Assembly (NCBI RefSeq): GCF_020005365.1
Contig: NZ_JACNML010000008.1
Span: forward strand, 1 to 64,000
DNA length: 64,000 nt
Direction: 5' to 3'
Source of the DNA: Kangiella shandongensis
GTDB taxonomy: Bacteria; Pseudomonadota; Gammaproteobacteria; Enterobacterales; Kangiellaceae
Shown here: positions 1 through 64,000 of the stretch, piece after piece
Numbering within the stretch: the first letter of the stretch is position 1
Layout of the letters: each line of letters opens with the position of its first letter
The notes under the pieces: model-generated
The model's input: the letters and a program-made list of their open reading frames with translations, nothing else
Told to the model about the DNA's origin: nothing
Databases searched by the model: none
Position numbers and translations under genes: made by a program

Positions 1-127
1 CGACTACATCGAAATGTTTTACAATGCCAAGCGACGACATGGTAACAATGATGATGTGTCACCAGTCGAGTTTGAAAAGAACTATTTTATGAAGCTAAAA
101 GGTATCTAGAAAACTTGGGGCGATTCA
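1..127 (+). mobile_element. 3' end of an IS3-family insertion sequence
   Basis: The window opens inside the second open reading frame of an IS3-family element and the element ends near base 127. The terminal bases (about 115-127, ttggggcgattca) read in reverse as TGAATCGCCCCAA, which resembles the inverted-repeat ends of this family. The left part of the element, its partner inverted repeat and any target-site duplication lie outside the window. Directly after base 127 the sequence continues in frame into an AraC-type gene, so the junction can be placed to within a few bases. Confidence 0.75.
2..109 (+). CDS. IS3-family transposase OrfB, C-terminal end (partial)
   Basis: The frame from base 2 to the TAG at 107-109 encodes 35 residues beginning DYIEMFYNAKRRHG and containing SPVEFEKNYF. 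These two blocks are typical of the extreme C-terminus of the DDE integrase domain (rve) of IS3-family transposases, just after the catalytic glutamate. The catalytic residues themselves lie upstream of the window. The stop codon is 18 bases before the end of the element, as is usual for the family. Whether the full element is intact cannot be judged from this window. Confidence 0.8.
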   Translation, partial: DYIEMFYNAKRRHGNNDDVSPVEFEKNYFMKLKGI

Positions 128-464
128 CTCTTCCTTAACAAAGCCAACAAGAAAAAGAAGTATTAAGGAATTCATGGAGAGTAACTACTTAGGCAATTTA
201 AAAGTTAGCGACTACGCAGCTTTAACCGGTAGAAGTCTTTCAACCTTCACTCGGGAATTTAAAAGGCTTTATGGCACAAGTCCCAATAAATGGCTAATAC
301 AAAAACGGCTAGAAAAATCTTCCGAGTTATTGGAAAAGACCAGTATGAGCGTCACGGAGGTTGCTATGGAGGTGGGGTATGAAAACGTATCACACTTCAT
401 TAAGGCCTATAAAAGATTATTTGATACAACGCCAAAGCGGTACAAGTCAGAAAATAATGGGTGA
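128..464 (+). pseudogene. AraC-family regulator, 5'-truncated by the IS element
   Basis: Only the C-terminal double helix-turn-helix DNA-binding domain of an AraC/XylS-type regulator remains. From the ATG at 174 it reads 96 residues with a first HTH around LKVSDYAALTGRSLSTFTREF and a second around SVTEVAMEVGYENVSHFIKAYK. The same frame is open backwards without a stop to the IS end at 127 (PTRKRSIKEFMESNYL), and that upstream piece looks like the normal interdomain linker. The gene therefore originally extended further 5' and lost its ligand-binding domain by the insertion. A truncated protein from 174 could still bind DNA, but no ribosome binding site supports that ATG. Confidence 0.8.
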
Positions 465-558
465 AAAGCGCTATTTTTGAACGGTTTTGAGTAGTTGCGA
501 GTTACATTCTACTCTAAGGTTTGGGTTCTAATAACGAATCACTCGAGTGGAGAATTCA

Positions 559-846
559 ATGAGTAACAATGTCATCGTGCATTTCAATGTAAAAGAAAAC
601 AAACTGCCTGATTTTATGGAAGTGATGGAAAGTGTGAAGAATGATTTACCCAAAGTCGAAGGGTGCATCAGTGTGGACATCTTCAGAAACGTGGATAATA
701 CGAACCGGTTTACACTCGTAGAAACCTGGGACACCGTGCAACAGCACCAAAACAATATTCGAAAATTACAAGAGGATGGCTCGTGGGACTTTATCTCAGG
801 GCTGCTGGCTAAAGAACCAGAGAGTGCCTACTTTGAACAGCTGTAA
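559..846 (+). CDS. Antibiotic biosynthesis monooxygenase (ABM)-fold protein
   Basis: A 95-residue protein with the pattern of the dimeric alpha/beta-barrel ABM family: an N-terminal strand (VIVHFNVKENKLPDFMEVM), a central VEGCISVDIFRNVD segment and a RFTLVETWDTVQQHQ block where a conserved Trp sits. Such proteins include quinol monooxygenases (YgiN-like) and many uncharacterised ones, so the substrate is unknown. The start is set at ATG 559, preceded by GGAG at 549-552. A GTG 12 bases earlier overlaps that ribosome binding site and is less likely. It stands alone between the truncated regulator and a hairpin. Confidence 0.65.
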   Translation: MSNNVIVHFNVKENKLPDFMEVMESVKNDLPKVEGCISVDIFRNVDNTNRFTLVETWDTVQQHQNNIRKLQEDGSWDFISGLLAKEPESAYFEQL

Positions 847-877
847 ACGGTGAAACCGAAACAACCACACCAAATTT

Positions 878-899
878 GCTCCCTGTAGCAGCAGGGAGC
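878..899 (+). terminator. Hairpin after the ABM-fold gene
   Basis: A perfect 8-bp stem (GCTCCCTG / CAGGGAGC) with a 6-base loop lies about 30 bases after the stop at 846. No T-run follows, so it may be a weak or Rho-assisted terminator or a 3'-end stabiliser. Confidence 0.5.
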
Positions 900-1019
900 A
901 CTAACAATACGGAGTGTCATTTGTGATGTATTTCACATTTTGTTCGTCTTTTGCTAGTATCAATGAACAAATAAGGGAAAGGAGCTTGGATTCTTACAAT
1001 AATCAACAGGGGAACGCAT

Positions 1020-1283
1020 ATGAAAAAGCTAATATTCGCTCTATCTCTTCTTCTCGCAGCGCAAGTAGCCGTGGGCTATGACAGTGCCGCTCTGGACAAG
1101 AAAAAGAAGGAAGCTGAGATAATGCTTAATGAGATGAGCTGCCAAAAAGTTAAGGTCGCTTTAGTGGATACCGCTAATGGAATGAATCTTTTTAAAAGGG
1201 AAGACCAAAAAACGGAAGAATATCAAGCCGCACTAGATCTTGTAGGAATGCTAATGAAAAAGGCAGCGTCCTGTATTCAGTAA
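1020..1283 (+). CDS. Small secreted protein of unknown function
   Basis: An 87-residue product with a clear Sec signal peptide (MKKLIFALSLLLAAQVAVG, cleavage near residue 19), leaving a mature protein of about 68 residues rich in Lys/Glu with two cysteines (SCQKV and the C-terminal SCIQ). The two cysteines could form one disulfide in the periplasm. A purine-rich AGGGGAA lies upstream of the ATG. No family is recognised. It is transcribed in the same direction as its neighbours but has 170 bases of upstream space, so it probably has its own promoter. Confidence 0.6.
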   Translation: MKKLIFALSLLLAAQVAVGYDSAALDKKKKEAEIMLNEMSCQKVKVALVDTANGMNLFKREDQKTEEYQAALDLVGMLMKKAASCIQ

Positions 1284-1314
1284 AGAGAAGCAATCAATAA
1301 TAAAAGGGAAGTCA

Positions 1315-1701
1315 GTGTTTAATTTTAACCAACATGTTTATTTATTAGTGACCAAGGGACGAGCTAAGGCAACGGAACTTATCAGTAACGAGTATGCAGA
1401 AATAAGTCTACCTTCGTCGACCCACCCCAGAACGCTAATGGGTAATTTCCATAAAACAGAAGAAGCGTTCAAGAAAATAATAAGCAAAGTCGCACCTAAA
1501 AGTTTTTTCAAACTTTCGCCAGTAATTTACCTACACCTGTTCGATGAAGTCGAAGGTGATTACACCGATATTGAAGTCAGGGCATTCAAAGAAGCGGCTT
1601 TAGGAGCGGGCGGTAGAGATGTGTTTATGGTCAATTCAAGAAGAACATTAACCAAAGAGCAGTTGTTAGGAAGAGTGTTTGTAGAGTTAGAGTATGCTTG
1701 A
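1315..1701 (+). CDS. YjaA-like protein, unknown function
   Basis: A 128-residue cytoplasmic protein read from a GTG at 1315 with AAAAGGGA upstream. The block RTLMGNFHKTEEAFKKI, followed by a proline-containing core and a segment ending EVEGDYTDIEVRAFKEA, resembles from memory the E. coli stress protein YjaA in spacing and in the '(V)E(E/G)-x-s-x-(V/I)E-r' block. It also recalls the C-terminal half of the MreB-type actin fold. This is a resemblance recalled without alignment. Its role is unknown. It lies 31 bases after the secreted-peptide gene and 45 bases before the zinc-ribbon gene, and could be co-transcribed with them. Confidence 0.5.
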   Translation: MFNFNQHVYLLVTKGRAKATELISNEYAEISLPSSTHPRTLMGNFHKTEEAFKKIISKVAPKSFFKLSPVIYLHLFDEVEGDYTDIEVRAFKEAALGAGGRDVFMVNSRRTLTKEQLLGRVFVELEYA

Positions 1702-1746
1702 GTAGTCAAGAATTTCAGTGATAAGTGTCGAGAAAGGGAGTATAAG

Positions 1747-2028
1747 ATGAATTCTGAAAAATATAATAGAAATGTTCGGTTAGTATGCTCTACATGCGGA
1801 GGTACAGACTTTTCGAGTGAAGAAGGTGTAAATGATGCTGTTGGACTAATAGTATGTACCTCATGTGAAAGAGAGTTTACTAAGGATGATTTGGTTAAAG
1901 AAAATAGTGAAAACATTAATGTTCAGCTATCTGAAGCGAAAAAGGAAATAAAAAAAGATATTGCTGATGATTTTAAAAAAAAGCTAAGGAAAGCTTTTTC
2001 TGGGAACAAGAATATTAAGGTTAAATGA
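1747..2028 (+). CDS. Zinc-ribbon protein with charged C-terminal tail
   Basis: A 93-residue protein. Residues 12-41 contain two CxxC knuckles (CSTC and CTSC) 19 residues apart, which is a zinc ribbon. The remaining half is a lysine/glutamate-rich helix (QLSEAKKEIKKDIADDFKKKLRKAF) likely to be amphipathic. GAAAGGGAG precedes the ATG. Its stop codon overlaps the next start by 4 bases (ATGA), so it is translationally coupled to a membrane-anchored protein, and the two probably act together. Function is unknown. The region is AT-rich compared with the housekeeping genes further right. Confidence 0.6.
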   Translation: MNSEKYNRNVRLVCSTCGGTDFSSEEGVNDAVGLIVCTSCEREFTKDDLVKENSENINVQLSEAKKEIKKDIADDFKKKLRKAFSGNKNIKVK

Positions 2029-2501
2029 TGTTAGATTCAGTTGATGTTGGTGATTTAATTGCCGGACTTGCATTACTTCTGTCAGCCTATGCAACATGGC
2101 AAACAGTGTCGTTTAATAAAAAACAAAGATCTCTTGTAGACAGCCAAGAAAGGTTAAACAATCTTTTATTAGAGAAAGAAAATGATGGTGTTCTGAAAGA
2201 GAAAAAAGCTGACCTTGGTGCATCTTTCATTAAGTTGGGTAGCAGTAAATACAGGCTAAAAGTTTGGAATAAAGGTGTGTCAACAGCTAGAAACGTAAGA
2301 ATAGAATTTCCAGAAGGAAATAATGTAATAATTCCCTCTGAAGTATCAGATAAATTCCCAATGGAAAGTTTAGAAAGACATCAATTTGTAGAACTTATTG
2401 CAGCAGTACACATGCAAACGAAAAGAAAGCATGTAGTGCGACTTATCTGGGAAGATGATGCGAAATCTCATAATGAAAAGCTAGTTTACCCAACATTATA
2501 G
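2025..2501 (+). CDS. Membrane-anchored protein coupled to the zinc-ribbon protein
   Basis: A 158-residue protein with one N-terminal transmembrane helix (about residues 9-27, LIAGLALLLSAYATWQTV), then a coiled-coil-like charged segment (residues 30-60) and a beta-rich C-terminal domain (RLKVWNKGVSTARNVRIEF...), which reads like a small Ig-like or beta-sandwich domain. Most of the protein would lie on one face of the inner membrane; topology is uncertain. The start overlaps the stop of the upstream gene by 4 bases. No function is recognised. Codon usage is AT-biased, in keeping with an accessory origin. Confidence 0.55.
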   Translation: MMLDSVDVGDLIAGLALLLSAYATWQTVSFNKKQRSLVDSQERLNNLLLEKENDGVLKEKKADLGASFIKLGSSKYRLKVWNKGVSTARNVRIEFPEGNNVIIPSEVSDKFPMESLERHQFVELIAAVHMQTKRKHVVRLIWEDDAKSHNEKLVYPTL

Positions 2502-2645
2502 ATGAGAGAAACTACCATTATTGACCGGGAGTTCGCCTCTAGCATGCAGGTGTTGGAGTTACACTTTAATATTCTGGCTTTTTACTGACCTTGCCCATCG
2601 GTAAGAGTAAAGCCTTTTATTGGGCATTTAATGGAGGAGGAAATT

Positions 2646-2780
2646 ATGTCTACAACTGGAGAAAAGCCTGGAGAAGGCACTTATACTTGCAATAATTGCG
2701 GAGAAAAGGTAACGCTTGATGATCATGATGATACGTTGCCACCTTGCCCTAGTTGTCATGAAACTGAGTACACCCCATAG
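2646..2780 (+). CDS. Small zinc-ribbon protein (44 residues)
   Basis: A short gene with an excellent ribosome binding site (GGAGGAGG at 2633-2640) before the ATG at 2646. The 44-residue product starts MSTTGEKPGEGTYTC and carries two CxxC pairs (CNNC at 15-18 and CPSC at 34-37), forming a rubredoxin-like zinc ribbon. Stand-alone ribbons with this 'TGEKPG-G-Y-C' opening are a recurring small bacterial family of unknown role. The strong ribosome binding site and the family pattern argue that it is real despite its size. Confidence 0.7.
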   Translation: MSTTGEKPGEGTYTCNNCGEKVTLDDHDDTLPPCPSCHETEYTP

Positions 2781-2930
2781 ACTGTTTAGACTTTAGGTGT
2801 CTCATAATATTCACCAAAAAGTAATGGGGTGCTGTGATGCACCCCAAATAATTTAACCATTGGGTATGAAGTACAATTTAAAAGTACTCTCAAAAGAGTA
2901 TAAACTGTAACAGCTAACTTTCAGTACACA

Positions 2931-3406
2931 AACGTTATGGTAGGGCAAGCAGTTGCATCATGACCGAACGATGTATCGACATATTCTTTTATGGGCTGTT
3001 CATGGATCGCGATATTCTTCGCGAAAGACAAGTTATGGCTGTAAATCCTCGGCGTGCCTATGTGGATGATTATGCTCTGTGTATCGGCAAGCGTGCGATG
3101 CTCGTTCCGTCTACTGATTCGCGCGTTTATGGCATGGTGTTTGCGCTGACTCACTGCGAGTTAGACAAGCTCTATAGCGCTCCGGGTCTGGAACAATATC
3201 GGCCGGATGCGGTACTCGCTTGTTCCATGGACGGTGACCCTTTGCCCGCGTTGTGTTATAACTTGCCAAAAGCTCCGGGACCAGACGAAACCAATGCTGA
3301 CTATGCCGCTCGGCTCCGAGCCGTTCTCGCAAAGCGTAACTTTCCTCCGGAGTATATCGCGTCCATTCCGTAGAGTGTATGGGCGTATAACAAGTGAATG
3401 CGGACG
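2931..3406 (+). other. Possible integron cassette remnant around the GGCT-like gene
   Basis: AACGTTATGG at 2931-2940 resembles the right-hand end of an integron attC site. GTATAACAAG at 3385-3394, followed 4 bases later by TGCGGACG, resembles the left half of another attC (compare the well-known TAACAATTC...CCGAC arrangement). The 470 bases between them carry one gene, visibly richer in GC than its surroundings and placed with the short margins typical of a cassette. The matching half sites and their palindromic fold were not found, and no integrase is present, so this is a hypothesis. Confidence 0.35.
2960..3373 (+). CDS. Gamma-glutamylcyclotransferase-like (GGCT/AIG2) protein
   Basis: A 137-residue protein that opens DIFFYGLFMDRDIL, matching the first strand and substrate loop (usually YG(T/S)L) of the GGCT/AIG2 fold, and contains VYGMVFALT and LDKLYSAPG, typical of the middle of the domain. 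Family members release 5-oxoproline from gamma-glutamyl peptides or cleave gamma-glutamylamines. The catalytic acid usually follows the middle block, and a glutamate (LEQY) is present there. The gene is conspicuously GC-rich compared with its neighbours, with Arg/Ala codons unlike them, suggesting transfer, possibly as an integron cassette. Confidence 0.6.
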   Translation: MTERCIDIFFYGLFMDRDILRERQVMAVNPRRAYVDDYALCIGKRAMLVPSTDSRVYGMVFALTHCELDKLYSAPGLEQYRPDAVLACSMDGDPLPALCYNLPKAPGPDETNADYAARLRAVLAKRNFPPEYIASIP

Positions 3407-3429
3407 ATATTAAGGCTTACAAGGACATC

Positions 3430-3912
3430 ATGACTACTCCAATTATTATTCTGGTTTTATTAACATCACCTTTGTTTATAGCCTGGCTTATTTCGAAAGT
3501 AAAAGGTTCGGAATTAGAGGTAGGTAAATTTGCTTTCTGGGGACTGGGCATTGCCTTTATCTTTTTTTCGATAGGGCATGTTGTTAAAACCGAAGGTATG
3601 GTGGAAATGTTACCGCCCTGGGTTCCATTCCGGTTAGCATTGATTTACTTAACAGGCTTATTAGAAGTCGCTATTGGAGTTGCTCTGTTTGTTCCCAAGT
3701 TTCAGGTCCATGCGGCGAAAGTGGCTGTCATTGTTCTTATCGTGTTTTTCCCTGCGAACATTTATGCAGCCGTAAACAGCATTGGTCTTGGTGGTCATCA
3801 GTGGGGGCCTGTGTATTTGCTTATTCGTACACCTTTGCAATTTATTCTGATTGCATGGGCTTATTTCTTGTGTGTGAAAAAAGATAGTAAGCTAGAACCA
3901 CAGAGCGCGTAG
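3430..3912 (+). CDS. DoxX-like membrane protein
   Basis: A four-helix inner-membrane protein of 160 residues. Segments include PIIILVLLTSPLFIAWLI, FWGLGIAFIFFSIGHVV, a block MLPPWVPFRLALIYLTGLLE and GHQWGPVYLLIRTPLQ. These last two are characteristic of the DoxX-like family, whose biochemical role is mostly unknown (some members are linked to thiol or quinone chemistry). The start is placed at ATG 3430, preceded by AAGGA at 3421-3425. A GTG at 3394 would add 12 polar residues and falls in the attC-like sequence. Confidence 0.65.
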   Translation: MTTPIIILVLLTSPLFIAWLISKVKGSELEVGKFAFWGLGIAFIFFSIGHVVKTEGMVEMLPPWVPFRLALIYLTGLLEVAIGVALFVPKFQVHAAKVAVIVLIVFFPANIYAAVNSIGLGGHQWGPVYLLIRTPLQFILIAWAYFLCVKKDSKLEPQSA

Positions 3913-3948
3913 AAAACGTATGTTTATACTGAAGGTGTCAGGGAAATC

Positions 3949-4344
3949 ATGAACAAGGCAATCCATTTCAATACCTCGATGTTTGATGTTACGAAGGAAA
4001 AAGAGAATCCCATTAATCCGATATATGGGGCTTCTCTTCTGGAGTGGCTAAGAACAAGGTTGAAAGACAATATAGATATCTCAGAGCCGGACGTAGAGGA
4101 TTGGGGCTGGTTTAGTGAGTTAGACTATGCGGGAGCTAGCTACTTGATCGGAGCTTGTGCACATTTTAAGGAAGGTGATGATCCATCATCGGAGATCGAG
4201 TGGGTATTTCAGGTTCATAAATATCGTAGCCTAAAAGAAAAATTACTGGGTCAAAATAAAATGACCGTTACTGATACATGCTTTCAGTTCTTTAAAGAGC
4301 TTTTTGAGAAAGAGCCTGAATTCAAAGAGGTAGAAGTTGTATAA
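3949..4344 (+). CDS. Hypothetical acidic protein
   Basis: A 131-residue cytoplasmic protein without signal peptide or membrane helix, acidic and rich in aromatic residues (DVEDWGWFSELDYAG). The C-terminal third (KMTVTDTCFQFFKELFEKEPEF) is predicted helical. The start follows CAGGGAAATC. No family is recognised. Small acidic orphan proteins in accessory regions are sometimes immunity proteins, but no toxin is adjacent, so no function is proposed. A T-tailed hairpin follows, so it is probably a single-gene transcript. Confidence 0.5.
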   Translation: MNKAIHFNTSMFDVTKEKENPINPIYGASLLEWLRTRLKDNIDISEPDVEDWGWFSELDYAGASYLIGACAHFKEGDDPSSEIEWVFQVHKYRSLKEKLLGQNKMTVTDTCFQFFKELFEKEPEFKEVEVV

Positions 4345-4362
4345 GTCAATGACGAGGCTAGC

Positions 4363-4389
4363 AAACGACTGCCAAATGGTAGCGTTTTT
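4363..4389 (+). terminator. Rho-independent terminator
   Basis: An AACG..CTGCCA stem pairs with TGGTAG..CGTT around a two-base centre with one bulged A, followed by a T-run (4385-4389). It lies just after the stop at 4344. Confidence 0.55.
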
Positions 4390-4431
4390 GATACGTGCCA
4401 TAAATGCCCAGAAACTGGTTATAGGTAGACA

Positions 4432-4794
4432 ATGGCACCTTTAATCATTCTAGCCCTATACAGCTTAATGTTCTTGCTTATTAAGTTAGTCGTTCCGCTT
4501 GAAATGAGTGACGAGGTGCGGCTGGTTTTTAATATAGTGGGAGGTATTGGAGTACTGGTGCTGCCAATAGTCATATACTCGTTTATTGACTTCAAGTTAA
4601 CACAGAGAGCTGTCAATGTGGTGGGTAAAAATTGGTGCCAAGTACATGACAAGCAATTCAACAAGGTTGACATGCATAAAAACCATTTCACGCTCGTTTA
4701 TCAAGAGGGGAACAAGAAAGCTCGGAAGAAATTTAGAGTTCGTTTTATTTTAACAACCTGGTTTGTTAAATCGGTAGAGTGGTTAGATAAGTAA
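4432..4794 (+). CDS. Small membrane protein, unknown
   Basis: A 120-residue protein with two transmembrane helices (about residues 3-22 and 29-52) and a basic soluble tail (KNWCQVHDKQFNKVDMHKNH..., residues 60-120) that ends in a hydrophobic strand. The tail looks like a small beta-rich PH-like or SHOCT-free cytoplasmic domain, but this is only an impression. No strong ribosome binding site is visible; TAGGTAG lies upstream of the ATG. No family is recognised. It is isolated, with about 80 bases of non-coding sequence on each side. Confidence 0.45.
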   Translation: MAPLIILALYSLMFLLIKLVVPLEMSDEVRLVFNIVGGIGVLVLPIVIYSFIDFKLTQRAVNVVGKNWCQVHDKQFNKVDMHKNHFTLVYQEGNKKARKKFRVRFILTTWFVKSVEWLDK

Positions 4795-4872
4795 CGCGTT
4801 TACGGATCGTTGTCGGTATATTGTAGGCGTGGTTTCATGCTGTTTTCTGATAGTGAATAAGGGAGAGTAAGA

Positions 4873-5292
4873 ATGGGTTGTTACAACAAGATTGAAATTA
4901 ATGCGTCACCAAGCGCAGTGTGGGACAGAGTGTCTAACTTCCATGATCTGTCCTGGGCGCCAGAGGTGGTGACATCAGTCGAAGCCGTTGGTGACAAAAA
5001 GGGAAATGAAGTTGGTGCCAAGCGCATTTTAAATGGCGCGATTCATGAAACGCTTATAGAGCATGATGCTGACAATCTAACATTTACGTATTCAATTGAT
5101 GATGGACCGGGTCCTATCGCTAAGGACGCGGTTAGTGATTATATCGGTGTGGTGAAAGTCTGCGCTGCTGGTAACGGCACATTAGTCGAATGGAGCTCAA
5201 CGTTTAATTCGGATAACGAAGATGATGTTGTTGAGTTCTGTGATCCCATTTATCAAGCGTTATTATCGGCATTGAAATATTCAATGTCATAA
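4873..5292 (+). CDS. SRPBCC (START/Bet v1-like) protein
   Basis: A 139-residue protein with the SRPBCC layout: an N-terminal strand and helix (IEINASPSAVWDRVSNFHDLSWAPEVV), a middle beta-sheet (GAKRILNGAIHETLIEHD...FTYSIDDGPGP) and a C-terminal helix (EDDVVEFCDPIYQALLSALK). The fold forms a deep hydrophobic pocket used for lipids, polyketides or other ligands. This subfamily is close to the 'polyketide cyclase/dehydrase' group but the ligand is unknown. GGGAG lies upstream of the ATG. It converges on the sortase gene 53 bases away. Confidence 0.7.
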   Translation: MGCYNKIEINASPSAVWDRVSNFHDLSWAPEVVTSVEAVGDKKGNEVGAKRILNGAIHETLIEHDADNLTFTYSIDDGPGPIAKDAVSDYIGVVKVCAAGNGTLVEWSSTFNSDNEDDVVEFCDPIYQALLSALKYSMS

Positions 5293-5345
5293 AGTAGTCA
5301 CGGATTAATTTAAAACAAGGTACTTACAAGCGCATTACGTGGTTA

Positions 5346-5915
5346 TTAAACTCTTTCGCCATGCACCAAATAGCGTAACGGTCCACCGGTTTGCAGTGTG
5401 TTAAATGGGTAGCAGGTGATGAGGGTGATTTGGTTCTCACCTCGATCGTAGAGCGTGTCTTTATCGATATGGTGGATTTCGTAGCCTGTTATTTTATAGG
5501 TAAATTTTTCGCCTTCTTTATTGGTGACGATAATCGGATCACCGACTTTCAGGTACTGCAGAAACTCGAAGTGGGTATCGCGGTGGCCGCCGAGGACGAC
5601 GTGTCCTTGTTCTGTCAGTTTTGAGCTGGATAGAACATGCCCCGGGCCGAAGGCAAGGTTTCGCCCTGAGGCGCCAGCCAGGACGATTTGTTCGATGTCC
5701 TGCGATGGTGCTTCGAGTTTGGCCACGGGATACGTATCGGCCCATGACCAAGGTTTATGGGGCTTGCCGTCTTCGAGAGTTTGCTGCCATGCGTTTTCGA
5801 GCAAATGCTGTGCCAGTATAGCTTTGGCTTTGATGTAGCCGGCCTGACCAAAAGCGACGAGGCTAATGGTCAGGAGGGCACAAAAGATGCCGTATTTGCG
5901 TAAGAAGTTTTTCAT
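5346..5915 (-). CDS. Class GN sortase
   Basis: A 189-residue membrane-anchored cysteine transpeptidase of the type found in marine Gram-negative bacteria. Residues 8-25 form the N-terminal signal anchor. The active-site triad is visible: His111 in LGGHRDTHF, Cys168 in TLITCYPF and Arg181 in GPLRYLV. It faces the periplasm. It lies 43 bases after the gene for its presumed substrate, a VIT/vWA protein, on the same strand, and the pair is a known unit (sortase plus dedicated target). What the substrate is joined to in a Gram-negative envelope is not known. Confidence 0.9.
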   Translation of the reverse strand: MKNFLRKYGIFCALLTISLVAFGQAGYIKAKAILAQHLLENAWQQTLEDGKPHKPWSWADTYPVAKLEAPSQDIEQIVLAGASGRNLAFGPGHVLSSSKLTEQGHVVLGGHRDTHFEFLQYLKVGDPIIVTNKEGEKFTYKITGYEIHHIDKDTLYDRGENQITLITCYPFNTLQTGGPLRYLVHGERV

Positions 5916-5958
5916 GGCGTTTATCTCTCTATTCCTACTAGTTTTTCTACTTATTTTA

Positions 5959-7983
5959 TTAAAGGCTGTTGGCCTGCTGACGACGACGATTCATGCTGAA
6001 CTGGTACGCGAGTGCTAACAGTAGCGACAGGAAGCCAATCAGCATGGCGAAGTTAGCGATGGTGCCGCCCTGTGGGTAGCCATGAGGATTTTTCCAACCT
6101 TGAGGTAATGGGTTCTTTAGGCGCTTCTGTTTTAATGCTTCGCGAATTCGTGCAGGTGTTTTATCGACGGCGACCAGACTGGTGTAGTCGCTGACCAGTT
6201 GGAATTTCAGTGCCGTCTCTAATACTTGTTCACGCTTGTCCTGATGGCTTAGGTCGAAGTTGCCGTTAATGGATGCAATTTTCTGACGCGCCCATAGTTT
6301 GGCGATGCCCTGATCGTTACCGTTAACTACGACAGGGATATTTTTAGACCATTGATAAACGTCTGACTGACCAGTTACTTTCATGCTGATGGCGCTGTTC
6401 TTTGGTGTACGGTATGCGGCAAACAGCGGCTCTCCAATATACAAATCACGAAGTACCGTTGGCTGCAGTTCGATTTTTTGGTGATCGCCGCCAGCGATTT
6501 GCAGGTTAGTCAGTGCTGGATGACGTAGCTTTTTAAACAGTGTTTCCAGCTGGCTTTGTACTTCGCTGATACTGCCGATATAGGTGTAAGTGCCGCGACC
6601 GAAGTTAGCCGCTTTATTCATAAAGTAGCTGTTAGGGGCCGAGCCGATACCAACGGTGAACAGTCGGTTGTTGCCCAGCTTGTTTTCAATCAATTCAAAA
6701 ATCTGCGCTTCGTTACCGATACTGCCGTCTGTTAGAAAGACGATTTGGCGCAGGCGATCAGCATTGGGTTTGTCTAACGCCAGTTCGACAGCTTTGGCAA
6801 TCTCAGTACCACCATCGGCTTGCAGGTTGCTAATAAATTCCTCTGCTTGCGCCAAAGTAAAAGGCGTATTGGCGACTGCATTAGGGAACAGTTTTGTCGC
6901 CTCGTGATCAAAGTCGATAATATTAAAGCTATCGTCTGGTCCCAGTTGCTTCAATGCAAACTTCAACCCTGCAATTGCCTGGCGCATGGATTGCCCGGAC
7001 ATGGAACCAGAAGAGTCTATGACAAAGATCATTTCGCGCGGCTGCGAGTGTTCGTTGACCAGAGTGTGGGTTGGCGGTAGCAACATCATGACGTGGTAGT
7101 TATAGTCATCCGAGGATTCACTGAACAGCGCCATTTTTGGCTGTTGGCCGAGTTGTGGCTGCCAGTTAAGCACAAAATCTCGATTGGCCTGGGTTGGGTT
7201 TTCAAGCTCGATTTCGTAGCTGTCGCCGTGCTGTTGTGTATAGACTTCATGGTAAGGACTTTCGAGTAGCGTCAAATCAAACCCTGGGTTGAGATAAGCT
7301 TTGACCGAGACTGGGCGATCCGGTTGCACACCAGTATTAAAGCCAGTGACTTCTGTAGGCAGTGTTTTATCGTTGGTTGCAACCTGCTCCTTATTATCAT
7401 CAGAGCTGAGGTAGTTATAGCTTTCTTCCTGCTGCTGTGTCTGAGTGGCTGATTCATAACGTGGTGTAATACCGAGTGGCATTCTGAAAGAGAAACGGGT
7501 CGAGTCGATAGTGACTAAACTTTGAAATTGGATTTCAATGGTGATGCTCTCGCCCGGTGCGATATTAGCAAGCTTGGTGGTGAACAGGTTGGCGCGGGTT
7601 TGATGCACGATACTGGCACGCTGTCCGTTATTTTTTGCTTGCTGGTAGGTGCGAGCCGCCTGTGCTTTTTCCTGTACTTCACCTTCGATAATCCGCTGAC
7701 CAATGTACATCTTTAGCGTATCCACTGCGGCATCTTCCGGTAGCGGGAATTGATAAACCCCTTCGAGCCATTCCGAAGAGTTGTTCTTAAAAGTTTGTTT
7801 GACGCTAACACGTGAGACGACACTGTTAACGTGCATTTCGATGTCGGTAGATAACGGTAATTGCTCAAACGATTGATCGCTTTCCATGGACTGGTAACGG
7901 ATCATTGAGGACTCGGTGGCGTTGGCGATATTGAATAGCGCCACTAAGCACACGGAGGTGACGAGTGCGAATAAAGATTTCAT
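5959..7983 (-). CDS. Marine proteobacterial sortase target protein (VIT and vWA domains)
   Basis: A 674-residue envelope protein. It has a signal peptide (residues 1-22), a VIT domain (about 30-160, with the WLEGVYQFPLPEDAAV block), a von Willebrand A domain (about 315-490) with an intact MIDAS start DSSGSMS, and a C-terminal sorting region: PQGGT near residues 637-641, a hydrophobic helix (IANFAMLIGFLSLLLALAY) and the basic tail NRRRQQ. The PQGGT motif is a variant of the LPxTG-type signal. It is first in a two-gene operon with the class GN sortase. vWA domains usually mediate protein binding, so an adhesive or surface-organising role is plausible. Confidence 0.9.
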   Translation of the reverse strand: MKSLFALVTSVCLVALFNIANATESSMIRYQSMESDQSFEQLPLSTDIEMHVNSVVSRVSVKQTFKNNSSEWLEGVYQFPLPEDAAVDTLKMYIGQRIIEGEVQEKAQAARTYQQAKNNGQRASIVHQTRANLFTTKLANIAPGESITIEIQFQSLVTIDSTRFSFRMPLGITPRYESATQTQQQEESYNYLSSDDNKEQVATNDKTLPTEVTGFNTGVQPDRPVSVKAYLNPGFDLTLLESPYHEVYTQQHGDSYEIELENPTQANRDFVLNWQPQLGQQPKMALFSESSDDYNYHVMMLLPPTHTLVNEHSQPREMIFVIDSSGSMSGQSMRQAIAGLKFALKQLGPDDSFNIIDFDHEATKLFPNAVANTPFTLAQAEEFISNLQADGGTEIAKAVELALDKPNADRLRQIVFLTDGSIGNEAQIFELIENKLGNNRLFTVGIGSAPNSYFMNKAANFGRGTYTYIGSISEVQSQLETLFKKLRHPALTNLQIAGGDHQKIELQPTVLRDLYIGEPLFAAYRTPKNSAISMKVTGQSDVYQWSKNIPVVVNGNDQGIAKLWARQKIASINGNFDLSHQDKREQVLETALKFQLVSDYTSLVAVDKTPARIREALKQKRLKNPLPQGWKNPHGYPQGGTIANFAMLIGFLSLLLALAYQFSMNRRRQQANSL

Positions 7984-8175
7984 GGTTTCTCCCTGACTGT
8001 TTTATTAGTTATTAACTATTAAAGCGCAGAGAGTTGGCAGAAAGTTTAATTAAAAAAGATAAGGTGTGCCAAATTATGTCGGAAAAAGGGCAGTGGTTTC
8101 GATATAAAAGCGTTTGATAACTTTGTTAGAAGACCCCGACCTCCGTCAGGCTGATTTGAGTTTGGATTAGGGAAT

Positions 8176-8198
8176 GGTGGTAGATACGATCTACCACC
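8176..8198 (-). terminator. Perfect hairpin after the yccF-like gene
   Basis: A perfect 10-bp stem (GGTGGTAGAT / ATCTACCACC) with a 3-base loop lies 11 bases beyond the stop of the minus-strand YccF gene. There is no T-run, so it may be a processing or stabilising hairpin rather than a classical terminator. Confidence 0.5.
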
Positions 8199-8208
8199 CG
8201 GATAAAGC

Positions 8209-8607
8209 TTAGAACAGTCCGTCGCCATTAGTGCTGTAGATTTGGCGACCGAAAGGCCACAGCGCCAGCTTAACCATCTTGAAGTGCTGGAGGCCGAATG
8301 GAATACCGATAATGGTAATGCACAGTACAATGCCCCAGAAGATATGGTTAATCATGACCCAGATACCGCCGAAGACAAGCCATATAATATTCAAAATAAT
8401 ATTGATTAGATCCTGTGGTGCCGGATTATCCTTCATGCGGGTATCCTGGCCGAACGGGAATAAGGCAAAGATCGCTAACTTAAAGCATTGGAAACCCCAG
8501 GGGATACCGATGATGGTAAAACACAGGGCGATACCGCCAGCGATATAGCCCATCGAGACGAAAAAGCCGCCGAAGACAAGCCATATAATATTTAATAGTA
8601 GTGACAT
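8209..8607 (-). CDS. yccF: YccF-family inner-membrane protein
   Basis: A 132-residue protein made of two similar halves, each with the pattern NIIWLVFGG...GIxLCxTIIGIPxGxQxFKxxxxALxPFG (about residues 5-60 and 70-127). The family (DUF307) has four short membrane segments and no established function. The two halves are so alike that 26 bases of DNA (8366-8391 and 8567-8592) are identical at an offset of 67 codons. It is a single gene, with about 125 bases separating it from the GNAT gene upstream. Confidence 0.85.
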   Translation of the reverse strand: MSLLLNIIWLVFGGFFVSMGYIAGGIALCFTIIGIPWGFQCFKLAIFALFPFGQDTRMKDNPAPQDLINIILNIIWLVFGGIWVMINHIFWGIVLCITIIGIPFGLQHFKMVKLALWPFGRQIYSTNGDGLF

Positions 8608-8732
8608 TCAGTCGTTCCTTTAGTAAGAGCCTACTTATTATTTAATAATAGAAAAATGTTAAAGGACAGTAACAAGTGGCAACAAAGCGTGCGCAACTGT
8701 TAGTGAATGTGTCACTAATAATCTACTGGAAA

Positions 8733-9242
8733 CTAGGTTAAGAGATTGAAACGATAGAGGTTTATCTTTTCGCCATTGCCCTCAAGGTCGTCACATTTTG
8801 CAAAATCGAAGCCGAGCCTGGTCAGTAACTTGTTTGAGCTTTGGTTGTCCAGACTGGCGATAGCGAGCAATTCTTTTAGTGCAATATCTCGAGCATGGTC
8901 TATGACCGCCTGCGCCGACTCAAAGGCATAACCCTTACGCCTGAATTGCTCGTCGATGGCGAAACCGATATCTGGCGCATCGAGGTAATCACGCTGGATC
9001 AGACCACTCACACCCGCAGGCTGCCCAGACGCTTTTTCTTCGACTAAATAAAGCCAGAAACCGTACTTTTTATAATGCTCCAAGGTTCGCTCAACAAACT
9101 GCTCAGCAGCGTCGAGATTGTTCACACCGCGATCACCAATGTACTGCAAAAAAGCAGGCTGATTGTAGAGCTGTAATAGGAACTCTGCATCTTTAGCTTC
9201 TATATGGCGTAGGGTTAAGCGTTCGGTGGTTTTGATGAGCAT
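8733..9242 (-). CDS. GNAT family N-acetyltransferase
   Basis: A 169-residue protein of the RimJ/RimL-like branch: it starts LIKTTERLTLRHIEAKDAEFLLQL, continues with YGFWLYLVEEKASGQPAGVSGLIQRD, and has the acetyl-CoA motif region IGFAIDEQFRRKGYAFESAQAVIDHA, where the RRKGYA loop binds the pyrophosphate. It ends LASLDNQSSNKLLTRLGF, a standard family ending. It transfers acetyl from acetyl-CoA to an amine; the substrate cannot be told (N-terminal Ser/Ala of proteins or small amines). It is monocistronic. Confidence 0.85.
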   Translation of the reverse strand: MLIKTTERLTLRHIEAKDAEFLLQLYNQPAFLQYIGDRGVNNLDAAEQFVERTLEHYKKYGFWLYLVEEKASGQPAGVSGLIQRDYLDAPDIGFAIDEQFRRKGYAFESAQAVIDHARDIALKELLAIASLDNQSSNKLLTRLGFDFAKCDDLEGNGEKINLYRFNLLT

Positions 9243-9335
9243 AGCGTTTAGTGTAAATAATTAATATGCAACTAGTATAGATAGCTGATCAATAAAGTAA
9301 ATAGCCCGTTGAACTGGTGTGCTGCCGGCTATACC

Positions 9336-10187
9336 TTAAGAAAATCGGTCAGTAATCCAATCAACGAATGTGAGCATCTTTGTATTAAGCTCTTTGCTAC
9401 GGTTAGGAATGTAGTAGCACAGTTTTGACTCTACTGGCAGCGTCGAAATGGGTTCCAATACTCCGGCCTTGACTAAATCTGAAACCAACGTTTCAGAGCA
9501 AAATATTAGACTTTTTCCTGCAATTGCTTCGTTCACGCCATACAGCTCCTGATCAAAATAATTGGTAGTAAAGTCTTGTGGGGATTTACGATTGGCTTCT
9601 AACCATGACAGCCATGGGGCATCAGGCAAATCTTTGTTCTTCCATTTTGTCAGGTAAACTGGTGCTGGCCTGTCAGTAGAAGGTCGAGCAATTAATGAAG
9701 GATTGCCGTATAAGTTAAATTGTTCAATTTTCAAAATGCTTTCATCATCAACTCTGTCAACATCACCAAAGCGGATAGACAAGTTGTTAATTTGATGGTC
9801 TACCACTTCACCAGTCGATATGTCGACCTCGATATTTGGATAAAGCTCATTGAAATTGTGTAATGACGGAATCAGTACCAATGCTGCAAATGATGAAGTG
9901 GTGTGAACCTTGATGGATGAGGCTCCTAACTGTATTTCATCAAGTGTGGTAGCAATCTTTTGTAAACTAGCCGTTGTAGCCTGTGATAACTTTTTACCTT
10001 CGCTGGTTAATGTGATTTCACGAACTTTTCTATAAAACAACTTAACACCTAATCGGTGCTCAAGATTACTAATATGATGCGAGACCGCAGTGGCGGTTAT
10101 CGATAGCTCATCTGCGGCATCTTTAAAGCTCTCCAGCCGGGCGGCTGCTTCAAATACTTTGACTGCCTGAAGAGAAACATTTACCAA
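9336..10187 (-). CDS. LysR-family transcriptional regulator (GcvA-like)
   Basis: A 283-residue LTTR with an N-terminal winged HTH (LQAVKVFEAAARLESFKDAADELSITATAVSHHISNLEHRLG) and a type-2 periplasmic-binding-like effector domain (about 90-283). The start is taken as TTG at 10187 because GGAGG (10194-10198) lies 6 bases before it and this places the HTH at the usual distance from the N-terminus. An ATG at 10259 in frame has no ribosome binding site and adds 24 atypical residues. It is divergent from azoR, the usual arrangement for an LTTR and its target, and probably controls it. Confidence 0.85.
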   Translation of the reverse strand: MVNVSLQAVKVFEAAARLESFKDAADELSITATAVSHHISNLEHRLGVKLFYRKVREITLTSEGKKLSQATTASLQKIATTLDEIQLGASSIKVHTTSSFAALVLIPSLHNFNELYPNIEVDISTGEVVDHQINNLSIRFGDVDRVDDESILKIEQFNLYGNPSLIARPSTDRPAPVYLTKWKNKDLPDAPWLSWLEANRKSPQDFTTNYFDQELYGVNEAIAGKSLIFCSETLVSDLVKAGVLEPISTLPVESKLCYYIPNRSKELNTKMLTFVDWITDRFS

Positions 10188-10320
10188 CTCTAGCCTCCAG
10201 TGTGATGATTGATAGAACCAAGGGTGAGTATAACTCATCCATAATGGCAGTTTATTCATTTGTCTGTGCTAACGCAAAGCCTCAATATAAAGTCGAATTA
10301 ACACAGTAGAGCACATACCT

Positions 10321-10986
10321 ATGAAAACATTTCTTCATATTGATGCTAGTGTACGTAAGGCATCTAACCCGAATCCAGAGCATGACTCAATATCGAAACG
10401 AATTGCCATGCAGTTTGTCGAGCAATGGAAAACCGTTAAACCTATAGATGAGTATATCTATCGTGATATTGGAGTAACCCCTCCAGACTTTATAGATCAG
10501 GATTGGATCGGTGCTGTTTTTACGCCTGAAGAGAGGATGGATGACGCACAACGGGAAAAGCTGGCGTTATCCGAGCAATTAATCAAAGAGCTAGCCCAGG
10601 CTGATGTTATTTTAATGTCATCACCGATGTATAACTATGGGATGCCAGCGCCTTTGAAGGCATGGTTTGATCAGGTAATTCGGGTGAACCGGACCTTCAG
10701 TTTTGATTTGTCTCGTGGAGATTACCCGCTCGAACCAATGATGTCAGGCAAGATATTAGTGCTAGTAACTTCGTCAGGTGAGTTTGGATTTGGGCCTGGG
10801 GGAATACGTGAGCAGATGAATCATCTGGGGCCGCATATTAAAACGCTAAGCCGTTATTTAGGTGTCGATTCGTTTTATGAAATAAGATCTGAGTATCAGG
10901 AGTTTGGCGATGAAAGGCACCAGAGATCTTTAACTGATGCAATAAATAAGGCTAGTGAGTTGGCTATAGAGTTAGCCGGGCAATAA
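10321..10986 (+). CDS. azoR: FMN-dependent NADH-azoreductase
   Basis: A 221-residue flavodoxin-fold enzyme that reduces azo bonds and quinones with NAD(P)H and FMN. Features are the N-terminal phosphate-binding region (HIDASVRKASN), MSSPMYNYGMPAPLKAWFDQVIRVNRTFSF, which binds FMN and closes the active site, and LVTSSGEFGFGPGG. The length is close to that of E. coli AzoR (about 200 residues) with a slightly longer insert. It is divergent from the LysR gene, and the 60-130 bases between their starts must hold both promoters. A strong terminator follows. Confidence 0.88.
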   Translation: MKTFLHIDASVRKASNPNPEHDSISKRIAMQFVEQWKTVKPIDEYIYRDIGVTPPDFIDQDWIGAVFTPEERMDDAQREKLALSEQLIKELAQADVILMSSPMYNYGMPAPLKAWFDQVIRVNRTFSFDLSRGDYPLEPMMSGKILVLVTSSGEFGFGPGGIREQMNHLGPHIKTLSRYLGVDSFYEIRSEYQEFGDERHQRSLTDAINKASELAIELAGQ

Positions 10987-11014
10987 AAAAAGGCGCTTAA
11001 AAAGCGCCTTTTCT
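10987..11014. terminator. Bidirectional terminator between azoR and mdh
   Basis: AAGGCGCTT pairs with AAGCGCCTT around a short A-rich loop. There is an A-run before and a T-rich run after, so it can end transcripts from both sides, namely azoR (plus) and mdh (minus). Confidence 0.85.
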
Positions 11015-11043
11015 TGTCTTAAGAATTCACTCTTAAGAAAAAC

Positions 11044-12021
11044 TTACAGTAGATCAGATACTGTGTCGCGCTCTTCTTTAAGTTCTGTTTCCGACTCAAC
11101 CATTTTACCTTTGATGAAGTCAGTTACTTCAAGATCTTGAACGATTTCATAATCGCCATCTTTGCATACGACTGGGTATGAGTAGATAAGACCTTTTTCG
11201 ACGCCGTAGCTGCCGTCTGATGGAACTGCCATAGATACCCAGTCACCAGATTCAGAGCCAAGGCACCAGTCACGCATGTGATCAAGGATAGCGTTCGCTG
11301 CTGATGCTGCTGATGAAGCGCCACGAGCTGCAATGACTGCTGCACCACGTTTAGCAACGGTTGGGATAAATTCTTCTTTAGCCCAGGTCGCATCAACTTT
11401 GTCTGCTGCGTTAGCACCGTCGATTTCCGTGAATGAAATATCTGGTACCTGAGTGACTGAGTGGTTACCCCAGATAGTCATTTTCTTTACGCTTGCGATG
11501 TCTGAACCTGATTTTTCCGCCAATTGGTAAATCGCACGGTTGTGGTCAAGACGCGTTAGCGCTGTGATGTTGCGCTGATTGATGCTTGGTGCGTTAGCAG
11601 CCAAGATGTAAGCGTTGGTGTTTGCTGGGTTACCAACAACACAGATGCGGATATCTTTATCAGCAACTTCGTCGATGACTTTACCCAGTGAGCTGAAGAT
11701 TTTACCGTTATCAGCGATAAGGTCCTTACGCTCCATGCCTGGTCCACGCGGCTTAGCACCTACCATCAGGCCGATCTTTGCGTCTTTAAATGCAACGGCT
11801 GGATCGTCCGTAACCACAACGTCTTTCACTAGTGGGAATGCGCAGTCGTTTAGCTCCATAGCTACCGCTTCGCAAACTTTTAGTGCTGGTGTGATTTCTA
11901 GAAGGTTTAAGATGACTGGCTGATCTTTACCTAGCATTTCGCCGCTGGCAATGCGGAAGAGTAAAGAGTAACAAATTTGACCGGCTGCTCCGGTTACCGT
12001 AACGCGAACAGGCTCTTTCAT
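11044..12021 (-). CDS. mdh: Malate dehydrogenase (NAD)
   Basis: A 325-residue TCA-cycle enzyme that interconverts malate and oxaloacetate with NAD. The dinucleotide-binding motif is [17 protein letters not shown], the substrate loop is [11 protein letters not shown] with its two arginines, the conserved [10 protein letters not shown] follows, and the catalytic His is in [11 protein letters not shown]. The length and sequence fit the MDH type 2 group rather than the shorter enterobacterial enzyme. It is monocistronic. AGGATTCAGGA precedes the ATG, and a long upstream spacer probably carries its control region. Confidence 0.95.
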
Positions 12022-12408
12022 TCCTGAATCCTCATCGTTAATGAAGTGTCTAAAATTTAGGTCGCCAACTTTAACATAAAGTCGCTTTAAATCCCATTTT
12101 TAGGGTCTTTTAGACGATTTTATGGTGGGTAAGTATGCTCTCTGTCATGCCAGTAGTTGCCTAACCTTAGACGCATTTTAGTTAAGGTATGAAAGTTTGG
12201 AAGAAATTTTCCATAACTTCAACTTAATGTTGTAACTTGTTCTAAATGTTCATTTTTTGGACGAGCAAACGACCAAAGGAAATCCCTTTAGGGAAAACTA
12301 GGTGCTAGCTATTAAATTGAGTAATCTGCAATAATTATGGTATTGCTCGTAACTATGCTTTATGTAGAGAGGTCGTATTTGCGGAAATGGAATTGAGGTG
12401 TTATCAGT
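12022..12408. other. 387-base intergenic region between recG and mdh
   Basis: No open frame, RNA gene or convincing hairpin terminator was found here. It must hold the mdh promoter (minus strand) and the end of the recG transcript, but no promoter stands out by eye. An imperfect inverted pair (ACCTTA ... TAAGGT, around 12170-12190) and a CCCTTTAGGG palindrome near 12293 are the only visible structures. Confidence 0.5.
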
Positions 12409-14511
12409 TTACACATCGGCAAAATCCTGCCGGGAGCCAAGCCAGCGGCGGGTAATTTTGTGCGCCAGCTGTGGCGTTTCGGCGGCGAGGTTATGGGCAA
12501 CTTCCTGTAATTGCTCGACTAATTCGGCATCGCGCACTAAATCGGCAAAACGCAGACCGATATCGCCGGTTTGTCGTGTGCCTAATAATTCGCCCGGGCC
12601 GCGCAGTTTTAAGTCTTCCTCGGCAATGACAAAACCGTCGTTGGTATCGCGCATCACCTGGATGCGCGCTTTGGCATTATTGGATAGCGGTTGTTGGTAG
12701 AGCAGTACGCAGTGACTTTCTACCGAACCACGACCGACGCGTCCGCGTAACTGGTGTAGTTGCGATAACCCGAGGCGCTCGGGGTTCTCGATAATCATCA
12801 GGCTGGCATTCGGTACGTCAACTCCGACTTCGATGACGGTGGTGGCGACCAGAATATCAAGCTCGCCCTGCTTAAAGCGTTCCATGACCAGTTGCTTTTG
12901 TTCGCTTTTCAGGCGGCCATGAACTAAACCAATTTTGAGGTTGGGTAGCTGCTCCGCCAGTTGGTTGGCGGTGGTTTCTGCGGCCTGACATTGCACTTCT
13001 TCCGATTCATCGATCAGGGTACAGACCCAATAAACCTGACGGTTTTCATCCTGACAGGCGGTGGCAATTCTCTGTATCACCTGCTCGCGGCGTTGATCGG
13101 ACAGCGCCACCGTTTGTATCGGTGTTCGCCCCGGTGGCAGCTCGTCGATAATTGAAACGTTCATGTCGGCGTACACTGTCATGGCCAGGGTGCGAGGGAT
13201 TGGCGTTGCGGTCATCATCAGCTGATGCAATTGATAACCGTCCGGCGCTTTTTGTTTCAGCGCCAGGCGCTGGTTAACGCCAAAACGATGTTGCTCGTCA
13301 ATAATAGCAAAGCCCAGATTGTGATAAACCACTTCTTTCTGGAACAGCGCATGAGTTCCAACGATCAGTTTGGCTTCGCCATTGGCGATTTTCTCCTGTG
13401 CAGCTTTTTTGTCTTTGGCCGGCAGTTTGCTGACCAGATACGCGGTGTCTATGCCTAAATCGTTCATCCATTGCGAAAAGGAGATAAAATGCTGTTCGGC
13501 GAGAATTTCGGTTGGCGCCATAATCGCGACCTGAAAACCGGCTTCGATAGCCTGTAATGCCGCCATGGCCGCGACCAGGGTTTTACCAGCACCGACGTCG
13601 CCTTGCAGCAGGCGCAGCATCGGTTCGTTCGATTGCAAATCCTTGATAATTTCTTTGCTGACCCGGGACTGGGCACGAGTCGGCGTAAAGGGCAGCTGGG
13701 CAATAAGTTGTTGCTGGAGTTTGCCTGAGGATTGCATCGCAGGAGCCGTTTGCTCTTTCTGCTTGTGTCGCTGCAGCATCATGCTCAACTGGTGGGCCAA
13801 TAACTCTTCGCAGATCAGACGCTTAGCCGAAGGCGAACTGAATTCCTGTAAAGCTTCGGGCCTGGCATCTTTGGGTGGCGTATGAATCCAGGTGAGCGCC
13901 TGATTAATCTCCGGCAGCTTAAACTGTTGCTGTATGGCTTCGGGCAACAGGTTATCTATCGGATGCTTTTCCAGCAACGCCACCGCCTGTCTTGTGAGCT
14001 GGCGCAAACTGTTTTGGTGCAGGCCATCGGTGGTCGGGTAGACCGGCGTCAGGCTATCCAGTAGTGGCGCAGCGTTGGTCGAATCCACCGCGGTTAATTC
14101 CGGATGTACCATACTGCACTGATAACCGAAGCGGCGAACTTCACCAAAAGCATAAAATTCGGCGCCTTTCTGTAAACGCTGTTGCTGACTTTTATTGAAG
14201 TAGAAGAATCGGAAGTCGATGCTCGCGCTCTGATCGCTGGCACGGCAAACCAGCGAGCGGCGCTTGCCGTATTGTACCTGGGCTAACTCGACCTGCACTT
14301 TTATTAAAGCGCGATCGCCGTCCTGAAGACTGGCGATGGGTTTAATCTGGGTGCGGTCTTCATAACGCAGTGGTAAATGCAGCAATAAATCGAGCACATT
14401 GTGCACGTGAATTCGCTGCAGTTTTTCAGCCAGCTTGGGGCCAACCCCTTTAAGACTGGTACAGTCAAGGTTAGCCAGATTAACGTTGGAAGCGAGTTTG
14501 GAAATAGCCAT
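12409..14511 (-). CDS. recG: ATP-dependent DNA helicase RecG
   Basis: A 700-residue branch-migrating helicase that acts on stalled replication forks and Holliday junctions. The N-terminal wedge/OB domain spans about 1-240. Helicase motifs follow in order: GDVGAGKT (Walker A), DEQH (motif II, in AIIDEQHRFG), TATPIPRT (motif III), then LVHGRLKSEQK, ATTVIEVGVDVPNA and QLRGRVGRG (motifs IV-VI). The first base overlaps the stop of oxyR (TAATG), so it is translationally coupled to it. In E. coli recG follows trmH, whereas here it has moved behind oxyR. Confidence 0.95.
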   Translation of the reverse strand: MAISKLASNVNLANLDCTSLKGVGPKLAEKLQRIHVHNVLDLLLHLPLRYEDRTQIKPIASLQDGDRALIKVQVELAQVQYGKRRSLVCRASDQSASIDFRFFYFNKSQQQRLQKGAEFYAFGEVRRFGYQCSMVHPELTAVDSTNAAPLLDSLTPVYPTTDGLHQNSLRQLTRQAVALLEKHPIDNLLPEAIQQQFKLPEINQALTWIHTPPKDARPEALQEFSSPSAKRLICEELLAHQLSMMLQRHKQKEQTAPAMQSSGKLQQQLIAQLPFTPTRAQSRVSKEIIKDLQSNEPMLRLLQGDVGAGKTLVAAMAALQAIEAGFQVAIMAPTEILAEQHFISFSQWMNDLGIDTAYLVSKLPAKDKKAAQEKIANGEAKLIVGTHALFQKEVVYHNLGFAIIDEQHRFGVNQRLALKQKAPDGYQLHQLMMTATPIPRTLAMTVYADMNVSIIDELPPGRTPIQTVALSDQRREQVIQRIATACQDENRQVYWVCTLIDESEEVQCQAAETTANQLAEQLPNLKIGLVHGRLKSEQKQLVMERFKQGELDILVATTVIEVGVDVPNASLMIIENPERLGLSQLHQLRGRVGRGSVESHCVLLYQQPLSNNAKARIQVMRDTNDGFVIAEEDLKLRGPGELLGTRQTGDIGLRFADLVRDAELVEQLQEVAHNLAAETPQLAHKITRRWLGSRQDFADV

Positions 14512-15428
14512 TAATTAATAATTCGTGTACCGGGAACTTCAATGGTGTTTAACGCCTGCTTGATTAAATCCAAAGCTTTTTTGCGCGGGAAGCTGCGGCG
14601 GTAGGCCAGTGCTACCTGGCGACTTGGTTTCGGTTGATCAAACTCTCGTGTCACCAGTCCCAGTTTTTCATTATGGAAATCGGCAGCGGACTTTGGGATA
14701 ACGCTAATCCCCAGTCCACTGGCTACCATCTGTCGGATAGTTTCGATTGAGCTGCCGGTGATCCAGTCTTTTTGTGGGTTGAGACTACTGTCACGACACT
14801 GTGGACAGGCTTCTAGTACCTGATCGCGGAAGCAGTGTCCGGCGCCAAGCATGATCATCACCTCATCGGCAATATCGACAATTTGTAGCGTGTCTTTTTT
14901 CACCCAGGGATGCTTTTCAGGCAACAGGGCGATGAATTCTTCCTGGTAAAGAGGAATCACTTCGACTTCCGGCTCGTCAAACGGCAAAGCAACGATGATG
15001 GCATCCAGATCGCCATGACGAAGTTTGGTTCGAAGGTTGTGCGTATAGTCCTCATCGATGTGCAGCGGCATTTTCGGTGCCAGCTCGCGCAGTTGCGGGA
15101 TCAGGGATGGCAACAAGTAAGGCCCAATAGTGAAAATAGCGCCGAGCTTTAGCGGGCCATCCAGTTGATCGGAATTCTGTTTTGCCAGTTGCTTGAGTAA
15201 GCTGACCTGTTCCAGTATGCGCTGCGCCTGCTCAACCACAGCTTCGCCCTGTGGAGTGGTGCGAACATCGGATTTGCTACGTTCAAACAGGGTGATCCCC
15301 AGCTGTTCTTCCAGCTTTTTGACGCCAACACTTAAGGTCGGTTGGCTGACAAAACATGCTTCTGCTGCGCGTCCAAAATGGCGTTCCCGGGCGACAGCTA
15401 CAATATATCTAAACTCTGTTAATGTCAT
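14511..15428 (-). CDS. oxyR: Hydrogen peroxide-sensing regulator OxyR
   Basis: A 305-residue LysR-type regulator with the HTH at residues 1-60 (LTEFRYIVAVARERHFGRAAEACFVSQPTLSVGVKKLEEQLG). The effector domain holds the redox pair in GHCFRDQVLEACPQC: the two cysteines are separated by 8 residues exactly as in E. coli OxyR Cys199/Cys208, so peroxide should form the activating disulfide. A third cysteine follows three residues later. It is coupled to recG, a pairing also seen in other gammaproteobacteria, linking peroxide sensing with DNA repair. Typical targets (kat, ahp) are not in the window. Confidence 0.92.
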   Translation of the reverse strand: MTLTEFRYIVAVARERHFGRAAEACFVSQPTLSVGVKKLEEQLGITLFERSKSDVRTTPQGEAVVEQAQRILEQVSLLKQLAKQNSDQLDGPLKLGAIFTIGPYLLPSLIPQLRELAPKMPLHIDEDYTHNLRTKLRHGDLDAIIVALPFDEPEVEVIPLYQEEFIALLPEKHPWVKKDTLQIVDIADEVMIMLGAGHCFRDQVLEACPQCRDSSLNPQKDWITGSSIETIRQMVASGLGISVIPKSAADFHNEKLGLVTREFDQPKPSRQVALAYRRSFPRKKALDLIKQALNTIEVPGTRIIN

Positions 15429-15517
15429 AATTGATAGCCTCTCTCTATTATGATCCAGTGCTGAGAGGAATAAGTCAATCCTAAATCACGGCTTTCGTAT
15501 TCTTGGATAACTTGTTC

Positions 15518-16339
15518 TTAGTGTTTTGGCTTTTGGGCTATGAACAAAGACAGTGGACGTCCATCGTCGAGCCTATGTACCTGATTGAATAAGACCGACC
15601 AGTCTGCAAAGCGTTCAGCTAATTCCTTATTTTTGAGTAAAAAGTCCGGATTTTTTGGGTTGCCATACTCGGCAGCACCTTCAAGGAAGGTGTGAATCGC
15701 AACTTTACAGCCAACAGGCAGGTGCTTTTGATAAGTATCGAATAATGGGCGATGCAAGAAACGGCTTTGCATCACCAGCTGTGGTTGACGCTGCTCGAGC
15801 AATTCAATCAGTGCATCGGGCTGTTGTCGACAGTTCATTTCCACCGTCTCAATCTTCAGTTGCCAGCGATGAGCCGAGTGGGCAACACGGGCTAAAGCGC
15901 CATCGAACACATCAATGGCGATGACACGGTAGCCGAGCATCCCTAGTAAAATACTGTCGCGTCCCGAACCACACCCAATATCGACAGCGACTGGCGTAGT
16001 GTCCGGGGCAGGCGTAAAAAACTCGGTATGCTGTTCGAGTAGGGGGTTTCCTTTCCACAGGCGGTTCTTGTTATCGCCAGTATTCAAGGGCGCTTGAGCC
16101 AGTTGGCTCTCGTCATGGAGCTGCGTAATAATGAAGTCACGTTGGTGGAACAACTCTTCTGCAGTCGCTCGTTTATCAGCGGCAACACATAGCTGTATGG
16201 AGCTGCCTTTAGGCGGTAACTCATGCCATAGATCGGGCAGCTGCTCGAAAGGAATATGTACGGCTCCGGGTAAATGCCCCCGAACATAATCTTTGTACGA
16301 TCGGAGATCGATGATCGGAGGTGCTAAATTATCAGTCAT
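15518..16339 (-). CDS. Rhodanese / SAM-dependent methyltransferase fusion
   Basis: A 273-residue two-domain protein. Residues 1-90 form a rhodanese domain (PPIIDLRSYKDYVRGHLPGAVHIPF ... LCVAADKRATA) with the active-site cysteine in the LCVAADKR loop. Residues 95-270 form a class I methyltransferase with motif I VDIGCGSGRDS and an acidic strand end VIAIDVF; the rest resembles TehB-type chalcogen methyltransferases. A sulfur-transfer domain fused to a methyltransferase suggests thiol or chalcogen methylation, but the substrate is unknown. The start overlaps the stop of the upstream DUF418 gene by 4 bases. Confidence 0.75.
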   Translation of the reverse strand: MTDNLAPPIIDLRSYKDYVRGHLPGAVHIPFEQLPDLWHELPPKGSSIQLCVAADKRATAEELFHQRDFIITQLHDESQLAQAPLNTGDNKNRLWKGNPLLEQHTEFFTPAPDTTPVAVDIGCGSGRDSILLGMLGYRVIAIDVFDGALARVAHSAHRWQLKIETVEMNCRQQPDALIELLEQRQPQLVMQSRFLHRPLFDTYQKHLPVGCKVAIHTFLEGAAEYGNPKNPDFLLKNKELAERFADWSVLFNQVHRLDDGRPLSLFIAQKPKH

Positions 16340-17574
16340 TCAATTCGCTTAAAAGGTTGTCGTTTGCCGTAGCTGAGGCTGCGCCAGAGCCATTCTAATG
16401 GTCCGAATTTGAATCGTTTCAGCCACCAGGGGGACCATAACAGCTGGGCAATAAAGATGACAGCGACGACTAACATTAATTGATAGCGCTCGAGCTGGCC
16501 AAATAGACCTAAACCATGGCTATAGAAAAGCAGGGTACAAATAATGCTTTGAGTCAGGTAATTGGTAAATGCCATACGGCCGACAGCTTCAAGCCGTTGC
16601 CGTAAGCCAACGAGTTTATCAGATTGAGCCCACAGACAGAATAATGCGATATAACCGAGAGCGACAAAAATCGCGCCTAAACTGTTAGTGGTCATAAAAG
16701 ATAACATGGAAGCTTGCAGGCCAAAGTCGGTGGTTAGTAAGTTAAAAGTATCGTAGGCAATAAGACCAAAACCGGCGATAAAGCTTATAACCATCAGTTT
16801 AATATAGAAGCTGCGGCTACGCTGAGCGGTTAAAATTCCCAGTTGGTATAGCGCCATACCAATCAACATCGAGCCACCGATGCGGAAAAAGCCAAAGAAA
16901 AAAGCGGACATTGGCAGGTTATAGAAAAAGAACTGGGTACGGTGCGCCACCTGGGCCGAATAGCTGGTGATGTAGGGGGTTGTTTCTTTATCAATAATTG
17001 CCTGGGTTGGTTGAAACATTTCTCGCATCTGCTGGGTATCGACTTCCGGCATTTGCTCGACGAACAGGGCAAAGGATGACATCAGTACCAAAATGATGGC
17101 GATTAGGATGGAGCCGATAACCAGTTTTGTGGTTGGCTTGGTATGCAGGGCAAATAAATAAACCCACAAACCAGCAATGGAATAAGCAACCAGAATATCG
17201 CCATACCAGATTAACAAAGCATGGATCAGCCCAAACACCAGCATCCAGCCCATACGTTTGTAGTGCAAGCAGGCGGGAGAGGTATGCGCCGCTTCGGCTC
17301 GTTCGGCCATCAGCATGATGCCTGCACCAAACAGCATGGAGAACAAAGTATAAAATTTCTGATCGGCGAAGATATGTGTTAGAACCCAGGTAATAAGGTT
17401 TGGCGTTGACGGCTCACCTAAGGCTGTGGGATTAACATAGTAAGAAAATATATTGCCAAAGGCATAGATATTCATGATCAGAATACCAGCCACCGCAATA
17501 CCGCGGATCAGATCCAGAGAGTGGTAACGATTACTTCCTGAGGTTGGGGAAAGTTGTGTATTATTGTTGGTCAT
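16336..17574 (-). CDS. DUF418 (YeiB-like) membrane protein
   Basis: A 412-residue polytopic inner-membrane protein. It begins with YHSLDLIRGIAVAGILIMNIYAFG, the signature of the YeiB/DUF418 group (related to the acyltransferase-3/HGSNAT fold), has about 10 transmembrane segments, and ends in the DUF418 domain (FTNYLTQSIICTLLFYSHGLGLFG ... LLWSPWWLKRFKFGPLEWLWRSLSYG). Its function is unknown; related proteins move or modify small molecules across the membrane. It is the first gene of a coupled pair with the rhodanese/methyltransferase (4-base overlap). Confidence 0.88.
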   Translation of the reverse strand: MTNNNTQLSPTSGSNRYHSLDLIRGIAVAGILIMNIYAFGNIFSYYVNPTALGEPSTPNLITWVLTHIFADQKFYTLFSMLFGAGIMLMAERAEAAHTSPACLHYKRMGWMLVFGLIHALLIWYGDILVAYSIAGLWVYLFALHTKPTTKLVIGSILIAIILVLMSSFALFVEQMPEVDTQQMREMFQPTQAIIDKETTPYITSYSAQVAHRTQFFFYNLPMSAFFFGFFRIGGSMLIGMALYQLGILTAQRSRSFYIKLMVISFIAGFGLIAYDTFNLLTTDFGLQASMLSFMTTNSLGAIFVALGYIALFCLWAQSDKLVGLRQRLEAVGRMAFTNYLTQSIICTLLFYSHGLGLFGQLERYQLMLVVAVIFIAQLLWSPWWLKRFKFGPLEWLWRSLSYGKRQPFKRIE

Positions 17575-17669
17575 CGCATATCCTTACTGATGTTTTGGTA
17601 GCAGTATAGCCAGTTTGAACGAAATGGCACAACATTATCTAATTTACTGGTTAACAAAAAGGAATAGGT

Positions 17670-18269
17670 ATGAAAAAAATCGTGGGATTACTGTTAGTCG
17701 TGTTACTACTAGTGGGATTAGCGAGGCTATTGATGAATGATGGAACTACCGAAGTACCGGCTAAGGATGCGACTAAAACTCCAGTCCGCGTTAAAGGCGA
17801 GATCACGATGGAGGCCATTAAAGAAGAGGAAAGAGCGGAAAAAGAAGCCGTGCAAATGAACATTGAAGAGAAGCAAATCGAAGACAAAATAGCTAGCTCT
17901 GAGCAGAATTCTGAGCAAAGCGGGCTTGATATTCATATTAGTGGCGAGGAGTTAGAAGTCTCCTATCAGTCAGAGTCAGTAGCAGATTACGGTTGGAAAT
18001 CTTATTGGGAAAATGAGCTGTATATTCTACTGATGGATTCAACAAGAACCTATCCTTTTGTGGAACAGGATACCGTTTGTAAGAGTAAGACCTGTAAAAT
18101 ACAGGTAACCGTGGCAGCCGAGCAAAGGCAGTATCTGGTACAGGCTCTCGGCTCTCTGAATAAAGAGTTCGGTAAACGTAATATGTCTGTTGGGATAAAA
18201 AGCATTGATGTTAAGAATGGTGTGATTGATTTATTCGTGCAACCAGGCTCAATGCCTGATTCACTTTAA
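17670..18269 (+). CDS. Membrane-anchored periplasmic protein, unknown
   Basis: A 199-residue protein with an N-terminal signal anchor (IVGLLLVVLLLVGLARLLM, residues 4-22) and a charged coiled-coil stretch (residues 50-80, EAIKEEERAEKEAVQMNIEEKQIEDKI). A C-terminal domain with a CKSKTCKIQV pair of cysteines could hold a disulfide. The layout (anchor, coiled coil, small globular domain) suggests an envelope protein of structural or regulatory type, but no family is recognised. AAGGA lies 8 bases before the ATG. The gene converges on the next one with only 3 bases between stops. Confidence 0.55.
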   Translation: MKKIVGLLLVVLLLVGLARLLMNDGTTEVPAKDATKTPVRVKGEITMEAIKEEERAEKEAVQMNIEEKQIEDKIASSEQNSEQSGLDIHISGEELEVSYQSESVADYGWKSYWENELYILLMDSTRTYPFVEQDTVCKSKTCKIQVTVAAEQRQYLVQALGSLNKEFGKRNMSVGIKSIDVKNGVIDLFVQPGSMPDSL

Positions 18270-18272
18270 ATG

Positions 18273-18656
18273 TTATTGAGGTTGGGAACAGGAGAAAGTG
18301 ATTTCAACCTGTTTATCACGGAGCAGACTATCCGAATAAGGTAGGGGGATCGTTAATTCCTCATCATTTCTAAATTCCACTAATCCTGCCGTGAGTTCTT
18401 TATTGTGAGCTGATACCTTGTAGTGAGCGAGTGCCGACTTACAGCTACAGTGACCAATAACCTGCTGTGTTTTATAGTCGACACTCAGTAAAAGCTTGTC
18501 AGCCGTTCGTTGGATCGAGTGACGGGGGATAGAAACACACTCTTGCAAGTTATTATTGAAAGTAACGTTAATTTTATTCTGTAGATTCTGTTCCGCAACA
18601 AGCGTGCTGCTGCTGAGGCATGCGACAATAATTAACAGAGCTGATCTAACTAACAT
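18273..18656 (-). CDS. DUF2195-like periplasmic protein
   Basis: A 127-residue secreted protein with a signal peptide (LLIIVACLSSSTLVA, cleavage near residue 22). The mature part has cysteines in ECVSIPR, GHCSCKSAL and FSCSQ, so two disulfides are possible. The HCSCKSAL block followed by a hydrophobic strand recalls the DUF2195 family, of unknown function. This assignment is from memory and moderate. It lies 24 bases beyond the stop codon of trmH's neighbour region on the same strand, but is transcribed before trmH in map order only, so it may have its own promoter. Confidence 0.5.
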   Translation of the reverse strand: MLVRSALLIIVACLSSSTLVAEQNLQNKINVTFNNNLQECVSIPRHSIQRTADKLLLSVDYKTQQVIGHCSCKSALAHYKVSAHNKELTAGLVEFRNDEELTIPLPYSDSLLRDKQVEITFSCSQPQ

Positions 18657-18680
18657 GACATTTCCTTGTATGGTTAAGTG

Positions 18681-19367
18681 CTATATATTCCTTCTTAGCT
18701 CATCCCAATCTGGATCGTCGATATCCCCTTCGTCGTTGAGTTTGGGGTAACGAATTTGATGTTTGTCGCAGTACTTTTTTACACTGGGGTGTAGTGCATT
18801 AAACAGAATGAAATCGACTTCCTCCTGCGGCACTTTGAGTTCGCCATACATGCCTGCTTCATCGCGTTGGCGCTGGGCTTCGTAAAGAATTAATGCCGTA
18901 GCAACAGACACATTAAGTGACTGAACCATTCCGACCATGGGAATAATGACGTGTTCATCAGCAAGCTCCGCAGCTTCATCTGAAACACCGACGAGCTCGG
19001 AACCAACAAGCAGACAGGTGGGTTTGGTATAATCTATACTTCTGAAATCAACAGCCTTGTCGGAAAAATGTGCTGCCAAGACTTGCATACCTTGGGACTT
19101 AATTTGTTCGATACCTGTCCTAAGGTCAGGGTGCTTGTGCGTAGTGACCCATCGTTTGCTACCACTCGAAGTGTGATGACCAGAATATCGAACCTCTGGA
19201 GGGAAAACGGCATGAACATGGCCAATGCCCACTGCATCAGACGTCCTTACAATCGCTGCCAGGTTATGAGGTTTGTGGACCTCATCCATAAAAACCGTCA
19301 GATCGGGCTGACGGTTGGAAAGAAGCTCGATAATCTTCTGATATCGAGTCGGACTACGCTGTTGCAA
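18681..19367 (-). CDS. trmH: tRNA (guanosine(18)-2'-O)-methyltransferase
   Basis: A 228-residue SPOUT enzyme that methylates the ribose of G18 in the tRNA D-loop. The N-terminus (SPTRYQKIIELLSNRQPDLTVFMDEVHKPHNLAAIVRTSDAVG) and the knot motifs (LLVGSELVGVSDEAAELADEHVIIPM and SLNVSVATALILYEAQRQR) are typical. The start is a TTG at 19367 with GAGGG 7 bases upstream, which gives the normal N-terminus; no ATG fits. It follows ridA by 3 bases at the end of the gmk-rpoZ-spoT-ridA-trmH string. Confidence 0.93.
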   Translation of the reverse strand: MQQRSPTRYQKIIELLSNRQPDLTVFMDEVHKPHNLAAIVRTSDAVGIGHVHAVFPPEVRYSGHHTSSGSKRWVTTHKHPDLRTGIEQIKSQGMQVLAAHFSDKAVDFRSIDYTKPTCLLVGSELVGVSDEAAELADEHVIIPMVGMVQSLNVSVATALILYEAQRQRDEAGMYGELKVPQEEVDFILFNALHPSVKKYCDKHQIRYPKLNDEGDIDDPDWDELRRNI

Positions 19368-19370
19368 TGA

Positions 19371-19757
19371 CTAGCCCTCATCCAAGGTCATGATGGCATC
19401 CATTTCGATATCAGCGCCTTTCGGTAGTTCTTTAACGCCGATAGCCGCTCGAGCAGGGTAAGGCTGACTAAAGTACTGCGACATGATGTCATTCACGGTG
19501 GCAAAGTGAGACAGGTCAAGCATGAAAATATTAAGCTTGGAGATTTCATCTAATGAACCGCCCGCCGCTTCGCATACTGCGCTGAGGTTTTTGAATACCT
19601 GATGCACCTGTTCTTCAAAAGGCTCAACCAGCTCCATAGTCTCAGGAACTAGTGGAATCTGTCCGGATAAGTAAACCACATTGCCAGCTTTCACTGCTTG
19701 TGAATAGGTGCCGATGGCGGCAGGCGCTTTATCAGTATTAATGACTTTCTTCGTCAC
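19371..19757 (-). CDS. ridA: RidA-family enamine/imine deaminase
   Basis: A 128-residue protein that hydrolyses reactive 2-aminoacrylate and related enamines released by PLP enzymes. It has [26 protein letters not shown] and the C-terminal [24 protein letters not shown], with the key arginine (PARAA) and glutamate (IEMDA). The start is taken as GTG 19757 with AAAGGA 7 bases upstream; the frame is open further 5' but there it overlaps spoT. The chosen start still overlaps the end of spoT by 20 bases. In E. coli trmH directly follows spoT, so ridA is an addition here. Confidence 0.9.
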
Positions 19758-21894
19758 GTTTCTGTCCTTTCGGTTGAATATCGGGGTAACGATACACTTT
19801 GTTAACAAAAGGTATCACACGCAATTTTTTGATGATGGAAGCGAGGTGGACACGATTTCTGACGCCCATGAGGAAGGTGATAATATTGACGTCACCATCC
19901 AGTTCATTGATATCGATGTTGATGATATTCCCATCCTGGTTGGCGATAATGTTGGTCACCTGGGCCAGTACACCACGCTGGTTAAAAACGTGCAGCCTTA
20001 ACTCGGTATTAAACTCGCCTTCGAGTTCTTCCGACCATTGTACGGGGACATAGTGGTCATTGTGTTTGTGTGCTCGTTGAATGTTCGGGCAGTTCTCACG
20101 GTGGACGTTAAAGCCACGACCGGGACTGACGTAGGCCATAATCGGATCGTCAGGGATAGGGCGGCAACATTTAGCATACTTGATGACCAGGCCTTCCGTA
20201 CCTTTAATGGCTAAAGGTGAGCGCTCTTCGGCTGATTCTACTTTCTTGCTGACTTCTTTGAGCTCTTTTTCATCGCTGGTTAAACGGTGAGCGACCAAGG
20301 CACTGGCAATTTTACCTAACCCGATGTTCGCCAATAGATCATCTAGACTCTTGTAACGCGTCACTTCGGTGATTTGTTGCAGTTGCTCTTCACTAAATTC
20401 ATCCAAAGACTGTTTCAGAGACTGCTCTAGCAGGCGTCGTCCAAGATGCACCGCTTCATCGTGACGCATATTCTTTACGAAGTTGCGGATATTGGTACGG
20501 GCTTTGCCCGTCACGGCGTAGCTGAGCCAGGCCGGATTAGGACGAGAGCCTGGCGCAGTAATAACTTCGACTGTTCGACCATTGACCAGAGGAGTACTTA
20601 ATGGCGAGAACTGTTTATCGATCTTACAGGCGATACAGGTATTGCCGATATCGGTATGAATCGCATAGGCAAAGTCGACCGGTGTGGCGCCTTTAGGCAG
20701 CTCTATAATTTTTCCTTTCGGGGTAAAAACATAGACTTCGTCAGGGTAGAGATCGATTTTAACGTTTTCGATAAACTCGATGGAGTCGCCAACATTTTGC
20801 TGAAGCTCGATCAGGCTTTGTAGCCATTCTCGGGCTTTCGTTTCTGCAGGGTGGTGTGAGTTGCCAGTTTTATACAACCAGTGGGCCGCCACACCATGTT
20901 CCGCCATCTGATCCATTAACTCGGTACGAATTTGCACTTCGATATGCATGCCCGACTTACTTCGCAGCACCGTATGCAACGATTGGTAGCCATTGGCTTT
21001 GGGGATCGCGATATAGTCTTTAAAGCGTCCTGGAATCGGTTTAAATAAATTATGGATCTGGCCTAATACGCGGTAGCAGGAATCTTCCATGTCGGTGATG
21101 ACACGGAAAGCATAAATATCCATAACTTCATTAAAGGTGCCCACTTTATCGCGCATCTTCTTATAAATGCTGTAGACACTCTTTTCGCGGCCAATCACCT
21201 GACATTTTAATCCGGTATCTTTGAGGCGATCTCTCAGTTGCTTGGTAATACGTTCGACCACTTCTTTGCGGTGTCCGCGAACTTTCTTAACTGAATGTTG
21301 AAGAATGCGATAACGTAAAGGGTAGAGATTGGCGAAGCCAAGTAGCTCCAGCTGCTCTTTAATGCGATGAATACCCAGGCGGTTAGCAATCGGCGCATAA
21401 ATCTCGAGTGTTTCTCGCGCGATGCGGCGACGTTTATCGGGCCGCAGTGCGCCGAGGGTTTGCATGTTGTGTAATCTGTCGGCGAGCTTGATGAGAATAA
21501 CGCGAATATCCTGCGTCATCGCCATCATCATTTTTCGGAAGTTTTCGGCCTGCGCCTCTTCTTTTGACTGGAAATCAATCTGGGTCAGTTTACTGACGCC
21601 TTCCACCAAATCGGCAACGGTTTCACCGAACTCTTCGGTTAGATCCTGTTTAGTGACATCACAGTCTTCAATCACATCATGCATCAGCGCGGCCATAATG
21701 GTCTGGTGATCGAGCTTCAGCTCGGCCAGAATATTGGCGGCGGCGACTGGATGGGTGATGTAAGGATCGCCGCTGGAGCGCATCTGTCCATTATGCGCAC
21801 ATTCAGCGACTTTATACGCACGCTCAGCATCCGCGACCTGTGGAGGTTCTAGATAGGTTTCAAGAACGTTTTTAAGATCTGCAAAATAAGGCAT
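19738..21894 (-). CDS. spoT: Bifunctional (p)ppGpp synthetase/hydrolase
   Basis: A 718-residue stringent-response enzyme. The HD hydrolase domain (about 45-145) contains the metal-binding HDVIED motif, which is intact, so ppGpp hydrolysis is expected. The synthetase domain (about 230-340) has [15 protein letters not shown] and [17 protein letters not shown] domain follows ([28 protein letters not shown]), then a zinc/helical region with the CC pair, and an ACT domain at the C-terminus ([23 protein letters not shown]). It lies between rpoZ and ridA on the same strand. Confidence 0.95.
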
Positions 21895-21917
21895 GCGCGT
21901 TTCTGTCTAAAAGGTTA

Positions 21918-22166
21918 TTAGAATAATACTGGGCGAGCTTCCTGTTCTTGCTCCGCCGCGCGTTCGTCAGCTGCGACTGTTTCCGCGGTGGTTAAACCTT
22001 CTTCGATTTCGCGTAAAGCGACGACTGTTGGTTTGTCATTATCCCATTCAACTTTTGGATCATGCGTACCATCAGCAATTTGGCGTGCACGCTTTGCTGC
22101 TAGCATGATTAAATCAAAACGGTTACCAACTACTTCTACTGCGTCTTGTACTGTTACTCGTGCCAT
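21918..22166 (-). CDS. rpoZ: RNA polymerase omega subunit
   Basis: An 82-residue omega subunit that helps assemble and stabilise RNA polymerase and forms part of a ppGpp-binding site. It begins [30 protein letters not shown], the conserved core, and ends with an acidic tail. It sits between gmk and spoT, as in E. coli, 80 bases after gmk and 23 bases before spoT. GTAAG lies upstream of the ATG. The association with spoT is functionally meaningful. Confidence 0.95.
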
Positions 22167-22246
22167 AACTTACCTCTTACTACCTTGCGGAGAATCCGCT
22201 TTAACAATCTTCTATAACACCGTTAAAAACAGTGTATCCAAAAAAA

Positions 22247-22894
<648 letters not shown>

Positions 22895-22904
22895 TTAATT
22901 CGTA

Positions 22905-23771
22905 TTATTCAATGTTTTGTACTTGTTCGCGCATTTGCTCAATCAATACCTTAATCTCAACCGCGCTGTTGGTGATAGCGGCATTAATTGATTTCGAGCC
23001 AAGCGTATTGGCTTCACGGTTAAACTCCTGCATCAAGAAGTCTAAACGGCGTCCTACCGGACCTTTATCTTTTAACAGGCGCAAACACTCGGTAACGTGC
23101 GTATTCAGGCGATCCAGCTCTTCCGCCACATCCAGTTTTTGCGCTAAAAATACCATTTCCTGTTCCAGACGTTCTGGTTCCAACTCGACCTTGGCCTCTT
23201 CGAAGCGGTTGGTGATGCGCTCACGTTGCCACTGCATCACTTCTGGCATCTGTTCTTCAACTTTGCCAACCTCGGCTGAAATACCCTTTAGACGTTGCTC
23301 AATTATGTCGGTTAAGGCTTCACCTTCCCGCTGACGTACTTCAATCAGCTGATCAACGGCCTGGGAAAAGGCCTGTTTGACGTCCTTTTCCATGGTGTCA
23401 GTGTCGGCTTCTTCCTGTTGCAGTAACCCTGGCCAGCGCATCATCTGTACCAGATCCGGCGACTGATTGTCCTGCGCCAGAACCTGTAATTCTTCATGGG
23501 CCGTTAATAGCTGCTGGGCCATGTCTTGGTCCAGTTTCATGCGGCCTGCATGCTTTGGATTCATCTCAATACGTAGGGTGCAATCGAGCTTGCCTCGGTT
23601 GAGTCTTTTACGCAGGAGATTTCGTAACTCAAATTCAAGATGGCGGAATGACTCCGGCATTCTGAAGTTAGGTTCCAGAAAGCGCTGGTTAACAGACTTA
23701 ATTTCCCAAGTAACGTTGCCCCATTCGGCAGCAAATTGCTGGCGAGCGAAAGCGGTCATGCTTTTTAACAT
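22905..23771 (-). CDS. yicC: YicC-family endoribonuclease
   Basis: A 288-residue protein with the YicC N-terminal start (MLKSMTAFARQQFAAEWGNVTWEIKSVNQRFLEPNFRMPE) and the DUF1732 C-terminal domain (DVAEELDRLNTHVTECLRLL ... GRRLDFLMQEFNREANTLGSKS). In E. coli YicC is a ribonuclease that clips small RNAs such as RyhB. In many genomes the neighbour is rph; here rph is about 6 kb away on the same strand and yicC stands before gmk. Confidence 0.92.
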   Translation of the reverse strand: MLKSMTAFARQQFAAEWGNVTWEIKSVNQRFLEPNFRMPESFRHLEFELRNLLRKRLNRGKLDCTLRIEMNPKHAGRMKLDQDMAQQLLTAHEELQVLAQDNQSPDLVQMMRWPGLLQQEEADTDTMEKDVKQAFSQAVDQLIEVRQREGEALTDIIEQRLKGISAEVGKVEEQMPEVMQWQRERITNRFEEAKVELEPERLEQEMVFLAQKLDVAEELDRLNTHVTECLRLLKDKGPVGRRLDFLMQEFNREANTLGSKSINAAITNSAVEIKVLIEQMREQVQNIE

Positions 23772-23955
23772 ACGAGAGTGTGCTCCAAAATGCTTCTATC
23801 CAGCGGGTTTTAGACGAATTTAGTACCCACAACGCAGAAAATCGACACCGAAAGCCTTTAATTGTACCGATATTTGCAGGCATTGGCGATAGTTTAATCA
23901 GTACAAATTGTAGAATCAGTGGGTAATGATGGGGAGTGGGGGAAGAGAAGTAAGG

Positions 23956-23990
23956 AAAGGCAGCTTGTTTCTGCTAAGTGAGCTGCCTTT
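23956..23990 (-). terminator. Strong hairpin after the metzincin/lipoprotein pair
   Basis: A perfect 10-bp stem (AAAGGCAGCT / AGCTGCCTTT) with a 15-base loop starts 20 bases beyond the stop of the minus-strand lipoprotein gene. The stem ends in T-rich bases. It separates that pair from yicC. Confidence 0.65.
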
Positions 23991-24009
23991 AATTTGTCAA
24001 ATCAAGAGG

Positions 24010-24360
24010 TTATTCGCGAAACAATACAAAAGCGTTGTTAATATCCTGAGGGGCCCAGGTAAAACTCTTCTCCTCGCCGTCGAAGGAGAAAATAATCTCG
24101 GCTTTCTCTACTTCTTCCAGCTTCTGAATCTCCTGCAGGCTCTGTTTGGTTCCGTTATCGAAGGTATTAACCTCAATAGTCACCCGGTGCTCGCCTATAA
24201 AGTCGGAAATGGCTTTAAGTGCCTGTGCTTCCTGTTCAGCGGTTTCGCTGTTTTTTACTTCTAAAAGAAGCTTATCTAATGAGTTCATTGTGCTGCTGCC
24301 TTGCTTACATGACGTTAAAATGAATAGGGTAATGACAAGTAAATAGGATAGTTTTTTCAT
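24010..24360 (-). CDS. Lipoprotein coupled to the metzincin-like gene
   Basis: A 116-residue lipoprotein: signal sequence KKLSYLLVITLFILTSC, with lipobox LTSC and Cys18 as the lipidated residue. The acidic mature part (LDKLLLEVKNSETAEQEAQALKAI ... IIFSFDGEEKSFTW) has mixed helix/strand character and a small beta element at its end. The ATG at 24360 overlaps the stop of the upstream protease gene by 4 bases (ATGA). An in-frame start 12 codons earlier would destroy the signal sequence. No family is recognised. Its tight coupling to a peptidase makes an inhibitor or immunity role conceivable. Confidence 0.65.
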   Translation of the reverse strand: MKKLSYLLVITLFILTSCKQGSSTMNSLDKLLLEVKNSETAEQEAQALKAISDFIGEHRVTIEVNTFDNGTKQSLQEIQKLEEVEKAEIIFSFDGEEKSFTWAPQDINNAFVLFRE

Positions 24361-24995
24361 TGTATGCCTTGCTCCTTCAGGGTGTTGTTTAACCATTTCA
24401 TATAGGGAGCGTTATGCCGTGGAAGAATAGTTGCACCGCTGTTCATGATTGAGCGGTAGTCTTTATTATGCGGGTTGTCATCTAAGTATTCATCTTTTAG
24501 GCCCAGCATATGGCCAAACTCATGATCGGCGCCTTTTTGCGAATGATTAGCATGCTTACGGGTGAGCTTGAGATCCAGGCTATCCAGTTTGACGTTACCG
24601 GTTCTCGGATTAACATAACTGCGCGCGAAACTCTTAACCTTCTCAACGGTAATTTCCCAATGATCAAACATGAAACCATCGATTTGTGTTTCGAAGCGGA
24701 ATTCAATGGAAATGCGTTTTTTAGACTTCTTCAGAGTTTTTAGCAACCTGCCACCCCACATGGACTTTATGGATGACTTCCACTGGTTGATGAACTGGTT
24801 TTTTTCCTGTGCCTGCCATTTGCCACCGTTCCCTTCTTCAAAGAAAAACTGAACTCTCATGAAAACGATAAGTTTATAATGGCCCGTTTGTGTTTCCACA
24901 AAATATAAATCGAAAGCATCATTGATGGCGAGGGGGCCGGCCTTTACGTCTTTTTCAAATGCTATAAGCTTCTCATCTGGTTTGAGTACAGTCAT
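24357..24995 (-). CDS. Metzincin-like zinc peptidase without signal peptide
   Basis: A 212-residue protein with a metal-binding motif at residues 158-168, HEFGHMLGLKD, which fits the metzincin pattern HExxHxxGxxD, and a Met-turn candidate SIMNSG with Met184. The N-terminal 150 residues are beta-rich and basic (KKSKKRISIEFRFETQIDG). No signal peptide is present, so it is cytoplasmic, or exported by a route that does not cleave an N-terminal signal. AAGGGAA precedes the ATG. It is followed by a lipoprotein gene overlapping by 4 bases. Substrate and role are unknown. Confidence 0.7.
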   Translation of the reverse strand: MTVLKPDEKLIAFEKDVKAGPLAINDAFDLYFVETQTGHYKLIVFMRVQFFFEEGNGGKWQAQEKNQFINQWKSSIKSMWGGRLLKTLKKSKKRISIEFRFETQIDGFMFDHWEITVEKVKSFARSYVNPRTGNVKLDSLDLKLTRKHANHSQKGADHEFGHMLGLKDEYLDDNPHNKDYRSIMNSGATILPRHNAPYMKWLNNTLKEQGIQ

Positions 24996-25082
24996 TCTAA
25001 TTCCCTTATAGATAAATCCAAGATTTCTGAGTCTAGCACATTGCTGAACTAATACAAGTCATCTTACCAGCGTGAAAAAATG

Positions 25083-25904
25083 TTATGCCCACCGGCGTAA
25101 GGCTTTGACATGGAAGCGCTTTTGATCTTCAAGTCGCAGGGCTGTGAGTTTATTGCCCCAGACACAGCCGGTATCGATGGCATAGATGTTTTTCGCTTTG
25201 GCTTTTCCTTCGAGTGCAGCCCAGTGACCAAAGACGACCCGGGCTTCCAGACCGATATTACTGAGTTCGAACCAGGGGCTTAAGCCTTTGGCCTGTTTGC
25301 CGGGTGTGGATTTGCTCTTGAAGTCGAGGCTACCGTGCTGGTGACAGAATCGCATCCGGGTCAGGGCGTTGGTGATAAAACGTAACCGATCGATACCCTG
25401 CAATTTTTTATTCCAATGATCCGGCTTATTGCCATACATGTGCTTGAAAAAGTGGGTAGCGCTATCTTTATCAGCTAATACCTCTTCCAACTCATAAGCA
25501 CAGGCCAGAGTTTGATCCAGATTCCATTCCGGCGGCACCCCGGCATGTGTCATCAGGAAGTCGAGCGATTTGTCATAAACCGCCAACGACTGTTTGCGCA
25601 GCCACTCCATCAGTTGCTGGCAGTTGCTGGCCTTCAGGACTCGATTGAGATCGTCTTTTTTAGGCAATTTGGACTGATTGTAGTAGGTCGCCAGCAGGTG
25701 GAGATCGTGATTACCCAGCACAACTTCAATAAGATCCTGGTGCTCATAGGCATAGTTCAGGACCTCGAGTGACTTGGGACCACGGCTGACGAGATCGCCG
25801 GCTAGCCACAATCGGTCGTTTGCTGGATTAAATTGGACTTTTGACAATAACAAACGAAATTCATCATAACAGCCTTGAATGTCGCCGATTGCATAGGTCG
25901 CCAT
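25083..25904 (-). CDS. apaH: Symmetrical Ap4A hydrolase
   Basis: A 273-residue metallophosphatase that splits diadenosine tetraphosphate into two ADP and removes Np4 caps from RNA. Motifs are GDIQGCYDEF, WLAGDLVSRGPKSLEVL, VLGNHDLHLL, LMTHAGVPPEW and VVFGHWA, all in the family order. It lies 3 bases after apaG on the same strand (apaG-apaH, as in E. coli). rsmA/pdxA, the other usual neighbours, are not here. Confidence 0.95.
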   Translation of the reverse strand: MATYAIGDIQGCYDEFRLLLSKVQFNPANDRLWLAGDLVSRGPKSLEVLNYAYEHQDLIEVVLGNHDLHLLATYYNQSKLPKKDDLNRVLKASNCQQLMEWLRKQSLAVYDKSLDFLMTHAGVPPEWNLDQTLACAYELEEVLADKDSATHFFKHMYGNKPDHWNKKLQGIDRLRFITNALTRMRFCHQHGSLDFKSKSTPGKQAKGLSPWFELSNIGLEARVVFGHWAALEGKAKAKNIYAIDTGCVWGNKLTALRLEDQKRFHVKALRRWA

Positions 25905-25907
25905 GAA

Positions 25908-26285
25908 CTAGTGCAGGACTCCTGGCGCCGTTAAACTGAACACTGGGATCGGTGCCTCGAATTCAGCACCGTTCTGTCCAACCATATGGTAATTACCTTC
26001 CATAGTGCCGATAGGTGTGGCTATCACGGCACCGCTGGAATACTGGTAGCTTTTACCCGGTTCGATAAAGGGTTGCTCGCCAATCACGCCCTGCCCCTGA
26101 ACTTCCGTCACTTCGCCATTAGCATCAGTAATAACCCAGTGTCTGGAATCGAGTTTAGCACCGAGATCACCAGTGTTCTCTATGGTAATGGTATAGGCAA
26201 AAACGTAACGCTCGTTCTCGGGTTCCGACTGTTCTTCGATGTATTCTGTTTTAACGCTGATTTGAAACTGATATTCTTCAGACAT
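25908..26285 (-). CDS. apaG: ApaG (Co2+/Mg2+ efflux-associated) protein
   Basis: A 125-residue fibronectin-III-like protein, the normal family length when started at MSEEYQFQISVKTEY. It contains YTITIENTGDLGAKLDSRHWVITDANG, VIGEQPFIEPGKSYQYSSGAVIATPIGTMEG and a final F-S-L-T strand, all typical. An upstream in-frame TTG at 26321 has no ribosome binding site and was rejected. Its role is still poorly defined. It forms an operon with apaH. Confidence 0.93.
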   Translation of the reverse strand: MSEEYQFQISVKTEYIEEQSEPENERYVFAYTITIENTGDLGAKLDSRHWVITDANGEVTEVQGQGVIGEQPFIEPGKSYQYSSGAVIATPIGTMEGNYHMVGQNGAEFEAPIPVFSLTAPGVLH

Positions 26286-26412
26286 AAAAATAAAAGGCTT
26301 ATCGTTGTTAAGTTGACGCAAGGTTTACCAAGCATTGTCTAATGTAACTGTGTATGGCGCAAGCCTGTGGTAGTATTTAGCTACATTTAGTTCGGATCAT
26401 GGTGTAGAAATA

Positions 26413-27207
26413 ATGACATCGAGTCAATCAATGCCTTCAGTGAAAACCATTATGGTCACTGGAGCAAGTTCTGGGTTTGGGTTAGAAACGGCACGACGCT
26501 TTGCTGAAAAAGGACATAAAGTGATCGTCGCTGCGCGTCGTAAAGAGCGTTTAGAGGGACTGAAGAAAACTCTGGAAGAGCAGTTTGGGCAAGGGAAAAT
26601 TCATGTGCTGCCATTGGATGTGACCTCTGAGAAACAAATCGATACGTTGTTCAGCGAGCTGCCAGAAGCGTTTTCCAAAATAGACATTCTGGTGAATAAT
26701 GCTGGGTTGGCGCTGGGTTTAGAGCCAGCACACGAGGCGAATCTTGAAGACTGGCATCGCATGGTCGATACCAATATTAAAGGTCTATATTTGATGACAC
26801 GTAAGCTATTACCTGGAATGGTGGAGCGTCGCTGTGGCCATATTATTAATATCGGTTCGATTGCAGGCAATTATGCTTACCCGGGCGGCAATGCCTACGG
26901 TGCTACTAAGGCGTTTGTGAAACAGTTTACGCGTAACCTGCGTGCTGATCTGTTGGGAACTCAAATTCGTGTCACTAATATCGAGCCAGGTCTGGCGGAG
27001 ACTGAATTTTCGCTGGTGCGTTTTGGTGGAGATAAGGAAAAAGCGGATCAGGTTTATAGAGACACAGCACCATTAACGGCAGAAGATATTGCAGAGGCAG
27101 TGTTATGGGCTGCTGAGCAGCCACAGCACGTTAATGTCAATTCGATTGAACTGATGCCGACCTCACAGGCCTGGGCTGCCCTGGCGGTAGACAAAGTTCA
27201 AGGTTGA
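26413..27207 (+). CDS. ydfG: Short-chain dehydrogenase (YdfG-like)
   Basis: A 264-residue SDR. The cofactor motif is TGASSGFGLETARRFAEKG (TGxxxGxG, about residues 17-24), with the basic RRKER segment preferring NADP. NNAGLALG and the catalytic Ser-Tyr-Lys (IGSIAG ... YGATKAFVKQF) are intact. YdfG-type enzymes oxidise L-allo-threonine and 3-hydroxy acids, or reduce malonic semialdehyde. It is followed at 20 bases by a MAPEG gene, so the two may be one transcript with the FKBP gene. Confidence 0.88.
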   Translation: MTSSQSMPSVKTIMVTGASSGFGLETARRFAEKGHKVIVAARRKERLEGLKKTLEEQFGQGKIHVLPLDVTSEKQIDTLFSELPEAFSKIDILVNNAGLALGLEPAHEANLEDWHRMVDTNIKGLYLMTRKLLPGMVERRCGHIINIGSIAGNYAYPGGNAYGATKAFVKQFTRNLRADLLGTQIRVTNIEPGLAETEFSLVRFGGDKEKADQVYRDTAPLTAEDIAEAVLWAAEQPQHVNVNSIELMPTSQAWAALAVDKVQG

Positions 27208-27227
27208 GCACATTTTAAGGAGACTTT

Positions 27228-27650
27228 ATGCCATTCCAACCTATTTTAATTCCCGTTTTCGTCATGGTGCTGCTGACATTCTCGGTAGCTATCGTGATGG
27301 CTCGACGCCGCTTTCGTTTCTACCGTGAGCAGCGGCTGCATCCGCAGAAAACGGCTTCTCGCCAGGACATGAACCGATTGATGGAAGACAATCGTGCCCC
27401 CGATCATTTTATGAATTTGTTCGAGATGCCGGTTTTGTTCTATTTGGCGGTGGTGATTGCGATGCTAACGAATAGCACTTCGTATTGGTTGCTGGGGCTG
27501 TCTTGGCTCTATGTTTTATGTAGAATTGCGCACGCTTACATTCATTGTACCTATAACAATGTGTTCCATCGCTTTAAGGCGTTTATTTCAAGCTATTTTG
27601 TTTTGTTGGTACTGTGGGTTGTTCTCATCGTTGATATTGTATTTATTTAA
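27228..27650 (+). CDS. MAPEG-family membrane protein
   Basis: A 140-residue inner-membrane protein with four helices. MEDNRAPDHFMNLFEMPVLFYLAVVIA is the MAPEG hallmark (the N/E-x-x-E-x-P motif), followed by LYVLCRIAHAYIH, where the arginine and histidines are near the conserved glutathione site. Bacterial members of this family are of uncertain activity (glutathione transferase or peroxidase-like). AAGGAG precedes the ATG. It lies between the SDR and FKBP genes, with 20 and 15 base gaps. Confidence 0.85.
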   Translation: MPFQPILIPVFVMVLLTFSVAIVMARRRFRFYREQRLHPQKTASRQDMNRLMEDNRAPDHFMNLFEMPVLFYLAVVIAMLTNSTSYWLLGLSWLYVLCRIAHAYIHCTYNNVFHRFKAFISSYFVLLVLWVVLIVDIVFI

Positions 27651-27665
27651 TTAGACAGAAGTTAC

Positions 27666-28148
27666 ATGAAGATTGAAAAGAATAGTGTTGTTGAGCTGGA
27701 TTATAAGCTGATGGATTTAGAGGGGAATATCTGGGAAAGCTCGGATGAGGGCGGTCCCTGGGTGTACCTGCATGGACACGGCGAAGTAATGCCGGGCCTG
27801 GAAAACGAGCTGCTTGGCAAAGCCATCGGGCAAAAAGTCAAAGTTGAGTTTGGCCCGGAAGAAGCTTATGGTCCATATGAAGAAGAGCTTAAAACGGAAG
27901 TGCCGAGAGAAGCTTTTGCTGAGGTCAAAAATCTGACTGAAGGAATGCGTCTGGCGGCGGAAAGCAGCGATGGGGTGCATGCCGTGATGGTGCGAGAAAT
28001 TCGCGATGATGTGGTGGTGATTGATGCTAATCATCCTCTGGCGGGACAGGCCGTTAAGGTCGAAGTGAAGGTGTTATCGGTACGCCCAGGCACAGAAGAT
28101 GAAATTGCTCACGGGCATGTTCATCAAGACGGAACCTGCGGGCATTAA
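27666..28148 (+). CDS. slyD: SlyD-like FKBP-type peptidyl-prolyl isomerase
   Basis: A 160-residue prolyl isomerase/chaperone. The FKBP core starts KIEKNSVVELDYKLMDLEG, has the YLHGHGEVMPGLENELLGKAIG block, and an IF (insert-in-flap) domain between about residues 70 and 125 with VIDANHPLAGQAV. The short His-rich end (HGHVHQDGTCGH) could bind nickel or other metals, as the longer SlyD tails do. The symbol is used loosely, since the tail is shorter than in E. coli SlyD. It ends the SDR-MAPEG-FKBP run. Confidence 0.85.
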   Translation: MKIEKNSVVELDYKLMDLEGNIWESSDEGGPWVYLHGHGEVMPGLENELLGKAIGQKVKVEFGPEEAYGPYEEELKTEVPREAFAEVKNLTEGMRLAAESSDGVHAVMVREIRDDVVVIDANHPLAGQAVKVEVKVLSVRPGTEDEIAHGHVHQDGTCGH

Positions 28149-28169
28149 TTTCTAACCTTTCTCAAGTCT

Positions 28170-28206
28170 CAGGCAATCATGGGCTCGTTATTGGTTGCCT
28201 GATTTA
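28170..28206 (+). terminator. Hairpin after the FKBP gene
   Basis: CAGGCAA pairs with TTGCCTG around an 18-base loop and is followed by ATTTAAT. It is a weak intrinsic-terminator candidate. Confidence 0.4.
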
Positions 28207-28231
28207 ATCCAATAATATATTACTGCGGTAC

Positions 28232-28280
28232 TTGACCATTTCTTCAGCTTAGATTACTTTATATATGGATATTCGAATAT
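28232..28280 (+). promoter_or_regulatory. Promoter and palindromic operator of the ArsI-like gene
   Basis: TTGACC at 28232 is followed after 17 bases by TACTTT, a weak -35/-10 pair. Just beyond is the perfect 12-bp palindrome ATATTCGAATAT (28269-28280), placed where a repressor would block initiation. The AT-rich palindrome resembles ArsR/SmtB-type operators, which would fit the gene it precedes, but no ArsR gene is in the window. Confidence 0.45.
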
Positions 28281-28304
28281 AGTTATTTATTGAGGAGTAA
28301 GACC

Positions 28305-28721
28305 ATGAAACGGATACATCTGCATTTAACGGTGAGTGACTTAGAGAGCAGCACGCAGTTTTATTCAACATTATTTGGACAGACACCAACGGTTGCGAAA
28401 GAGGATTATATTAAGTGGAGTTTGGATGAACCGAGTGTAAACTTTGCAATATCAAACCGATCAACGAACATTGGTTTAGATCACCTTGGAGTGGAGGTTG
28501 ATTCGACCGATGCATTATTGGTATTTAAAGATGCTGCTGAAAGCAGTAAGCAGCCTGTTAAAGACGATCTGGGGGCATCTTGCTGTTATGCGCAGTCGAA
28601 TAAATTCTGGGTTAAGGATCCTGATAATATTTCGTGGGAGCTGTTTCACAGCTTAAAAGAGATACCGACCTATGCTCAGGACTCGTTCTCAGGGGAGCGG
28701 CCCAGTAAAAGCTGCTGTTAA
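28305..28721 (+). CDS. ArsI/CadI-like VOC-family lyase
   Basis: A 138-residue vicinal-oxygen-chelate protein that resembles ArsI (the C-As lyase of methylated trivalent arsenicals) and CadI. KRIHLHLTVSDLESSTQFYSTLFG opens the fold; GLDHLGVEV follows; GASCCYAQSNKFWVKDPD contains the vicinal Cys pair that binds As(III). It ends SKSCC, a further cysteine pair. GAGGAG lies 9 bases before the ATG. It stands alone with a palindrome upstream and no arsR, arsB or arsC nearby. Confidence 0.8.
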   Translation: MKRIHLHLTVSDLESSTQFYSTLFGQTPTVAKEDYIKWSLDEPSVNFAISNRSTNIGLDHLGVEVDSTDALLVFKDAAESSKQPVKDDLGASCCYAQSNKFWVKDPDNISWELFHSLKEIPTYAQDSFSGERPSKSCC

Positions 28722-28735
28722 TAGGTTTTGGTTTG

Positions 28736-29428
28736 TTAAGCCTGCTCTTGACCAATTAACGTGCGGTAGATTTTCTCCACCAGCGCAGCGGATTCATGAG
28801 GTTTGGTGTAGAGCAGAAAGTGGCTACCTTCCATTGGGTATTTTCTGGCACCGGGGTAGAGCTGAGCTATACTGTCTTTAGCGCGTTGATTTAAGACTTT
28901 ATCGTTGCTGGCTTCAACATAAGCCACCGGAATATCTGGCTGCCCAGGAAAAGCATCAAGCTGCTTTAACGCTTGAGCTCTTTGTTGCAAAACAGGGTGA
29001 GGGATGTCCTCGATAACTTTTCTGACGTGCTTTACCTGCTCTGGCGATGCATCATTATTGAGGTATCGTGCTGCCAGCTGCTTTTCGGCTAAAGGTAACT
29101 TAAAGACGCTTTTTGCGGTCAGTAATTTCGGCACATCCAGCAGAAGTTTGTTCGGTGGCGCTAGTAAGCTGACAAAGAAAATAATACCTTTTAAAGGTAT
29201 CTCGCTGTTAGCTGCCAGGTAGGGGGCTATCGAGCCAGCAAACGATTCGACCAGCAAAATAAAGGGCTCTTGTGGGAGTTGTGGTGCGATCTTGTTGGCT
29301 ATCGTTTTATGATCTTGAGGGCAGCCCTCTGGCAACGGAATGAATTGTGTATCGATGGAAAGTTGCTCGAGAAACTCAATGCAGAATTGATCGTTACCGT
29401 TCAGTCCGGGGATGACAACAAGCTTCAA
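28736..29428 (-). CDS. Alpha/beta hydrolase
   Basis: A 230-residue cytoplasmic alpha/beta hydrolase. The start is set at TTG 29428 with GAGGAG 6 bases upstream, giving MKLVVIPGLNGND at the N-terminus. The nucleophile elbow is VESFAGS (Ser in ESFAG), and the final loop with GSHFLLYTKP supplies the catalytic His. The acid is probably the Asp of VEASNDKVL. Substrate is unknown; the fold is closest to serine esterase-like or thioesterase-like proteins of the RsbQ/YdeN type. It converges on the ArsI-like gene with 14 bases between stops. Confidence 0.75.
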   Translation of the reverse strand: MKLVVIPGLNGNDQFCIEFLEQLSIDTQFIPLPEGCPQDHKTIANKIAPQLPQEPFILLVESFAGSIAPYLAANSEIPLKGIIFFVSLLAPPNKLLLDVPKLLTAKSVFKLPLAEKQLAARYLNNDASPEQVKHVRKVIEDIPHPVLQQRAQALKQLDAFPGQPDIPVAYVEASNDKVLNQRAKDSIAQLYPGARKYPMEGSHFLLYTKPHESAALVEKIYRTLIGQEQA

Positions 29429-29506
29429 GTGCAACTCCTCTGTCTTAGCCAAGCAGTATAGACGCTAATGGTGCCACCCTGGTGACACCACTGAGTGCTG
29501 CTTGAA

Positions 29507-30223
29507 TCAGCTAGCAATCGCTTTGTTCTGGATATCGAAAATTTCTCGAATACCCTGCTTTCCAAGCTCAAGCATCTGCATCAGTTCGTCACCGCTGAAG
29601 GTTTCACCTTCGGCAGTACCCTGAATTTCGATAAAACCACCGTTTTCATCCATCACCAGATTCATATCAGTTTCAGCGCTGGAGTCTTCGTCGTAGTCCA
29701 GATCAAGTACTGGCGTTCCCTGATAGATCCCGACCGATACAGAGCCAATCATATGCTTCAGGGGATTGGTTTTGATCACGCCTCTTTGGCGCATGCTGAA
29801 TAGAGCATCATGTAAGGCAACAGTAGCACCACTGATCGAAGCTGTGCGGGTACCGCCATCGGCCTGGATAACATCACAGTCCAGATAAATGGTGTGCTCT
29901 CCCAATTGTTTCAAATCAACCGCAGCTCTTAGCGAGCGACCTATCAGACGTTGAATTTCAAGAGTACGCCCACCTTGCTTACCGCGTGATGCTTCACGAT
30001 CCATACGGCTGTGAGTCGAGCGTGGCAGCATGCCGTACTCTGCGGTTAACCAACCCTGGCCTTTGCCTTTAAGGAAACGAGGAACATTATCCACTACGCT
30101 GGCATTACACAGAACTTTAGTTTCGCCAAACTCAATAAGGACTGAGCCTTCGGCATGTTTGGTGTAATTGCGTGTGATGGTGATAGGGCGTAATTGATTA
30201 CTGCTTCGTCCGCTAGGTCGCAT
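29507..30223 (-). CDS. rph: Ribonuclease PH
   Basis: A 238-residue phosphorolytic 3'-5' exoribonuclease that trims tRNA 3' ends. It begins [33 protein letters not shown] and holds the phosphate-binding and active-site blocks ([33 protein letters not shown]). The ATG at 30223 has GGGAG upstream, and a start two codons earlier is less likely. It is intact to the C-terminus, unlike the frameshifted rph of E. coli K-12. Confidence 0.95.
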
Positions 30224-30482
30224 AAACACTCCCGGTGCTGCTGATAGAAAAAACGTTGAGCAAATTATACGGAAACTTGAGTAGTATTCCTATGAAAGCT
30301 TGGTAACCGACTGTAATTAATTGAAAACGGATGTGAAATAATTATAAAAAAGGTGGTTTTGTGAAAAGGATCGAATTTTGCAGGAAAAAAAGTGGAACCG
30401 TGTTGGAATAAAAGCACAACGTGAAACGTCGGCTTGATATCTATGATATTTTTTATAATAACTTGAACCATCTGGAGGCAAA

Positions 30483-31355
30483 ATGAAAACTATTTTGAAA
30501 ACGAGCCTGATTGTAGCTGGCGTAGCTTTTGCTTTAACTGCGTGTAAGGACGATGATCCTGATACCGGCACATTGTCTGTGGCTATTACTGACGCACCTG
30601 TAGATAATGCAGAGGCTGTGGTTGTTCAGTTCACAGGTATTGAAATTCAGGGTGTTGGCGGCCGTCAAAGTTTTGATTTTGATACGGCGCAAACCATTGA
30701 CCTGTTACAGCTTACAGGCGATGAGTCGTTAGAGTTGCTGCCAGAAACTGAACTGGATGCTGGTGAATATCAGTGGATGCGTTTAAAAGTGAATGCTGAG
30801 CGTGGTGTTACCGATTCTTATATTGATATTGATGGCGCCCGTTATTCGTTATTTGTTCCAAGCGGTAGTCAGACGGGTTTGAAACTTAACCGTCCGTTTG
30901 TCATTGCCGCTGGTGGTCAAACTGATTTCACCATTGATTTTGATTTACGCAAATCGGTACATGAACCACAGGATGCAGCACAGGATTACTACCTTCGTCC
31001 GTCATTGCGAATTGTTGATAACCTGGAAGTCGGTCATATCGCCGGTATGATTGATCCCAACCTTATCAATGCGGAAGGCTGCACTGATTCAAGCGCCGTT
31101 TATCTGTTTGAAGGCGCTGACGTAGCTGCTGACGACGTCGATGCAGTAGAGCCGGAGCCAATCACGACAGGTCTGGTTGAAGTGGATAATAACGGCGACT
31201 ATGTGTATGAGATTGGTTTTGTTGTGGCTGGTGATTATACGCTTGGCTTTACTTGTGAAGCGGCGAACGACGATCCGGAAACTGATGACGTAATTAACTT
31301 TGCGACTCAGAATGTGACAGTGATTGCTAATGATACGGTGATTGCCGATTTCTAA
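30483..31355 (+). CDS. DUF4382 lipoprotein
   Basis: A 290-residue lipoprotein with signal sequence and lipobox LTAC (Cys21), followed by an acidic linker (KDDDPDTG). The DUF4382 domain starts at TLSVAITDAPVDNAEAVVVQFTGIEIQG and continues to about residue 165 (LRKSVHEPQDAAQDYYLRPSLRIVD). The last 100 residues form a second beta-rich domain (VGHIAGMIDPNLINAEGC ... GDYTLGFTCEA), probably a carboxypeptidase-regulatory-like fold. GGAGG lies 6 bases before the ATG. It is a surface or periplasmic protein of unknown role. A terminator follows. Confidence 0.8.
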   Translation: MKTILKTSLIVAGVAFALTACKDDDPDTGTLSVAITDAPVDNAEAVVVQFTGIEIQGVGGRQSFDFDTAQTIDLLQLTGDESLELLPETELDAGEYQWMRLKVNAERGVTDSYIDIDGARYSLFVPSGSQTGLKLNRPFVIAAGGQTDFTIDFDLRKSVHEPQDAAQDYYLRPSLRIVDNLEVGHIAGMIDPNLINAEGCTDSSAVYLFEGADVAADDVDAVEPEPITTGLVEVDNNGDYVYEIGFVVAGDYTLGFTCEAANDDPETDDVINFATQNVTVIANDTVIADF

Positions 31356-31385
31356 TTAGCAAGTCAACATATAGACATAGTACTG

Positions 31386-31415
31386 AAAGGCACTCTACAC
31401 AGGGTGCCTTTTTTT
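31386..31415 (+). terminator. Rho-independent terminator of the DUF4382 gene
   Basis: An AAAGGCAC / GTGCCTTT stem with a 10-base loop is followed by a T-run. It overlaps the 3' end of the convergent gene. Confidence 0.88.
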
Positions 31416-32231
31416 GATCGTGCTTTTAGCGATTTTCACCATGAGCCATAAAAAGAATAAAGGAAACAGAATGGTTTGCACGACAAAGATAGTGATAAGC
31501 TCTATTACGCTTTGACTGGCTTGCTCCGCAGCTTCCTGATAGGCGGCAATTTGCTTTTTTACATCCAACTGGCTGGCGGCATCATTAAACCAGCGCTTGG
31601 TCTTTTCCAACGCTGACAGCTCTTCTTCAAGCTGCTGTTCCTCAGGGGTATTCTGGCGGATGTTATTCTCTGTTTGCTCCAACCCCTGACTGGCCTGTTG
31701 ATAATTGTCTTTGAGGAATGCCTGGTAGAGGCCTTCCGAGGTGAGAGCCATCACCGGTACCGCAAAACGAACCAGTATGAGAAAAGCAGCTAGCTTGAGC
31801 GTTAATGCATGAGTTTTGCGTTGTTTGTATTGGCAGTAGAGCAAATAAACGGCGGTGGCAGCCCAGAATATGATCAGGGCATAATTAAACAATGGCCAGG
31901 CTCCGAGAGTCAGCAACAGTTTTTGCACACCGATGGCGCTGGCCACCACCAGCATCACTACTGAAAAACGTTCGATAAGGTCGTTGATCGGATCCAGTAT
32001 TTCACCTGGCGAGAGTGTTAAGCCGACCCCAGCAGGTTGCATCGCTATTTCGGCTTCTTGTGCAACTGAGATTAAGCCATTGAGTCCTCGTGCAACGGCA
32101 AAAGCAACCAAGCTTCGTTGCAGGACTTTGTCAGTATATTGCTCGCCATGAAAATCCAATGCCTTACTGCCAGCGAGTAAACTGGCAATAACTAAGGAGA
32201 GGATGACAAGCCATGTATTAATCGTTTTCAT
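31395..32231 (-). CDS. Membrane protein with periplasmic coiled coil, unknown
   Basis: A 278-residue inner-membrane protein: a signal-like helix (6-24), three hydrophobic segments between about residues 86 and 160 (VVMLVVASAIGVQKLLL; YALIIFWAATAVYLLYC; LAAFLILVRFAVPVMAL), a glutamate/glutamine-rich coiled coil (about 175-235, ASQGLEQTENNIRQN...) and a C-terminal helix (ITIFVVQTILFPLFFLWLMV) with a basic end. No family is recognised. Its 3' end overlaps the terminator of the convergent lipoprotein gene. It follows the anchor-B gene but is separated from it by a terminator. Confidence 0.6.
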   Translation of the reverse strand: MKTINTWLVILSLVIASLLAGSKALDFHGEQYTDKVLQRSLVAFAVARGLNGLISVAQEAEIAMQPAGVGLTLSPGEILDPINDLIERFSVVMLVVASAIGVQKLLLTLGAWPLFNYALIIFWAATAVYLLYCQYKQRKTHALTLKLAAFLILVRFAVPVMALTSEGLYQAFLKDNYQQASQGLEQTENNIRQNTPEEQQLEEELSALEKTKRWFNDAASQLDVKKQIAAYQEAAEQASQSVIELITIFVVQTILFPLFFLWLMVKIAKSTIKKRHPV

Positions 32232-32252
32232 AATAAACGCGTGCCTATATTT

Positions 32253-32282
32253 AAACGCCCTGTACGTTCCTCAGGGCGTTTT
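32253..32282 (-). terminator. Terminator between the anchor-B gene and the membrane-protein gene
   Basis: AAACGCCCTG pairs with CAGGGCGTTT around a 9-base loop, and T-rich bases follow on the minus strand. It lies 13 bases beyond the stop at 32295. Confidence 0.8.
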
Positions 32283-32294
32283 GATATGGGAAAC

Positions 32295-34097
32295 TTAGTA
32301 TTGTTGGCGGCGATGTGCTAGAGCTGCTAACAGTAGAAGCGTTAGCAGTGGTATCGAGCCGCCACCACCACTGTCATCTGTGTCAGTCGGTTGAGTGGAG
32401 GGGGGAGGTGGGTCCGACGCTACTGGACCGTCATCACCAATGTTACTGTTATCTTTCAATACAAATAAACCATTAGTGATATCACTCACCAAAATGTTGC
32501 CGCTTGGGAGATAAGGGAAGGTTCCCCAGGCACCATCAAATTGCGGGTCATTGGCTTCAGGGATCGGGTACGTATCGAAAAAACCGATTTCTTTTGGTGT
32601 AGCTGGACTAGAGACATCGAGTACCGTTAAGCCGCGCTTATAGTTAGACATATAGTATTTGTCGCCGAGGGTAAAGCCGTTATGGTCGATCGCCGGCGTT
32701 TGTCCAACGTATGAGCCGACGATCTGTGGCGATGTCAGATCACTGATGTCCATCACATACAGCGTGGTATTAACGTTTAAACTCCGCTCGTCCAGCTCAT
32801 CCTGAATAAAAACATATTTTTTATCTTCTGAGTACCAGCCGGAATGGGTATAGCTGGCACCGTCGTAGGGAGTACTGCTGATCCTGACTGGCACTGCCTT
32901 ATCGGTGGTATCCCAGATATCGACGGTATTTTCGTTGAAGTCAATAAACAGCTCACAGGGGTTATGTCCATCGGCGCATTGCTCAGTGCGGCTGTCGTTA
33001 ATAATCATATTGGTGGCATCATGCACATAGCCGGTAGAATCCGGAGTGGTCACAAGGCTAGGATTTTCTGGATCAACCAGATCAAAGACGCGGTAAGAGC
33101 CGTTACCTAAGTTGGAGCCTGCGATATATAGATACGGCTCGTGTCCACTTAAGGCGGTGCCGTTCGTGTAGTCGATATTGCCGAGGTAAACGTTATGCGC
33201 GGTCTGGAACACATCAATGGTATTGACTAGCTCAACCGAATTGGGAGCGCTACTGAGATCGATAATTTGAAGACCGCCCTGACCTTCGGTGGTGACATAG
33301 GCATAGGCCTTGTATTGACCGCTGCTGTCATCGAGGTACTGGTAAACTTTGACATCGCGCCAGGTACTGTTGACTCCCGTTACCGTATCTACCTCAACTG
33401 GATTTTGTGGGTCGGTGACGTCGATAACCGTTGTGCCATTGTAAATTGCCATCACTGCGTATTCACGATCAGTGTTTAAATCAACATAGCCCCAGATGTC
33501 ACTGGCACTACTTGGACTACTACTGAGCTGGTTGAGAGAGAATTGCGATAAGAGATCAATCTGGTAGCAGGGAAACTCATCGGCCTGACCGTCATTACAG
33601 TTAATACTCGCTTTGTTAGACGAGCTTACCTTCTGGTAGCGATTCAATAAGTCAAGGTATTCGGGCTTTTGGCGAAACTCTTGATTCCCTTTCTGATCAC
33701 GTAGCAGGTGAAACCCTTTTTGAGTTAATGTTTCGCGGTATTCTGCTGGTAGCCCGACAATGGTTGTGACATGCTTTTCTGGTGACTGCTTATCGTAATT
33801 ATCTTCGGTGGAAAAGCCGCCCTTGACCGCTACCATGTCATTTAACAGATAAAAGATATCCATTTCCTTGGCGTAGTAAGTTCCAGCGGCTACATAGATT
33901 TTATCACCCTTGCTGGACAGGTTAACGGCATAACTGATGGAGGCGCAGGGAATGGTTGCTTGGGAACAGTTTCCTTGATCAACACCATCCTCAGCGACAT
34001 AACGGATTGGGTGAGCACCGCTGTGGGCCTCAGATGAAGAGGGTAGCAGCAGGGAAGTGACTAAAATAGCCAGGCCATAAGTAATGCTTTTTGACAT
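32295..34097 (-). CDS. Choice-of-anchor B family protein with GlyGly-CTERM tail
   Basis: A 600-residue secreted protein. The signal peptide (residues 1-24) precedes a short beta-helix-like stretch (YVAEDGVDQGNCSQ...GDKIYVAAGTYY). The large C-terminal part (about 200-550) consists of LVIVD-type beta-propeller repeats (TTVIDVTDPQNPVEV, LQIIDLSS, VDIWDTTDKAVPVRI, YVMDISDLTSPQIVG, LTVLDVSSPATPKEI). It ends DDSGGGGSIPLLTLLLLAALAHRRQQY in outline, a Gly-rich stretch, hydrophobic helix and basic tail that match the GlyGly-CTERM signal processed by rhombosortase. Surface attachment after type II secretion is therefore expected. Confidence 0.85.
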   Translation of the reverse strand: MSKSITYGLAILVTSLLLPSSSEAHSGAHPIRYVAEDGVDQGNCSQATIPCASISYAVNLSSKGDKIYVAAGTYYAKEMDIFYLLNDMVAVKGGFSTEDNYDKQSPEKHVTTIVGLPAEYRETLTQKGFHLLRDQKGNQEFRQKPEYLDLLNRYQKVSSSNKASINCNDGQADEFPCYQIDLLSQFSLNQLSSSPSSASDIWGYVDLNTDREYAVMAIYNGTTVIDVTDPQNPVEVDTVTGVNSTWRDVKVYQYLDDSSGQYKAYAYVTTEGQGGLQIIDLSSAPNSVELVNTIDVFQTAHNVYLGNIDYTNGTALSGHEPYLYIAGSNLGNGSYRVFDLVDPENPSLVTTPDSTGYVHDATNMIINDSRTEQCADGHNPCELFIDFNENTVDIWDTTDKAVPVRISSTPYDGASYTHSGWYSEDKKYVFIQDELDERSLNVNTTLYVMDISDLTSPQIVGSYVGQTPAIDHNGFTLGDKYYMSNYKRGLTVLDVSSPATPKEIGFFDTYPIPEANDPQFDGAWGTFPYLPSGNILVSDITNGLFVLKDNSNIGDDGPVASDPPPPSTQPTDTDDSGGGGSIPLLTLLLLAALAHRRQQY

Positions 34098-34226
34098 TGT
34101 TGACTCCAGTAAGGATTATTTTTTCAGCCTATACCAATAAAATAGTGATTTCCATGAAAAATATCTGTTCAAAAGTCTACAAAGTGCTTATTTTATGAAC
34201 GAAGTAAAAGGTTAAGGTGCTGACTC

Positions 34227-35276
34227 ATGATGAGATTTTTGTATGTACTACTGGTGTTGATTGGGGCGGATCTGGTTCTAGTGCGGGCAACTGCAGCAGA
34301 GCATATGCCGGCGATAGCCAAAGAAAGTCGGTTAGTTAAGATTGATGAACATCGCTTACATGTGCGCGAACTGGGAGTTGCTGGTGAGTCGCCAACATTG
34401 GTTTTGCTGTCGGGTCCCACAGACAACTGGCACAGTGACTCGGCGTGGTGGGTGTTGGCGCAGAATTATTTGTCGCAGTCCTTCCACACCCTGTTAATTG
34501 ATCGCGCAGGGCAGGGCTGGTCCGATGCGATTAAAGAACCATCCTACCGTCAGTTTGCCAAAGATTTAAGAAGCCTGCTGAGTGATGAGCGGTTTGTTGC
34601 TTCTGGCTCTGAGCTGCTGCTTGTCGCTTTCGCCAGCTCGAATCTTTCGGTCAATGTATTATTACAGGATGCTGATATCCTGAGGAGAGTCGCGGGCGTC
34701 GTTTTAATCGACCCGGATGTATTGAAAACTCACTCAATACAGCACTACACCAGCGAAACAGAAAAGTATAAAGCGCAGTGGAAAGAGTTAGAGGCTTATA
34801 TTCGTTCTGGAAAATATGATGAGCGAATTAAACAAAAAATAACCGATGAGCGAGAGCATTTACAGCAAATAGTGCCTGCAAGGCTTAAGCCTCTGATGGA
34901 CTGGCACTACTATGATGCGATTGAAATGATCCGTCAGACTCGTGCCTACCAGGTGAATAAGTTTTTAGAAATGACCGCTTACCTTGAAGATCTGGAACTG
35001 GCGCGCCAGCAGCCAATACCAGCTAATATGCCATTGGTGATTATTGATACTGACTTTGAAGCTGCTTATTTAAAACAAATAGAAGATGAAGCAATTAAAC
35101 GGTCGATTGCCAGGTGGAGAAAAGAGGGTGTTGAGTGGTATTTTGAGTTAGCAGAAAACAGCGAATGTGGTGCTTACTGGCCAGTGGATACAGAGGAGCA
35201 TTTATTAATGATGACACAACCTGAACTAATTGAGCAGGCCATTGATAAGATTCTGGCCTGCTCTAAAACTCGTTGA
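34227..35276 (+). CDS. Alpha/beta hydrolase-fold protein lacking the usual nucleophile
   Basis: A 349-residue exported protein with a signal peptide (residues 1-22). The fold is recognisable (RLHVRELGVAGESPTLVLLSGPTDNWHSDSAWW...LIDRAGQGWSD). The nucleophile elbow, normally GxSxG, reads AFASS (in LLLVAFASSNLSVN), so the position expected for the catalytic serine is an alanine in this alignment; a neighbouring serine could take over. A C-terminal His (EEHLLM) is present. It may be a non-enzymatic or unusual member. It is divergent from the anchor-B gene. Confidence 0.6.
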   Translation: MMRFLYVLLVLIGADLVLVRATAAEHMPAIAKESRLVKIDEHRLHVRELGVAGESPTLVLLSGPTDNWHSDSAWWVLAQNYLSQSFHTLLIDRAGQGWSDAIKEPSYRQFAKDLRSLLSDERFVASGSELLLVAFASSNLSVNVLLQDADILRRVAGVVLIDPDVLKTHSIQHYTSETEKYKAQWKELEAYIRSGKYDERIKQKITDEREHLQQIVPARLKPLMDWHYYDAIEMIRQTRAYQVNKFLEMTAYLEDLELARQQPIPANMPLVIIDTDFEAAYLKQIEDEAIKRSIARWRKEGVEWYFELAENSECGAYWPVDTEEHLLMMTQPELIEQAIDKILACSKTR

Positions 35277-35284
35277 ACGCCGGA

Positions 35285-36478
35285 TTAAAGTGGACGCTGT
35301 ACGTTATCTTTAATCGCCTGCTCTCGCACCGCTTCGGCAACTTTTTGTGCTACATTTCGGTTAAGAGGATCCGGCAGGACGTGATCCGCCGATACATGAT
35401 TCACAGCATTGGCCAGTGCGTGGGCCGCAGCAATTTTCATGCCTTCGGTAATGCGGGTCGCGCGGGCTTCCAGTGCACCGCGGAAAATCCCCGGGAATGC
35501 CAGCACGTTGTTGACCTGATTCGGGAAGTCGCTTCGTCCCGTACCAACCACTGAGGCACCTGCTTTTTTTGCTTCATCCGGCATAATTTCGGGGATCGGA
35601 TTGGCCATCGCCAAAATGATGGGATCATCGTTCATCAGCTTAATGTCATCGCCGGTTAATAAATTACCCTTAGATACGCCAATGAAAACATCTGCTTCAC
35701 GCAGCGCGTCTTTTAAATCACCATTACGATTGTGGCGATTGGTGTAGGCCAGAATCTTCTTCTTTTCATGATTGAGATTATCACGATCCGGAGAAATGAT
35801 CCCTCGAGAGTCACAGACCAGAACATCTTCCACCGGAATACAGGCGGCTTGATCGTGACCAACGCAGCGTAGTAATTTTGCAATAGCAGTACCAGCAGCA
35901 CCAGCGCCATTAATCACGACTTTCAGTTGTTCAATATCTTTTCCCGTAACTTTGCAGGCATTGATCAAGGCTGCCAGTAAGACAATTGCCGTACCGTGCT
36001 GATCGTCATGGAATACGGGGATACCGATATCCTGTAATGCCTCTTCAATTTCAAAGCACTTTGGCGCTGCGATATCTTCAAGGTTGATGCCGCCAAAGGT
36101 TGGTGCGATAGTTTTGACGGTGGTGACGATTTCTTCGACCGACTCAGCATCAATTACCAACGGTACGCCATCGATATCGGCGAATTCTTTGAATAGAATC
36201 GCCTTCCCTTCCATCACTGGTAATGCCGCTTCCGGACCAATATTGCCCAGACCTAATACTGCCGAACCATCAGAGACAATCGCCACCGAGTTACCTTTCA
36301 TGGTGTAAAGGTAGCTGGAGTTTTTATCTTTGGCGATATGGTTAGAGACGGCTGCTACGCCGGGCGTATAGGCGACTGAAAGATCATCACGGTTTTGCAG
36401 AGGAACTTTACTCTTAATTCCCCATTTGCCGCGAAGGTATTTATGGATATCTAAAGATTTTTTGAAAAATTCACTCAT
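35285..36478 (-). CDS. Malic enzyme (NAD(P)-dependent)
   Basis: A 397-residue short-form malic enzyme converting malate to pyruvate and CO2. The N-terminal region has SVAYTPGVAAVSNHI and the catalytic Lys region (VMEGKAILFKEFADID). The NAD(P)-binding domain has VVINGAGAAGTAIAKLL, and ADVFIGVSKGNLL and ANPIPEIMPDEA are typical. It lacks the phosphotransacetylase domain of MaeB and belongs to the short bacterial type. The start is taken as ATG 36478 since the family begins close to the FFKKSLDIHKYLRGKW block; an upstream in-frame start adds 24 unrelated residues. Confidence 0.92.
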   Translation of the reverse strand: MSEFFKKSLDIHKYLRGKWGIKSKVPLQNRDDLSVAYTPGVAAVSNHIAKDKNSSYLYTMKGNSVAIVSDGSAVLGLGNIGPEAALPVMEGKAILFKEFADIDGVPLVIDAESVEEIVTTVKTIAPTFGGINLEDIAAPKCFEIEEALQDIGIPVFHDDQHGTAIVLLAALINACKVTGKDIEQLKVVINGAGAAGTAIAKLLRCVGHDQAACIPVEDVLVCDSRGIISPDRDNLNHEKKKILAYTNRHNRNGDLKDALREADVFIGVSKGNLLTGDDIKLMNDDPIILAMANPIPEIMPDEAKKAGASVVGTGRSDFPNQVNNVLAFPGIFRGALEARATRITEGMKIAAAHALANAVNHVSADHVLPDPLNRNVAQKVAEAVREQAIKDNVQRPL

Positions 36479-36671
36479 GATTTTTGTGTTCGGGGGTTTG
36501 TGCGACCTAATGATACCCTTATTGTATGCTATTTGTGGTCGGATTAGCACCGTAAAACCAGACTATTTGGCAAAAAATAGCCCGCGGTTGCCATAGATGG
36601 CGGAAGAGCCAAAACGAGAAGTAGTTTGGGCTCTAAGCTGGCCATTAATGCAGTTTTAAACAGCAAAGCGA

Positions 36672-37250
36672 TTACTTGTTTGCTGGAAAGGCTTTGTTGA
36701 GCCAATAATCGACTGAAAAGTAGCGTCCGCCGCCAGTGAAAAATAGTGAGGCTAACATGATGAAGTAGGTGGCTGCGAATTCAATACCATTCTGCAGAAT
36801 AGCAAAGTTGCCTTTTGCCGTTAGCCAGTCATAGTGCCCATGCTCCTGTAAGATGCTGCGTGCCATGCCGAGCCGTTCAGCTACTTCAGGATCTGAAGAT
36901 TGAGCGATAGCGTACCAGCCGTTGTCCCAATGTACCGAAAGAGCAGCGACAATCATGGTAATCATTAGCGGGATCGCGGCCCAACGGGTCGCAAAACCCA
37001 CCAGAATAAATATACCGCCTACGGTTTCGGCACTGGCGGCTAAGAAGGTCATAACATCAGGGAGTGGGAATCCCATACTGGCGAACCAGTCAGAGGTACT
37101 GGAAAAGTTAGCAAACTTTCGCGTTCCGGCTTCGTAGAAAGGGAAGAACAGTAAGACTCGAAATAATAAGGGCGGAATACCATCCAAGTGTTTTAGGTAC
37201 TGACAAACCGCACACTGAAACTGGTGATATTTGGTAACCATGCTACTCAT
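36672..37250 (-). CDS. DoxX family membrane protein
   Basis: A 192-residue DoxX protein: about four transmembrane segments, with FRVLLFFPFYEAGTRKFANF, WFASMGFPLPDVMTFLAASAETVGGIFILVGFATRWAAIPLMITMIVAAL, and the C-terminal AATYFIMLASLFFTGGGRYFSVDYWL, as in the classic family. The ATG 37250 has CAGGAG 6 bases upstream, so the start is well set. It follows the glutamate-synthase-like gene at 36 bases and is probably co-transcribed. The physiological role of DoxX proteins is unsettled (thiosulfate or quinone-related). Confidence 0.85.
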   Translation of the reverse strand: MSSMVTKYHQFQCAVCQYLKHLDGIPPLLFRVLLFFPFYEAGTRKFANFSSTSDWFASMGFPLPDVMTFLAASAETVGGIFILVGFATRWAAIPLMITMIVAALSVHWDNGWYAIAQSSDPEVAERLGMARSILQEHGHYDWLTAKGNFAILQNGIEFAATYFIMLASLFFTGGGRYFSVDYWLNKAFPANK

Positions 37251-37286
37251 ATAAAACTCCTGTTGTGTGGTATTCCGCTTGCCCAA

Positions 37287-38804
37287 TTAGAGTTGCTTGG
37301 TCGGAATACTGTTTTCTTGATAAGGGTGTATCTTATCTAAAGGAGTCGATAACCCTGTTTCTGTTACAATTCTGACATGGTGTCGTTTTAAGGCTCGTGG
37401 CTCGGCTACCCCACAAGAGTGGGCGATCATGCCGACGGCTTTAACCATATTTTTATGATAATGATAAACGCGTTCAGCTTTGTCCGGGACGACCAGACCT
37501 TTCTGTAAGTCCTTGTCGTGAGTCGTGACGCCGGTGGGACAGGTATTTTTATTGCATTGCAAAGCCTGAATACAACCCAATGCAAACATAAAACCGCGTG
37601 CTGACAACGCGAAGTCGGCTCCCATGGCAAGCGCCCAGGCGACGCCTGACGGATTAATCATTTTGCCCGAACATACAACTTTTATGCGGTCACGCAGACC
37701 TTGCTTCTGTAATACATTCAGTACCATTGGCAAGCTTTCTTGAATGGTGAGGCCAACATAATCGAATAGCGGCTGTGGTGCGGCACCTGAACCGCCATCG
37801 GCGCTATCAATCGTGATAAAGTCTGGCGCTGATTCGACACCGCGCTGATGAATTTCCTCACATAGTTGATAAAGAAAAGTGTCGTTACCAATAACGGTTT
37901 TAAAGCCAACCGGTTTACCGCTGACCTCTCGAATGTGGTTGATCATGTCCAGCAGATCGCCGACATTTTTAATTTCAGGGTGTCCGTTGGGGCTGATAGA
38001 AGCTTCGCCAGACGGAATGCCACGGATGCTTGCAATTTCTTCGGTAACTTTGCGGCCGGGTAAGATGCCGCCTTTTCCGGGTTTGGCGCCTTGGGCCAGT
38101 TTCAGTTCGATCATTTTGACCTGTTGGTGTGAGCTGACCTCCTTTAATTTCTGGTCGTTTAAGCTACCATCAGCATTACGTACACCGTATTTTGCGGTGC
38201 CGATTTGGAAGACGACATCACCACCACCCGCCAGATGGTAGGGCGACAAACCGCCTTCGCCCGTATTAATCCAGCAACCGGCTTTACCCGCGCCTCTGGC
38301 CAGAGCTTCGACAGCTACCTTCGATAGTGCGCCATAGCTCATGCCAGAAATATTGAAAAAGCTCTTCGCCAGATAAGGCGTGCGGCAGTAAGGGCCAACC
38401 AATATTGGCTGTGATTCAACGGCATCTTTTTCCAGCGTCGGAAACTGATCGTTAAGGAACATGACTGTTCCCGTCGGAGACAGGCTGCGGGTCGAGCCAA
38501 ATGCCAGAGTTCGACTAACATTTTTAGCGGCACGATAAACCCAGCTGCGCTCGGCACGGTTAAAAGGCATCTCCTCGCGGTCGAGCGTGAAAAAATATTG
38601 GCGGAAAAATTCGCCCAAATGTTCAAACCAGTAACGAAAGTGCCCAATGACCGGGAAGTTACGGCGTATGGCATGTTTTTTCTGTGTCCGGTCAATAATA
38701 TAAACGACCGCGATAGCAATCAGCAGCAGCGTCAAGCTGAGTACAAAAATAAGCCCTATCCAGTTGAGTACGGTTTTAGCAAATGCCATAAAGCCAGCTT
38801 CCAT
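37287..38804 (-). CDS. FMN-binding glutamate synthase-family protein
   Basis: A 505-residue protein with one or two N-terminal transmembrane segments (VLNWIGLIFVLSLTLLLIAIAVVYII) and the FMN/Fe-S domain of glutamate synthase large subunits (about 110-490). GEGGLSPYHLAGGGDVVFQIGTAKYGV and KPGKGGILPG are family blocks, and C-x5-C-x4-C in CIQALQCNKNTCPTG should bind the 3Fe-4S cluster. It lacks the amidotransferase domain, so it cannot use glutamine through the normal route. GAGGTAGGA precedes the ATG. Its substrate is unknown. Confidence 0.9.
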   Translation of the reverse strand: MEAGFMAFAKTVLNWIGLIFVLSLTLLLIAIAVVYIIDRTQKKHAIRRNFPVIGHFRYWFEHLGEFFRQYFFTLDREEMPFNRAERSWVYRAAKNVSRTLAFGSTRSLSPTGTVMFLNDQFPTLEKDAVESQPILVGPYCRTPYLAKSFFNISGMSYGALSKVAVEALARGAGKAGCWINTGEGGLSPYHLAGGGDVVFQIGTAKYGVRNADGSLNDQKLKEVSSHQQVKMIELKLAQGAKPGKGGILPGRKVTEEIASIRGIPSGEASISPNGHPEIKNVGDLLDMINHIREVSGKPVGFKTVIGNDTFLYQLCEEIHQRGVESAPDFITIDSADGGSGAAPQPLFDYVGLTIQESLPMVLNVLQKQGLRDRIKVVCSGKMINPSGVAWALAMGADFALSARGFMFALGCIQALQCNKNTCPTGVTTHDKDLQKGLVVPDKAERVYHYHKNMVKAVGMIAHSCGVAEPRALKRHHVRIVTETGLSTPLDKIHPYQENSIPTKQL

Positions 38805-38951
38805 GGAGTCCTACCTCGTTTACAATTCTATAAAGACATATCAGTAATAATAGCGCTACACTAAATGGAAAAGTGATTTCAACTATTGCTGTGTTAAGAT
38901 TAATCGAGATTTTGCTAACAAGTCAAAACAAACCTGGGATTGGGGACGAAC

Positions 38952-39566
38952 ATGAAAGATGAATCTCTACCACCGGAAACTGAGCTGGTAGAGCGCTTAA
39001 GGAATAATGATGTGGCATTATTTGAGCGCGTTGTGAAAACGTATCACTCATCAATGTACGCAGTGGCACATGCCATTGCCGGTCCCGCTATTGCCGATGA
39101 AGTGTTGCAGGAGGCCTGGATCTCGGCGATCAATGCGCTTGATAAATTTGAAGGACGCTCAGCATTGAAGTCATGGTTGATTCGTATTGTGGCTAATGAA
39201 GCGAAAACCCGCTTGCGAAAAGAATCACGCTCGATATCATTGGACACCGTTGATGAGCACTGGGCGACGGATAGTCGTTTTACGCCTAATGGTCACTGGG
39301 TAGAAAGCAATCCGGGATGGGATATGTCGTCACCGGATGAATTGTTAGCGGCTGATGAGCTACAGGACTGTGTTAAAAAGCACATGAACAAACTACCGGA
39401 GAATCAGCAGCAGATATTAAATTTACGCGACGTTGGCGGGCTCGAAATGGAGGCGATATGTAACATTCTCGGTGTTACAGCATCCAATGCCCGAGTGTTA
39501 CTGCATCGAGCGAGAGATAAAATGCAGCAAGTCGTAGCAAGATTTCAGAGGACCGGCAAATGTTAA
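38952..39566 (+). CDS. ECF-type RNA polymerase sigma factor
   Basis: A 204-residue sigma-70-family factor with region 2 (FERVVKTYHSSMYAVAHAIAGPAIADEVLQEAWISAINALDKFEG) and region 4 (LPENQQQILNLRDVGGLEMEAICNILGVTASNARVLLHRARDKM). The middle linker (residues 85-130) is unusually long for the group. The ATG at 38952 is preceded by TGGGG. The next gene overlaps by 7 bases and encodes a zinc-binding anti-sigma factor, so the pair forms a switch. Its regulon is not visible in the window. Confidence 0.9.
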   Translation: MKDESLPPETELVERLRNNDVALFERVVKTYHSSMYAVAHAIAGPAIADEVLQEAWISAINALDKFEGRSALKSWLIRIVANEAKTRLRKESRSISLDTVDEHWATDSRFTPNGHWVESNPGWDMSSPDELLAADELQDCVKKHMNKLPENQQQILNLRDVGGLEMEAICNILGVTASNARVLLHRARDKMQQVVARFQRTGKC

Positions 39567-39796
39567 GTTGTAAGCAGATCGTTGAGCATGGCTCAGACTA
39601 TATTGAAAAAGACATGGGCTTCTGGCGTAAAGTTGAAATGAAGCTTCATTTAATGATCTGTGTGCATTGTCGCCGATACGTTAGACAGCTTAAGCGCACG
39701 ATCAATATGCTATCTAGAGGGCGTTATTATGCCCCGAGCGAAGAACAGGTGGAGCAGCTAAAACAACAATATCAAGAAGTGAATGGAAAGAGGTAA
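39560..39796 (+). CDS. ZAS-type anti-sigma factor (zf-HC2)
   Basis: A 78-residue protein with the zinc-binding HxxxCxxC motif (HLMICVHCRRY, about residues 30-40) preceded by a Cys at position 4. These are the ligands of the ZAS fold that holds an ECF sigma factor inactive. It lacks a transmembrane segment, so it would be a soluble, possibly redox- or metal-responsive, anti-sigma factor, as with the RsrA/ChrR type. It overlaps the sigma gene by 7 bases. A hairpin follows. Confidence 0.82.
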   Translation: MLSCKQIVEHGSDYIEKDMGFWRKVEMKLHLMICVHCRRYVRQLKRTINMLSRGRYYAPSEEQVEQLKQQYQEVNGKR

Positions 39797-39797
39797 G

Positions 39798-39818
39798 TCG
39801 CCTCAGAAGCTGAGGCGA
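39798..39818 (+). terminator. Hairpin after the anti-sigma gene
   Basis: A perfect 9-bp stem (TCGCCTCAG / CTGAGGCGA) with an AAG loop begins right after the stop. It has no T-run and lies at the convergence with bamE. Confidence 0.6.
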
Positions 39819-39826
39819 GACACTGC

Positions 39827-40141
39827 TTAAGATTCTTTTTCTGGTTTGATTGTACCTTCCATGCGTTCCAGCTTATCATCGACAAAATGTAGGATGAGGC
39901 GTTTTGAACGTGACTCACCACGGGATGGCTTCATATAGTATAAGTAGTACCAGGTACTATCATCCAAATTTGTGTTTAAGGCAGGCTTACCTAGAACGTA
40001 GGCAATCTGTGCCTTAGTCATTCCAGGTTCAATCTTATTGACCTCTTCCTGCTGCAAAATATTCCCTTGCTGGATGGAAGGGGTGTAAATACAAGCTGTC
40101 ATCGCAAGCGTGGACAGCAAAATAACAAAAAGTTGTTTCAT
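39827..40141 (-). CDS. bamE: Outer-membrane assembly lipoprotein BamE
   Basis: A 104-residue lipoprotein of the beta-barrel assembly machine. It has a signal sequence (MKQLFVILLSTLAMTAC, Cys17 lipidated), then GNILQQEEVNKIEPGMTKAQIAYVLGKP, the conserved SmpA/OmlA core, and WYYLYYMKPSRGESRSKRLILHF. It is divergent from fur, the usual neighbour in gammaproteobacteria. Confidence 0.95.
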   Translation of the reverse strand: MKQLFVILLSTLAMTACIYTPSIQQGNILQQEEVNKIEPGMTKAQIAYVLGKPALNTNLDDSTWYYLYYMKPSRGESRSKRLILHFVDDKLERMEGTIKPEKES

Positions 40142-40207
40142 GAGTTACCTAATATCTCTTAAAGTTTTTAGTGGTTTTAGTCGTCTAAATTTAACTTTCT
40201 AATGTAC

Positions 40208-40236
40208 TTTATATACAATCTGGGCACTAGTATAAT
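40208..40236 (+). promoter_or_regulatory. fur promoter with possible Fur box overlap
   Basis: TTTATA at 40208-40213 and a perfect TATAAT at 40231-40236 are separated by 17 bases, and transcripts would start about 30 bases before the fur start. The -10 continues into TATAATCATT, which matches 9 of 10 bases of half a Fur box (GATAATCATT), so autoregulation is plausible. Confidence 0.6.
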
Positions 40237-40271
40237 CATTTTGTCGCGCAAATCTATCGGAGGATGCATTT

Positions 40272-40673
40272 TTGGACAGTCAGCAGCTTAAAAAAGCCGG
40301 TCTTAAAGTTACTCTACCCAGAGTTAAGATTTTACAAATATTAGAAAGTTCCAAGGAACGTCATCTAAGTGCAGAAGACGTATACAAAATGCTGTTGGAT
40401 GCCGGTGATGATGTGGGTTTGGCGACAGTTTATCGTGTACTCACCCAGTTTGAGTCCGCTGGGTTAATTGCTCGTCATAACTTTGAAGGTGGCCACTCTG
40501 TCTTTGAGTTGGATGATGGTGAGCACCACGACCATATGGTTAACGTTGAAGACGGCTCTGTGGTTGAGTTTGTGAATGAGGAAATTGAACGTTTACAACA
40601 TGTTATCGCGGAAGAGCATGGCTATGAGATTGTCGATCATAGTCTGGTGCTTTACGTAAAGCCGAAGAAATAA
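40272..40673 (+). CDS. fur: Ferric uptake regulator Fur
   Basis: A 133-residue iron-responsive repressor: winged HTH (LKKAGLKVTLPRVKILQILESS ... DVGLATVYRVLTQFESAGLI) and a dimerisation/metal domain (GGHSVFELDDGEHHDHMVNVEDGSVVEF). The start is a TTG (40272) with GGAGGA 7 bases upstream; an ATG nearby is in another frame. The CxxC structural-zinc motif of E. coli Fur is absent, and no Cys occurs anywhere in the protein. The His/Glu/Asp ligands of the regulatory site (HHDH, EE) are present. It is divergent from bamE. Confidence 0.95.
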   Translation: MDSQQLKKAGLKVTLPRVKILQILESSKERHLSAEDVYKMLLDAGDDVGLATVYRVLTQFESAGLIARHNFEGGHSVFELDDGEHHDHMVNVEDGSVVEFVNEEIERLQHVIAEEHGYEIVDHSLVLYVKPKK

Positions 40674-40691
40674 CTCTGAAACGTTTTGAGT

Positions 40692-40729
40692 GCGATTGCT
40701 TTGGCTGAAGAAAGCTTCAGGGCAATCGC
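40692..40729 (+). terminator. Stem-loop downstream of fur
   Basis: GCGATTGC pairs with GCAATCGC (8 bp perfect) and inside it CTGAAG pairs with CTTCAG. It is 19 bases beyond the fur stop. No T-run follows, so it may stabilise the 3' end of the mRNA. The remaining bases to 41023 show no gene. Confidence 0.5.
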
Positions 40730-41012
40730 TCGCCACAACGTCTGATTCATAACAACCGCGTCATAGTGCATTCTCAGCGTTGCCTGCATTTTTTCGACTG
40801 TAACTGCCTGTTTTATTTACTTCCTTGGGCTGCTCTTATCAATAAGCTGATGCGGTAGTAGCCCCTCTCATGAGTCTCAGATTACCGATGTAAAAAATAC
40901 TGACTGTTTAAATATTGTACAGCGAGGCGTATACTCTTTTACCCTTGGAAGTCCCTATTGACTTCTGTTAGAGCTTGCGTTTGTTCTGGGTTCTTGACCC
41001 GCGTTAACAAAA
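40730..41012. other. Non-coding region before the exported barrel-like protein
   Basis: This stretch completes a gap of 350 bases between fur and the next start. No open frame with a ribosome binding site, RNA gene or strong hairpin was seen. It must contain the promoter of the gene starting at 41024; GCGTATACTCTTTT near 40927 is a weak -10-like stretch. Confidence 0.4.
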
Positions 41013-41023
41013 AGGAGTTAGTA

Positions 41024-41794
41024 ATGTACAAGCGTATCAGACAACAATGCCTTCTGTTGGCATCAATCTCTCTCGTTTTCTTATTTTCCCCGTTGGCCTT
41101 TGCGGCGGAAGAAAAGCCCGCAGCCATGGCTGAAATGTGGCACTTCAAAATTGATCCTAAAGATGGCGGTGCATTTGAGAAAGCGTTTAAAGAGCACGTT
41201 CAGTTTCGAAAAGCCAATGGCGATACTCGTAACTGGTGGGTGTATACACCTCATACCGGGGTCATAGGACGTGATTATTATGTCCGTCATTGCTGCTTTA
41301 AATGGCCGCAACATCAAAAGTACCAAGAAATGGAGGGCATGGATAAGTTAACCGAAAACTGGTTTGCAGGTCCTGCGAAATATGTCAAAAAGACCAGGCA
41401 CTTTTATTCCTGGGTTGATCGTGAAAACAACTACTGGCCAGACGGTACCAAAAGCAATCTGTTAAGGTTGGTTCATTATAAAGTCAAGGTGGGGGCGGAT
41501 ATTGGCCCTGTCGTCAAAGAAATTTCCGATCTGGCCAAAGCGATTGACTGGAAGCGTGCCTGGGGTTGGAGTTATGAGCGCGATATGGATGGGGTTTATC
41601 TGACTTTAGCGATACCCAGCGCCGACTTTTCTGGCTTCGTGCCGCCTAGTCCGAATTTTGAGGAAGCGGCAGCTAAAGAGATTGGTGAAGATGAAGTGAA
41701 AGACTTGTTTAATCGGTTTGACGACATGGTCGAAAGTCGACACTTTAGAGTTATGCGGCTAAGACCTGAGTTGTCGTTAATGCATGAACAATAA
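41024..41794 (+). CDS. Exported protein with two ferredoxin-like (ABM/NIPSNAP-like) halves
   Basis: A 256-residue exported protein. The signal peptide (residues 1-29, ending SPLAFA) is followed by two similar-looking modules: EMWHFKIDPKDGGAFEKAFKEH with a later YYVRHCCFKWPQHQKYQEM, and LVHYKVKVGADIGPVVKEISDLAK with VYLTLAIPS. The strand-helix pattern is that of dimeric alpha/beta-barrel proteins, but no family is recognised. Adjacent cysteines (HCC) stand out. The ATG at 41024 has AAAGGAG 6 bases upstream; an in-frame start 22 codons earlier would bury the signal peptide. Confidence 0.6.
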   Translation: MYKRIRQQCLLLASISLVFLFSPLAFAAEEKPAAMAEMWHFKIDPKDGGAFEKAFKEHVQFRKANGDTRNWWVYTPHTGVIGRDYYVRHCCFKWPQHQKYQEMEGMDKLTENWFAGPAKYVKKTRHFYSWVDRENNYWPDGTKSNLLRLVHYKVKVGADIGPVVKEISDLAKAIDWKRAWGWSYERDMDGVYLTLAIPSADFSGFVPPSPNFEEAAAKEIGEDEVKDLFNRFDDMVESRHFRVMRLRPELSLMHEQ

Positions 41795-41814
41795 GTATCG
41801 TGATAATGCTTATA

Positions 41815-41845
41815 TCAGCGCGGTAACGTGCCGCGCTGACATTTT
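41815..41845. terminator. Hairpin between convergent genes
   Basis: A perfect 9-bp stem (TCAGCGCGG / CCGCGCTGA) with a 7-base loop and CATTTTAG after it. It lies between the convergent ends at 41794 and 41868 and can serve both. Confidence 0.65.
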
Positions 41846-41867
41846 AGCTGGAAACTTATGTCTGATA

Positions 41868-42080
41868 TCAGCTTAAAATGACTTCAAACTTTTGATCCAT
41901 AAACTCAATGGTGTCTCCAGAAACGATCTTTTTGCGCTTTTGGGTCTCAACTGCACCGTTTACCTTAACCATACCTTGGCTAATCACCATTTTGGCCTCA
42001 CCGCCACTGGGCACAATGCCTTCAAATTTAAGGATCTTGAATAGTTCGACAGGTTCTCTATTAATAATGATTGTGTTCAT
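41868..42080 (-). CDS. S4-domain RNA-binding protein (YbcJ-like)
   Basis: A 70-residue protein that is one S4 domain: VELFKILKFEGIVPSGGEAKMVISQGMVKVNGAVETQKRKKIVSGDTIEF. This is the alpha-L RNA-binding motif of the YbcJ/YaaA type. The short length fits stand-alone S4 proteins, which are thought to bind structured RNA in translation or ribosome recycling. It is monocistronic. Confidence 0.88.
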   Translation of the reverse strand: MNTIIINREPVELFKILKFEGIVPSGGEAKMVISQGMVKVNGAVETQKRKKIVSGDTIEFMDQKFEVILS

Positions 42081-42161
42081 TGATGACCTTGTAATTATAT
42101 TGGTGAGTTTACTTTGCTAACCCATCCTATAACTGAGCTCTATAAGGTGTTTCTCTTATTC

Positions 42162-43814
42162 TTAATTTAATAATTCTCTTGCATGATTTTTGATGGTTTC
42201 GGTAATTTCGATACCACCGATCATCCGCGCGAGTTCTTCGATTCGTTGGTCGTTATCGAGTTCTTGTAGCTCAGTTTGTGTACTTTGTTTATCTTGCGAT
42301 TTGGCGACCATCAGATGTTGGTGGCCTTGTGCGGCTACCTGGGCCTGGTGTGTCACACACAGAATCTGAGCTTTGTTACCCAGTTCAGCAAGCAGTTTCC
42401 CAACAATTTCAGCGGTACCGCCGCCAATGCCAACATCGACTTCGTCAAAGATGAGGGTTGGTAGTTGGATAGTCTGCGCATTGATCACCTGCAGAGCCAG
42501 GCTGATACGCGATAACTCACCGCCGGATGCCACTTTTCTCAGTGGTTGTGGTTGTTGCCCTGGGTTGGTGCTGACCATAAACTCAGCCGTTTCAAGTCCA
42601 TGAGATTTGTAGGCGTTTTTGTCGGCAGGTGTTAGCGCTACTTCGAAAATACCGTTACCCAGTCCCAGGTCCTTCATCAGTTCTACAACCTGTTTTTCAA
42701 GATTTTTAGCCGCTTTAGTACGTTCTTTTGAGACTTTTGTCGCTAGCTTCTGGTAGCTTTGCTGTTGACTTTCAAGTTCTTTTTCCAGCTCATCGAAGGT
42801 TTGCTCATCGCCGGAGAGTTGCTCCAGCTCTTGCTCGATGGCCTGCCTGGTTTCCGGCAGGGCTTCCATCGTGACCTGATGCTTTCGTGCTAAATCGTGC
42901 AGTAGAGCCAGCTCTTGTTCCAATTGCTCGAATTCGGCCGGATCGATATCCAGGCTGGCTAAATAGTCACGTAGTTCATGGCTGGCTTCTTCGATTTCGA
43001 CCAGCGCCGACTGCAGCATATCGTGAGTGTTACCGAGGCCCTGATCCATGTTCTGCATATCGCTGATGGTATGAATCACGCGGCCAAGCTGGCTGACCAG
43101 GTTTTCCTCATTCTCGTTTAACGCCATTAAGCTTTGCTGGCCCTGTTCCAGTAACTTACTGGCATTGGCTGCACGCTTATGGTCACTTTCGATATCGGCA
43201 GAGCGGTCAATTGGCGCCTTCTCCAGCTCTTCGAGCTGGAAGGTCAGTAAGTCCTTACGATCATTTTTGTCCTTAAGCTGCTCCTGAAACGAGGTAAGCT
43301 GAGCAGAAATTTCATTGATTTGTTTCGCCAGTTGCTTCAGCTGCTGCGTATCGGCAGATACATCAGCAAACCGATCCAGCAGCTGTAGATGGGTCTGTAG
43401 TTTGAACAGGGATTGGTGTTCATGCTGACCGTGAATATCTACCAGAAAGTCGCCCAGTTCATTCAGTTGTGTCAGATTCACCGGTTGGCCATTGATAAAA
43501 GCTCGAGAGCGACCATCGTGGTTGATCACTCGGCGCAGAATGCAGTCTTTTTCGTCGTCCAGCATTTGTTCTTCGAGCCATTCATGCACGGCTGGCAGTT
43601 GGTTAATATCAAAGATGGCACTAATCTCGGCACGTTTAGCACCGTGGCGCACGACGCCGCTGTCCGCCCTTGCTCCAAGCGCAAAGGACAGGGCATCCAC
43701 CATGATGGACTTACCGGCACCGGTTTCACCCGTCACTACGGTCATGCCCGGCTGTAACTCCAGGTCAAGCTGATCGATAATGGCAAAATCTTTGATATGA
43801 ATACTAGCAAGCAT
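42162..43814 (-). CDS. recN: DNA repair protein RecN
   Basis: A 550-residue SMC-like ATPase in double-strand-break repair. The N-terminal Walker A is VVTGETGAGKSIMVDALSFALG, a long coiled coil occupies about 155-370, and the C-terminal ABC signature (RKVASGGELSRISLALQV) is followed by Walker B (LPTLIFDEVDVGIGG). The length matches the family. It lies 18 bases downstream of nadK on the same strand, the usual nadK-recN pair. No LexA box was recognised upstream. Confidence 0.95.
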   Translation of the reverse strand: MLASIHIKDFAIIDQLDLELQPGMTVVTGETGAGKSIMVDALSFALGARADSGVVRHGAKRAEISAIFDINQLPAVHEWLEEQMLDDEKDCILRRVINHDGRSRAFINGQPVNLTQLNELGDFLVDIHGQHEHQSLFKLQTHLQLLDRFADVSADTQQLKQLAKQINEISAQLTSFQEQLKDKNDRKDLLTFQLEELEKAPIDRSADIESDHKRAANASKLLEQGQQSLMALNENEENLVSQLGRVIHTISDMQNMDQGLGNTHDMLQSALVEIEEASHELRDYLASLDIDPAEFEQLEQELALLHDLARKHQVTMEALPETRQAIEQELEQLSGDEQTFDELEKELESQQQSYQKLATKVSKERTKAAKNLEKQVVELMKDLGLGNGIFEVALTPADKNAYKSHGLETAEFMVSTNPGQQPQPLRKVASGGELSRISLALQVINAQTIQLPTLIFDEVDVGIGGGTAEIVGKLLAELGNKAQILCVTHQAQVAAQGHQHLMVAKSQDKQSTQTELQELDNDQRIEELARMIGGIEITETIKNHARELLN

Positions 43815-43832
43815 GATTGTCGTCGTTTTGAA

Positions 43833-44717
43833 TTATAGTTTTGAGCCCCAACCCAGTTTTGTGCGTAGCAAGCGGAAGTAATCATAGTCTTTAGGATGCA
43901 GTAACCATAAGTCTTCCTTACGCTTGCGGATGCAAATCTTTTCACCCGGTACGACCGGAAAGCGCACCTGACCATCACAACTGAGGCGTGCTTCATTTTC
44001 GTTATCCTGACTGAATACGATATCAACTTTACTATCAGCGTCAATCGAAATTGGGCGACTGGAGAGTGTATGCGGGAACATGGGTACCAGTGAAATAGCG
44101 TTGATTGATGGTGACATAATCGGACCACCCGCGGATAGAGAGTAGGCCGTCGAGCCTGTCGGCGTTGAGATAATCAAGCCATCACCGCGCAAGCTATAGA
44201 CGAAGGAGTCGTTGATATAAACTTCGAACTCAATCATACGGGAAATTTCACCGGGATAGAGTACGATATCATTCAAGGCATCGCTGTATCGCTCCTGATT
44301 GTCGTCACCTTCGATATCGGCCTCGAGTAAAAAGCGGCGCTCCTCCTTGTATTCACCAGTCAGTACCTCACTGACTTTTTCCGTGACCTGTTGTGGCTGG
44401 ATATCGGTTAAGAATCCCAGGTAACCACGGTTAACGCCCAACAAAGGAATGTTATAACTCGCCATCAGCCGTGCTGAGTAGAGCATGGAGCCGTCGCCAC
44501 CGACGACAATAACCAGGTTCGCCGCTTCACCAATGGTCTGCCACGGGGCTGAATGTGTCGTTTGGACATCAATCCCTTCGGCTACCGACTCTTCAACCAG
44601 TACGTGATAGCCAGCATTGAGTAAATGGTGGTACAGCGTCATAATGGTTTCACCGACTTCTCGATGTTTCGGCTTGCCCATAATACCAATAGTTTTAAAG
44701 CGTAAAGCTGGAGCCAC
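43833..44717 (-). CDS. nadK: NAD kinase
   Basis: A 294-residue enzyme that phosphorylates NAD to NADP with ATP. It starts FKTIGIMGKPKHREVGETIMTLYHHL, has the GGDGS motif (VVVGGDGSMLYSARLM) and the conserved DGLIISTPTGSTAYSLSAGGPI loop. It is divergent from hrcA, with a 123-base spacer carrying a sigma-32-like promoter in the hrcA direction. It is first in the nadK-recN pair. Confidence 0.95.
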   Translation of the reverse strand: MAPALRFKTIGIMGKPKHREVGETIMTLYHHLLNAGYHVLVEESVAEGIDVQTTHSAPWQTIGEAANLVIVVGGDGSMLYSARLMASYNIPLLGVNRGYLGFLTDIQPQQVTEKVSEVLTGEYKEERRFLLEADIEGDDNQERYSDALNDIVLYPGEISRMIEFEVYINDSFVYSLRGDGLIISTPTGSTAYSLSAGGPIMSPSINAISLVPMFPHTLSSRPISIDADSKVDIVFSQDNENEARLSCDGQVRFPVVPGEKICIRKRKEDLWLLHPKDYDYFRLLRTKLGWGSKL

Positions 44718-44732
44718 GTTGTGTCTTGTTCC

Positions 44733-44760
44733 CTTGTAATTGCATTATTGACCCACATTT
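44733..44760 (+). promoter_or_regulatory. Sigma-32-type promoter of hrcA
   Basis: CTTGTAA (44733-44739) is followed after 13 bases by CCACATTT, which fits the heat-shock consensus CTTGAAA/CCCCATNT at 6 of 7 positions in each element. The hrcA start is 80 bases further on. Confidence 0.6.
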
Positions 44761-44840
44761 AAGAATATATACAGCTAATAGGCAAGGGTTATTACCAATA
44801 GTTGTCACCATAAATCCGACAATGGAGCAGAGAATACTTC

Positions 44841-45869
44841 ATGAGCAAGTTTGATCAGCGCGCCCAGATATTAATGAAAACACTGGTGGAAACCTATATT
44901 TCCAGTGGCCAGCCCGTGGGCTCAAAAACATTGCTGGAAAATTCACAGCTCAATGTGAGTTCTGCTACCGTGCGCAATGTTATGCACGATCTGGAGAGCA
45001 TGGGGTTACTGACTGCGCCCTATACTTCAGCGGGTCGGATCCCGACGTCACAGGGAGTACGGCTGTTTGTCGATCAGTTGCTGACTGTGTCGGATGTCGA
45101 AGATATTTATTTAAAACAGCTGCAAAAACATCTGGGCAATGTCTCCGAAACGGGGGAAATGCTCGCCAGCGTCAGTAATATGCTCTCACAAGTGACTCAG
45201 ATGGCCGGGTTGATTCGGGTGCCTCGTCGTGACGTTACTTGTGTTAAGCAGGTAGAGTTTGTGCCGCTGACACAAAATAAAGTCCTGGTGGTGCTGGTAT
45301 TAAGTGACGGTGAGGTACAGAATCGTGTGATTCAGTTGGACAGTGACGTGTCGCGGGATCAGTTGCAACAGGCTACCAATTACGTCAATCATCATTTTGC
45401 CGGAAAAGAGCTTGATACGGTGCGTCGGGAATTGCTTAAAGAGCTAAAAGACGATCGCGCCAGGATGGATCAAATGATGGCATCGATGGTTGAGGTGGCT
45501 GAAAAAGGTTTTGCCGGCAATGAAGACGAGGTACAGGTCACTGGCAAGTCTCAATTGTTGAACTGGGCGGATTCGGGCGATATTTCCGATCTGCGATCCG
45601 TGTTCGATGCCTTTGCTGAGAAAACGCAGATGCTGACCCTTCTGGACAAATGTTTAAACGCGGAAGGCGTACAGCTCTTTATCGGTGAAGAGTCGGGTTA
45701 CGATGTATTGTCACAGTGCAGTGTGGTTGGAGCGCCCTACAGCATTGATGGACAGGCGGTTGGCGTGCTTGCCGTTGTCGGGCCGACACGCATGGCTTAT
45801 GACAAGGTTATCCCCATGGTCGATATTACCGCAAAATTGATATCAGCAGCCTTGAATAATGAAGACTAA
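44841..45869 (+). CDS. hrcA: Heat-inducible transcription repressor HrcA
   Basis: A 342-residue repressor with an N-terminal winged HTH (QRAQILMKTLVETYISSGQPVGSKTLLENSQLNVSSATVRNVMHDLESMGLLTAPYTSAGRIPTSQGVRLFVD) and the long GAF-like C-terminal domain (VKQVEFVPLTQNKVLVVLVLSDG). It normally blocks CIRCE sites and is stabilised by GroEL. The gene heads the heat-shock block hrcA-grpE-...-dnaK-dnaJ. No CIRCE was found at hrcA, grpE or dnaK, so its local targets are unclear. Confidence 0.93.
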   Translation: MSKFDQRAQILMKTLVETYISSGQPVGSKTLLENSQLNVSSATVRNVMHDLESMGLLTAPYTSAGRIPTSQGVRLFVDQLLTVSDVEDIYLKQLQKHLGNVSETGEMLASVSNMLSQVTQMAGLIRVPRRDVTCVKQVEFVPLTQNKVLVVLVLSDGEVQNRVIQLDSDVSRDQLQQATNYVNHHFAGKELDTVRRELLKELKDDRARMDQMMASMVEVAEKGFAGNEDEVQVTGKSQLLNWADSGDISDLRSVFDAFAEKTQMLTLLDKCLNAEGVQLFIGEESGYDVLSQCSVVGAPYSIDGQAVGVLAVVGPTRMAYDKVIPMVDITAKLISAALNNED

Positions 45870-45909
45870 GCCTCATATTGTGAAACAAAGGTAGAATTCA
45901 GTACGTTTA

Positions 45910-45930
45910 CTGAGCGATAAACTGGCTCAG
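45910..45930 (+). promoter_or_regulatory. Inverted repeat before grpE (possible operator)
   Basis: CTGAGC and GCTCAG form a perfect 6-bp inverted repeat with exactly 9 bases between, the spacer length of CIRCE, but the arms differ from the CIRCE consensus (TTAGCACTC). It lies 33 bases before the grpE start. It could be an operator or a weak hairpin after hrcA. Confidence 0.35.
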
Positions 45931-45962
45931 AGCGTTTTATTTGATGATGTTGGAGAGGCACT

Positions 45963-46583
45963 ATGTCTGAAAAAGACAAGCAAAATCAAACCAGTGAACA
46001 GAAAGAAGAATTAAACGAAGCCCAACAAGAGGCGGCAGAACAAGAGGTCGAGGACGCTGTGGAAGAGGCGGTAGAAGAAGCTGTCGAAGCTGCAGAAAAC
46101 CTAACCGACGAAGAGAAAAAAATCCTTGAGCTGGAAAAAGCTCTTGAAGAAGCTGAAGCAAAAGCCGCTGAGAATATGGATCTTGCGTTACGCACAAAAG
46201 CTGAAGCTGAGAATATTCGCCGTCGTTCGGAGAATGAAGTCACCAGTGCGCGTAAATACGCCATTGAAAAATTCGCAGAAGAGCTGTTGGCTGTGGTTGA
46301 TAGTATTGAGCAGGGACTGCAGGCTAAAGCCGAGCACGAAGAGTCGAAAGCCATGAAAGAAGGAATGGAGCTGACTTTGAAGATGGCGCTATCGACGCTG
46401 GAGAAGTTTGGCGTAGAGCAGTTAAACCCCATTGAAGAAGTATTCGATCCGCAATTGCACGAAGCCATGACGATGGTGCCCAGTCCAGATCATGAAAAGA
46501 ATACGATCATCGACGTGTTCCAGAAAGGGTACCTGTTGAATGGTCGCGTGATTCGTCCGGCACGGGTAGTAGTTGCTCAATAA
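45963..46583 (+). CDS. grpE: Nucleotide exchange factor GrpE
   Basis: A 206-residue co-chaperone that releases ADP from DnaK. The N-terminal 60 residues are acidic and probably disordered, followed by a long coiled coil with RTKAEAENIRRRSENEV, then the beta domain (FGVEQLNPIEEVFDPQLHEAMTMVPS ... VFQKGYLLNGRVIRPARVVVAQ). GGAGAG lies before the ATG. A strong terminator follows, so grpE is not directly co-transcribed with dnaK. Confidence 0.95.
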   Translation: MSEKDKQNQTSEQKEELNEAQQEAAEQEVEDAVEEAVEEAVEAAENLTDEEKKILELEKALEEAEAKAAENMDLALRTKAEAENIRRRSENEVTSARKYAIEKFAEELLAVVDSIEQGLQAKAEHEESKAMKEGMELTLKMALSTLEKFGVEQLNPIEEVFDPQLHEAMTMVPSPDHEKNTIIDVFQKGYLLNGRVIRPARVVVAQ

Positions 46584-46603
46584 CCGGCGTTTTTATCGCT
46601 TAG

Positions 46604-46632
46604 AAAAGCTGGCTTTAAAGCCAGCTTTTTTT
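46604..46632 (+). terminator. Rho-independent terminator of grpE
   Basis: AAAGCTGGC pairs with GCCAGCTTT around a TTTAAA loop, followed by a T-run. Confidence 0.93.
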
Positions 46633-46949
46633 ATGCCCTAAAGCAATTGGATTGAGTCCAGTGAGCTAAGTTCCGTTGCCAATAAGTTCCCTTCAAGAGT
46701 GTGATCGGTGTTGTGTTATAAATATAAAAAGTCTTTTTTAATCAATTGATTACAATCAATAGGCTTTCCGACAGGGTCACCCCCGTCGTGTCTATTATTT
46801 GTCACTATCCGAGTGGTTGCTATCACAAAAAAACGGCTAAATGTTAAAGCCGATTTTACAAAGATCTGAGTGTGAACCAAGCCATGTTTTGCTGCGGGTT
46901 TTGCGTGTTACAACGAACCTCCATTTGCAACGAAAACATGGTGAACATA
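46633..46949. other. Intergenic region before the small-Cys-protein pair
   Basis: No gene is supported here. It contains the perfect palindrome AATCAATTGATT (46740-46751) followed by a further ATCAAT, a GACAGGG/CCCCGTC-type hairpin near 46770, and a weak hairpin (CGGCT / AGCCG, 46834-46852). The promoter for the downstream pair should lie here; TATAAATATAAAAAG near 46720 is a possible -10 region. Confidence 0.4.
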
Positions 46950-47231
46950 ATGAAAAAGTCAGTCTTAGCGCTTAGCGTGATTCTTACATCTCTCTTGGGT
47001 ACGGCCTACGCAGATGATGCAGATATCTTAAAACAGTTTGATATTAGAGCTTGTCAGTCTGAGGCAAAAGAACAGGCGGATGCTGGCCAGGACGAGCAAC
47101 CATTAAACTGTCAGTGCAAAATTGATAACACTGATTACAAGTCGTTGGCAGCAGCCAAGAAGCAGGGCGACTTAGCCAAGGTTCAGAAGATCAAGCAGAA
47201 AGCCCGAGACGCCTGTACTGAGAACGCTTAA
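46950..47231 (+). CDS. Small secreted four-cysteine protein A
   Basis: A 93-residue product with a Sec signal peptide (MKKSVLALSVILTSLLGTAYA, cleavage near residue 21). The mature part has four cysteines spaced C-x18-C-x-C-x32-C, ending QKIKQKARDACTENA. The block NTDYKSLAAAKKQGDLAKVQKIKQKAR recurs in the next gene, so the two are tandem paralogues. The spacing predicts two periplasmic disulfides. Start chosen at ATG 46950; an earlier in-frame start would place a Cys-rich stretch before the signal peptide. Function is unknown; it lies between grpE and dnaK. Confidence 0.7.
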   Translation: MKKSVLALSVILTSLLGTAYADDADILKQFDIRACQSEAKEQADAGQDEQPLNCQCKIDNTDYKSLAAAKKQGDLAKVQKIKQKARDACTENA

Positions 47232-47273
47232 CTCGATTTCTCTCCCACTAAAGCAACTTAAAAGGTGATTATT

Positions 47274-47558
47274 ATGAAAAAGACATTACTACTGATTGTA
47301 ACCGTGACAGGCCTTACTCTTGCTGGAAGCGCTGTAGCTAATAATGCTGAAGCCAAGAAGCAGCAGGACTTACAGGCTTGCGAAACCAAGACTCAGCAGC
47401 TGCCGGAAAATGTTCGTGCAAAGCAGAAAGAAAGCTGTGAGTGTGTAGTGCAGAACACGGACTATACTGCCCTGGAAGAGGCAAAGAGCAAAGGCGAGAT
47501 GGCGAAAGTGCAGGACATCAAAAACAAGGCACGCCAGGCCTGTACTCAGGATATGTAA
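47274..47558 (+). CDS. Small secreted four-cysteine protein B
   Basis: A 94-residue paralogue of the preceding gene: signal peptide (MKKTLLLIVTVTGLTLAGSAVA), then cysteines in exactly the same C-x18-C-x-C-x32-C spacing, with NTDYTALEEAKSKGEMAKVQDIKNKARQAC aligned to its sister. The first 18-residue spacer is diverged while the helix before the last Cys is well conserved. AAAGG precedes the ATG at 47274. It lies 42 bases after its paralogue and is followed by a terminator with a UUCG tetraloop. Confidence 0.75.
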   Translation: MKKTLLLIVTVTGLTLAGSAVANNAEAKKQQDLQACETKTQQLPENVRAKQKESCECVVQNTDYTALEEAKSKGEMAKVQDIKNKARQACTQDM

Positions 47559-47585
47559 TAGTACACTGTAGATACTCTCCTATCG

Positions 47586-47613
47586 AAAGCTGGCCTTCGG
47601 GTCAGCTTTTCTA
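47586..47613 (+). terminator. Terminator with UUCG tetraloop
   Basis: AAAGCTGGCC pairs with GGTCAGCTTT (one G-U pair) around TTCG and is followed by a T-rich run. It closes the transcript of the two small secreted proteins. Confidence 0.88.
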
Positions 47614-47640
47614 TTTCTGCCGAATAAAAATAGTCAGGCC

Positions 47641-47668
47641 CTTGAAAAATCGGTGGGAAACCTAATAT
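47641..47668 (+). promoter_or_regulatory. Sigma-32-type promoter of dnaK
   Basis: A perfect CTTGAAA (47641-47647) is followed after 13 bases by CCTAATAT, close to the heat-shock -10 consensus CCCCATNT. The dnaK start is 118 bases further. The spacing is the same as at hrcA. Confidence 0.7.
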
Positions 47669-47785
47669 TGGGTGTCAGCTAATCAGGTATAAACCTTAAA
47701 AAAGTAGGATTAAGGGGTTGATCTACTAAAGCCAGCCCCCACATAAGCTACAAGCAAGATTTAAAGACCCTTTTGGAGTGAAAAC

Positions 47786-49726
47786 ATGGCCAAAATAATC
47801 GGAATTGATTTAGGTACAACAAATTCATGTGTTGCCGTTCTCGACGGTGACAAGCCTCGTGTTATTGAAAATGCCGAAGGCGCACGCACAACCCCATCCA
47901 TCATCGCTTACACAGACGGTGAGACTTTGGTGGGGCAGTCAGCGAAGCGTCAGGCAGTGACTAACCCTGAGAACACTTTGTTCGCGATCAAGCGTTTGAT
48001 TGGTCGTAAATTCAAGGACAGTGTGGTTCAGAAAGATAAAGGCATGGTCCCTTACAAAATTATCGAAGCGGACAATGGTGACGCCTGGGTTCAGGTTAAT
48101 GACAAGAAAATGGCGCCACCGCAGGTTTCTGCTGAAGTCTTGAAAAAGATGAAGAAAACAGCGGAAGATTTCCTGGGTGAAGAAGTTAAAGAAGCCGTGA
48201 TTACGGTTCCTGCATACTTCAACGACTCACAGCGTCAGGCGACAAAAGATGCTGGTCGTATTGCTGGTTTAGATGTTAAGCGTATCATCAACGAGCCAAC
48301 CGCGGCGGCGTTAGCCTACGGTATGGATAAAGAGCGTGGCGACCACACGATTGCGGTTTATGACCTTGGTGGTGGTACTTTCGATATCTCTATCATTGAA
48401 ATCGCGGAAGTCGATGGTGAGCACACCTTTGAAGTACTTTCTACTAATGGTGATACATTCCTTGGTGGTGAAGATTTTGACATGCGCGTTATTGAATACT
48501 TGGCTGAAGAGTTCAAGAAAGAGTCAGGTATTGACTTACAAGGCGACGCATTAGCGATGCAGCGTTTAAAAGAAGCTGGTGAAAAAGCGAAGATTGAATT
48601 GTCTTCAAGCAGCCAGACTGAAGTTAACCTGCCGTATATTACAGCAGATGCAACCGGTCCTAAGCACCTTAACATCAAGCTAACTCGTGCTAAATTAGAA
48701 GCATTGGTTGAAGACCTGGTTGAGCGTACGCTTGAGCCTGTTAAGCAAGCACTAAAAGATGCCGGTGTCTCTAACTCAGAAATCGACGACGTTATCTTAG
48801 TGGGTGGTCAAACACGTATGCCTAAAGTTCAGGAAGCCGTTTCTGGCTTCTTCGGCAAAGATGCGCGTAAAGACGTTAATCCTGACGAAGCGGTAGCTGT
48901 CGGTGCTGCGATCCAAGGTGCGGTTCTTGGCGGTGATGTCAAAGACGTTCTTCTATTAGACGTAACGCCTTTAACGCTAGGTATTGAAACTATGGGTCAG
49001 GTAATGACTCCGCTGATTGATAAGAATACAACGATTCCAACTAAGGCATCGCAAACGTTCTCAACAGCTGAAGATAATCAGACTGCGGTAACGGTTCACG
49101 TCCTTCAGGGTGAGCGTAAGATGGCTGCGCAGAATAAATCACTGGGTCGTTTTGACCTGGCTGATATTCCACCAGCACCACGCGGAACGCCACAAATTGA
49201 AGTAACGTTCGACATTGATGCCAACGGTATCATGCACGTGTCTGCGAAAGATAAGGCGACTGGTAAAGAGCAATCGATTCAGATTAAAGCCTCTTCAGGT
49301 TTGACCGATGAAGAAATCGATCAAATGGTGAAGGATGCTGAAGCACATGCTGAAGAAGATAAGAAGTTCCAGGAGTTGGTCGAAGCGCGGAATCAGGCTG
49401 ATGGTCTTATCCACGCCACTCGTAAGTCTTTAAACGACGAAAATATGCAGTTTGAAGATGGTGAGAAAGAAGCGATTGAAGCAGCGGCTAACGATTTGGA
49501 AGAAGCGATCAAAGGTGATGACTTAGAAGATATTAAAGCTAAGACTGAAGCCCTAAGCCAAGCCTCTGCGAAGATGGCCGAGCGTATGTATGCCGATGCG
49601 CAGCAGCAAGCTGAAGCAGGTCAGCAGGCGGGTGGAGAACAAGCTTCTGACGACAACTCTTCAGCCGATGATGTGGTAGACGCTGAGTTTGAGGAAGTTG
49701 ACGACAAAGATAATTCTAAGTCATAA
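47786..49726 (+). CDS. dnaK: Molecular chaperone DnaK (Hsp70)
   Basis: A 646-residue Hsp70. The nucleotide-binding domain opens [20 protein letters not shown], contains [18 protein letters not shown] and [17 protein letters not shown], and is followed by the linker [15 protein letters not shown]. The substrate-binding domain and lid follow, with a Gln/Ala-rich acidic tail ([15 protein letters not shown] ... [11 protein letters not shown]). TTTGGAG lies before the ATG. It works with DnaJ (next gene) and GrpE. Confidence 0.97.
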
Positions 49727-49734
49727 ATTCCCGC

Positions 49735-49818
49735 TCTGACTTTGTTGTAACGCATACTGCGGTACTCATGCACAAAATAGTGCATTCCGTTCCTAGATAT
49801 GCGTTACGTCGCGTCAGA
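49735..49818. repeat. 84-nt nested inverted repeat between dnaK and dnaJ
   Basis: Three perfect arm pairs are nested: TCTGAC/GTCAGA (outer), GTAACGCATA/TATGCGTTAC (middle, 10 bp) and ATGCAC/GTGCAT (inner, 6-base loop). The arms are almost equally spaced, so the whole stretch folds into one long hairpin or cruciform. It begins 9 bases after the dnaK stop. It may be a transposable palindromic element or an mRNA structure that separates dnaK from dnaJ expression. Confidence 0.7.
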
Positions 49819-49948
49819 ACAAAAATTTCCAGACTTAGAAAAGTATGTCATTGCGAGTGATTAGGGCGATGGCAGGAAAGAAAAGGTAAGCGCAGGATTC
49901 AGTTCCTGCGTTTGCAGTTAAAGAAGGTTAAAGATAAGTAGCAAAGTT

Positions 49949-51091
49949 ATGTCGAAACGTGATTATTACGAGGTGCTGGGTGTCTCCAAAGGCGCTGATA
50001 AAGCTGAATTGAAAAAGGCTTATCGTCGCTTGGCGATGAAAAACCACCCGGATCGTAATCCCGATGATAAGGAAGCTGAAAAGCGCTTTAAAGAAGCGAA
50101 GGAAGCTTATGAAGTCTTAAGCGATCCACAGAAACGCCAAATGTATGATCAGTATGGTCATGCCGGCGTTGATCAGAGTATGGGTGGTGGCCCCAGCGGC
50201 TTTGGCGGTGGCGAGGACTTTAATGATATCTTCGGTGACATCTTCGGAGACATCTTTGGCGGCGGCGGTGGCCGTCGTGGCGGTGGTCGACGTCAGGCAC
50301 GTGGTAATGATCTGCAATACAATTTAGAGATCAGCCTCGAAGAAGCGGTTCGTGGTGTCGAGAAAACCATCAAGGTTCCGACATACGTTGATTGTGATAC
50401 CTGCCATGGTGACGGCGCTAAACCGGGATCTGGAACCACGACCTGTACTACTTGTGGTGGTCAAGGTGCTGTTCGCATGAGTCAGGGCTTCTTCTCGGTG
50501 CAGCAGACCTGCCCGGACTGTCACGGCACGGGGCAAGTGATTAAAGATCCTTGTCCGGACTGTAGTGGTCAAGGCCGTGTGCATAAGACCAAAGAGCTGA
50601 AAGTCAATATTCCTGCGGGGATTGATGACGGTATGCGCGTGCGTTTAAGCGGTGAAGGTGAAGCTGGCGGCCCGGGCGCTATTACTGGCGATCTGTATGT
50701 ACAGGTTTACGTCAAAGAACATCCGATTTTTAAGCGTGATGGTGTCAACTTATACTGTGAGATGCCATTAAGTTTTGTGACAGCAGCGTTGGGCGGTAAG
50801 TTAGACGTTCCGACTTTGGATGGCAAGGTATCTCTGACGATCCCTGCTGAAACGCAGACCGGGCGACTGTTCCGTATGAAAGGAAAAGGCGTGAAAGGCG
50901 TTCGTAGCAGTATGGTTGGTGATTTGCTGTGCCGCGTGATCGTTGAAACTCCGGTTAAGTTGAGCAAAGAGCAAAAAAGTTTGCTGGAAGAGTTCCAACA
51001 GACAGTTAATGACTCGGGAGGTAAAAATAGCCCGAAGCAGAAAAACTGGTTTGACGGAGTGAAGAAGTTCTGGGATGCGATGACCGGTTAG
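49949..51091 (+). CDS. dnaJ: Co-chaperone DnaJ (Hsp40)
   Basis: A 380-residue type I Hsp40. The J domain (residues 5-70) has [20 protein letters not shown] with the HPD triad, then a Gly/Phe-rich linker ([30 protein letters not shown]), four CxxCxGxG zinc motifs ([32 protein letters not shown]) and the substrate-binding C-terminal domains. It follows dnaK by 222 bases that contain a large palindrome, and ends in a strong terminator. Confidence 0.97.
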
Positions 51092-51108
51092 ATGTATATA
51101 TGACGAAG

Positions 51109-51132
51109 AGCCCGCTACGAGCGGGCTTTTTT
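51109..51132 (+). terminator. Rho-independent terminator of dnaJ
   Basis: AGCCCGCT pairs with AGCGGGCT around ACG, followed by a T-run. Confidence 0.93.
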
Positions 51133-51191
51133 GTGTTTGTGTATAAAACGTTTTATGCTCACAACTCGGATTAGAAAGTGTTTTACGATAG

Positions 51192-51812
51192 ATGAGAAAA
51201 TTATTCACAATATTACAGGCTGGTTTTGTTGCCGGTCTCGTTCTGCTTGTCGGTTCCTGCGGTTCGGATAACTCGTTAGCGCCTCTTAGTGCCAATGATG
51301 TTGTGGTTGCCTTTGGCGATAGTTTAACCGACGGTGTCGGAGCCTCAAAGGGAAAAAGTTATCCGGAGATATTAGCAAGCCTGACAGGTCTGAACGTAGT
51401 TAATGAAGGTGTCTCTGGTGAAACTACGATAGAGGGTTTGCAGCGTCTGCCATCGGTATTACAAAAGCATCAGCCCAAGTTAGTGATCCTAATGGAAGGT
51501 GGGAACGATATCCTAAGAAATATGAGCAAAGCTCAGGCTAAAAAAAATTTAGCACAAATGATCCAAAAGATACGGCAAAGCGGTGCTCAGGTAGTGATGC
51601 TCGGAATACCGGAAAAGAAACTGTTCTCTGACTCGGCTGATTTTTATGATGAGTTAGCGAGTGAGTTTCAACTGGTTTATGATGGGGAAATCATGTCTGA
51701 TTTATTAAAAAAGCGATCCTATAAATCTGACTCCATTCATTTAAATAACGCTGGCTACCGGCAGTTGGCAAACCATATTAAGAGTATATTGGAAGAGCAG
51801 GGTGCTCTTTAA
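51192..51812 (+). CDS. SGNH-hydrolase lipoprotein (esterase/lysophospholipase type)
   Basis: A 206-residue lipoprotein. The signal sequence ends in lipobox VGSC (Cys23). The SGNH blocks are present: FGDSLTDG (block I, nucleophile Ser), VNEGVSGE (block II), GGNDILR (block III, Asn) and SDSIHLNNAGY (block V, Asp-His). It resembles TesA/arylesterase-like enzymes in length. The substrate is unknown; a lipid or acetyl ester in the envelope is likely. The stop lies 14 bases before the chosen dapB start, so the two may be co-transcribed. Confidence 0.85.
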   Translation: MRKLFTILQAGFVAGLVLLVGSCGSDNSLAPLSANDVVVAFGDSLTDGVGASKGKSYPEILASLTGLNVVNEGVSGETTIEGLQRLPSVLQKHQPKLVILMEGGNDILRNMSKAQAKKNLAQMIQKIRQSGAQVVMLGIPEKKLFSDSADFYDELASEFQLVYDGEIMSDLLKKRSYKSDSIHLNNAGYRQLANHIKSILEEQGAL

Positions 51813-51828
51813 TGACGAAGAGAAGATG

Positions 51829-52632
51829 ATGAATAAAACACCGATTATTATTAACGCCTGTACTGGACGTATGGGTAAAGAGTTATTAGCAGCAACACTT
51901 AATGAACCAGACGCAGAGCTGATATCCGCTATTGCCCGTCAGGGCCATCCAATGGTCGGCACCGACGTGGCTTTTTTGGTTGGCACAGAGCCGCAAGGTA
52001 TTTTTGTTGGGGATGATTTGTCGCAGGCGTTATCCCAAGACAAAATTGTTATTGATTTCAGTTTACCCGAGTATTCTATCCGCAGCCTGAATCAGGCCGT
52101 GGCTGCTAAAGCGGCTATGGTGATTGGTACCACGGGCTATAGTCCGGAACAATTACAGCAAATTGAAAATGCCGCTGAAGAAATTCCTATCGTTTTTGCC
52201 GCGAACTACTCTATCGGGATTAATAGTCTGATTGGCCTGGTCAAGCAGGCAACTCAATTGCTGGGTCACAAGTCGGATATTGAAATCTTTGAAGCGCACC
52301 ATAAGCATAAAAAAGACGCTCCCTCGGGAACGGCGTTAGCGCTGGGCGAAGCCGTGGCTGAAGAACGGGGTAAAAAACTCAGCGATATCGCCGAGTGGGC
52401 GCGGCACGGTGAGTCACCAAGGCAGGAAGGAAGTGTTGGCTTCTCCGTTATGCGCGCCGGCGATATCGTCGGAACGCACGATGTGGTTTTTGCCCTAAAT
52501 GGTGAGGTGGTGACTCTTCGTCATGAGGCGCAGTCGCGTCAGTGTTTTGCCAGCGGTGCGGTGGTTGCTGCTCAATGGTTAGAAGGCAAAGCACCTGGTT
52601 TATACAGTATGCAAGACGTCCTTGGCTTATAG
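51829..52632 (+). CDS. dapB: 4-hydroxy-tetrahydrodipicolinate reductase
   Basis: A 267-residue enzyme of lysine/diaminopimelate synthesis. The dinucleotide loop is ACTGRMGKELL (here with ACTGRMG in place of the common GAAGRMG), then FSLPEYSIRSLNQAVAAKAAMVIGTTGYS, and EAHHKHKKDAPSGTAL, with the catalytic His pair and Lys. The ATG at 51829 has GAAGAG 6 bases upstream; a GTG at 51802 overlaps the previous gene and is less likely. It is normally next to carA; here the two are separated by 1.6 kb with an RNA gene and another coding gene. Confidence 0.95.
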   Translation: MNKTPIIINACTGRMGKELLAATLNEPDAELISAIARQGHPMVGTDVAFLVGTEPQGIFVGDDLSQALSQDKIVIDFSLPEYSIRSLNQAVAAKAAMVIGTTGYSPEQLQQIENAAEEIPIVFAANYSIGINSLIGLVKQATQLLGHKSDIEIFEAHHKHKKDAPSGTALALGEAVAEERGKKLSDIAEWARHGESPRQEGSVGFSVMRAGDIVGTHDVVFALNGEVVTLRHEAQSRQCFASGAVVAAQWLEGKAPGLYSMQDVLGL

Positions 52633-52689
52633 GTAAAAACGCTGACTAGCCAGGGTTGAGTAGTTTTTTGAGAGATTGGCTATAAATGT

Positions 52690-52707
52690 TGTAAGAGATC
52701 TCTCAAT
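52690..52707 (+). promoter_or_regulatory. GacA/UvrY-type upstream activating box
   Basis: TGTAAGagATctCTCAAT matches the GacA box consensus (TGTAAGNNATNNCTTACA) at 11 of 14 defined positions, with the left half perfect. It is about 170 bases before the predicted start of the RNA, which is the position known for rsmY/rsmZ/csrB UAS sites. Confidence 0.6.
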
Positions 52708-52833
52708 GATTTGTAATCTGGGGCTAAGTTTAGGGTCAGATATTAGAGGTTTTAAGCTACAAAAATAGGTTAACCTGTTGTTTTATAGGTATATTTTAAT
52801 TGTTTCTGGCAATGGACTGGTTATTTTTGTGGC

Positions 52834-52861
52834 TTGCGAACAGTGATAAAAGGCGTAAAGT
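52834..52861 (+). promoter_or_regulatory. Core promoter of the CsrB-like RNA
   Basis: TTGCGA and TAAAGT, separated by 16 bases, form a plausible sigma-70 promoter. The transcript would start near 52868, immediately before the first GGA-bearing hairpin. Confidence 0.5.
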
Positions 52862-52867
52862 AATAGT

Positions 52868-52990
52868 TGTGCAAGGGACGCACGCAGGGAATACTAGCCG
52901 AAGGACTTGGTGAAACAAGGAAGTAGCAGGGAGCACTTTAAAGAGGCATGAAGCCACTCGAAAATGGGCGGGATTACCGCCCTTTTTCTT
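52868..52990 (+). ncRNA. CsrB/RsmZ-like CsrA-sequestering small RNA
   Basis: A predicted RNA of about 120 nt without open frame. It has GGA motifs at 52876, 52888, 52903, 52919 and 52930, with a sixth in the terminator loop. Three are held in the loops of small hairpins: GTGC-aaGGGAc-GCAC, CCGA-aGGAc-TTGG and GTaGC-aGGGA-GCAC. This is how CsrA/RsmA binds its titrating RNAs. It ends in a terminator (GGGCGG-gatta-CCGCCC, then five T). A GacA-type box and a promoter lie upstream. The family would modulate carbon storage, biofilm or motility via CsrA. Sequence alone suggests this; no homolog was compared. Confidence 0.65.
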
Positions 52991-53009
52991 TTATGGGTTC
53001 CTAAAAATA

Positions 53010-54068
53010 ATGAATAAATATCTTTATCCCAACGGTTCAGAGAAGAAATGCAGTTTTTGTGAAGCTCTTATAGGTGTTTTATATATCATAATTATTGCTG
53101 CAATTACCTGGGGTATCGTAGATTTTATTATCACCTTCTTTACAGAGCGTGGCTCATTCGGTTATTGGCTATCAACGATAATCTGGTCTGGGTGGTTCGG
53201 TTGTGTTGCTCTGTACTACTCTTTGCGGGATGCCTTACCAATGTTGGCTATAAAAGCCAGTAAGCTGGTAATTTATAAAGGTCTAGTCACTAGAGATAAA
53301 GTTTCATTAGACGATATTCAATACATAGAAATCGAATGTCACAATGAAACAGGAGTCCAAATACTCATTACCCTAACTATTAATAGTAAGTTTTACGCTG
53401 AAATTACTGATAATACCTGCAGTATTAGACAGTTTAGCACCTTCTGCAGGAAATATGTTCCTAGGCTAAAAATCAAGTCAAATTATATGTTAACACCTGA
53501 ATCAGAGGGCACTAGTAGTGGTTCTTGTGACTTAGATACTTGTACTGAGGAGGACTTATTTAATCAATTGGATTTGGCAAATTCTGTGGGGAATGACGAA
53601 TTAGCCTTGAGAATACTACATTGCCTGAAGGAGAAAGAGTATTTTGTCGATGGTTTTATGGGAGATATCTACTTAAACAGTGGGGGAGAGTTTAACGATA
53701 AGAAGGCCCTGCAAAAGTATGGAGAAGGGTACTCCAAAGGAGATGTGCATGCTGCTATTGGCCTAGGAAGAATGTATTTTCATGGCATCGAAGTTGAGGA
53801 AGATGAAAAGACAGCCTTAAAGTACTTCCAATTTGCTAGAGGGTATCGCTCTGGAAATTTATATTATTATTTAGGCTTATACCACTTTAATGGCATGTGC
53901 GGCATTGAGAAAAACATTCAAATGGCAAGGTATCTATTTAAAAAAGCAATAGTTTATGGCGTACCAGAAGGTTATACCGGTTTGGCATTGATTGAGCGTG
54001 AAAATCGTAACTTCTGTAAGATGTTTAGTCTGACTCTAAAACAAGTAAAAGCTGAGCAACTTTCATAG
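53010..54068 (+). CDS. Membrane protein with Sel1-like repeats
   Basis: A 352-residue protein with two N-terminal transmembrane helices (residues 20-46 and 54-75), a PH-like middle part (LVIYKGLVTRDKVSLDDIQYIEIE) and a C-terminal region of Sel1-type repeats (about 225-335: AAIGLGRMYFHGIEVEEDEKTALKYFQFARGY and YYYLGLYHFNGMCGIEKNIQMARYLFKKAI). Sel1 repeats mediate protein binding. The gene is visibly AT-rich compared with dapB and carA on either side, and it interrupts a common gene order, so it may have been acquired. It starts 20 bases after the RNA terminator. Confidence 0.65.
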   Translation: MNKYLYPNGSEKKCSFCEALIGVLYIIIIAAITWGIVDFIITFFTERGSFGYWLSTIIWSGWFGCVALYYSLRDALPMLAIKASKLVIYKGLVTRDKVSLDDIQYIEIECHNETGVQILITLTINSKFYAEITDNTCSIRQFSTFCRKYVPRLKIKSNYMLTPESEGTSSGSCDLDTCTEEDLFNQLDLANSVGNDELALRILHCLKEKEYFVDGFMGDIYLNSGGEFNDKKALQKYGEGYSKGDVHAAIGLGRMYFHGIEVEEDEKTALKYFQFARGYRSGNLYYYLGLYHFNGMCGIEKNIQMARYLFKKAIVYGVPEGYTGLALIERENRNFCKMFSLTLKQVKAEQLS

Positions 54069-54103
54069 ACATAAATTTAGTGATCCCTTACAATACACGG
54101 AAT

Positions 54104-54132
54104 TTGCCAAATTTTTGTCTATCTTGTAAAAA
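54104..54132 (+). promoter_or_regulatory. Possible carAB promoter
   Basis: TTGCCA (54104-54109) and TAAAAA (54127-54132) are 17 bases apart. The leader to carA is about 55 bases. No convincing arginine box was found. This is a weak candidate. Confidence 0.35.
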
Positions 54133-54191
54133 TGTGCGGAATCATTACTAAGTGAGTCCGGTTTTTTTGCGCTCAAAAAACGGAGGTTTCT

Positions 54192-55352
54192 TTGCCAACA
54201 CAAGAGTCTCAGCAGCTACTTTCAAGTCTGCAACCCGCCATTTTAGTTCTCGAAGACGGTAGTGTTTTTCACGGTTCATCAATTGGTTACGATGGGCACG
54301 CTGTCGGAGAGGTAGTTTTTAACACAGCCATGACTGGCTACCAAGAGATATTAACGGACCCTTCATACGCGAAACAATTGGTCACACTGACCTATCCTCA
54401 TATTGGTAATACCGGAATCAATAGCGAAGACGTCGAAGCCGATCAGGTTTGGGCCGAAGGTTTGATTATTCGTGATTTACCGTTATTACACAGTAACTGG
54501 CGTAGTGAGGAGTCACTTACAGACTACCTGAAACGCACTAAGAGAGTTGCCATTGCTGATATTGATACTCGACGCCTGACCCGTATTTTGCGCGATAAAG
54601 GCGCACAAAATGGCTGTATCATGGCAGGTGATATTGACGAGGCGAAGGCACTGGAGCTAGCGAAAGGTTTCCCTGGCTTAAAAGGTATGGACCTCGCTAA
54701 AGAAGTCTGCACCAAGGAGCAATACTCCTGGAAGCAGACAACTTGGGATGTGGTTGATGGCTACGGTGAACGCCAGGAAAATAAGTTTAAGGTTGTGGCA
54801 TACGACTATGGCGTAAAAAAGAATATTTTACGTATGTTAGCCGAACGCGGCTGTGAACTCACGGTGGTACCAGCTCAAACACCAGCGAAGGATGTGTTGG
54901 CGATGAATCCTGATGGTGTTTTTCTGTCGAATGGTCCGGGTGACCCAGAGCCCTGTGATTACGCGATTAAAGCGATTCAAGATATTCTGGAGACAGACAT
55001 CCCAGTGTTTGGTATTTGCTTAGGTCACCAGTTATTGGCATTAGCCAGTGGCGCCAAAAGTATCAAGATGAAATTTGGTCATCATGGTGCGAACCATCCG
55101 GTTAAAACAATAGAAGACGAGCGTGTCATGATTACCAGCCAGAACCACGGTTTTGCAGTGGATGAGAAGACATTGCCTGATAATTTGAAAGCAACGCATC
55201 GCTCGTTGTTTGATGATTCTCTACAAGGTATTCATCGTACGGATAAAGCGGCCTTCAGTTTCCAGGGCCACCCCGAAGCAAGCCCGGGTCCGCACGATGC
55301 AGCGCCACTATTTGATCATTTTATTGAGCTAATGGAACAAGCAAAAGCCTAG
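54192..55352 (+). CDS. carA: Carbamoyl-phosphate synthase small subunit
   Basis: A 386-residue glutaminase subunit that feeds ammonia to CarB for arginine and pyrimidine synthesis. The N-terminal domain opens [37 protein letters not shown]. The class I amidotransferase domain has the catalytic Cys in [15 protein letters not shown] and the His-Glu in [10 protein letters not shown]. The start is a TTG at 54192 with GGAGG 5 bases upstream. carB follows at 14 bases, so carA-carB form an operon. Confidence 0.97.
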
Positions 55353-55366
55353 GAGAGATACAGAAT

Positions 55367-58300
55367 ATGCCAAAACGTACAGACATAGAAAGCATCTTAA
55401 TTTTAGGCGCTGGCCCTATTATTATCGGCCAGGCTTGTGAGTTTGATTACTCAGGTGCTCAAGCATGTAAAGCGCTAAAAGAAGAAGGGTATCGAGTTAT
55501 TCTGGTTAACTCTAACCCAGCGACGATTATGACTGACCCGAACATGGCCGATGCGACATATATCGAGCCAATTCAGTGGGAAGTCGTTGCAAAAATTATT
55601 GAAAAAGAAAAGCCTGACGCGATTTTACCGACCATGGGAGGACAGACCGCATTAAACTGTGCACTGGATTTGGCTTCTCGAGGTGTACTGGAAATTCATG
55701 GCGTCGAAATGATTGGTGCTAACCGCGAAGCGATTGATAAAGCGGAAGATCGTGAGCTGTTTGCGAAAGCGATGTCAAAGATTGGCCTGGATCAGCCGCG
55801 TCAAGACATTGCACGTAGTATGGAAGATGCCTGGAAAGTGCAGGAAGAGGTCGGCTTCCCCTGTATTATCCGTCCATCGTTTACTATGGGAGGTACCGGT
55901 GGTGGTATCGCTTATAATAAAGAAGAGTTCAAAGAGCTTTGTTACCGTGGCCTGGATCTGTCGCCGACCAATGAGCTGTTAATTGATGAGTCGTTGATTG
56001 GTTGGAAAGAGTACGAGATGGAAGTGGTTCGTGATAAGAACGACAACTGTATTATCATCTGCTCGATTGAGAACTTTGATCCCATGGGGGTGCATACGGG
56101 TGACTCGATCACGGTTGCGCCTGCGCAAACATTGACTGACAAAGAATACCAGCGTATGCGTGACGCATCGCTGGCGGTATTGCGTGAAATTGGTGTTGAG
56201 ACGGGTGGCTCGAACGTACAGTTCGCGATTAACCCTGACAATGGGCGTATGACGATTATTGAGATGAATCCGCGTGTGTCTCGCTCATCAGCCTTAGCCT
56301 CGAAAGCGACTGGCTTCCCAATTGCTAAAGTGGCAGCAAAACTGGCGGTTGGCTATACTCTGGACGAGCTACAGAATGAAATTACGGGCGGCAAAACTCC
56401 TGCTTCGTTCGAGCCAAGTATTGATTACGTGGTCACTAAAATACCTCGTTTCAATTTTGAGAAGTTCCCAAATACTGACGCCACTCTGACCACACAGATG
56501 AAGTCGGTGGGTGAGGTCATGGCGATTGGTCGCACTTTCCAGGAATCAATGCAAAAAGCATTGCGAGGCCTGGAGGTTGGTTCACACGGTTTTGAACCAA
56601 AAATCGAAGAAAGCAATGAAGCGTGGGTAGACACCTTACGTCAAAACTTACGTGTACCGGGTACGGAGCGGATCTGGTACATTGGTGATGCCTTCCGTAA
56701 AGGCTGGAGTATTGATGATGTCTTTGACTTGACGGGTATTGACCGTTGGTTCCTGGTGCAGATTGAGGAAATCATCAAGATCGAACAAATGCTTAACGGC
56801 AAGTCACTGTCAGATCTGGACGAGTTCTTGTTGCGTCAGGTCAAGCGCAAGGGCTTTTCAGATGCTCGCTTAGCCGAAATTTTCGCTTGTCGTGAAAAAG
56901 AAATTCGTAAGCTACGTAAAAAACTGGGTGTCATGCCGGTCTATAAGCGTGTAGACACCTGTGCGGCAGAATTTGCTACCAGCACGGCTTACATGTATTC
57001 GACCTATGAAGAAGAGTGTGAAGCTGAGCCTTCGGATCGTGAAAAAATCATGATTTTAGGTGGTGGTCCAAACCGTATCGGTCAGGGTATCGAGTTTGAC
57101 TATTGCTGTGTGCACGCGGCTTTTGCCATGCGCGATGACGGTTATGAAACTATTATGGTTAACTGTAACCCGGAAACGGTCTCGACGGATTATGACACTT
57201 CGGATCGTCTGTATTTCGAGCCTTTAACGCTGGAAGATGTGTTAGCCATTGTTGATGTTGAGCAGCCAAAAGGTGTCATTGTTCATTATGGTGGGCAGAC
57301 GCCATTAAAGCTGGCGCGTGATCTGGAGGCCGCTGGTGTGCCAATTATTGGTACTTCGCCGGATGCGATTGACCGGGCGGAAGACCGTGAGCGTTTCCAA
57401 CGTGCGATTGACCGCTTAGGTTTGTTGCAGCCACCTAATCGAACGGCTCGTAACCTTGAAGAAGGTGTGCGTCTGGCAGAAGAAATTGGTTATCCTCTGG
57501 TGGTTCGTCCATCGTACGTACTGGGTGGTCGAGCCATGGAAATCGTCTATAACGAAGAAGAGCTTCGCCGTTATATGAACGATGCGGTCAGCGTGTCGAA
57601 TGAGTCTCCAGTATTGCTTGATCGCTTCCTTGATGATGCGATCGAAGTGGATGTGGATGCGATTTTCGATGGCGAACAAATTCTTATCGGTGGCGTGATG
57701 GAACACATTGAGCAGGCGGGTGTTCACTCGGGTGACTCGGCGTGTTCGATCCCTCCATTCAGTTTGAGTAAAGAAGTTCAGGATGAAATGCGCCACCAAA
57801 TGCTGAAGATGGCAAAAGAGTTGCAGGTACGCGGGCTGATGAATACACAGTTTGCCATCCAAGGCGACAAAATCTTTATTCTTGAGGTGAACCCTCGTGC
57901 TTCGCGTACGGTGCCATTCGTTTCTAAAGCGACCAGTACGCCGTTAGCGAAAGTTGCTGCGTCAGTGATGGCTGGAAAGACTTTGAAAGAGATTGGTTAT
58001 ACGCAAGAAGTCATCCCAACTTACTTCTCAGTAAAAGAGCCGGTGTTCCCATTTAATAAGTTCCCGGGTTCTGATCCAATTTTAGGACCAGAGATGAAAT
58101 CAACGGGTGAAGCAATGGGTGTCGGTAAAACCTTCGGTGATGCTTTCTATAAAGCAAAACTTGGTGGCGGCAGTGGCCAGGTGGTTCCATTAAGTGGCCG
58201 TGCCATTATCAGTGTTCGTGAAGCGGATCGCGCGGGCTTAACCGATGTAGCGCGTAATCTGGTGGAGCAGGGCTTTGAGCTTATGGCCACCAGTGGTACG

Positions 58301-58597
58301 GCGAGAGCTATTCGTGAAGCAGGCATCCCGTGTCAGCGTATTAATAAAATGTTCGAAGGTCGCCCACATATTGTGGACTATATCAAGAATGGTGAGGTAG
58401 ACTATATTATTAATACGACCGAGGGTAAGCAGGCGATTGCTGACTCTTACCTTATCCGTCGCAGTGCCTTGCAACACAAGGTTCCATATACAACGACACT
58501 GGCGGGAGCTGTCGCCTCTTGTGCGGCGATGAAAGAACACACCCGCAGTACGATTAATTCTGTTCAGGAATTACATAAACAGGTAAAAGCAGTATGA
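55367..58597 (+). CDS. carB: Carbamoyl-phosphate synthase large subunit
   Basis: A 1076-residue subunit made of two homologous ATP-grasp halves (about 1-400 and 550-930), each with the [26 protein letters not shown] / [32 protein letters not shown] type carboxyphosphate or carbamate domain. A central oligomerisation domain (about 400-550) and a C-terminal MGS-like domain ([22 protein letters not shown]) that binds UMP/ornithine complete it. It overlaps greA by 4 bases. Confidence 0.97.
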
Positions 58598-59076
58598 GTA
58601 GAGTTCCAATGACTGCGGCTGGTGCAGAGCAGCTGCAGGCTGAATTGAATGATCTGAAAAAAGTACAGCGACCCAAAGTGGTCGCTGCGATTGCTGAAGC
58701 TCGAGAGCACGGTGACTTGAAAGAGAATGCCGAATATCATGCCGCTCGTGAACAGCAAGGCTTTATTGAGGGACGCATTCAAGAAATTGAAGCTAAGTTA
58801 TCCAATGCGCAGGTAGTTGATATTACGAAAATAACCAATAGTGGAAAGGTTATTTTCGGCTCAACTGTTGTGTTGGTTAATCTTGATGACGACGATGCTG
58901 CTGAAGTTAAATACCAGATCGTTGGTGATGACGAAGCTGATATTAAGCTCAACAAGCTATCGATTAACTCTCCTATTGCTCGCGGTTTAATCGGTAAAGA
59001 AGAAGGCGATATTGCCGATATTCAGACTCCGGGCGGTAAAGTGGAGTATGAAGTGGCAGAAGTGCTTTACGTTTAG
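58594..59076 (+). CDS. greA: Transcription elongation factor GreA
   Basis: A 160-residue factor that rescues backtracked RNA polymerase. The N-terminal coiled coil has [58 protein letters not shown], with the acidic tip residues ([10 protein letters not shown]). The C-terminal FKBP-like domain ends [14 protein letters not shown] ... [11 protein letters not shown]. The start overlaps the carB stop (ATGA), an arrangement that couples it to carB translation. Confidence 0.97.
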
Positions 59077-59094
59077 TAGAAGTCTTTTGTTTAT

Positions 59095-59121
59095 AAAAGG
59101 GGCCAGATGGCCCCTTTTTTT
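59095..59121 (+). terminator. Rho-independent terminator after greA
   Basis: GGGGCC pairs with GGCCCC around AGAT, extended by A/T pairs and followed by seven T. Confidence 0.92.
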
Positions 59122-59177
59122 ATGTGAGGCAGGTAAAAATTTACGTAATTTTCACGCAAAAGGCATAGAATGAAATT

Positions 59178-60125
59178 ATGAAAAAAATACCGATAGCTAT
59201 CAGCTCTTGCCTAATGGGTAACGAAGTCCGTTACGATGGTGGGCATAAACAGTCGAAGTATTGTCTCTATACCCTTAGTGACTGGTTTGACTATAAACCG
59301 ATTTGTCCTGAAATGGGAATAGGTATGCCTGCGCCTCGGCCGCCGATTCACCTGGTAGAAAAGGGCGAGCAAATCCGTGTGGTGCAGGTTGATGACCACG
59401 ATATAGATGTCACCGATGAATTAAAGGACTTTGCCAGAAAACGCTTACCGGACCTAAACCGAATCAGTGGCTATATCGTCATTCGGAATTCACCAAGTTG
59501 CGGAATGGAGCGAGTGAAGGTTTATCATGACAATGGTAATCCAGCCGGCAAGTCGACACACGGGACTTATATCGGTGAAATTATGAAGCAGCGTCCTGAG
59601 CTGCCGGTGGAGGAAGAGGGCCGATTGCAGGATCCAAAACTAAGGGAAAACTTTATAACCCGAGTCTTTGCTTATGAAGACTTTCAGGAGAATGTAAAGG
59701 CAGCCCCGGCAGTTGATCAGCTGGTTAAATTTCACAGCAGATATAAATATTTGGTAATGGCTCATTGTTATGAGGATTACAAAGAGCTGGGACGCTTGGT
59801 ATCAAATCAGGATGGGTTGTCGACGGATAAATTAATAGAGCAATATGAACAGGGTTTAATGAGAAGCCTAAAGAAGATTGCTAATGCCAAGTCTCACAGT
59901 AATGTCTTGTACCATATTTTAGGCTATTTAAAAGAATGTCTGACAAGCAACGCCAAACAAGAGTTGATCAATGTTATCGAACAGTACCGCAAAGGTATGG
60001 TGACCCTGATTGCCCCGGTGACGCTTATTAACCACTACATCAAACAGTTTGGGAATGAATATATTGCCAGCCAGGCTTACTTAGACCCGCATCCTATAGA
60101 GCTAGGACTTCGTAATTATATATGA
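59178..60125 (+). CDS. DUF523 and DUF1722 fusion protein (YbgA-like, Fe-S)
   Basis: A 315-residue protein. The DUF523 domain (residues 1-150) has the cysteine set SSCLMG, PICPEMGIGMPAPR and RNSPSCGMERVKVY, as in the [4Fe-4S] TudS-type thiouracil desulfidases. The DUF1722 domain (about 180-310) is helical (FHSRYKYLVMAHCYEDYKELGRLVSNQD ... ANAKSHSNVLYHILGYLKECL). The overlapping photolyase gene (4 bases) is its usual partner, as in ybgA-phr of E. coli. A role in nucleobase or tRNA thiol chemistry is inferred. Confidence 0.82.
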   Translation: MKKIPIAISSCLMGNEVRYDGGHKQSKYCLYTLSDWFDYKPICPEMGIGMPAPRPPIHLVEKGEQIRVVQVDDHDIDVTDELKDFARKRLPDLNRISGYIVIRNSPSCGMERVKVYHDNGNPAGKSTHGTYIGEIMKQRPELPVEEEGRLQDPKLRENFITRVFAYEDFQENVKAAPAVDQLVKFHSRYKYLVMAHCYEDYKELGRLVSNQDGLSTDKLIEQYEQGLMRSLKKIANAKSHSNVLYHILGYLKECLTSNAKQELINVIEQYRKGMVTLIAPVTLINHYIKQFGNEYIASQAYLDPHPIELGLRNYI

Positions 60126-61495
60126 CAGTATCAATAGTATGGTTTCGGCAGGATTTGCGCGTAGGAGACAATCCCGCGTTATTTCATGCCGCGGAGAAAG
60201 GGAGCGTTGTTGGAATATATGTTGAAGCAACTGAGCAACGAAAGAAACACCATGATTCAGCGGCGAAAATAGGCTTCACCTATGACTCATTAATCGAGTT
60301 ACGCAGCGAACTTAATAACCTCAATATTCCGCTGCATATAGTAAAAGCTACGACCTACGATGATCAGATTGATAAACTCAAAGAATGGACCGCGAAGTTG
60401 TCAGCAGCCTCTGTTTATTTTAATAATGAGTACCCACTCAATGAGAAAAATAGAGACAATAAAGCTGAGGTGACTTTAACTGAATGTGGAATCAACTTTG
60501 AGCGCTTTAATGGTGACTTAGCCGTTGAACCCGGCACCATTAAAAATAAGCAGGGCAAACCTTATAAGGTTTTTACACCATATAAAAAAGCCTGGGTAGA
60601 GCAGCATAAGAGCATCCAAATTGAACCTTATAAAGCGCCTGGTAAACAAAGCTATAATGTTGGGAAGCAGGAAACCTTTGACTTTTCAATGAGCTACCGA
60701 GGTGATTTATGGCAGCCTGGAGCAAAAGCAGCATTGGGTAAACTTAAGGCTTTCCTGGGCAAGGTTGATAAATATAAAGCCGCACGAGATATTCCATCGG
60801 TAGCGGGAACAAGCTTACTGTCGCCTTATTTAGCCATTGGTGCTCTTTCGGTCAGGCAGTGTATTTATGCTTTGCGCGACCATTACAGTGGTGATGAAGA
60901 AAAACTGTACGGTGATAAGTGGCTGTCAGAGTTAGTTTGGCGTGAGTTTTATCGACAGATACTGATAGATAAGCCAACGATGGCTAAGCATCGGCCTTTT
61001 AATCCTGATGCAAAGGAAATTTGGGTGAGTAATCATAGAGCGTTTGAGGCATGGAAAGAAGGGCGCACAGGCTTTCCGATGATTGATGCAGCCATGCGTC
61101 AACTCAATCAGACTGGTTGGATGCATAACCGGTTACGCATGAATGCTGCGATGTTTTTAAATAAGTTGTGTCTGGTGGACTGGCGATGGGGTGAAAAATA
61201 TTTCATGCAACAGTTAATTGATGGTGACTTTGCTTCGAATAATGGCGGTTGGCAGTGGTGCTCTTCGACTGGTGCGGATGGCGCGCCATACTTCAGAATT
61301 ATGAGCCCTTTGTCTCAATCAAAACGTTTTGATGAAAAGGGTGGTTTTATTAGGAAGTTTGTACCTGAGTTGGAAGCTTTGGATAATAAATCGATCCATG
61401 AACCCAATAGTGAGCAGCGCAAAGAGTGCGGTTATCCAGAGCCTGTGATTAATTATAAGGAATCAAGACAAAGAGCTCTTGAACTATTAAGTTAA
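60122..61495 (+). CDS. phrB: Deoxyribodipyrimidine photolyase
   Basis: A 457-residue light-dependent repair enzyme for cyclobutane pyrimidine dimers. The N-terminal antenna domain (1-130, IVWFRQDLRVGDNPALFHAAE) is followed by the FAD-binding helical domain (about 200-455), with LSPYLAIGALSVRQCIYALRDHY, SELVWREFYRQILID, RTGFPMIDAAMRQLNQTGWMHNRLRMNAAMF and WGEKYFMQQLIDGDFASNNGGWQW. It overlaps the upstream gene by 4 bases, and its stop nearly meets the convergent chalcone-isomerase-like gene (4 bases of overlap). Confidence 0.95.
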   Translation: MTVSIVWFRQDLRVGDNPALFHAAEKGSVVGIYVEATEQRKKHHDSAAKIGFTYDSLIELRSELNNLNIPLHIVKATTYDDQIDKLKEWTAKLSAASVYFNNEYPLNEKNRDNKAEVTLTECGINFERFNGDLAVEPGTIKNKQGKPYKVFTPYKKAWVEQHKSIQIEPYKAPGKQSYNVGKQETFDFSMSYRGDLWQPGAKAALGKLKAFLGKVDKYKAARDIPSVAGTSLLSPYLAIGALSVRQCIYALRDHYSGDEEKLYGDKWLSELVWREFYRQILIDKPTMAKHRPFNPDAKEIWVSNHRAFEAWKEGRTGFPMIDAAMRQLNQTGWMHNRLRMNAAMFLNKLCLVDWRWGEKYFMQQLIDGDFASNNGGWQWCSSTGADGAPYFRIMSPLSQSKRFDEKGGFIRKFVPELEALDNKSIHEPNSEQRKECGYPEPVINYKESRQRALELLS

Positions 61496-62061
61496 TCTTC
61501 CTGTAGCGCTTTGAGTTTTTTATGTAAGTCTTCGAATTGGCTGTCCATTGACTCGGGACCAAACCACACATTGAGATACAAGGAGTCGCAAGCCCTATTT
61601 GGCATATCAATGATGTACTCTTGATTTAGATAAAGCTTAATGCCTTGGTTGTAAAGCAGATACAAATCATAAAAGTCGCCATTTTGTACATCCTTATATG
61701 AATTGTTCAACTCCTTAAATTCAGTCATGCATTGGGACTGTTGTTGCTTAGTCAGGTTTTCTTCAAGATACTCGATAGCTCCTTCAGTGAACTGCTCCCC
61801 ATTCACTTCTCTTAAATACGCGAACCGAAGTAGCTTGGTTTGATCATCAAATATGCCTTGGTTGGCGCTACAGTCTTGATAGTAAATACCAACATTTACA
61901 ATATCAAAGAAGATACCTTTGGTAATCTTTTCTTGAGCACAGAGTGTTAACTTGAGATCTCGGTAAGATACTTCTTGAGGAATATCAGCTATTGAGACTG
62001 CCGACGTGGTGAGAAGGGAAAGAGCCAAGCCCATGCCCATGCCTAATAAATACCTGATCAT
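61492..62061 (-). CDS. Chalcone isomerase-like exported protein
   Basis: A 189-residue protein with signal peptide (residues 1-25). The mature part reads like the bacterial chalcone-isomerase-like fold: LTLCAQEKITKGIFFDIVNVGIYYQDC, with ECLTK-type helices (TEGAIEYLEENLTKQQQ) and a YLNVWFGPES ending close to the family's DxLLGxx(x) end. Such proteins usually lack the catalytic residues of the plant enzyme and bind fatty acids. It follows the NTF2-like lipoprotein gene with a 4-base overlap and faces the photolyase gene. Confidence 0.6.
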   Translation of the reverse strand: MIRYLLGMGMGLALSLLTTSAVSIADIPQEVSYRDLKLTLCAQEKITKGIFFDIVNVGIYYQDCSANQGIFDDQTKLLRFAYLREVNGEQFTEGAIEYLEENLTKQQQSQCMTEFKELNNSYKDVQNGDFYDLYLLYNQGIKLYLNQEYIIDMPNRACDSLYLNVWFGPESMDSQFEDLHKKLKALQED

Positions 62062-62621
62062 AAGCTGTCTCTCACCTTACGAACGAAATATCCGATGTAT
62101 GGCAGGTGTTGGTAAAAACCTTCGGCACCGTCCCAGTAGTCCTGATGTAAAATAATTTTGCCATCGTCGTTAAAGCGTAACTGGGTCATACCGACGGACT
62201 CTGATTCAATTTTTTTACCTTTTGCCATAAAAACCATCGACATTTTCCAGCGAAGATAATAATCACTATGGCTTTTGCTGACATCGAGTATCTCTACGAT
62301 GGTTGTTTCGACGTTTTTTGCGGTCTCTTCCATATAGGGAATGAGCTGGTCAATATGGTGGAAGGTTTTAAAGGTATCGTTAAAATAGAATTCTTCCGCA
62401 TACACCTCTCTTATGACTTGCTCTGTGGCATCTTGGTGAAAGTTCTTGAAAAGCTTTGCAAAGTGATCACTGGGGGCCGGGTGGTCCTCGGTTTTAGGGA
62501 TGGTTTTTAGCGTTTCTAAAAAATTGTTAACCCTGTCGTTATACATGGTGCCTCCTGAGTGACTGCAACTAAATGCTAACAATGCCAAAAGTAGGAGCGG
62601 TAATAAATACTTTACTGTCAT
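62058..62621 (-). CDS. NTF2/SnoaL-like lipoprotein
   Basis: A 187-residue lipoprotein (signal sequence MTVKYLLPLLLLALLAFSC, lipidated Cys19) with an NTF2/SnoaL-like cone fold: an N-terminal helix, VYAEEFYFNDTFKTFHHIDQLIPYMEETAKN, DYYLRWKMSMVFMAKGKKIESESVGMTQLRF and LHQDYWDGAEGFYQHLPYIGYFVR. The ligand is unknown. It overlaps the chalcone-isomerase-like gene by 4 bases. In other marine bacteria such genes sit with desaturase, FAD-dependent oxidase and cyclopropane-synthase-like genes linked to membrane lipid change. Confidence 0.7.
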   Translation of the reverse strand: MTVKYLLPLLLLALLAFSCSHSGGTMYNDRVNNFLETLKTIPKTEDHPAPSDHFAKLFKNFHQDATEQVIREVYAEEFYFNDTFKTFHHIDQLIPYMEETAKNVETTIVEILDVSKSHSDYYLRWKMSMVFMAKGKKIESESVGMTQLRFNDDGKIILHQDYWDGAEGFYQHLPYIGYFVRKVRDSL

Positions 62622-62756
62622 TAGTTGGGACCTGGGTTATGCTGTATTCATACCATAATTGTTGCAGTGTCAAAAAGGTGTGAAGAAATATCAGTCATAC
62701 TTCACAGGAAATTCACAATAAGCAACCTAACCTATAGGAAAGTTGCAGAGGTATGA

Positions 62757-63641
62757 ATGATTTTGAAACAATGGTTTGATAATCGGGTGGTAGCCACTCA
62801 AGAAGCTGATGAAGTCGATTGGCCACGAGTCATTCCCTATATTGTAATACACTTGGCGTGCTTATTCGTGCTGGTGGTCGGCGTCAGCTGGGTAGCTATC
62901 GCCGTGTGTCTGGTGAGTTACTTTATTCGTATGTTTGCGATTACGGCATTTTACCACCGCTACTTTTCACATAAGAGCTTTAAAACCAGTCGTGTTATGC
63001 AGACTGTGTTCGCATTCCTTGGCGCGACAGCAACTCAGCGCGGCCCTCTATGGTGGGCAGCGCACCACCGTGATCACCACAAGCATGCTGACACCGATAA
63101 AGATGCGCATTCGCCAAAACATGGCTTCCTGCGGAGTCATACGCTGTGGTTCTTGACCAAGAAAAACTTTCCTACTAAAGAACAACGAGTGAAGGACTTA
63201 TTAAAGTTTAAAGAATTACGTTGGCTTGATCGGTTTGATATTGTGCCGCCAATTATTTATGCAGCCCTGATTTTAGGTCTGGGAAGCTATATTGAAGCGG
63301 TTTTCCCAGAGTGGGGAGCGACCAAGTGGCAGGTTCTGATCTGGGGATATTTTGTCTCCACTATCTTGTTGTCCCATGTTACTTTTTTGATTAATTCTTT
63401 GGCCCATCGTTGGGGTTATCGTCGCTTTGACACTGATGATAACAGCCGAAACAATCCATTACTGGCGGTATTAACTTTAGGTGAGGGATGGCACAACAAC
63501 CATCACAAGTACCCGGCTCTGGTGAGGCAGGGGCTTAAATGGTGGGAAATTGATATCAGTTATTATATCTTGCTGGTGATGGAAAAAATGGGACTGGTCT
63601 GGGACTTGAAAAAGACCAATAAAAAATTGGCTCAGGAGTAA
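62757..63641 (+). CDS. Fatty-acid (acyl-CoA delta-9-type) desaturase
   Basis: A 294-residue integral-membrane di-iron desaturase. The three His boxes are present: HRYFSH (FYHRYFSHKSF), HRDHHKHAD and HNNHHKYP, with four hydrophobic segments around them. This matches stearoyl-CoA or acyl-lipid delta-9 desaturases. AGAGG lies before the ATG at 62757. The GTG of the FAD oxidoreductase lies 4 bases after its stop, so the two form an operon. It is divergent from the NTF2-like/CHI-like pair, with a 135-base spacer. Confidence 0.9.
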   Translation: MILKQWFDNRVVATQEADEVDWPRVIPYIVIHLACLFVLVVGVSWVAIAVCLVSYFIRMFAITAFYHRYFSHKSFKTSRVMQTVFAFLGATATQRGPLWWAAHHRDHHKHADTDKDAHSPKHGFLRSHTLWFLTKKNFPTKEQRVKDLLKFKELRWLDRFDIVPPIIYAALILGLGSYIEAVFPEWGATKWQVLIWGYFVSTILLSHVTFLINSLAHRWGYRRFDTDDNSRNNPLLAVLTLGEGWHNNHHKYPALVRQGLKWWEIDISYYILLVMEKMGLVWDLKKTNKKLAQE

Positions 63642-63645
63642 GGCT

Positions 63646-64000
63646 GTGAAAGTAGCAGTAGTTGGCGCAGGTATTTCAGGGATATCAGCAGCAGAGTATC
63701 TTAGTGAGTTTTGTGATGTAACAGTTTTCGAGAAGAATGTCCGTATTGGTGGACATGCTGATACTCAGTGTATCGATGTGGATGGGCAAACGATTGATGT
63801 CGATACCGGTTTTATTGTTTTTAATCCAGAAAACTATCCTCGTTTTTATCAGTTATTAAAAAAATATCGGGTGGAATATCAAGATAGTGATATGAGCTTT
63901 GCGGTTAGCAACAGACTATCTGGACTGGAATATAACGCGACTTCCGTTAATCGTTTATTCTGTCAGCGCAAGAACCTGTTAAATCCCAAGTTTTATCGCA
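63646..64000 (+). CDS. FAD-dependent amine-oxidase-like protein (partial)
   Basis: The first 118 residues of a flavoprotein cut off by the window end. It starts at GTG 63646 with AGGAG and AAGG just upstream, 4 bases after the desaturase stop. KVAVVGAGISGISAAEYLSEFCDVTVFEKN is the Rossmann FAD loop (GxGxxG), RIGGHADTQ is the GG motif and VDTGFIVFNPENYPRFYQLL follows as in the NAD/FAD-binding proteins of the desaturase/cyclopropane-synthase clusters (COG2907-like). The rest of the cluster (DUF1365, Cfa) may lie beyond the window. Confidence 0.8.
   Translation, partial: MKVAVVGAGISGISAAEYLSEFCDVTVFEKNVRIGGHADTQCIDVDGQTIDVDTGFIVFNPENYPRFYQLLKKYRVEYQDSDMSFAVSNRLSGLEYNATSVNRLFCQRKNLLNPKFYR

Follow-up and report, generated by a model that had tools for sequence, protein, structure and literature searches.

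The spacer behind dapB in the 64-kb stretch of the Kangiella shandongensis genome analysed here (64,000 nucleotides, hereafter the window) very likely carries the gene of an RsmZ/CsrB-type small RNA that would be activated by GacA and would titrate CsrA, a reading to which we give a probability of about 0.93. The sequence elements are present, they are conserved among relatives with compensatory changes in base pairs, and the genome encodes csrA, gacA and barA. An initial annotation had placed an RNA gene, a GacA box and GGA motifs at this locus, and letter by letter all of them were found where it had put them (Table 1). dapB ends at 52632, and the RNA is preceded by a conserved promoter and closed by a conserved terminator, with no open reading frame of at least 80 aa found within it. 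These features would make it a free-standing non-coding gene, and the terminator scan and the frame search agree with the strong terminator and lack of an open frame noted earlier.

Table 1. Features of the probable RNA gene and its upstream control region in the window.
Feature	Position	Strand	Description
Left UvrY/GacA-type box	52667..52684	+	TTTGAGAGATTGGCTATA; aligned in 19 loci; mean pairwise identity 0.72 in 18 Kangiella loci
Right UvrY/GacA-type box	52690..52707	+	TGTAAGAGATCTCTCAAT; box of the initial annotation; identity 0.72 over 52690-52706 in 18 Kangiella loci
IHF-like site (putative)	52771..52783	+	TAACCTGTTGTTT, one mismatch to YAANNNNTTGATW; identity 0.65
Promoter	52834..52861	+	TTGCGA, 16 bp, TAAAGT; identity 0.64 for the -35/-10 region
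RsmZ/CsrB-type small RNA (probable)	52868..52990	+	~123 nt, start inferred; conserved in 20 loci
Hairpin 1	52868..52884	+	Loop AAGGGAC with GGA 1; alignment columns 3-7/16-20 98% paired; two pairs changed on both sides
GGA 2	52888..52890	+	Linker; kept in 20/20 loci
Hairpin 2	52897..52911	+	GGA 3 in loop; alignment columns 38-41/49-52 100% paired; changes on both sides in one pair
GGA 4	52919..52921	+	Linker; kept in 20/20 loci
Hairpin 3	52923..52936	+	GGA 5 in loop AGGGA; GC/GC stem invariant; AGGGA or AAGGA loop in 20 loci
Hairpin 4	52945..52955	+	GGC-AUGAA-GCC, without GGA in this genome; two pairs changed on both sides
Intrinsic terminator	52960..52990	+	A-tract, GGGCGGGATTACCGCCC, U-tract; from terminator scan

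Conservation was assessed by a DNA search with positions 52660-53000 as query in 61 genomes, namely the K. shandongensis genome itself (G000; 2.8 Mb in 26 contigs), 19 others of the genus, one from another genus of the same family (G020), 16 further genomes of the family and 24 related at the level of the order. Kangiella is a gammaproteobacterial genus of the family Kangiellaceae, and the genus set was defined by relatives of dapB, the nearest of which belong to Kangiella spongicola, K. taiwanensis and other Kangiella genomes. Matches were obtained in 20 of the 61 genomes: the own genome, 18 of the 19 others of the genus, and G020. The Kangiella genome without a match to the locus, G002, is 55% complete. 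At the DNA level, none of the 16 further genomes of the family and none of the 24 order-level genomes matched.

The RNA is conserved from end to end in the alignment of these 20 loci, and in the RNAalifold consensus structure 98.7% of cells are paired. Six of its 24 pairs were changed on both sides, a count that none of 500 shuffles equalled; alignments slid against the structure gave zero to two such pairs, a control in which the consensus structure is favoured because it was drawn from the same alignment. By the measure of further pair types, 18 of 500 shuffles reached the observed value. Seven of the ten terminator pairs are invariant, one is compensated and two have an unpaired cell. The terminator stem itself was placed at 52966-52982 by the scan.

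GGA motifs lie at 52876, 52888, 52903, 52919, 52930 and 52971, the last of them in the terminator loop. The five core motifs are kept in all 20 loci, but the terminator-loop motif, which the initial annotation had listed in addition to five, occurs in just seven. Three of the five sit in loops of the consensus structure, as had been proposed, on stems that are either compensated or invariant. Hairpin 3 gives no support by covariation because its stem pairs never vary. In the minimum free energy fold of the single sequence (z-score of -2.77 against shuffles), two of the three GGA-loop hairpins, hairpins 1 and 3, are formed together with the terminator; hairpins 2 and 4 are absent, and part of GGA 3 and 4 is paired. 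The ATG of hairpin 4 is AAG in three loci (L018, L020 and L021), and at the position of this hairpin the G020 locus (L022) reads GGTTCGGAGGAACC, with a GGA in the loop.

Upstream of the RNA, the GacA box was confirmed at about 170 bp before the predicted start, but it is not solitary: it has a partner to its left, and the two boxes of this tandem pair are 23 bp apart from start to start, with centres near -192 and -169 relative to the inferred RNA start. In the 18 Kangiella loci, the identity of 0.72 within the boxes drops to 0.43 between the right box and the -35, a stretch that includes the IHF-like site, and in the alignment the boxes, the IHF-like site and the promoter stand out as islands of conservation in drifting DNA. 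With YAANNNNTTGATW, which we take to be the IHF consensus, sites with at most one mismatch were found in 14 of 19 loci, each 62-63 bp ahead of the -35, and were absent in the other five; shuffles lead one to expect 3.5 loci with a match anywhere in the stretch, and five of the 14 loci have another match elsewhere. The -35/-10 pair described just upstream of the RNA stands as far as its key bases are concerned, since TTG in the -35 and TA.A.T in the -10 do not vary across the 20 aligned loci, but the sigma-70 consensus scan listed no promoter at this locus. With tandem boxes conserved and gacA present in the genome, GacA/UvrY may bind here and activate the gene.

The arrangement resembles that of known csr genes. 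In E. coli, the inverted repeat of csrB, TGTGAGAGATCTCTTACA, is 18 nt long and has its centre at -183/-182; 5 bp downstream of it comes a partial site, a putative IHF site lies between the partial site and the promoter, and full binding requires both IHF and phosphorylation of UvrY (PMC4682653). The left box of two Kangiella loci (L018 and L021) reads TGTGAGACATTGACCATT and is letter-identical to the Salmonella csrC site given in the same source. A Legionella LetA consensus was not found in the accessible part of PMC5338858.

The regulatory partners named in the initial annotation as a check, csrA and gacA, were both found in the own genome, together with a BarA kinase. CsrA is encoded by two copies (121.3 bits against a cut-off of 73) about 1.2 kb apart (G000:C26:77955-79335, L103) which, by reading of the neighbouring frame, sit behind alaS. 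The gene occurs in 20/20 genus genomes and in 59 of the 61 genomes in all; G020, which is 73% complete, is one of the two in which it was not found. Apart from the own genome, only G010 of the 19 others of the genus has two copies. Scans of the own genome identified a GacA/UvrY protein (NF007018, 326 bits against a cut-off of 280), whose gene is followed by a scanned uvrC and then by a putative pgsA read from its frame without a scan, and a BarA kinase (NF008318, 937.6 bits against 890) with sCache, HAMP (under its Pfam cut-off), HisKA, HATPase, receiver and Hpt domains. The HU/IHF family gave four matches in this genome, each of which may be HU or IHF.

At the gathering threshold, Rfam gave no match in the whole 64-kb window. 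Among 4227 families, the best match of the region was PrrB_RsmZ (RF00166), which aligned over its full length (model positions 1-133; E 0.042 in a 1-kb search), so the covariance check that had been proposed returned one of the expected families on top, but at 19.6 bits against a gathering threshold of 44. Scores of the listed Kangiella homologues ranged from 18.5 to 29.4 bits, the best being that of L017, and a tandem partner of the RNA in G020 reached 38.1 bits. Because these scores stay under gathering, we class the RNA as RsmZ-like and not as a member of RF00166 as curated. The CsrB family (RF00018, gathering 71) was likewise not reached, with 20.1 bits in L018 and 21.9 bits in L019, and in the window region no CsrB match was kept at E up to 10, one lower-scoring overlapping match of the clan being omitted. 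When the 19 other loci were scanned at E up to 5, 14 of them gave 15 matches, all to PrrB_RsmZ or CsrB and located on the RNA itself or on the tandem partner in L022; none exceeded gathering, and most had E >0.1. No clan match was obtained at this E in L005, L007, L008, L012 and L015. When the whole genome was searched with RF00166 at E up to 10, a limit at which 12 of 14 control genomes gave matches too, only another locus, on contig C21, was listed; the RNA of the window was missed owing to its divergence from the family.

We also built a covariance model, R1, solely from the 20 loci and ran it on 80 genomes with Infernal's stricter filters. The loci from which it was built came out at E <=5e-19, followed by weaker matches; at E up to 1, at least 62 of the 80 genomes had a match among the matches listed, and several of the weaker ones covered just a terminator or lay on the strand opposite a true locus. 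As evidence we used the top 20 loci and ten weaker loci checked against Rfam (L124-L133; E 1e-7 to 2e-4). For eight of these ten (L124-L130 and L133) there is an overlapping Rfam match to CsrB or PrrB_RsmZ, and in L130 and L133 the CsrB match exceeds gathering; two (L131 and L132) have no such overlap. R1 thus reaches recognised CsrA-sponge RNAs that were unseen in its building.

The gene neighbourhood is of interest for the question of whether the RNA is a gene of its own. Its location between dapB and a Sel1 gene, as first described, holds for this genome, where a Sel1-repeat frame (53010-54068) follows the RNA and separates it from carA; among the loci compared, this frame was matched here alone. 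All 17 other Kangiella loci with both flanks have the order dapB-RNA-carA without it. This constant position is what favours the reading that the element is a cis-acting leader or attenuator of whichever gene follows (in most Kangiella carA), or a piece of the dapB 3' UTR, its GGA motifs binding CsrA on that mRNA only. The RNA has its own promoter, distant boxes that are conserved and a strong terminator; the next gene in the window is Sel1, and carA was not found in the fetched loci of G020 (L022) or of G049, a genome from another family (L124). Moreover, G020 carries two copies of the RNA in tandem right behind dapB (L022 1033-1593). We therefore rejected the leader reading on the strength of promoter, terminator and changed neighbours, and consider it improbable. 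G049 in turn has two CsrB-clan matches right behind dapB (L124 1418-2157; 24.1 and 39.3 bits, under gathering), each with a near-perfect UvrY box. Such paired Csr/Rsm-type RNAs behind dapB in G049 and G020 suggest an old dapB-linked locus.

Two other readings are less probable still. The element could be a base-pairing small RNA unrelated to CsrA in which the GGA repeats are incidental, and stretches outside the GGA motifs are indeed conserved, such as GAAAA ahead of the terminator and GGTG behind hairpin 2. Against this, the GGA sites have been conserved jointly with their hairpins, the boxes are of the csrB/csrC type, and csrA, gacA and barA are present, which makes it highly unlikely. Least probable is that no RNA gene exists at all and common motifs have come together by chance, a reading that could draw on the weak statistics of the single sequence. 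Dinucleotide-shuffled versions of the RNA hold 4.2 GGA on average, and 16.7% of them reach the six observed, although at least six occur in just 0.4% of same-length windows on the + strand across the 64 kb. The right box has three mismatches to TGTAAGN6CTTACA; the window holds 25 sites of this quality where 27 would be expected, and the pattern was discarded as useless for detection on its own; the sigma-70 scan, as noted, was silent. The remark that each element alone is common was thus borne out, and since neither the GGA count nor the box alone beats chance, the case rests on conservation. It is the conservation and the compensatory changes over 20 loci that leave chance assembly with hardly any probability. 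The conserved GGA loops and boxes, the compensatory pairs and the partner genes instead support the assignment to the CsrB/RsmZ type with which the locus was first annotated, including its expectation that loops and box would be conserved in relatives.

Many gammaproteobacteria have two or more RNAs of this kind. The box pattern was searched in the own genome with at most three mismatches, giving 11 sites against 16 in a reversed control. Beside the site in the window, six were inspected (L135-L139 and L141), L140, L142 and a site on C25 being left out and L143 being the C24 site on the other strand; a GGA-rich stretch ending in a terminator was found only at C24 (L138). At another of the inspected sites (L137, G000:C23:28509), the GacA-box-like sequence TGTAAGCTATCTCTTAA lies about 175 bp ahead of an apparent protein-coding start, possibly as a direct GacA target or by chance.

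The C24 locus (G000:C24:107219-107560; L138 1501-1850) lies behind an NAD-kinase-like frame. Its box, TGTAAGAGATCTCGCAC, precedes IHF-like and promoter-like stretches, seven GGA and a terminator. It could be aligned from 14 genomes, the own and 13 of the 19 others of the genus. Not counted as homologues were terminator-only matches of 26-40 bp (G011, G016, G017, G018, G042 and G044), and the search for this locus matched only the upstream gene in G003 and G012 and only a box-like stretch in G018. The palindrome TTGTGCGAGATCTCGCACAA is found in six of the 14 loci, and ATCTACAAATCG, a stretch outside the GGA motifs, is invariant in all 14 and predicted to be unpaired, which suggests that this RNA may have a second, base-pairing role. 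The locus was not listed in the genome-wide RF00018 and RF00166 searches, and an Rfam scan of four C24 loci gave no match on the same strand; a below-cut-off STnc130 match lay on the opposite strand of L162.

The third locus (G000:C21:58236-58476, minus strand; L148) lies behind a glutaminase gene and is of the CsrB type. It matches the CsrB model at full length (34.4 bits against gathering 71, E 8.4e-8; at E up to 10 this model matched in eight of 14 control genomes, over the cut-off in one), has 15 GGA and carries the box TGGACAATCTCTTACA, read on the other strand and recognised by eye in seven of nine aligned loci. All four C21 loci that were scanned gave CsrB, at 32.7-35.6 bits. In several relatives an apparent coding start follows soon after the RNA, so it could also be a leader. 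In one Kangiella locus (L182 3240-3367), a TwoAYGGAY match (RF01731, clan CL00106; 51.5 bits against gathering 43) was observed about 1.3 kb behind the CsrB-like RNA. R1 does not find the C24 and C21 RNAs, as the sole locus of the own genome among the matches listed is that of the window. Given these two loci beside the RNA of the window, Kangiella probably has three Csr/Rsm-type RNAs.

Compared with known systems, the RNA is closest to RsmZ/PrrB (RF00166), with 123 nt against 133 model positions, full-length alignment, GGA motifs and a terminator, and differs in its low score. CsrB/RsmB (RF00018) belongs to the same Rfam clan (CL00106) and shares the promoter layout of a UvrY box near -180, a partial second site and an IHF site (PMC4682653), and the C21 RNA matches its model at full length, albeit under gathering; however, with 356 positions this model has about three times the length, and no CsrB match is listed for the RNA of the window. 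As in the GacS/GacA-Rsm and BarA/UvrY-Csr circuits, a kinase, a regulator, CsrA and box-bearing RNA genes are all present, whereas details of the Kangiella box differ, the tandem boxes are 23 bp apart, and csrA is duplicated in the own genome.

In the mechanism we propose, a signal would act on the BarA/GacS kinase, which would phosphorylate GacA/UvrY; GacA would bind the tandem boxes some 170-190 bp upstream, and IHF would bend the DNA at the site between boxes and promoter. Transcription would start near 52868 and end at the terminator at about 52990. GGA in hairpin loops is the core of CsrA sites, and one CsrA dimer bridges two sites of one RNA (PMC7652899). Together, the three GGA sites in hairpin loops and the two in linkers could hold several CsrA dimers and by inference would suit two or three; with CsrA held by the RNA, its mRNA targets would be freed.

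We found no report of a Csr/Rsm RNA in Kangiella in the open-licence literature, a search mostly outside subscription journals. RsmA RNAs have been predicted by machine learning in a study whose main text, as far as it was accessible, does not name Kangiella (PMC5568370), and an earlier sequence-based search with GacA sites, cited there, may contain a Kangiella prediction. In the literature covered, this regulator, itself of a known kind, is new for Kangiella. A wider scenario, in which Csr/Rsm RNAs have long resided in the dapB spacer across families, Kangiella has a three-RNA GacA-IHF-CsrA circuit, and the C24 RNA has a second, base-pairing role beside CsrA titration, is speculative, and we think it rather unlikely to hold in full.

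Taken together, a conserved RNA next to dapB very probably soaks up CsrA once a two-component signal switches its gene on. For Rfam, the 20 aligned loci could serve directly as the seed of a new model or of an improved one. The finding would add Kangiella to the bacteria with a GacA-CsrA circuit and this promoter layout. In the window, Rfam is silent at its curated threshold, and the locus would make global regulation in these marine bacteria accessible to experiment.
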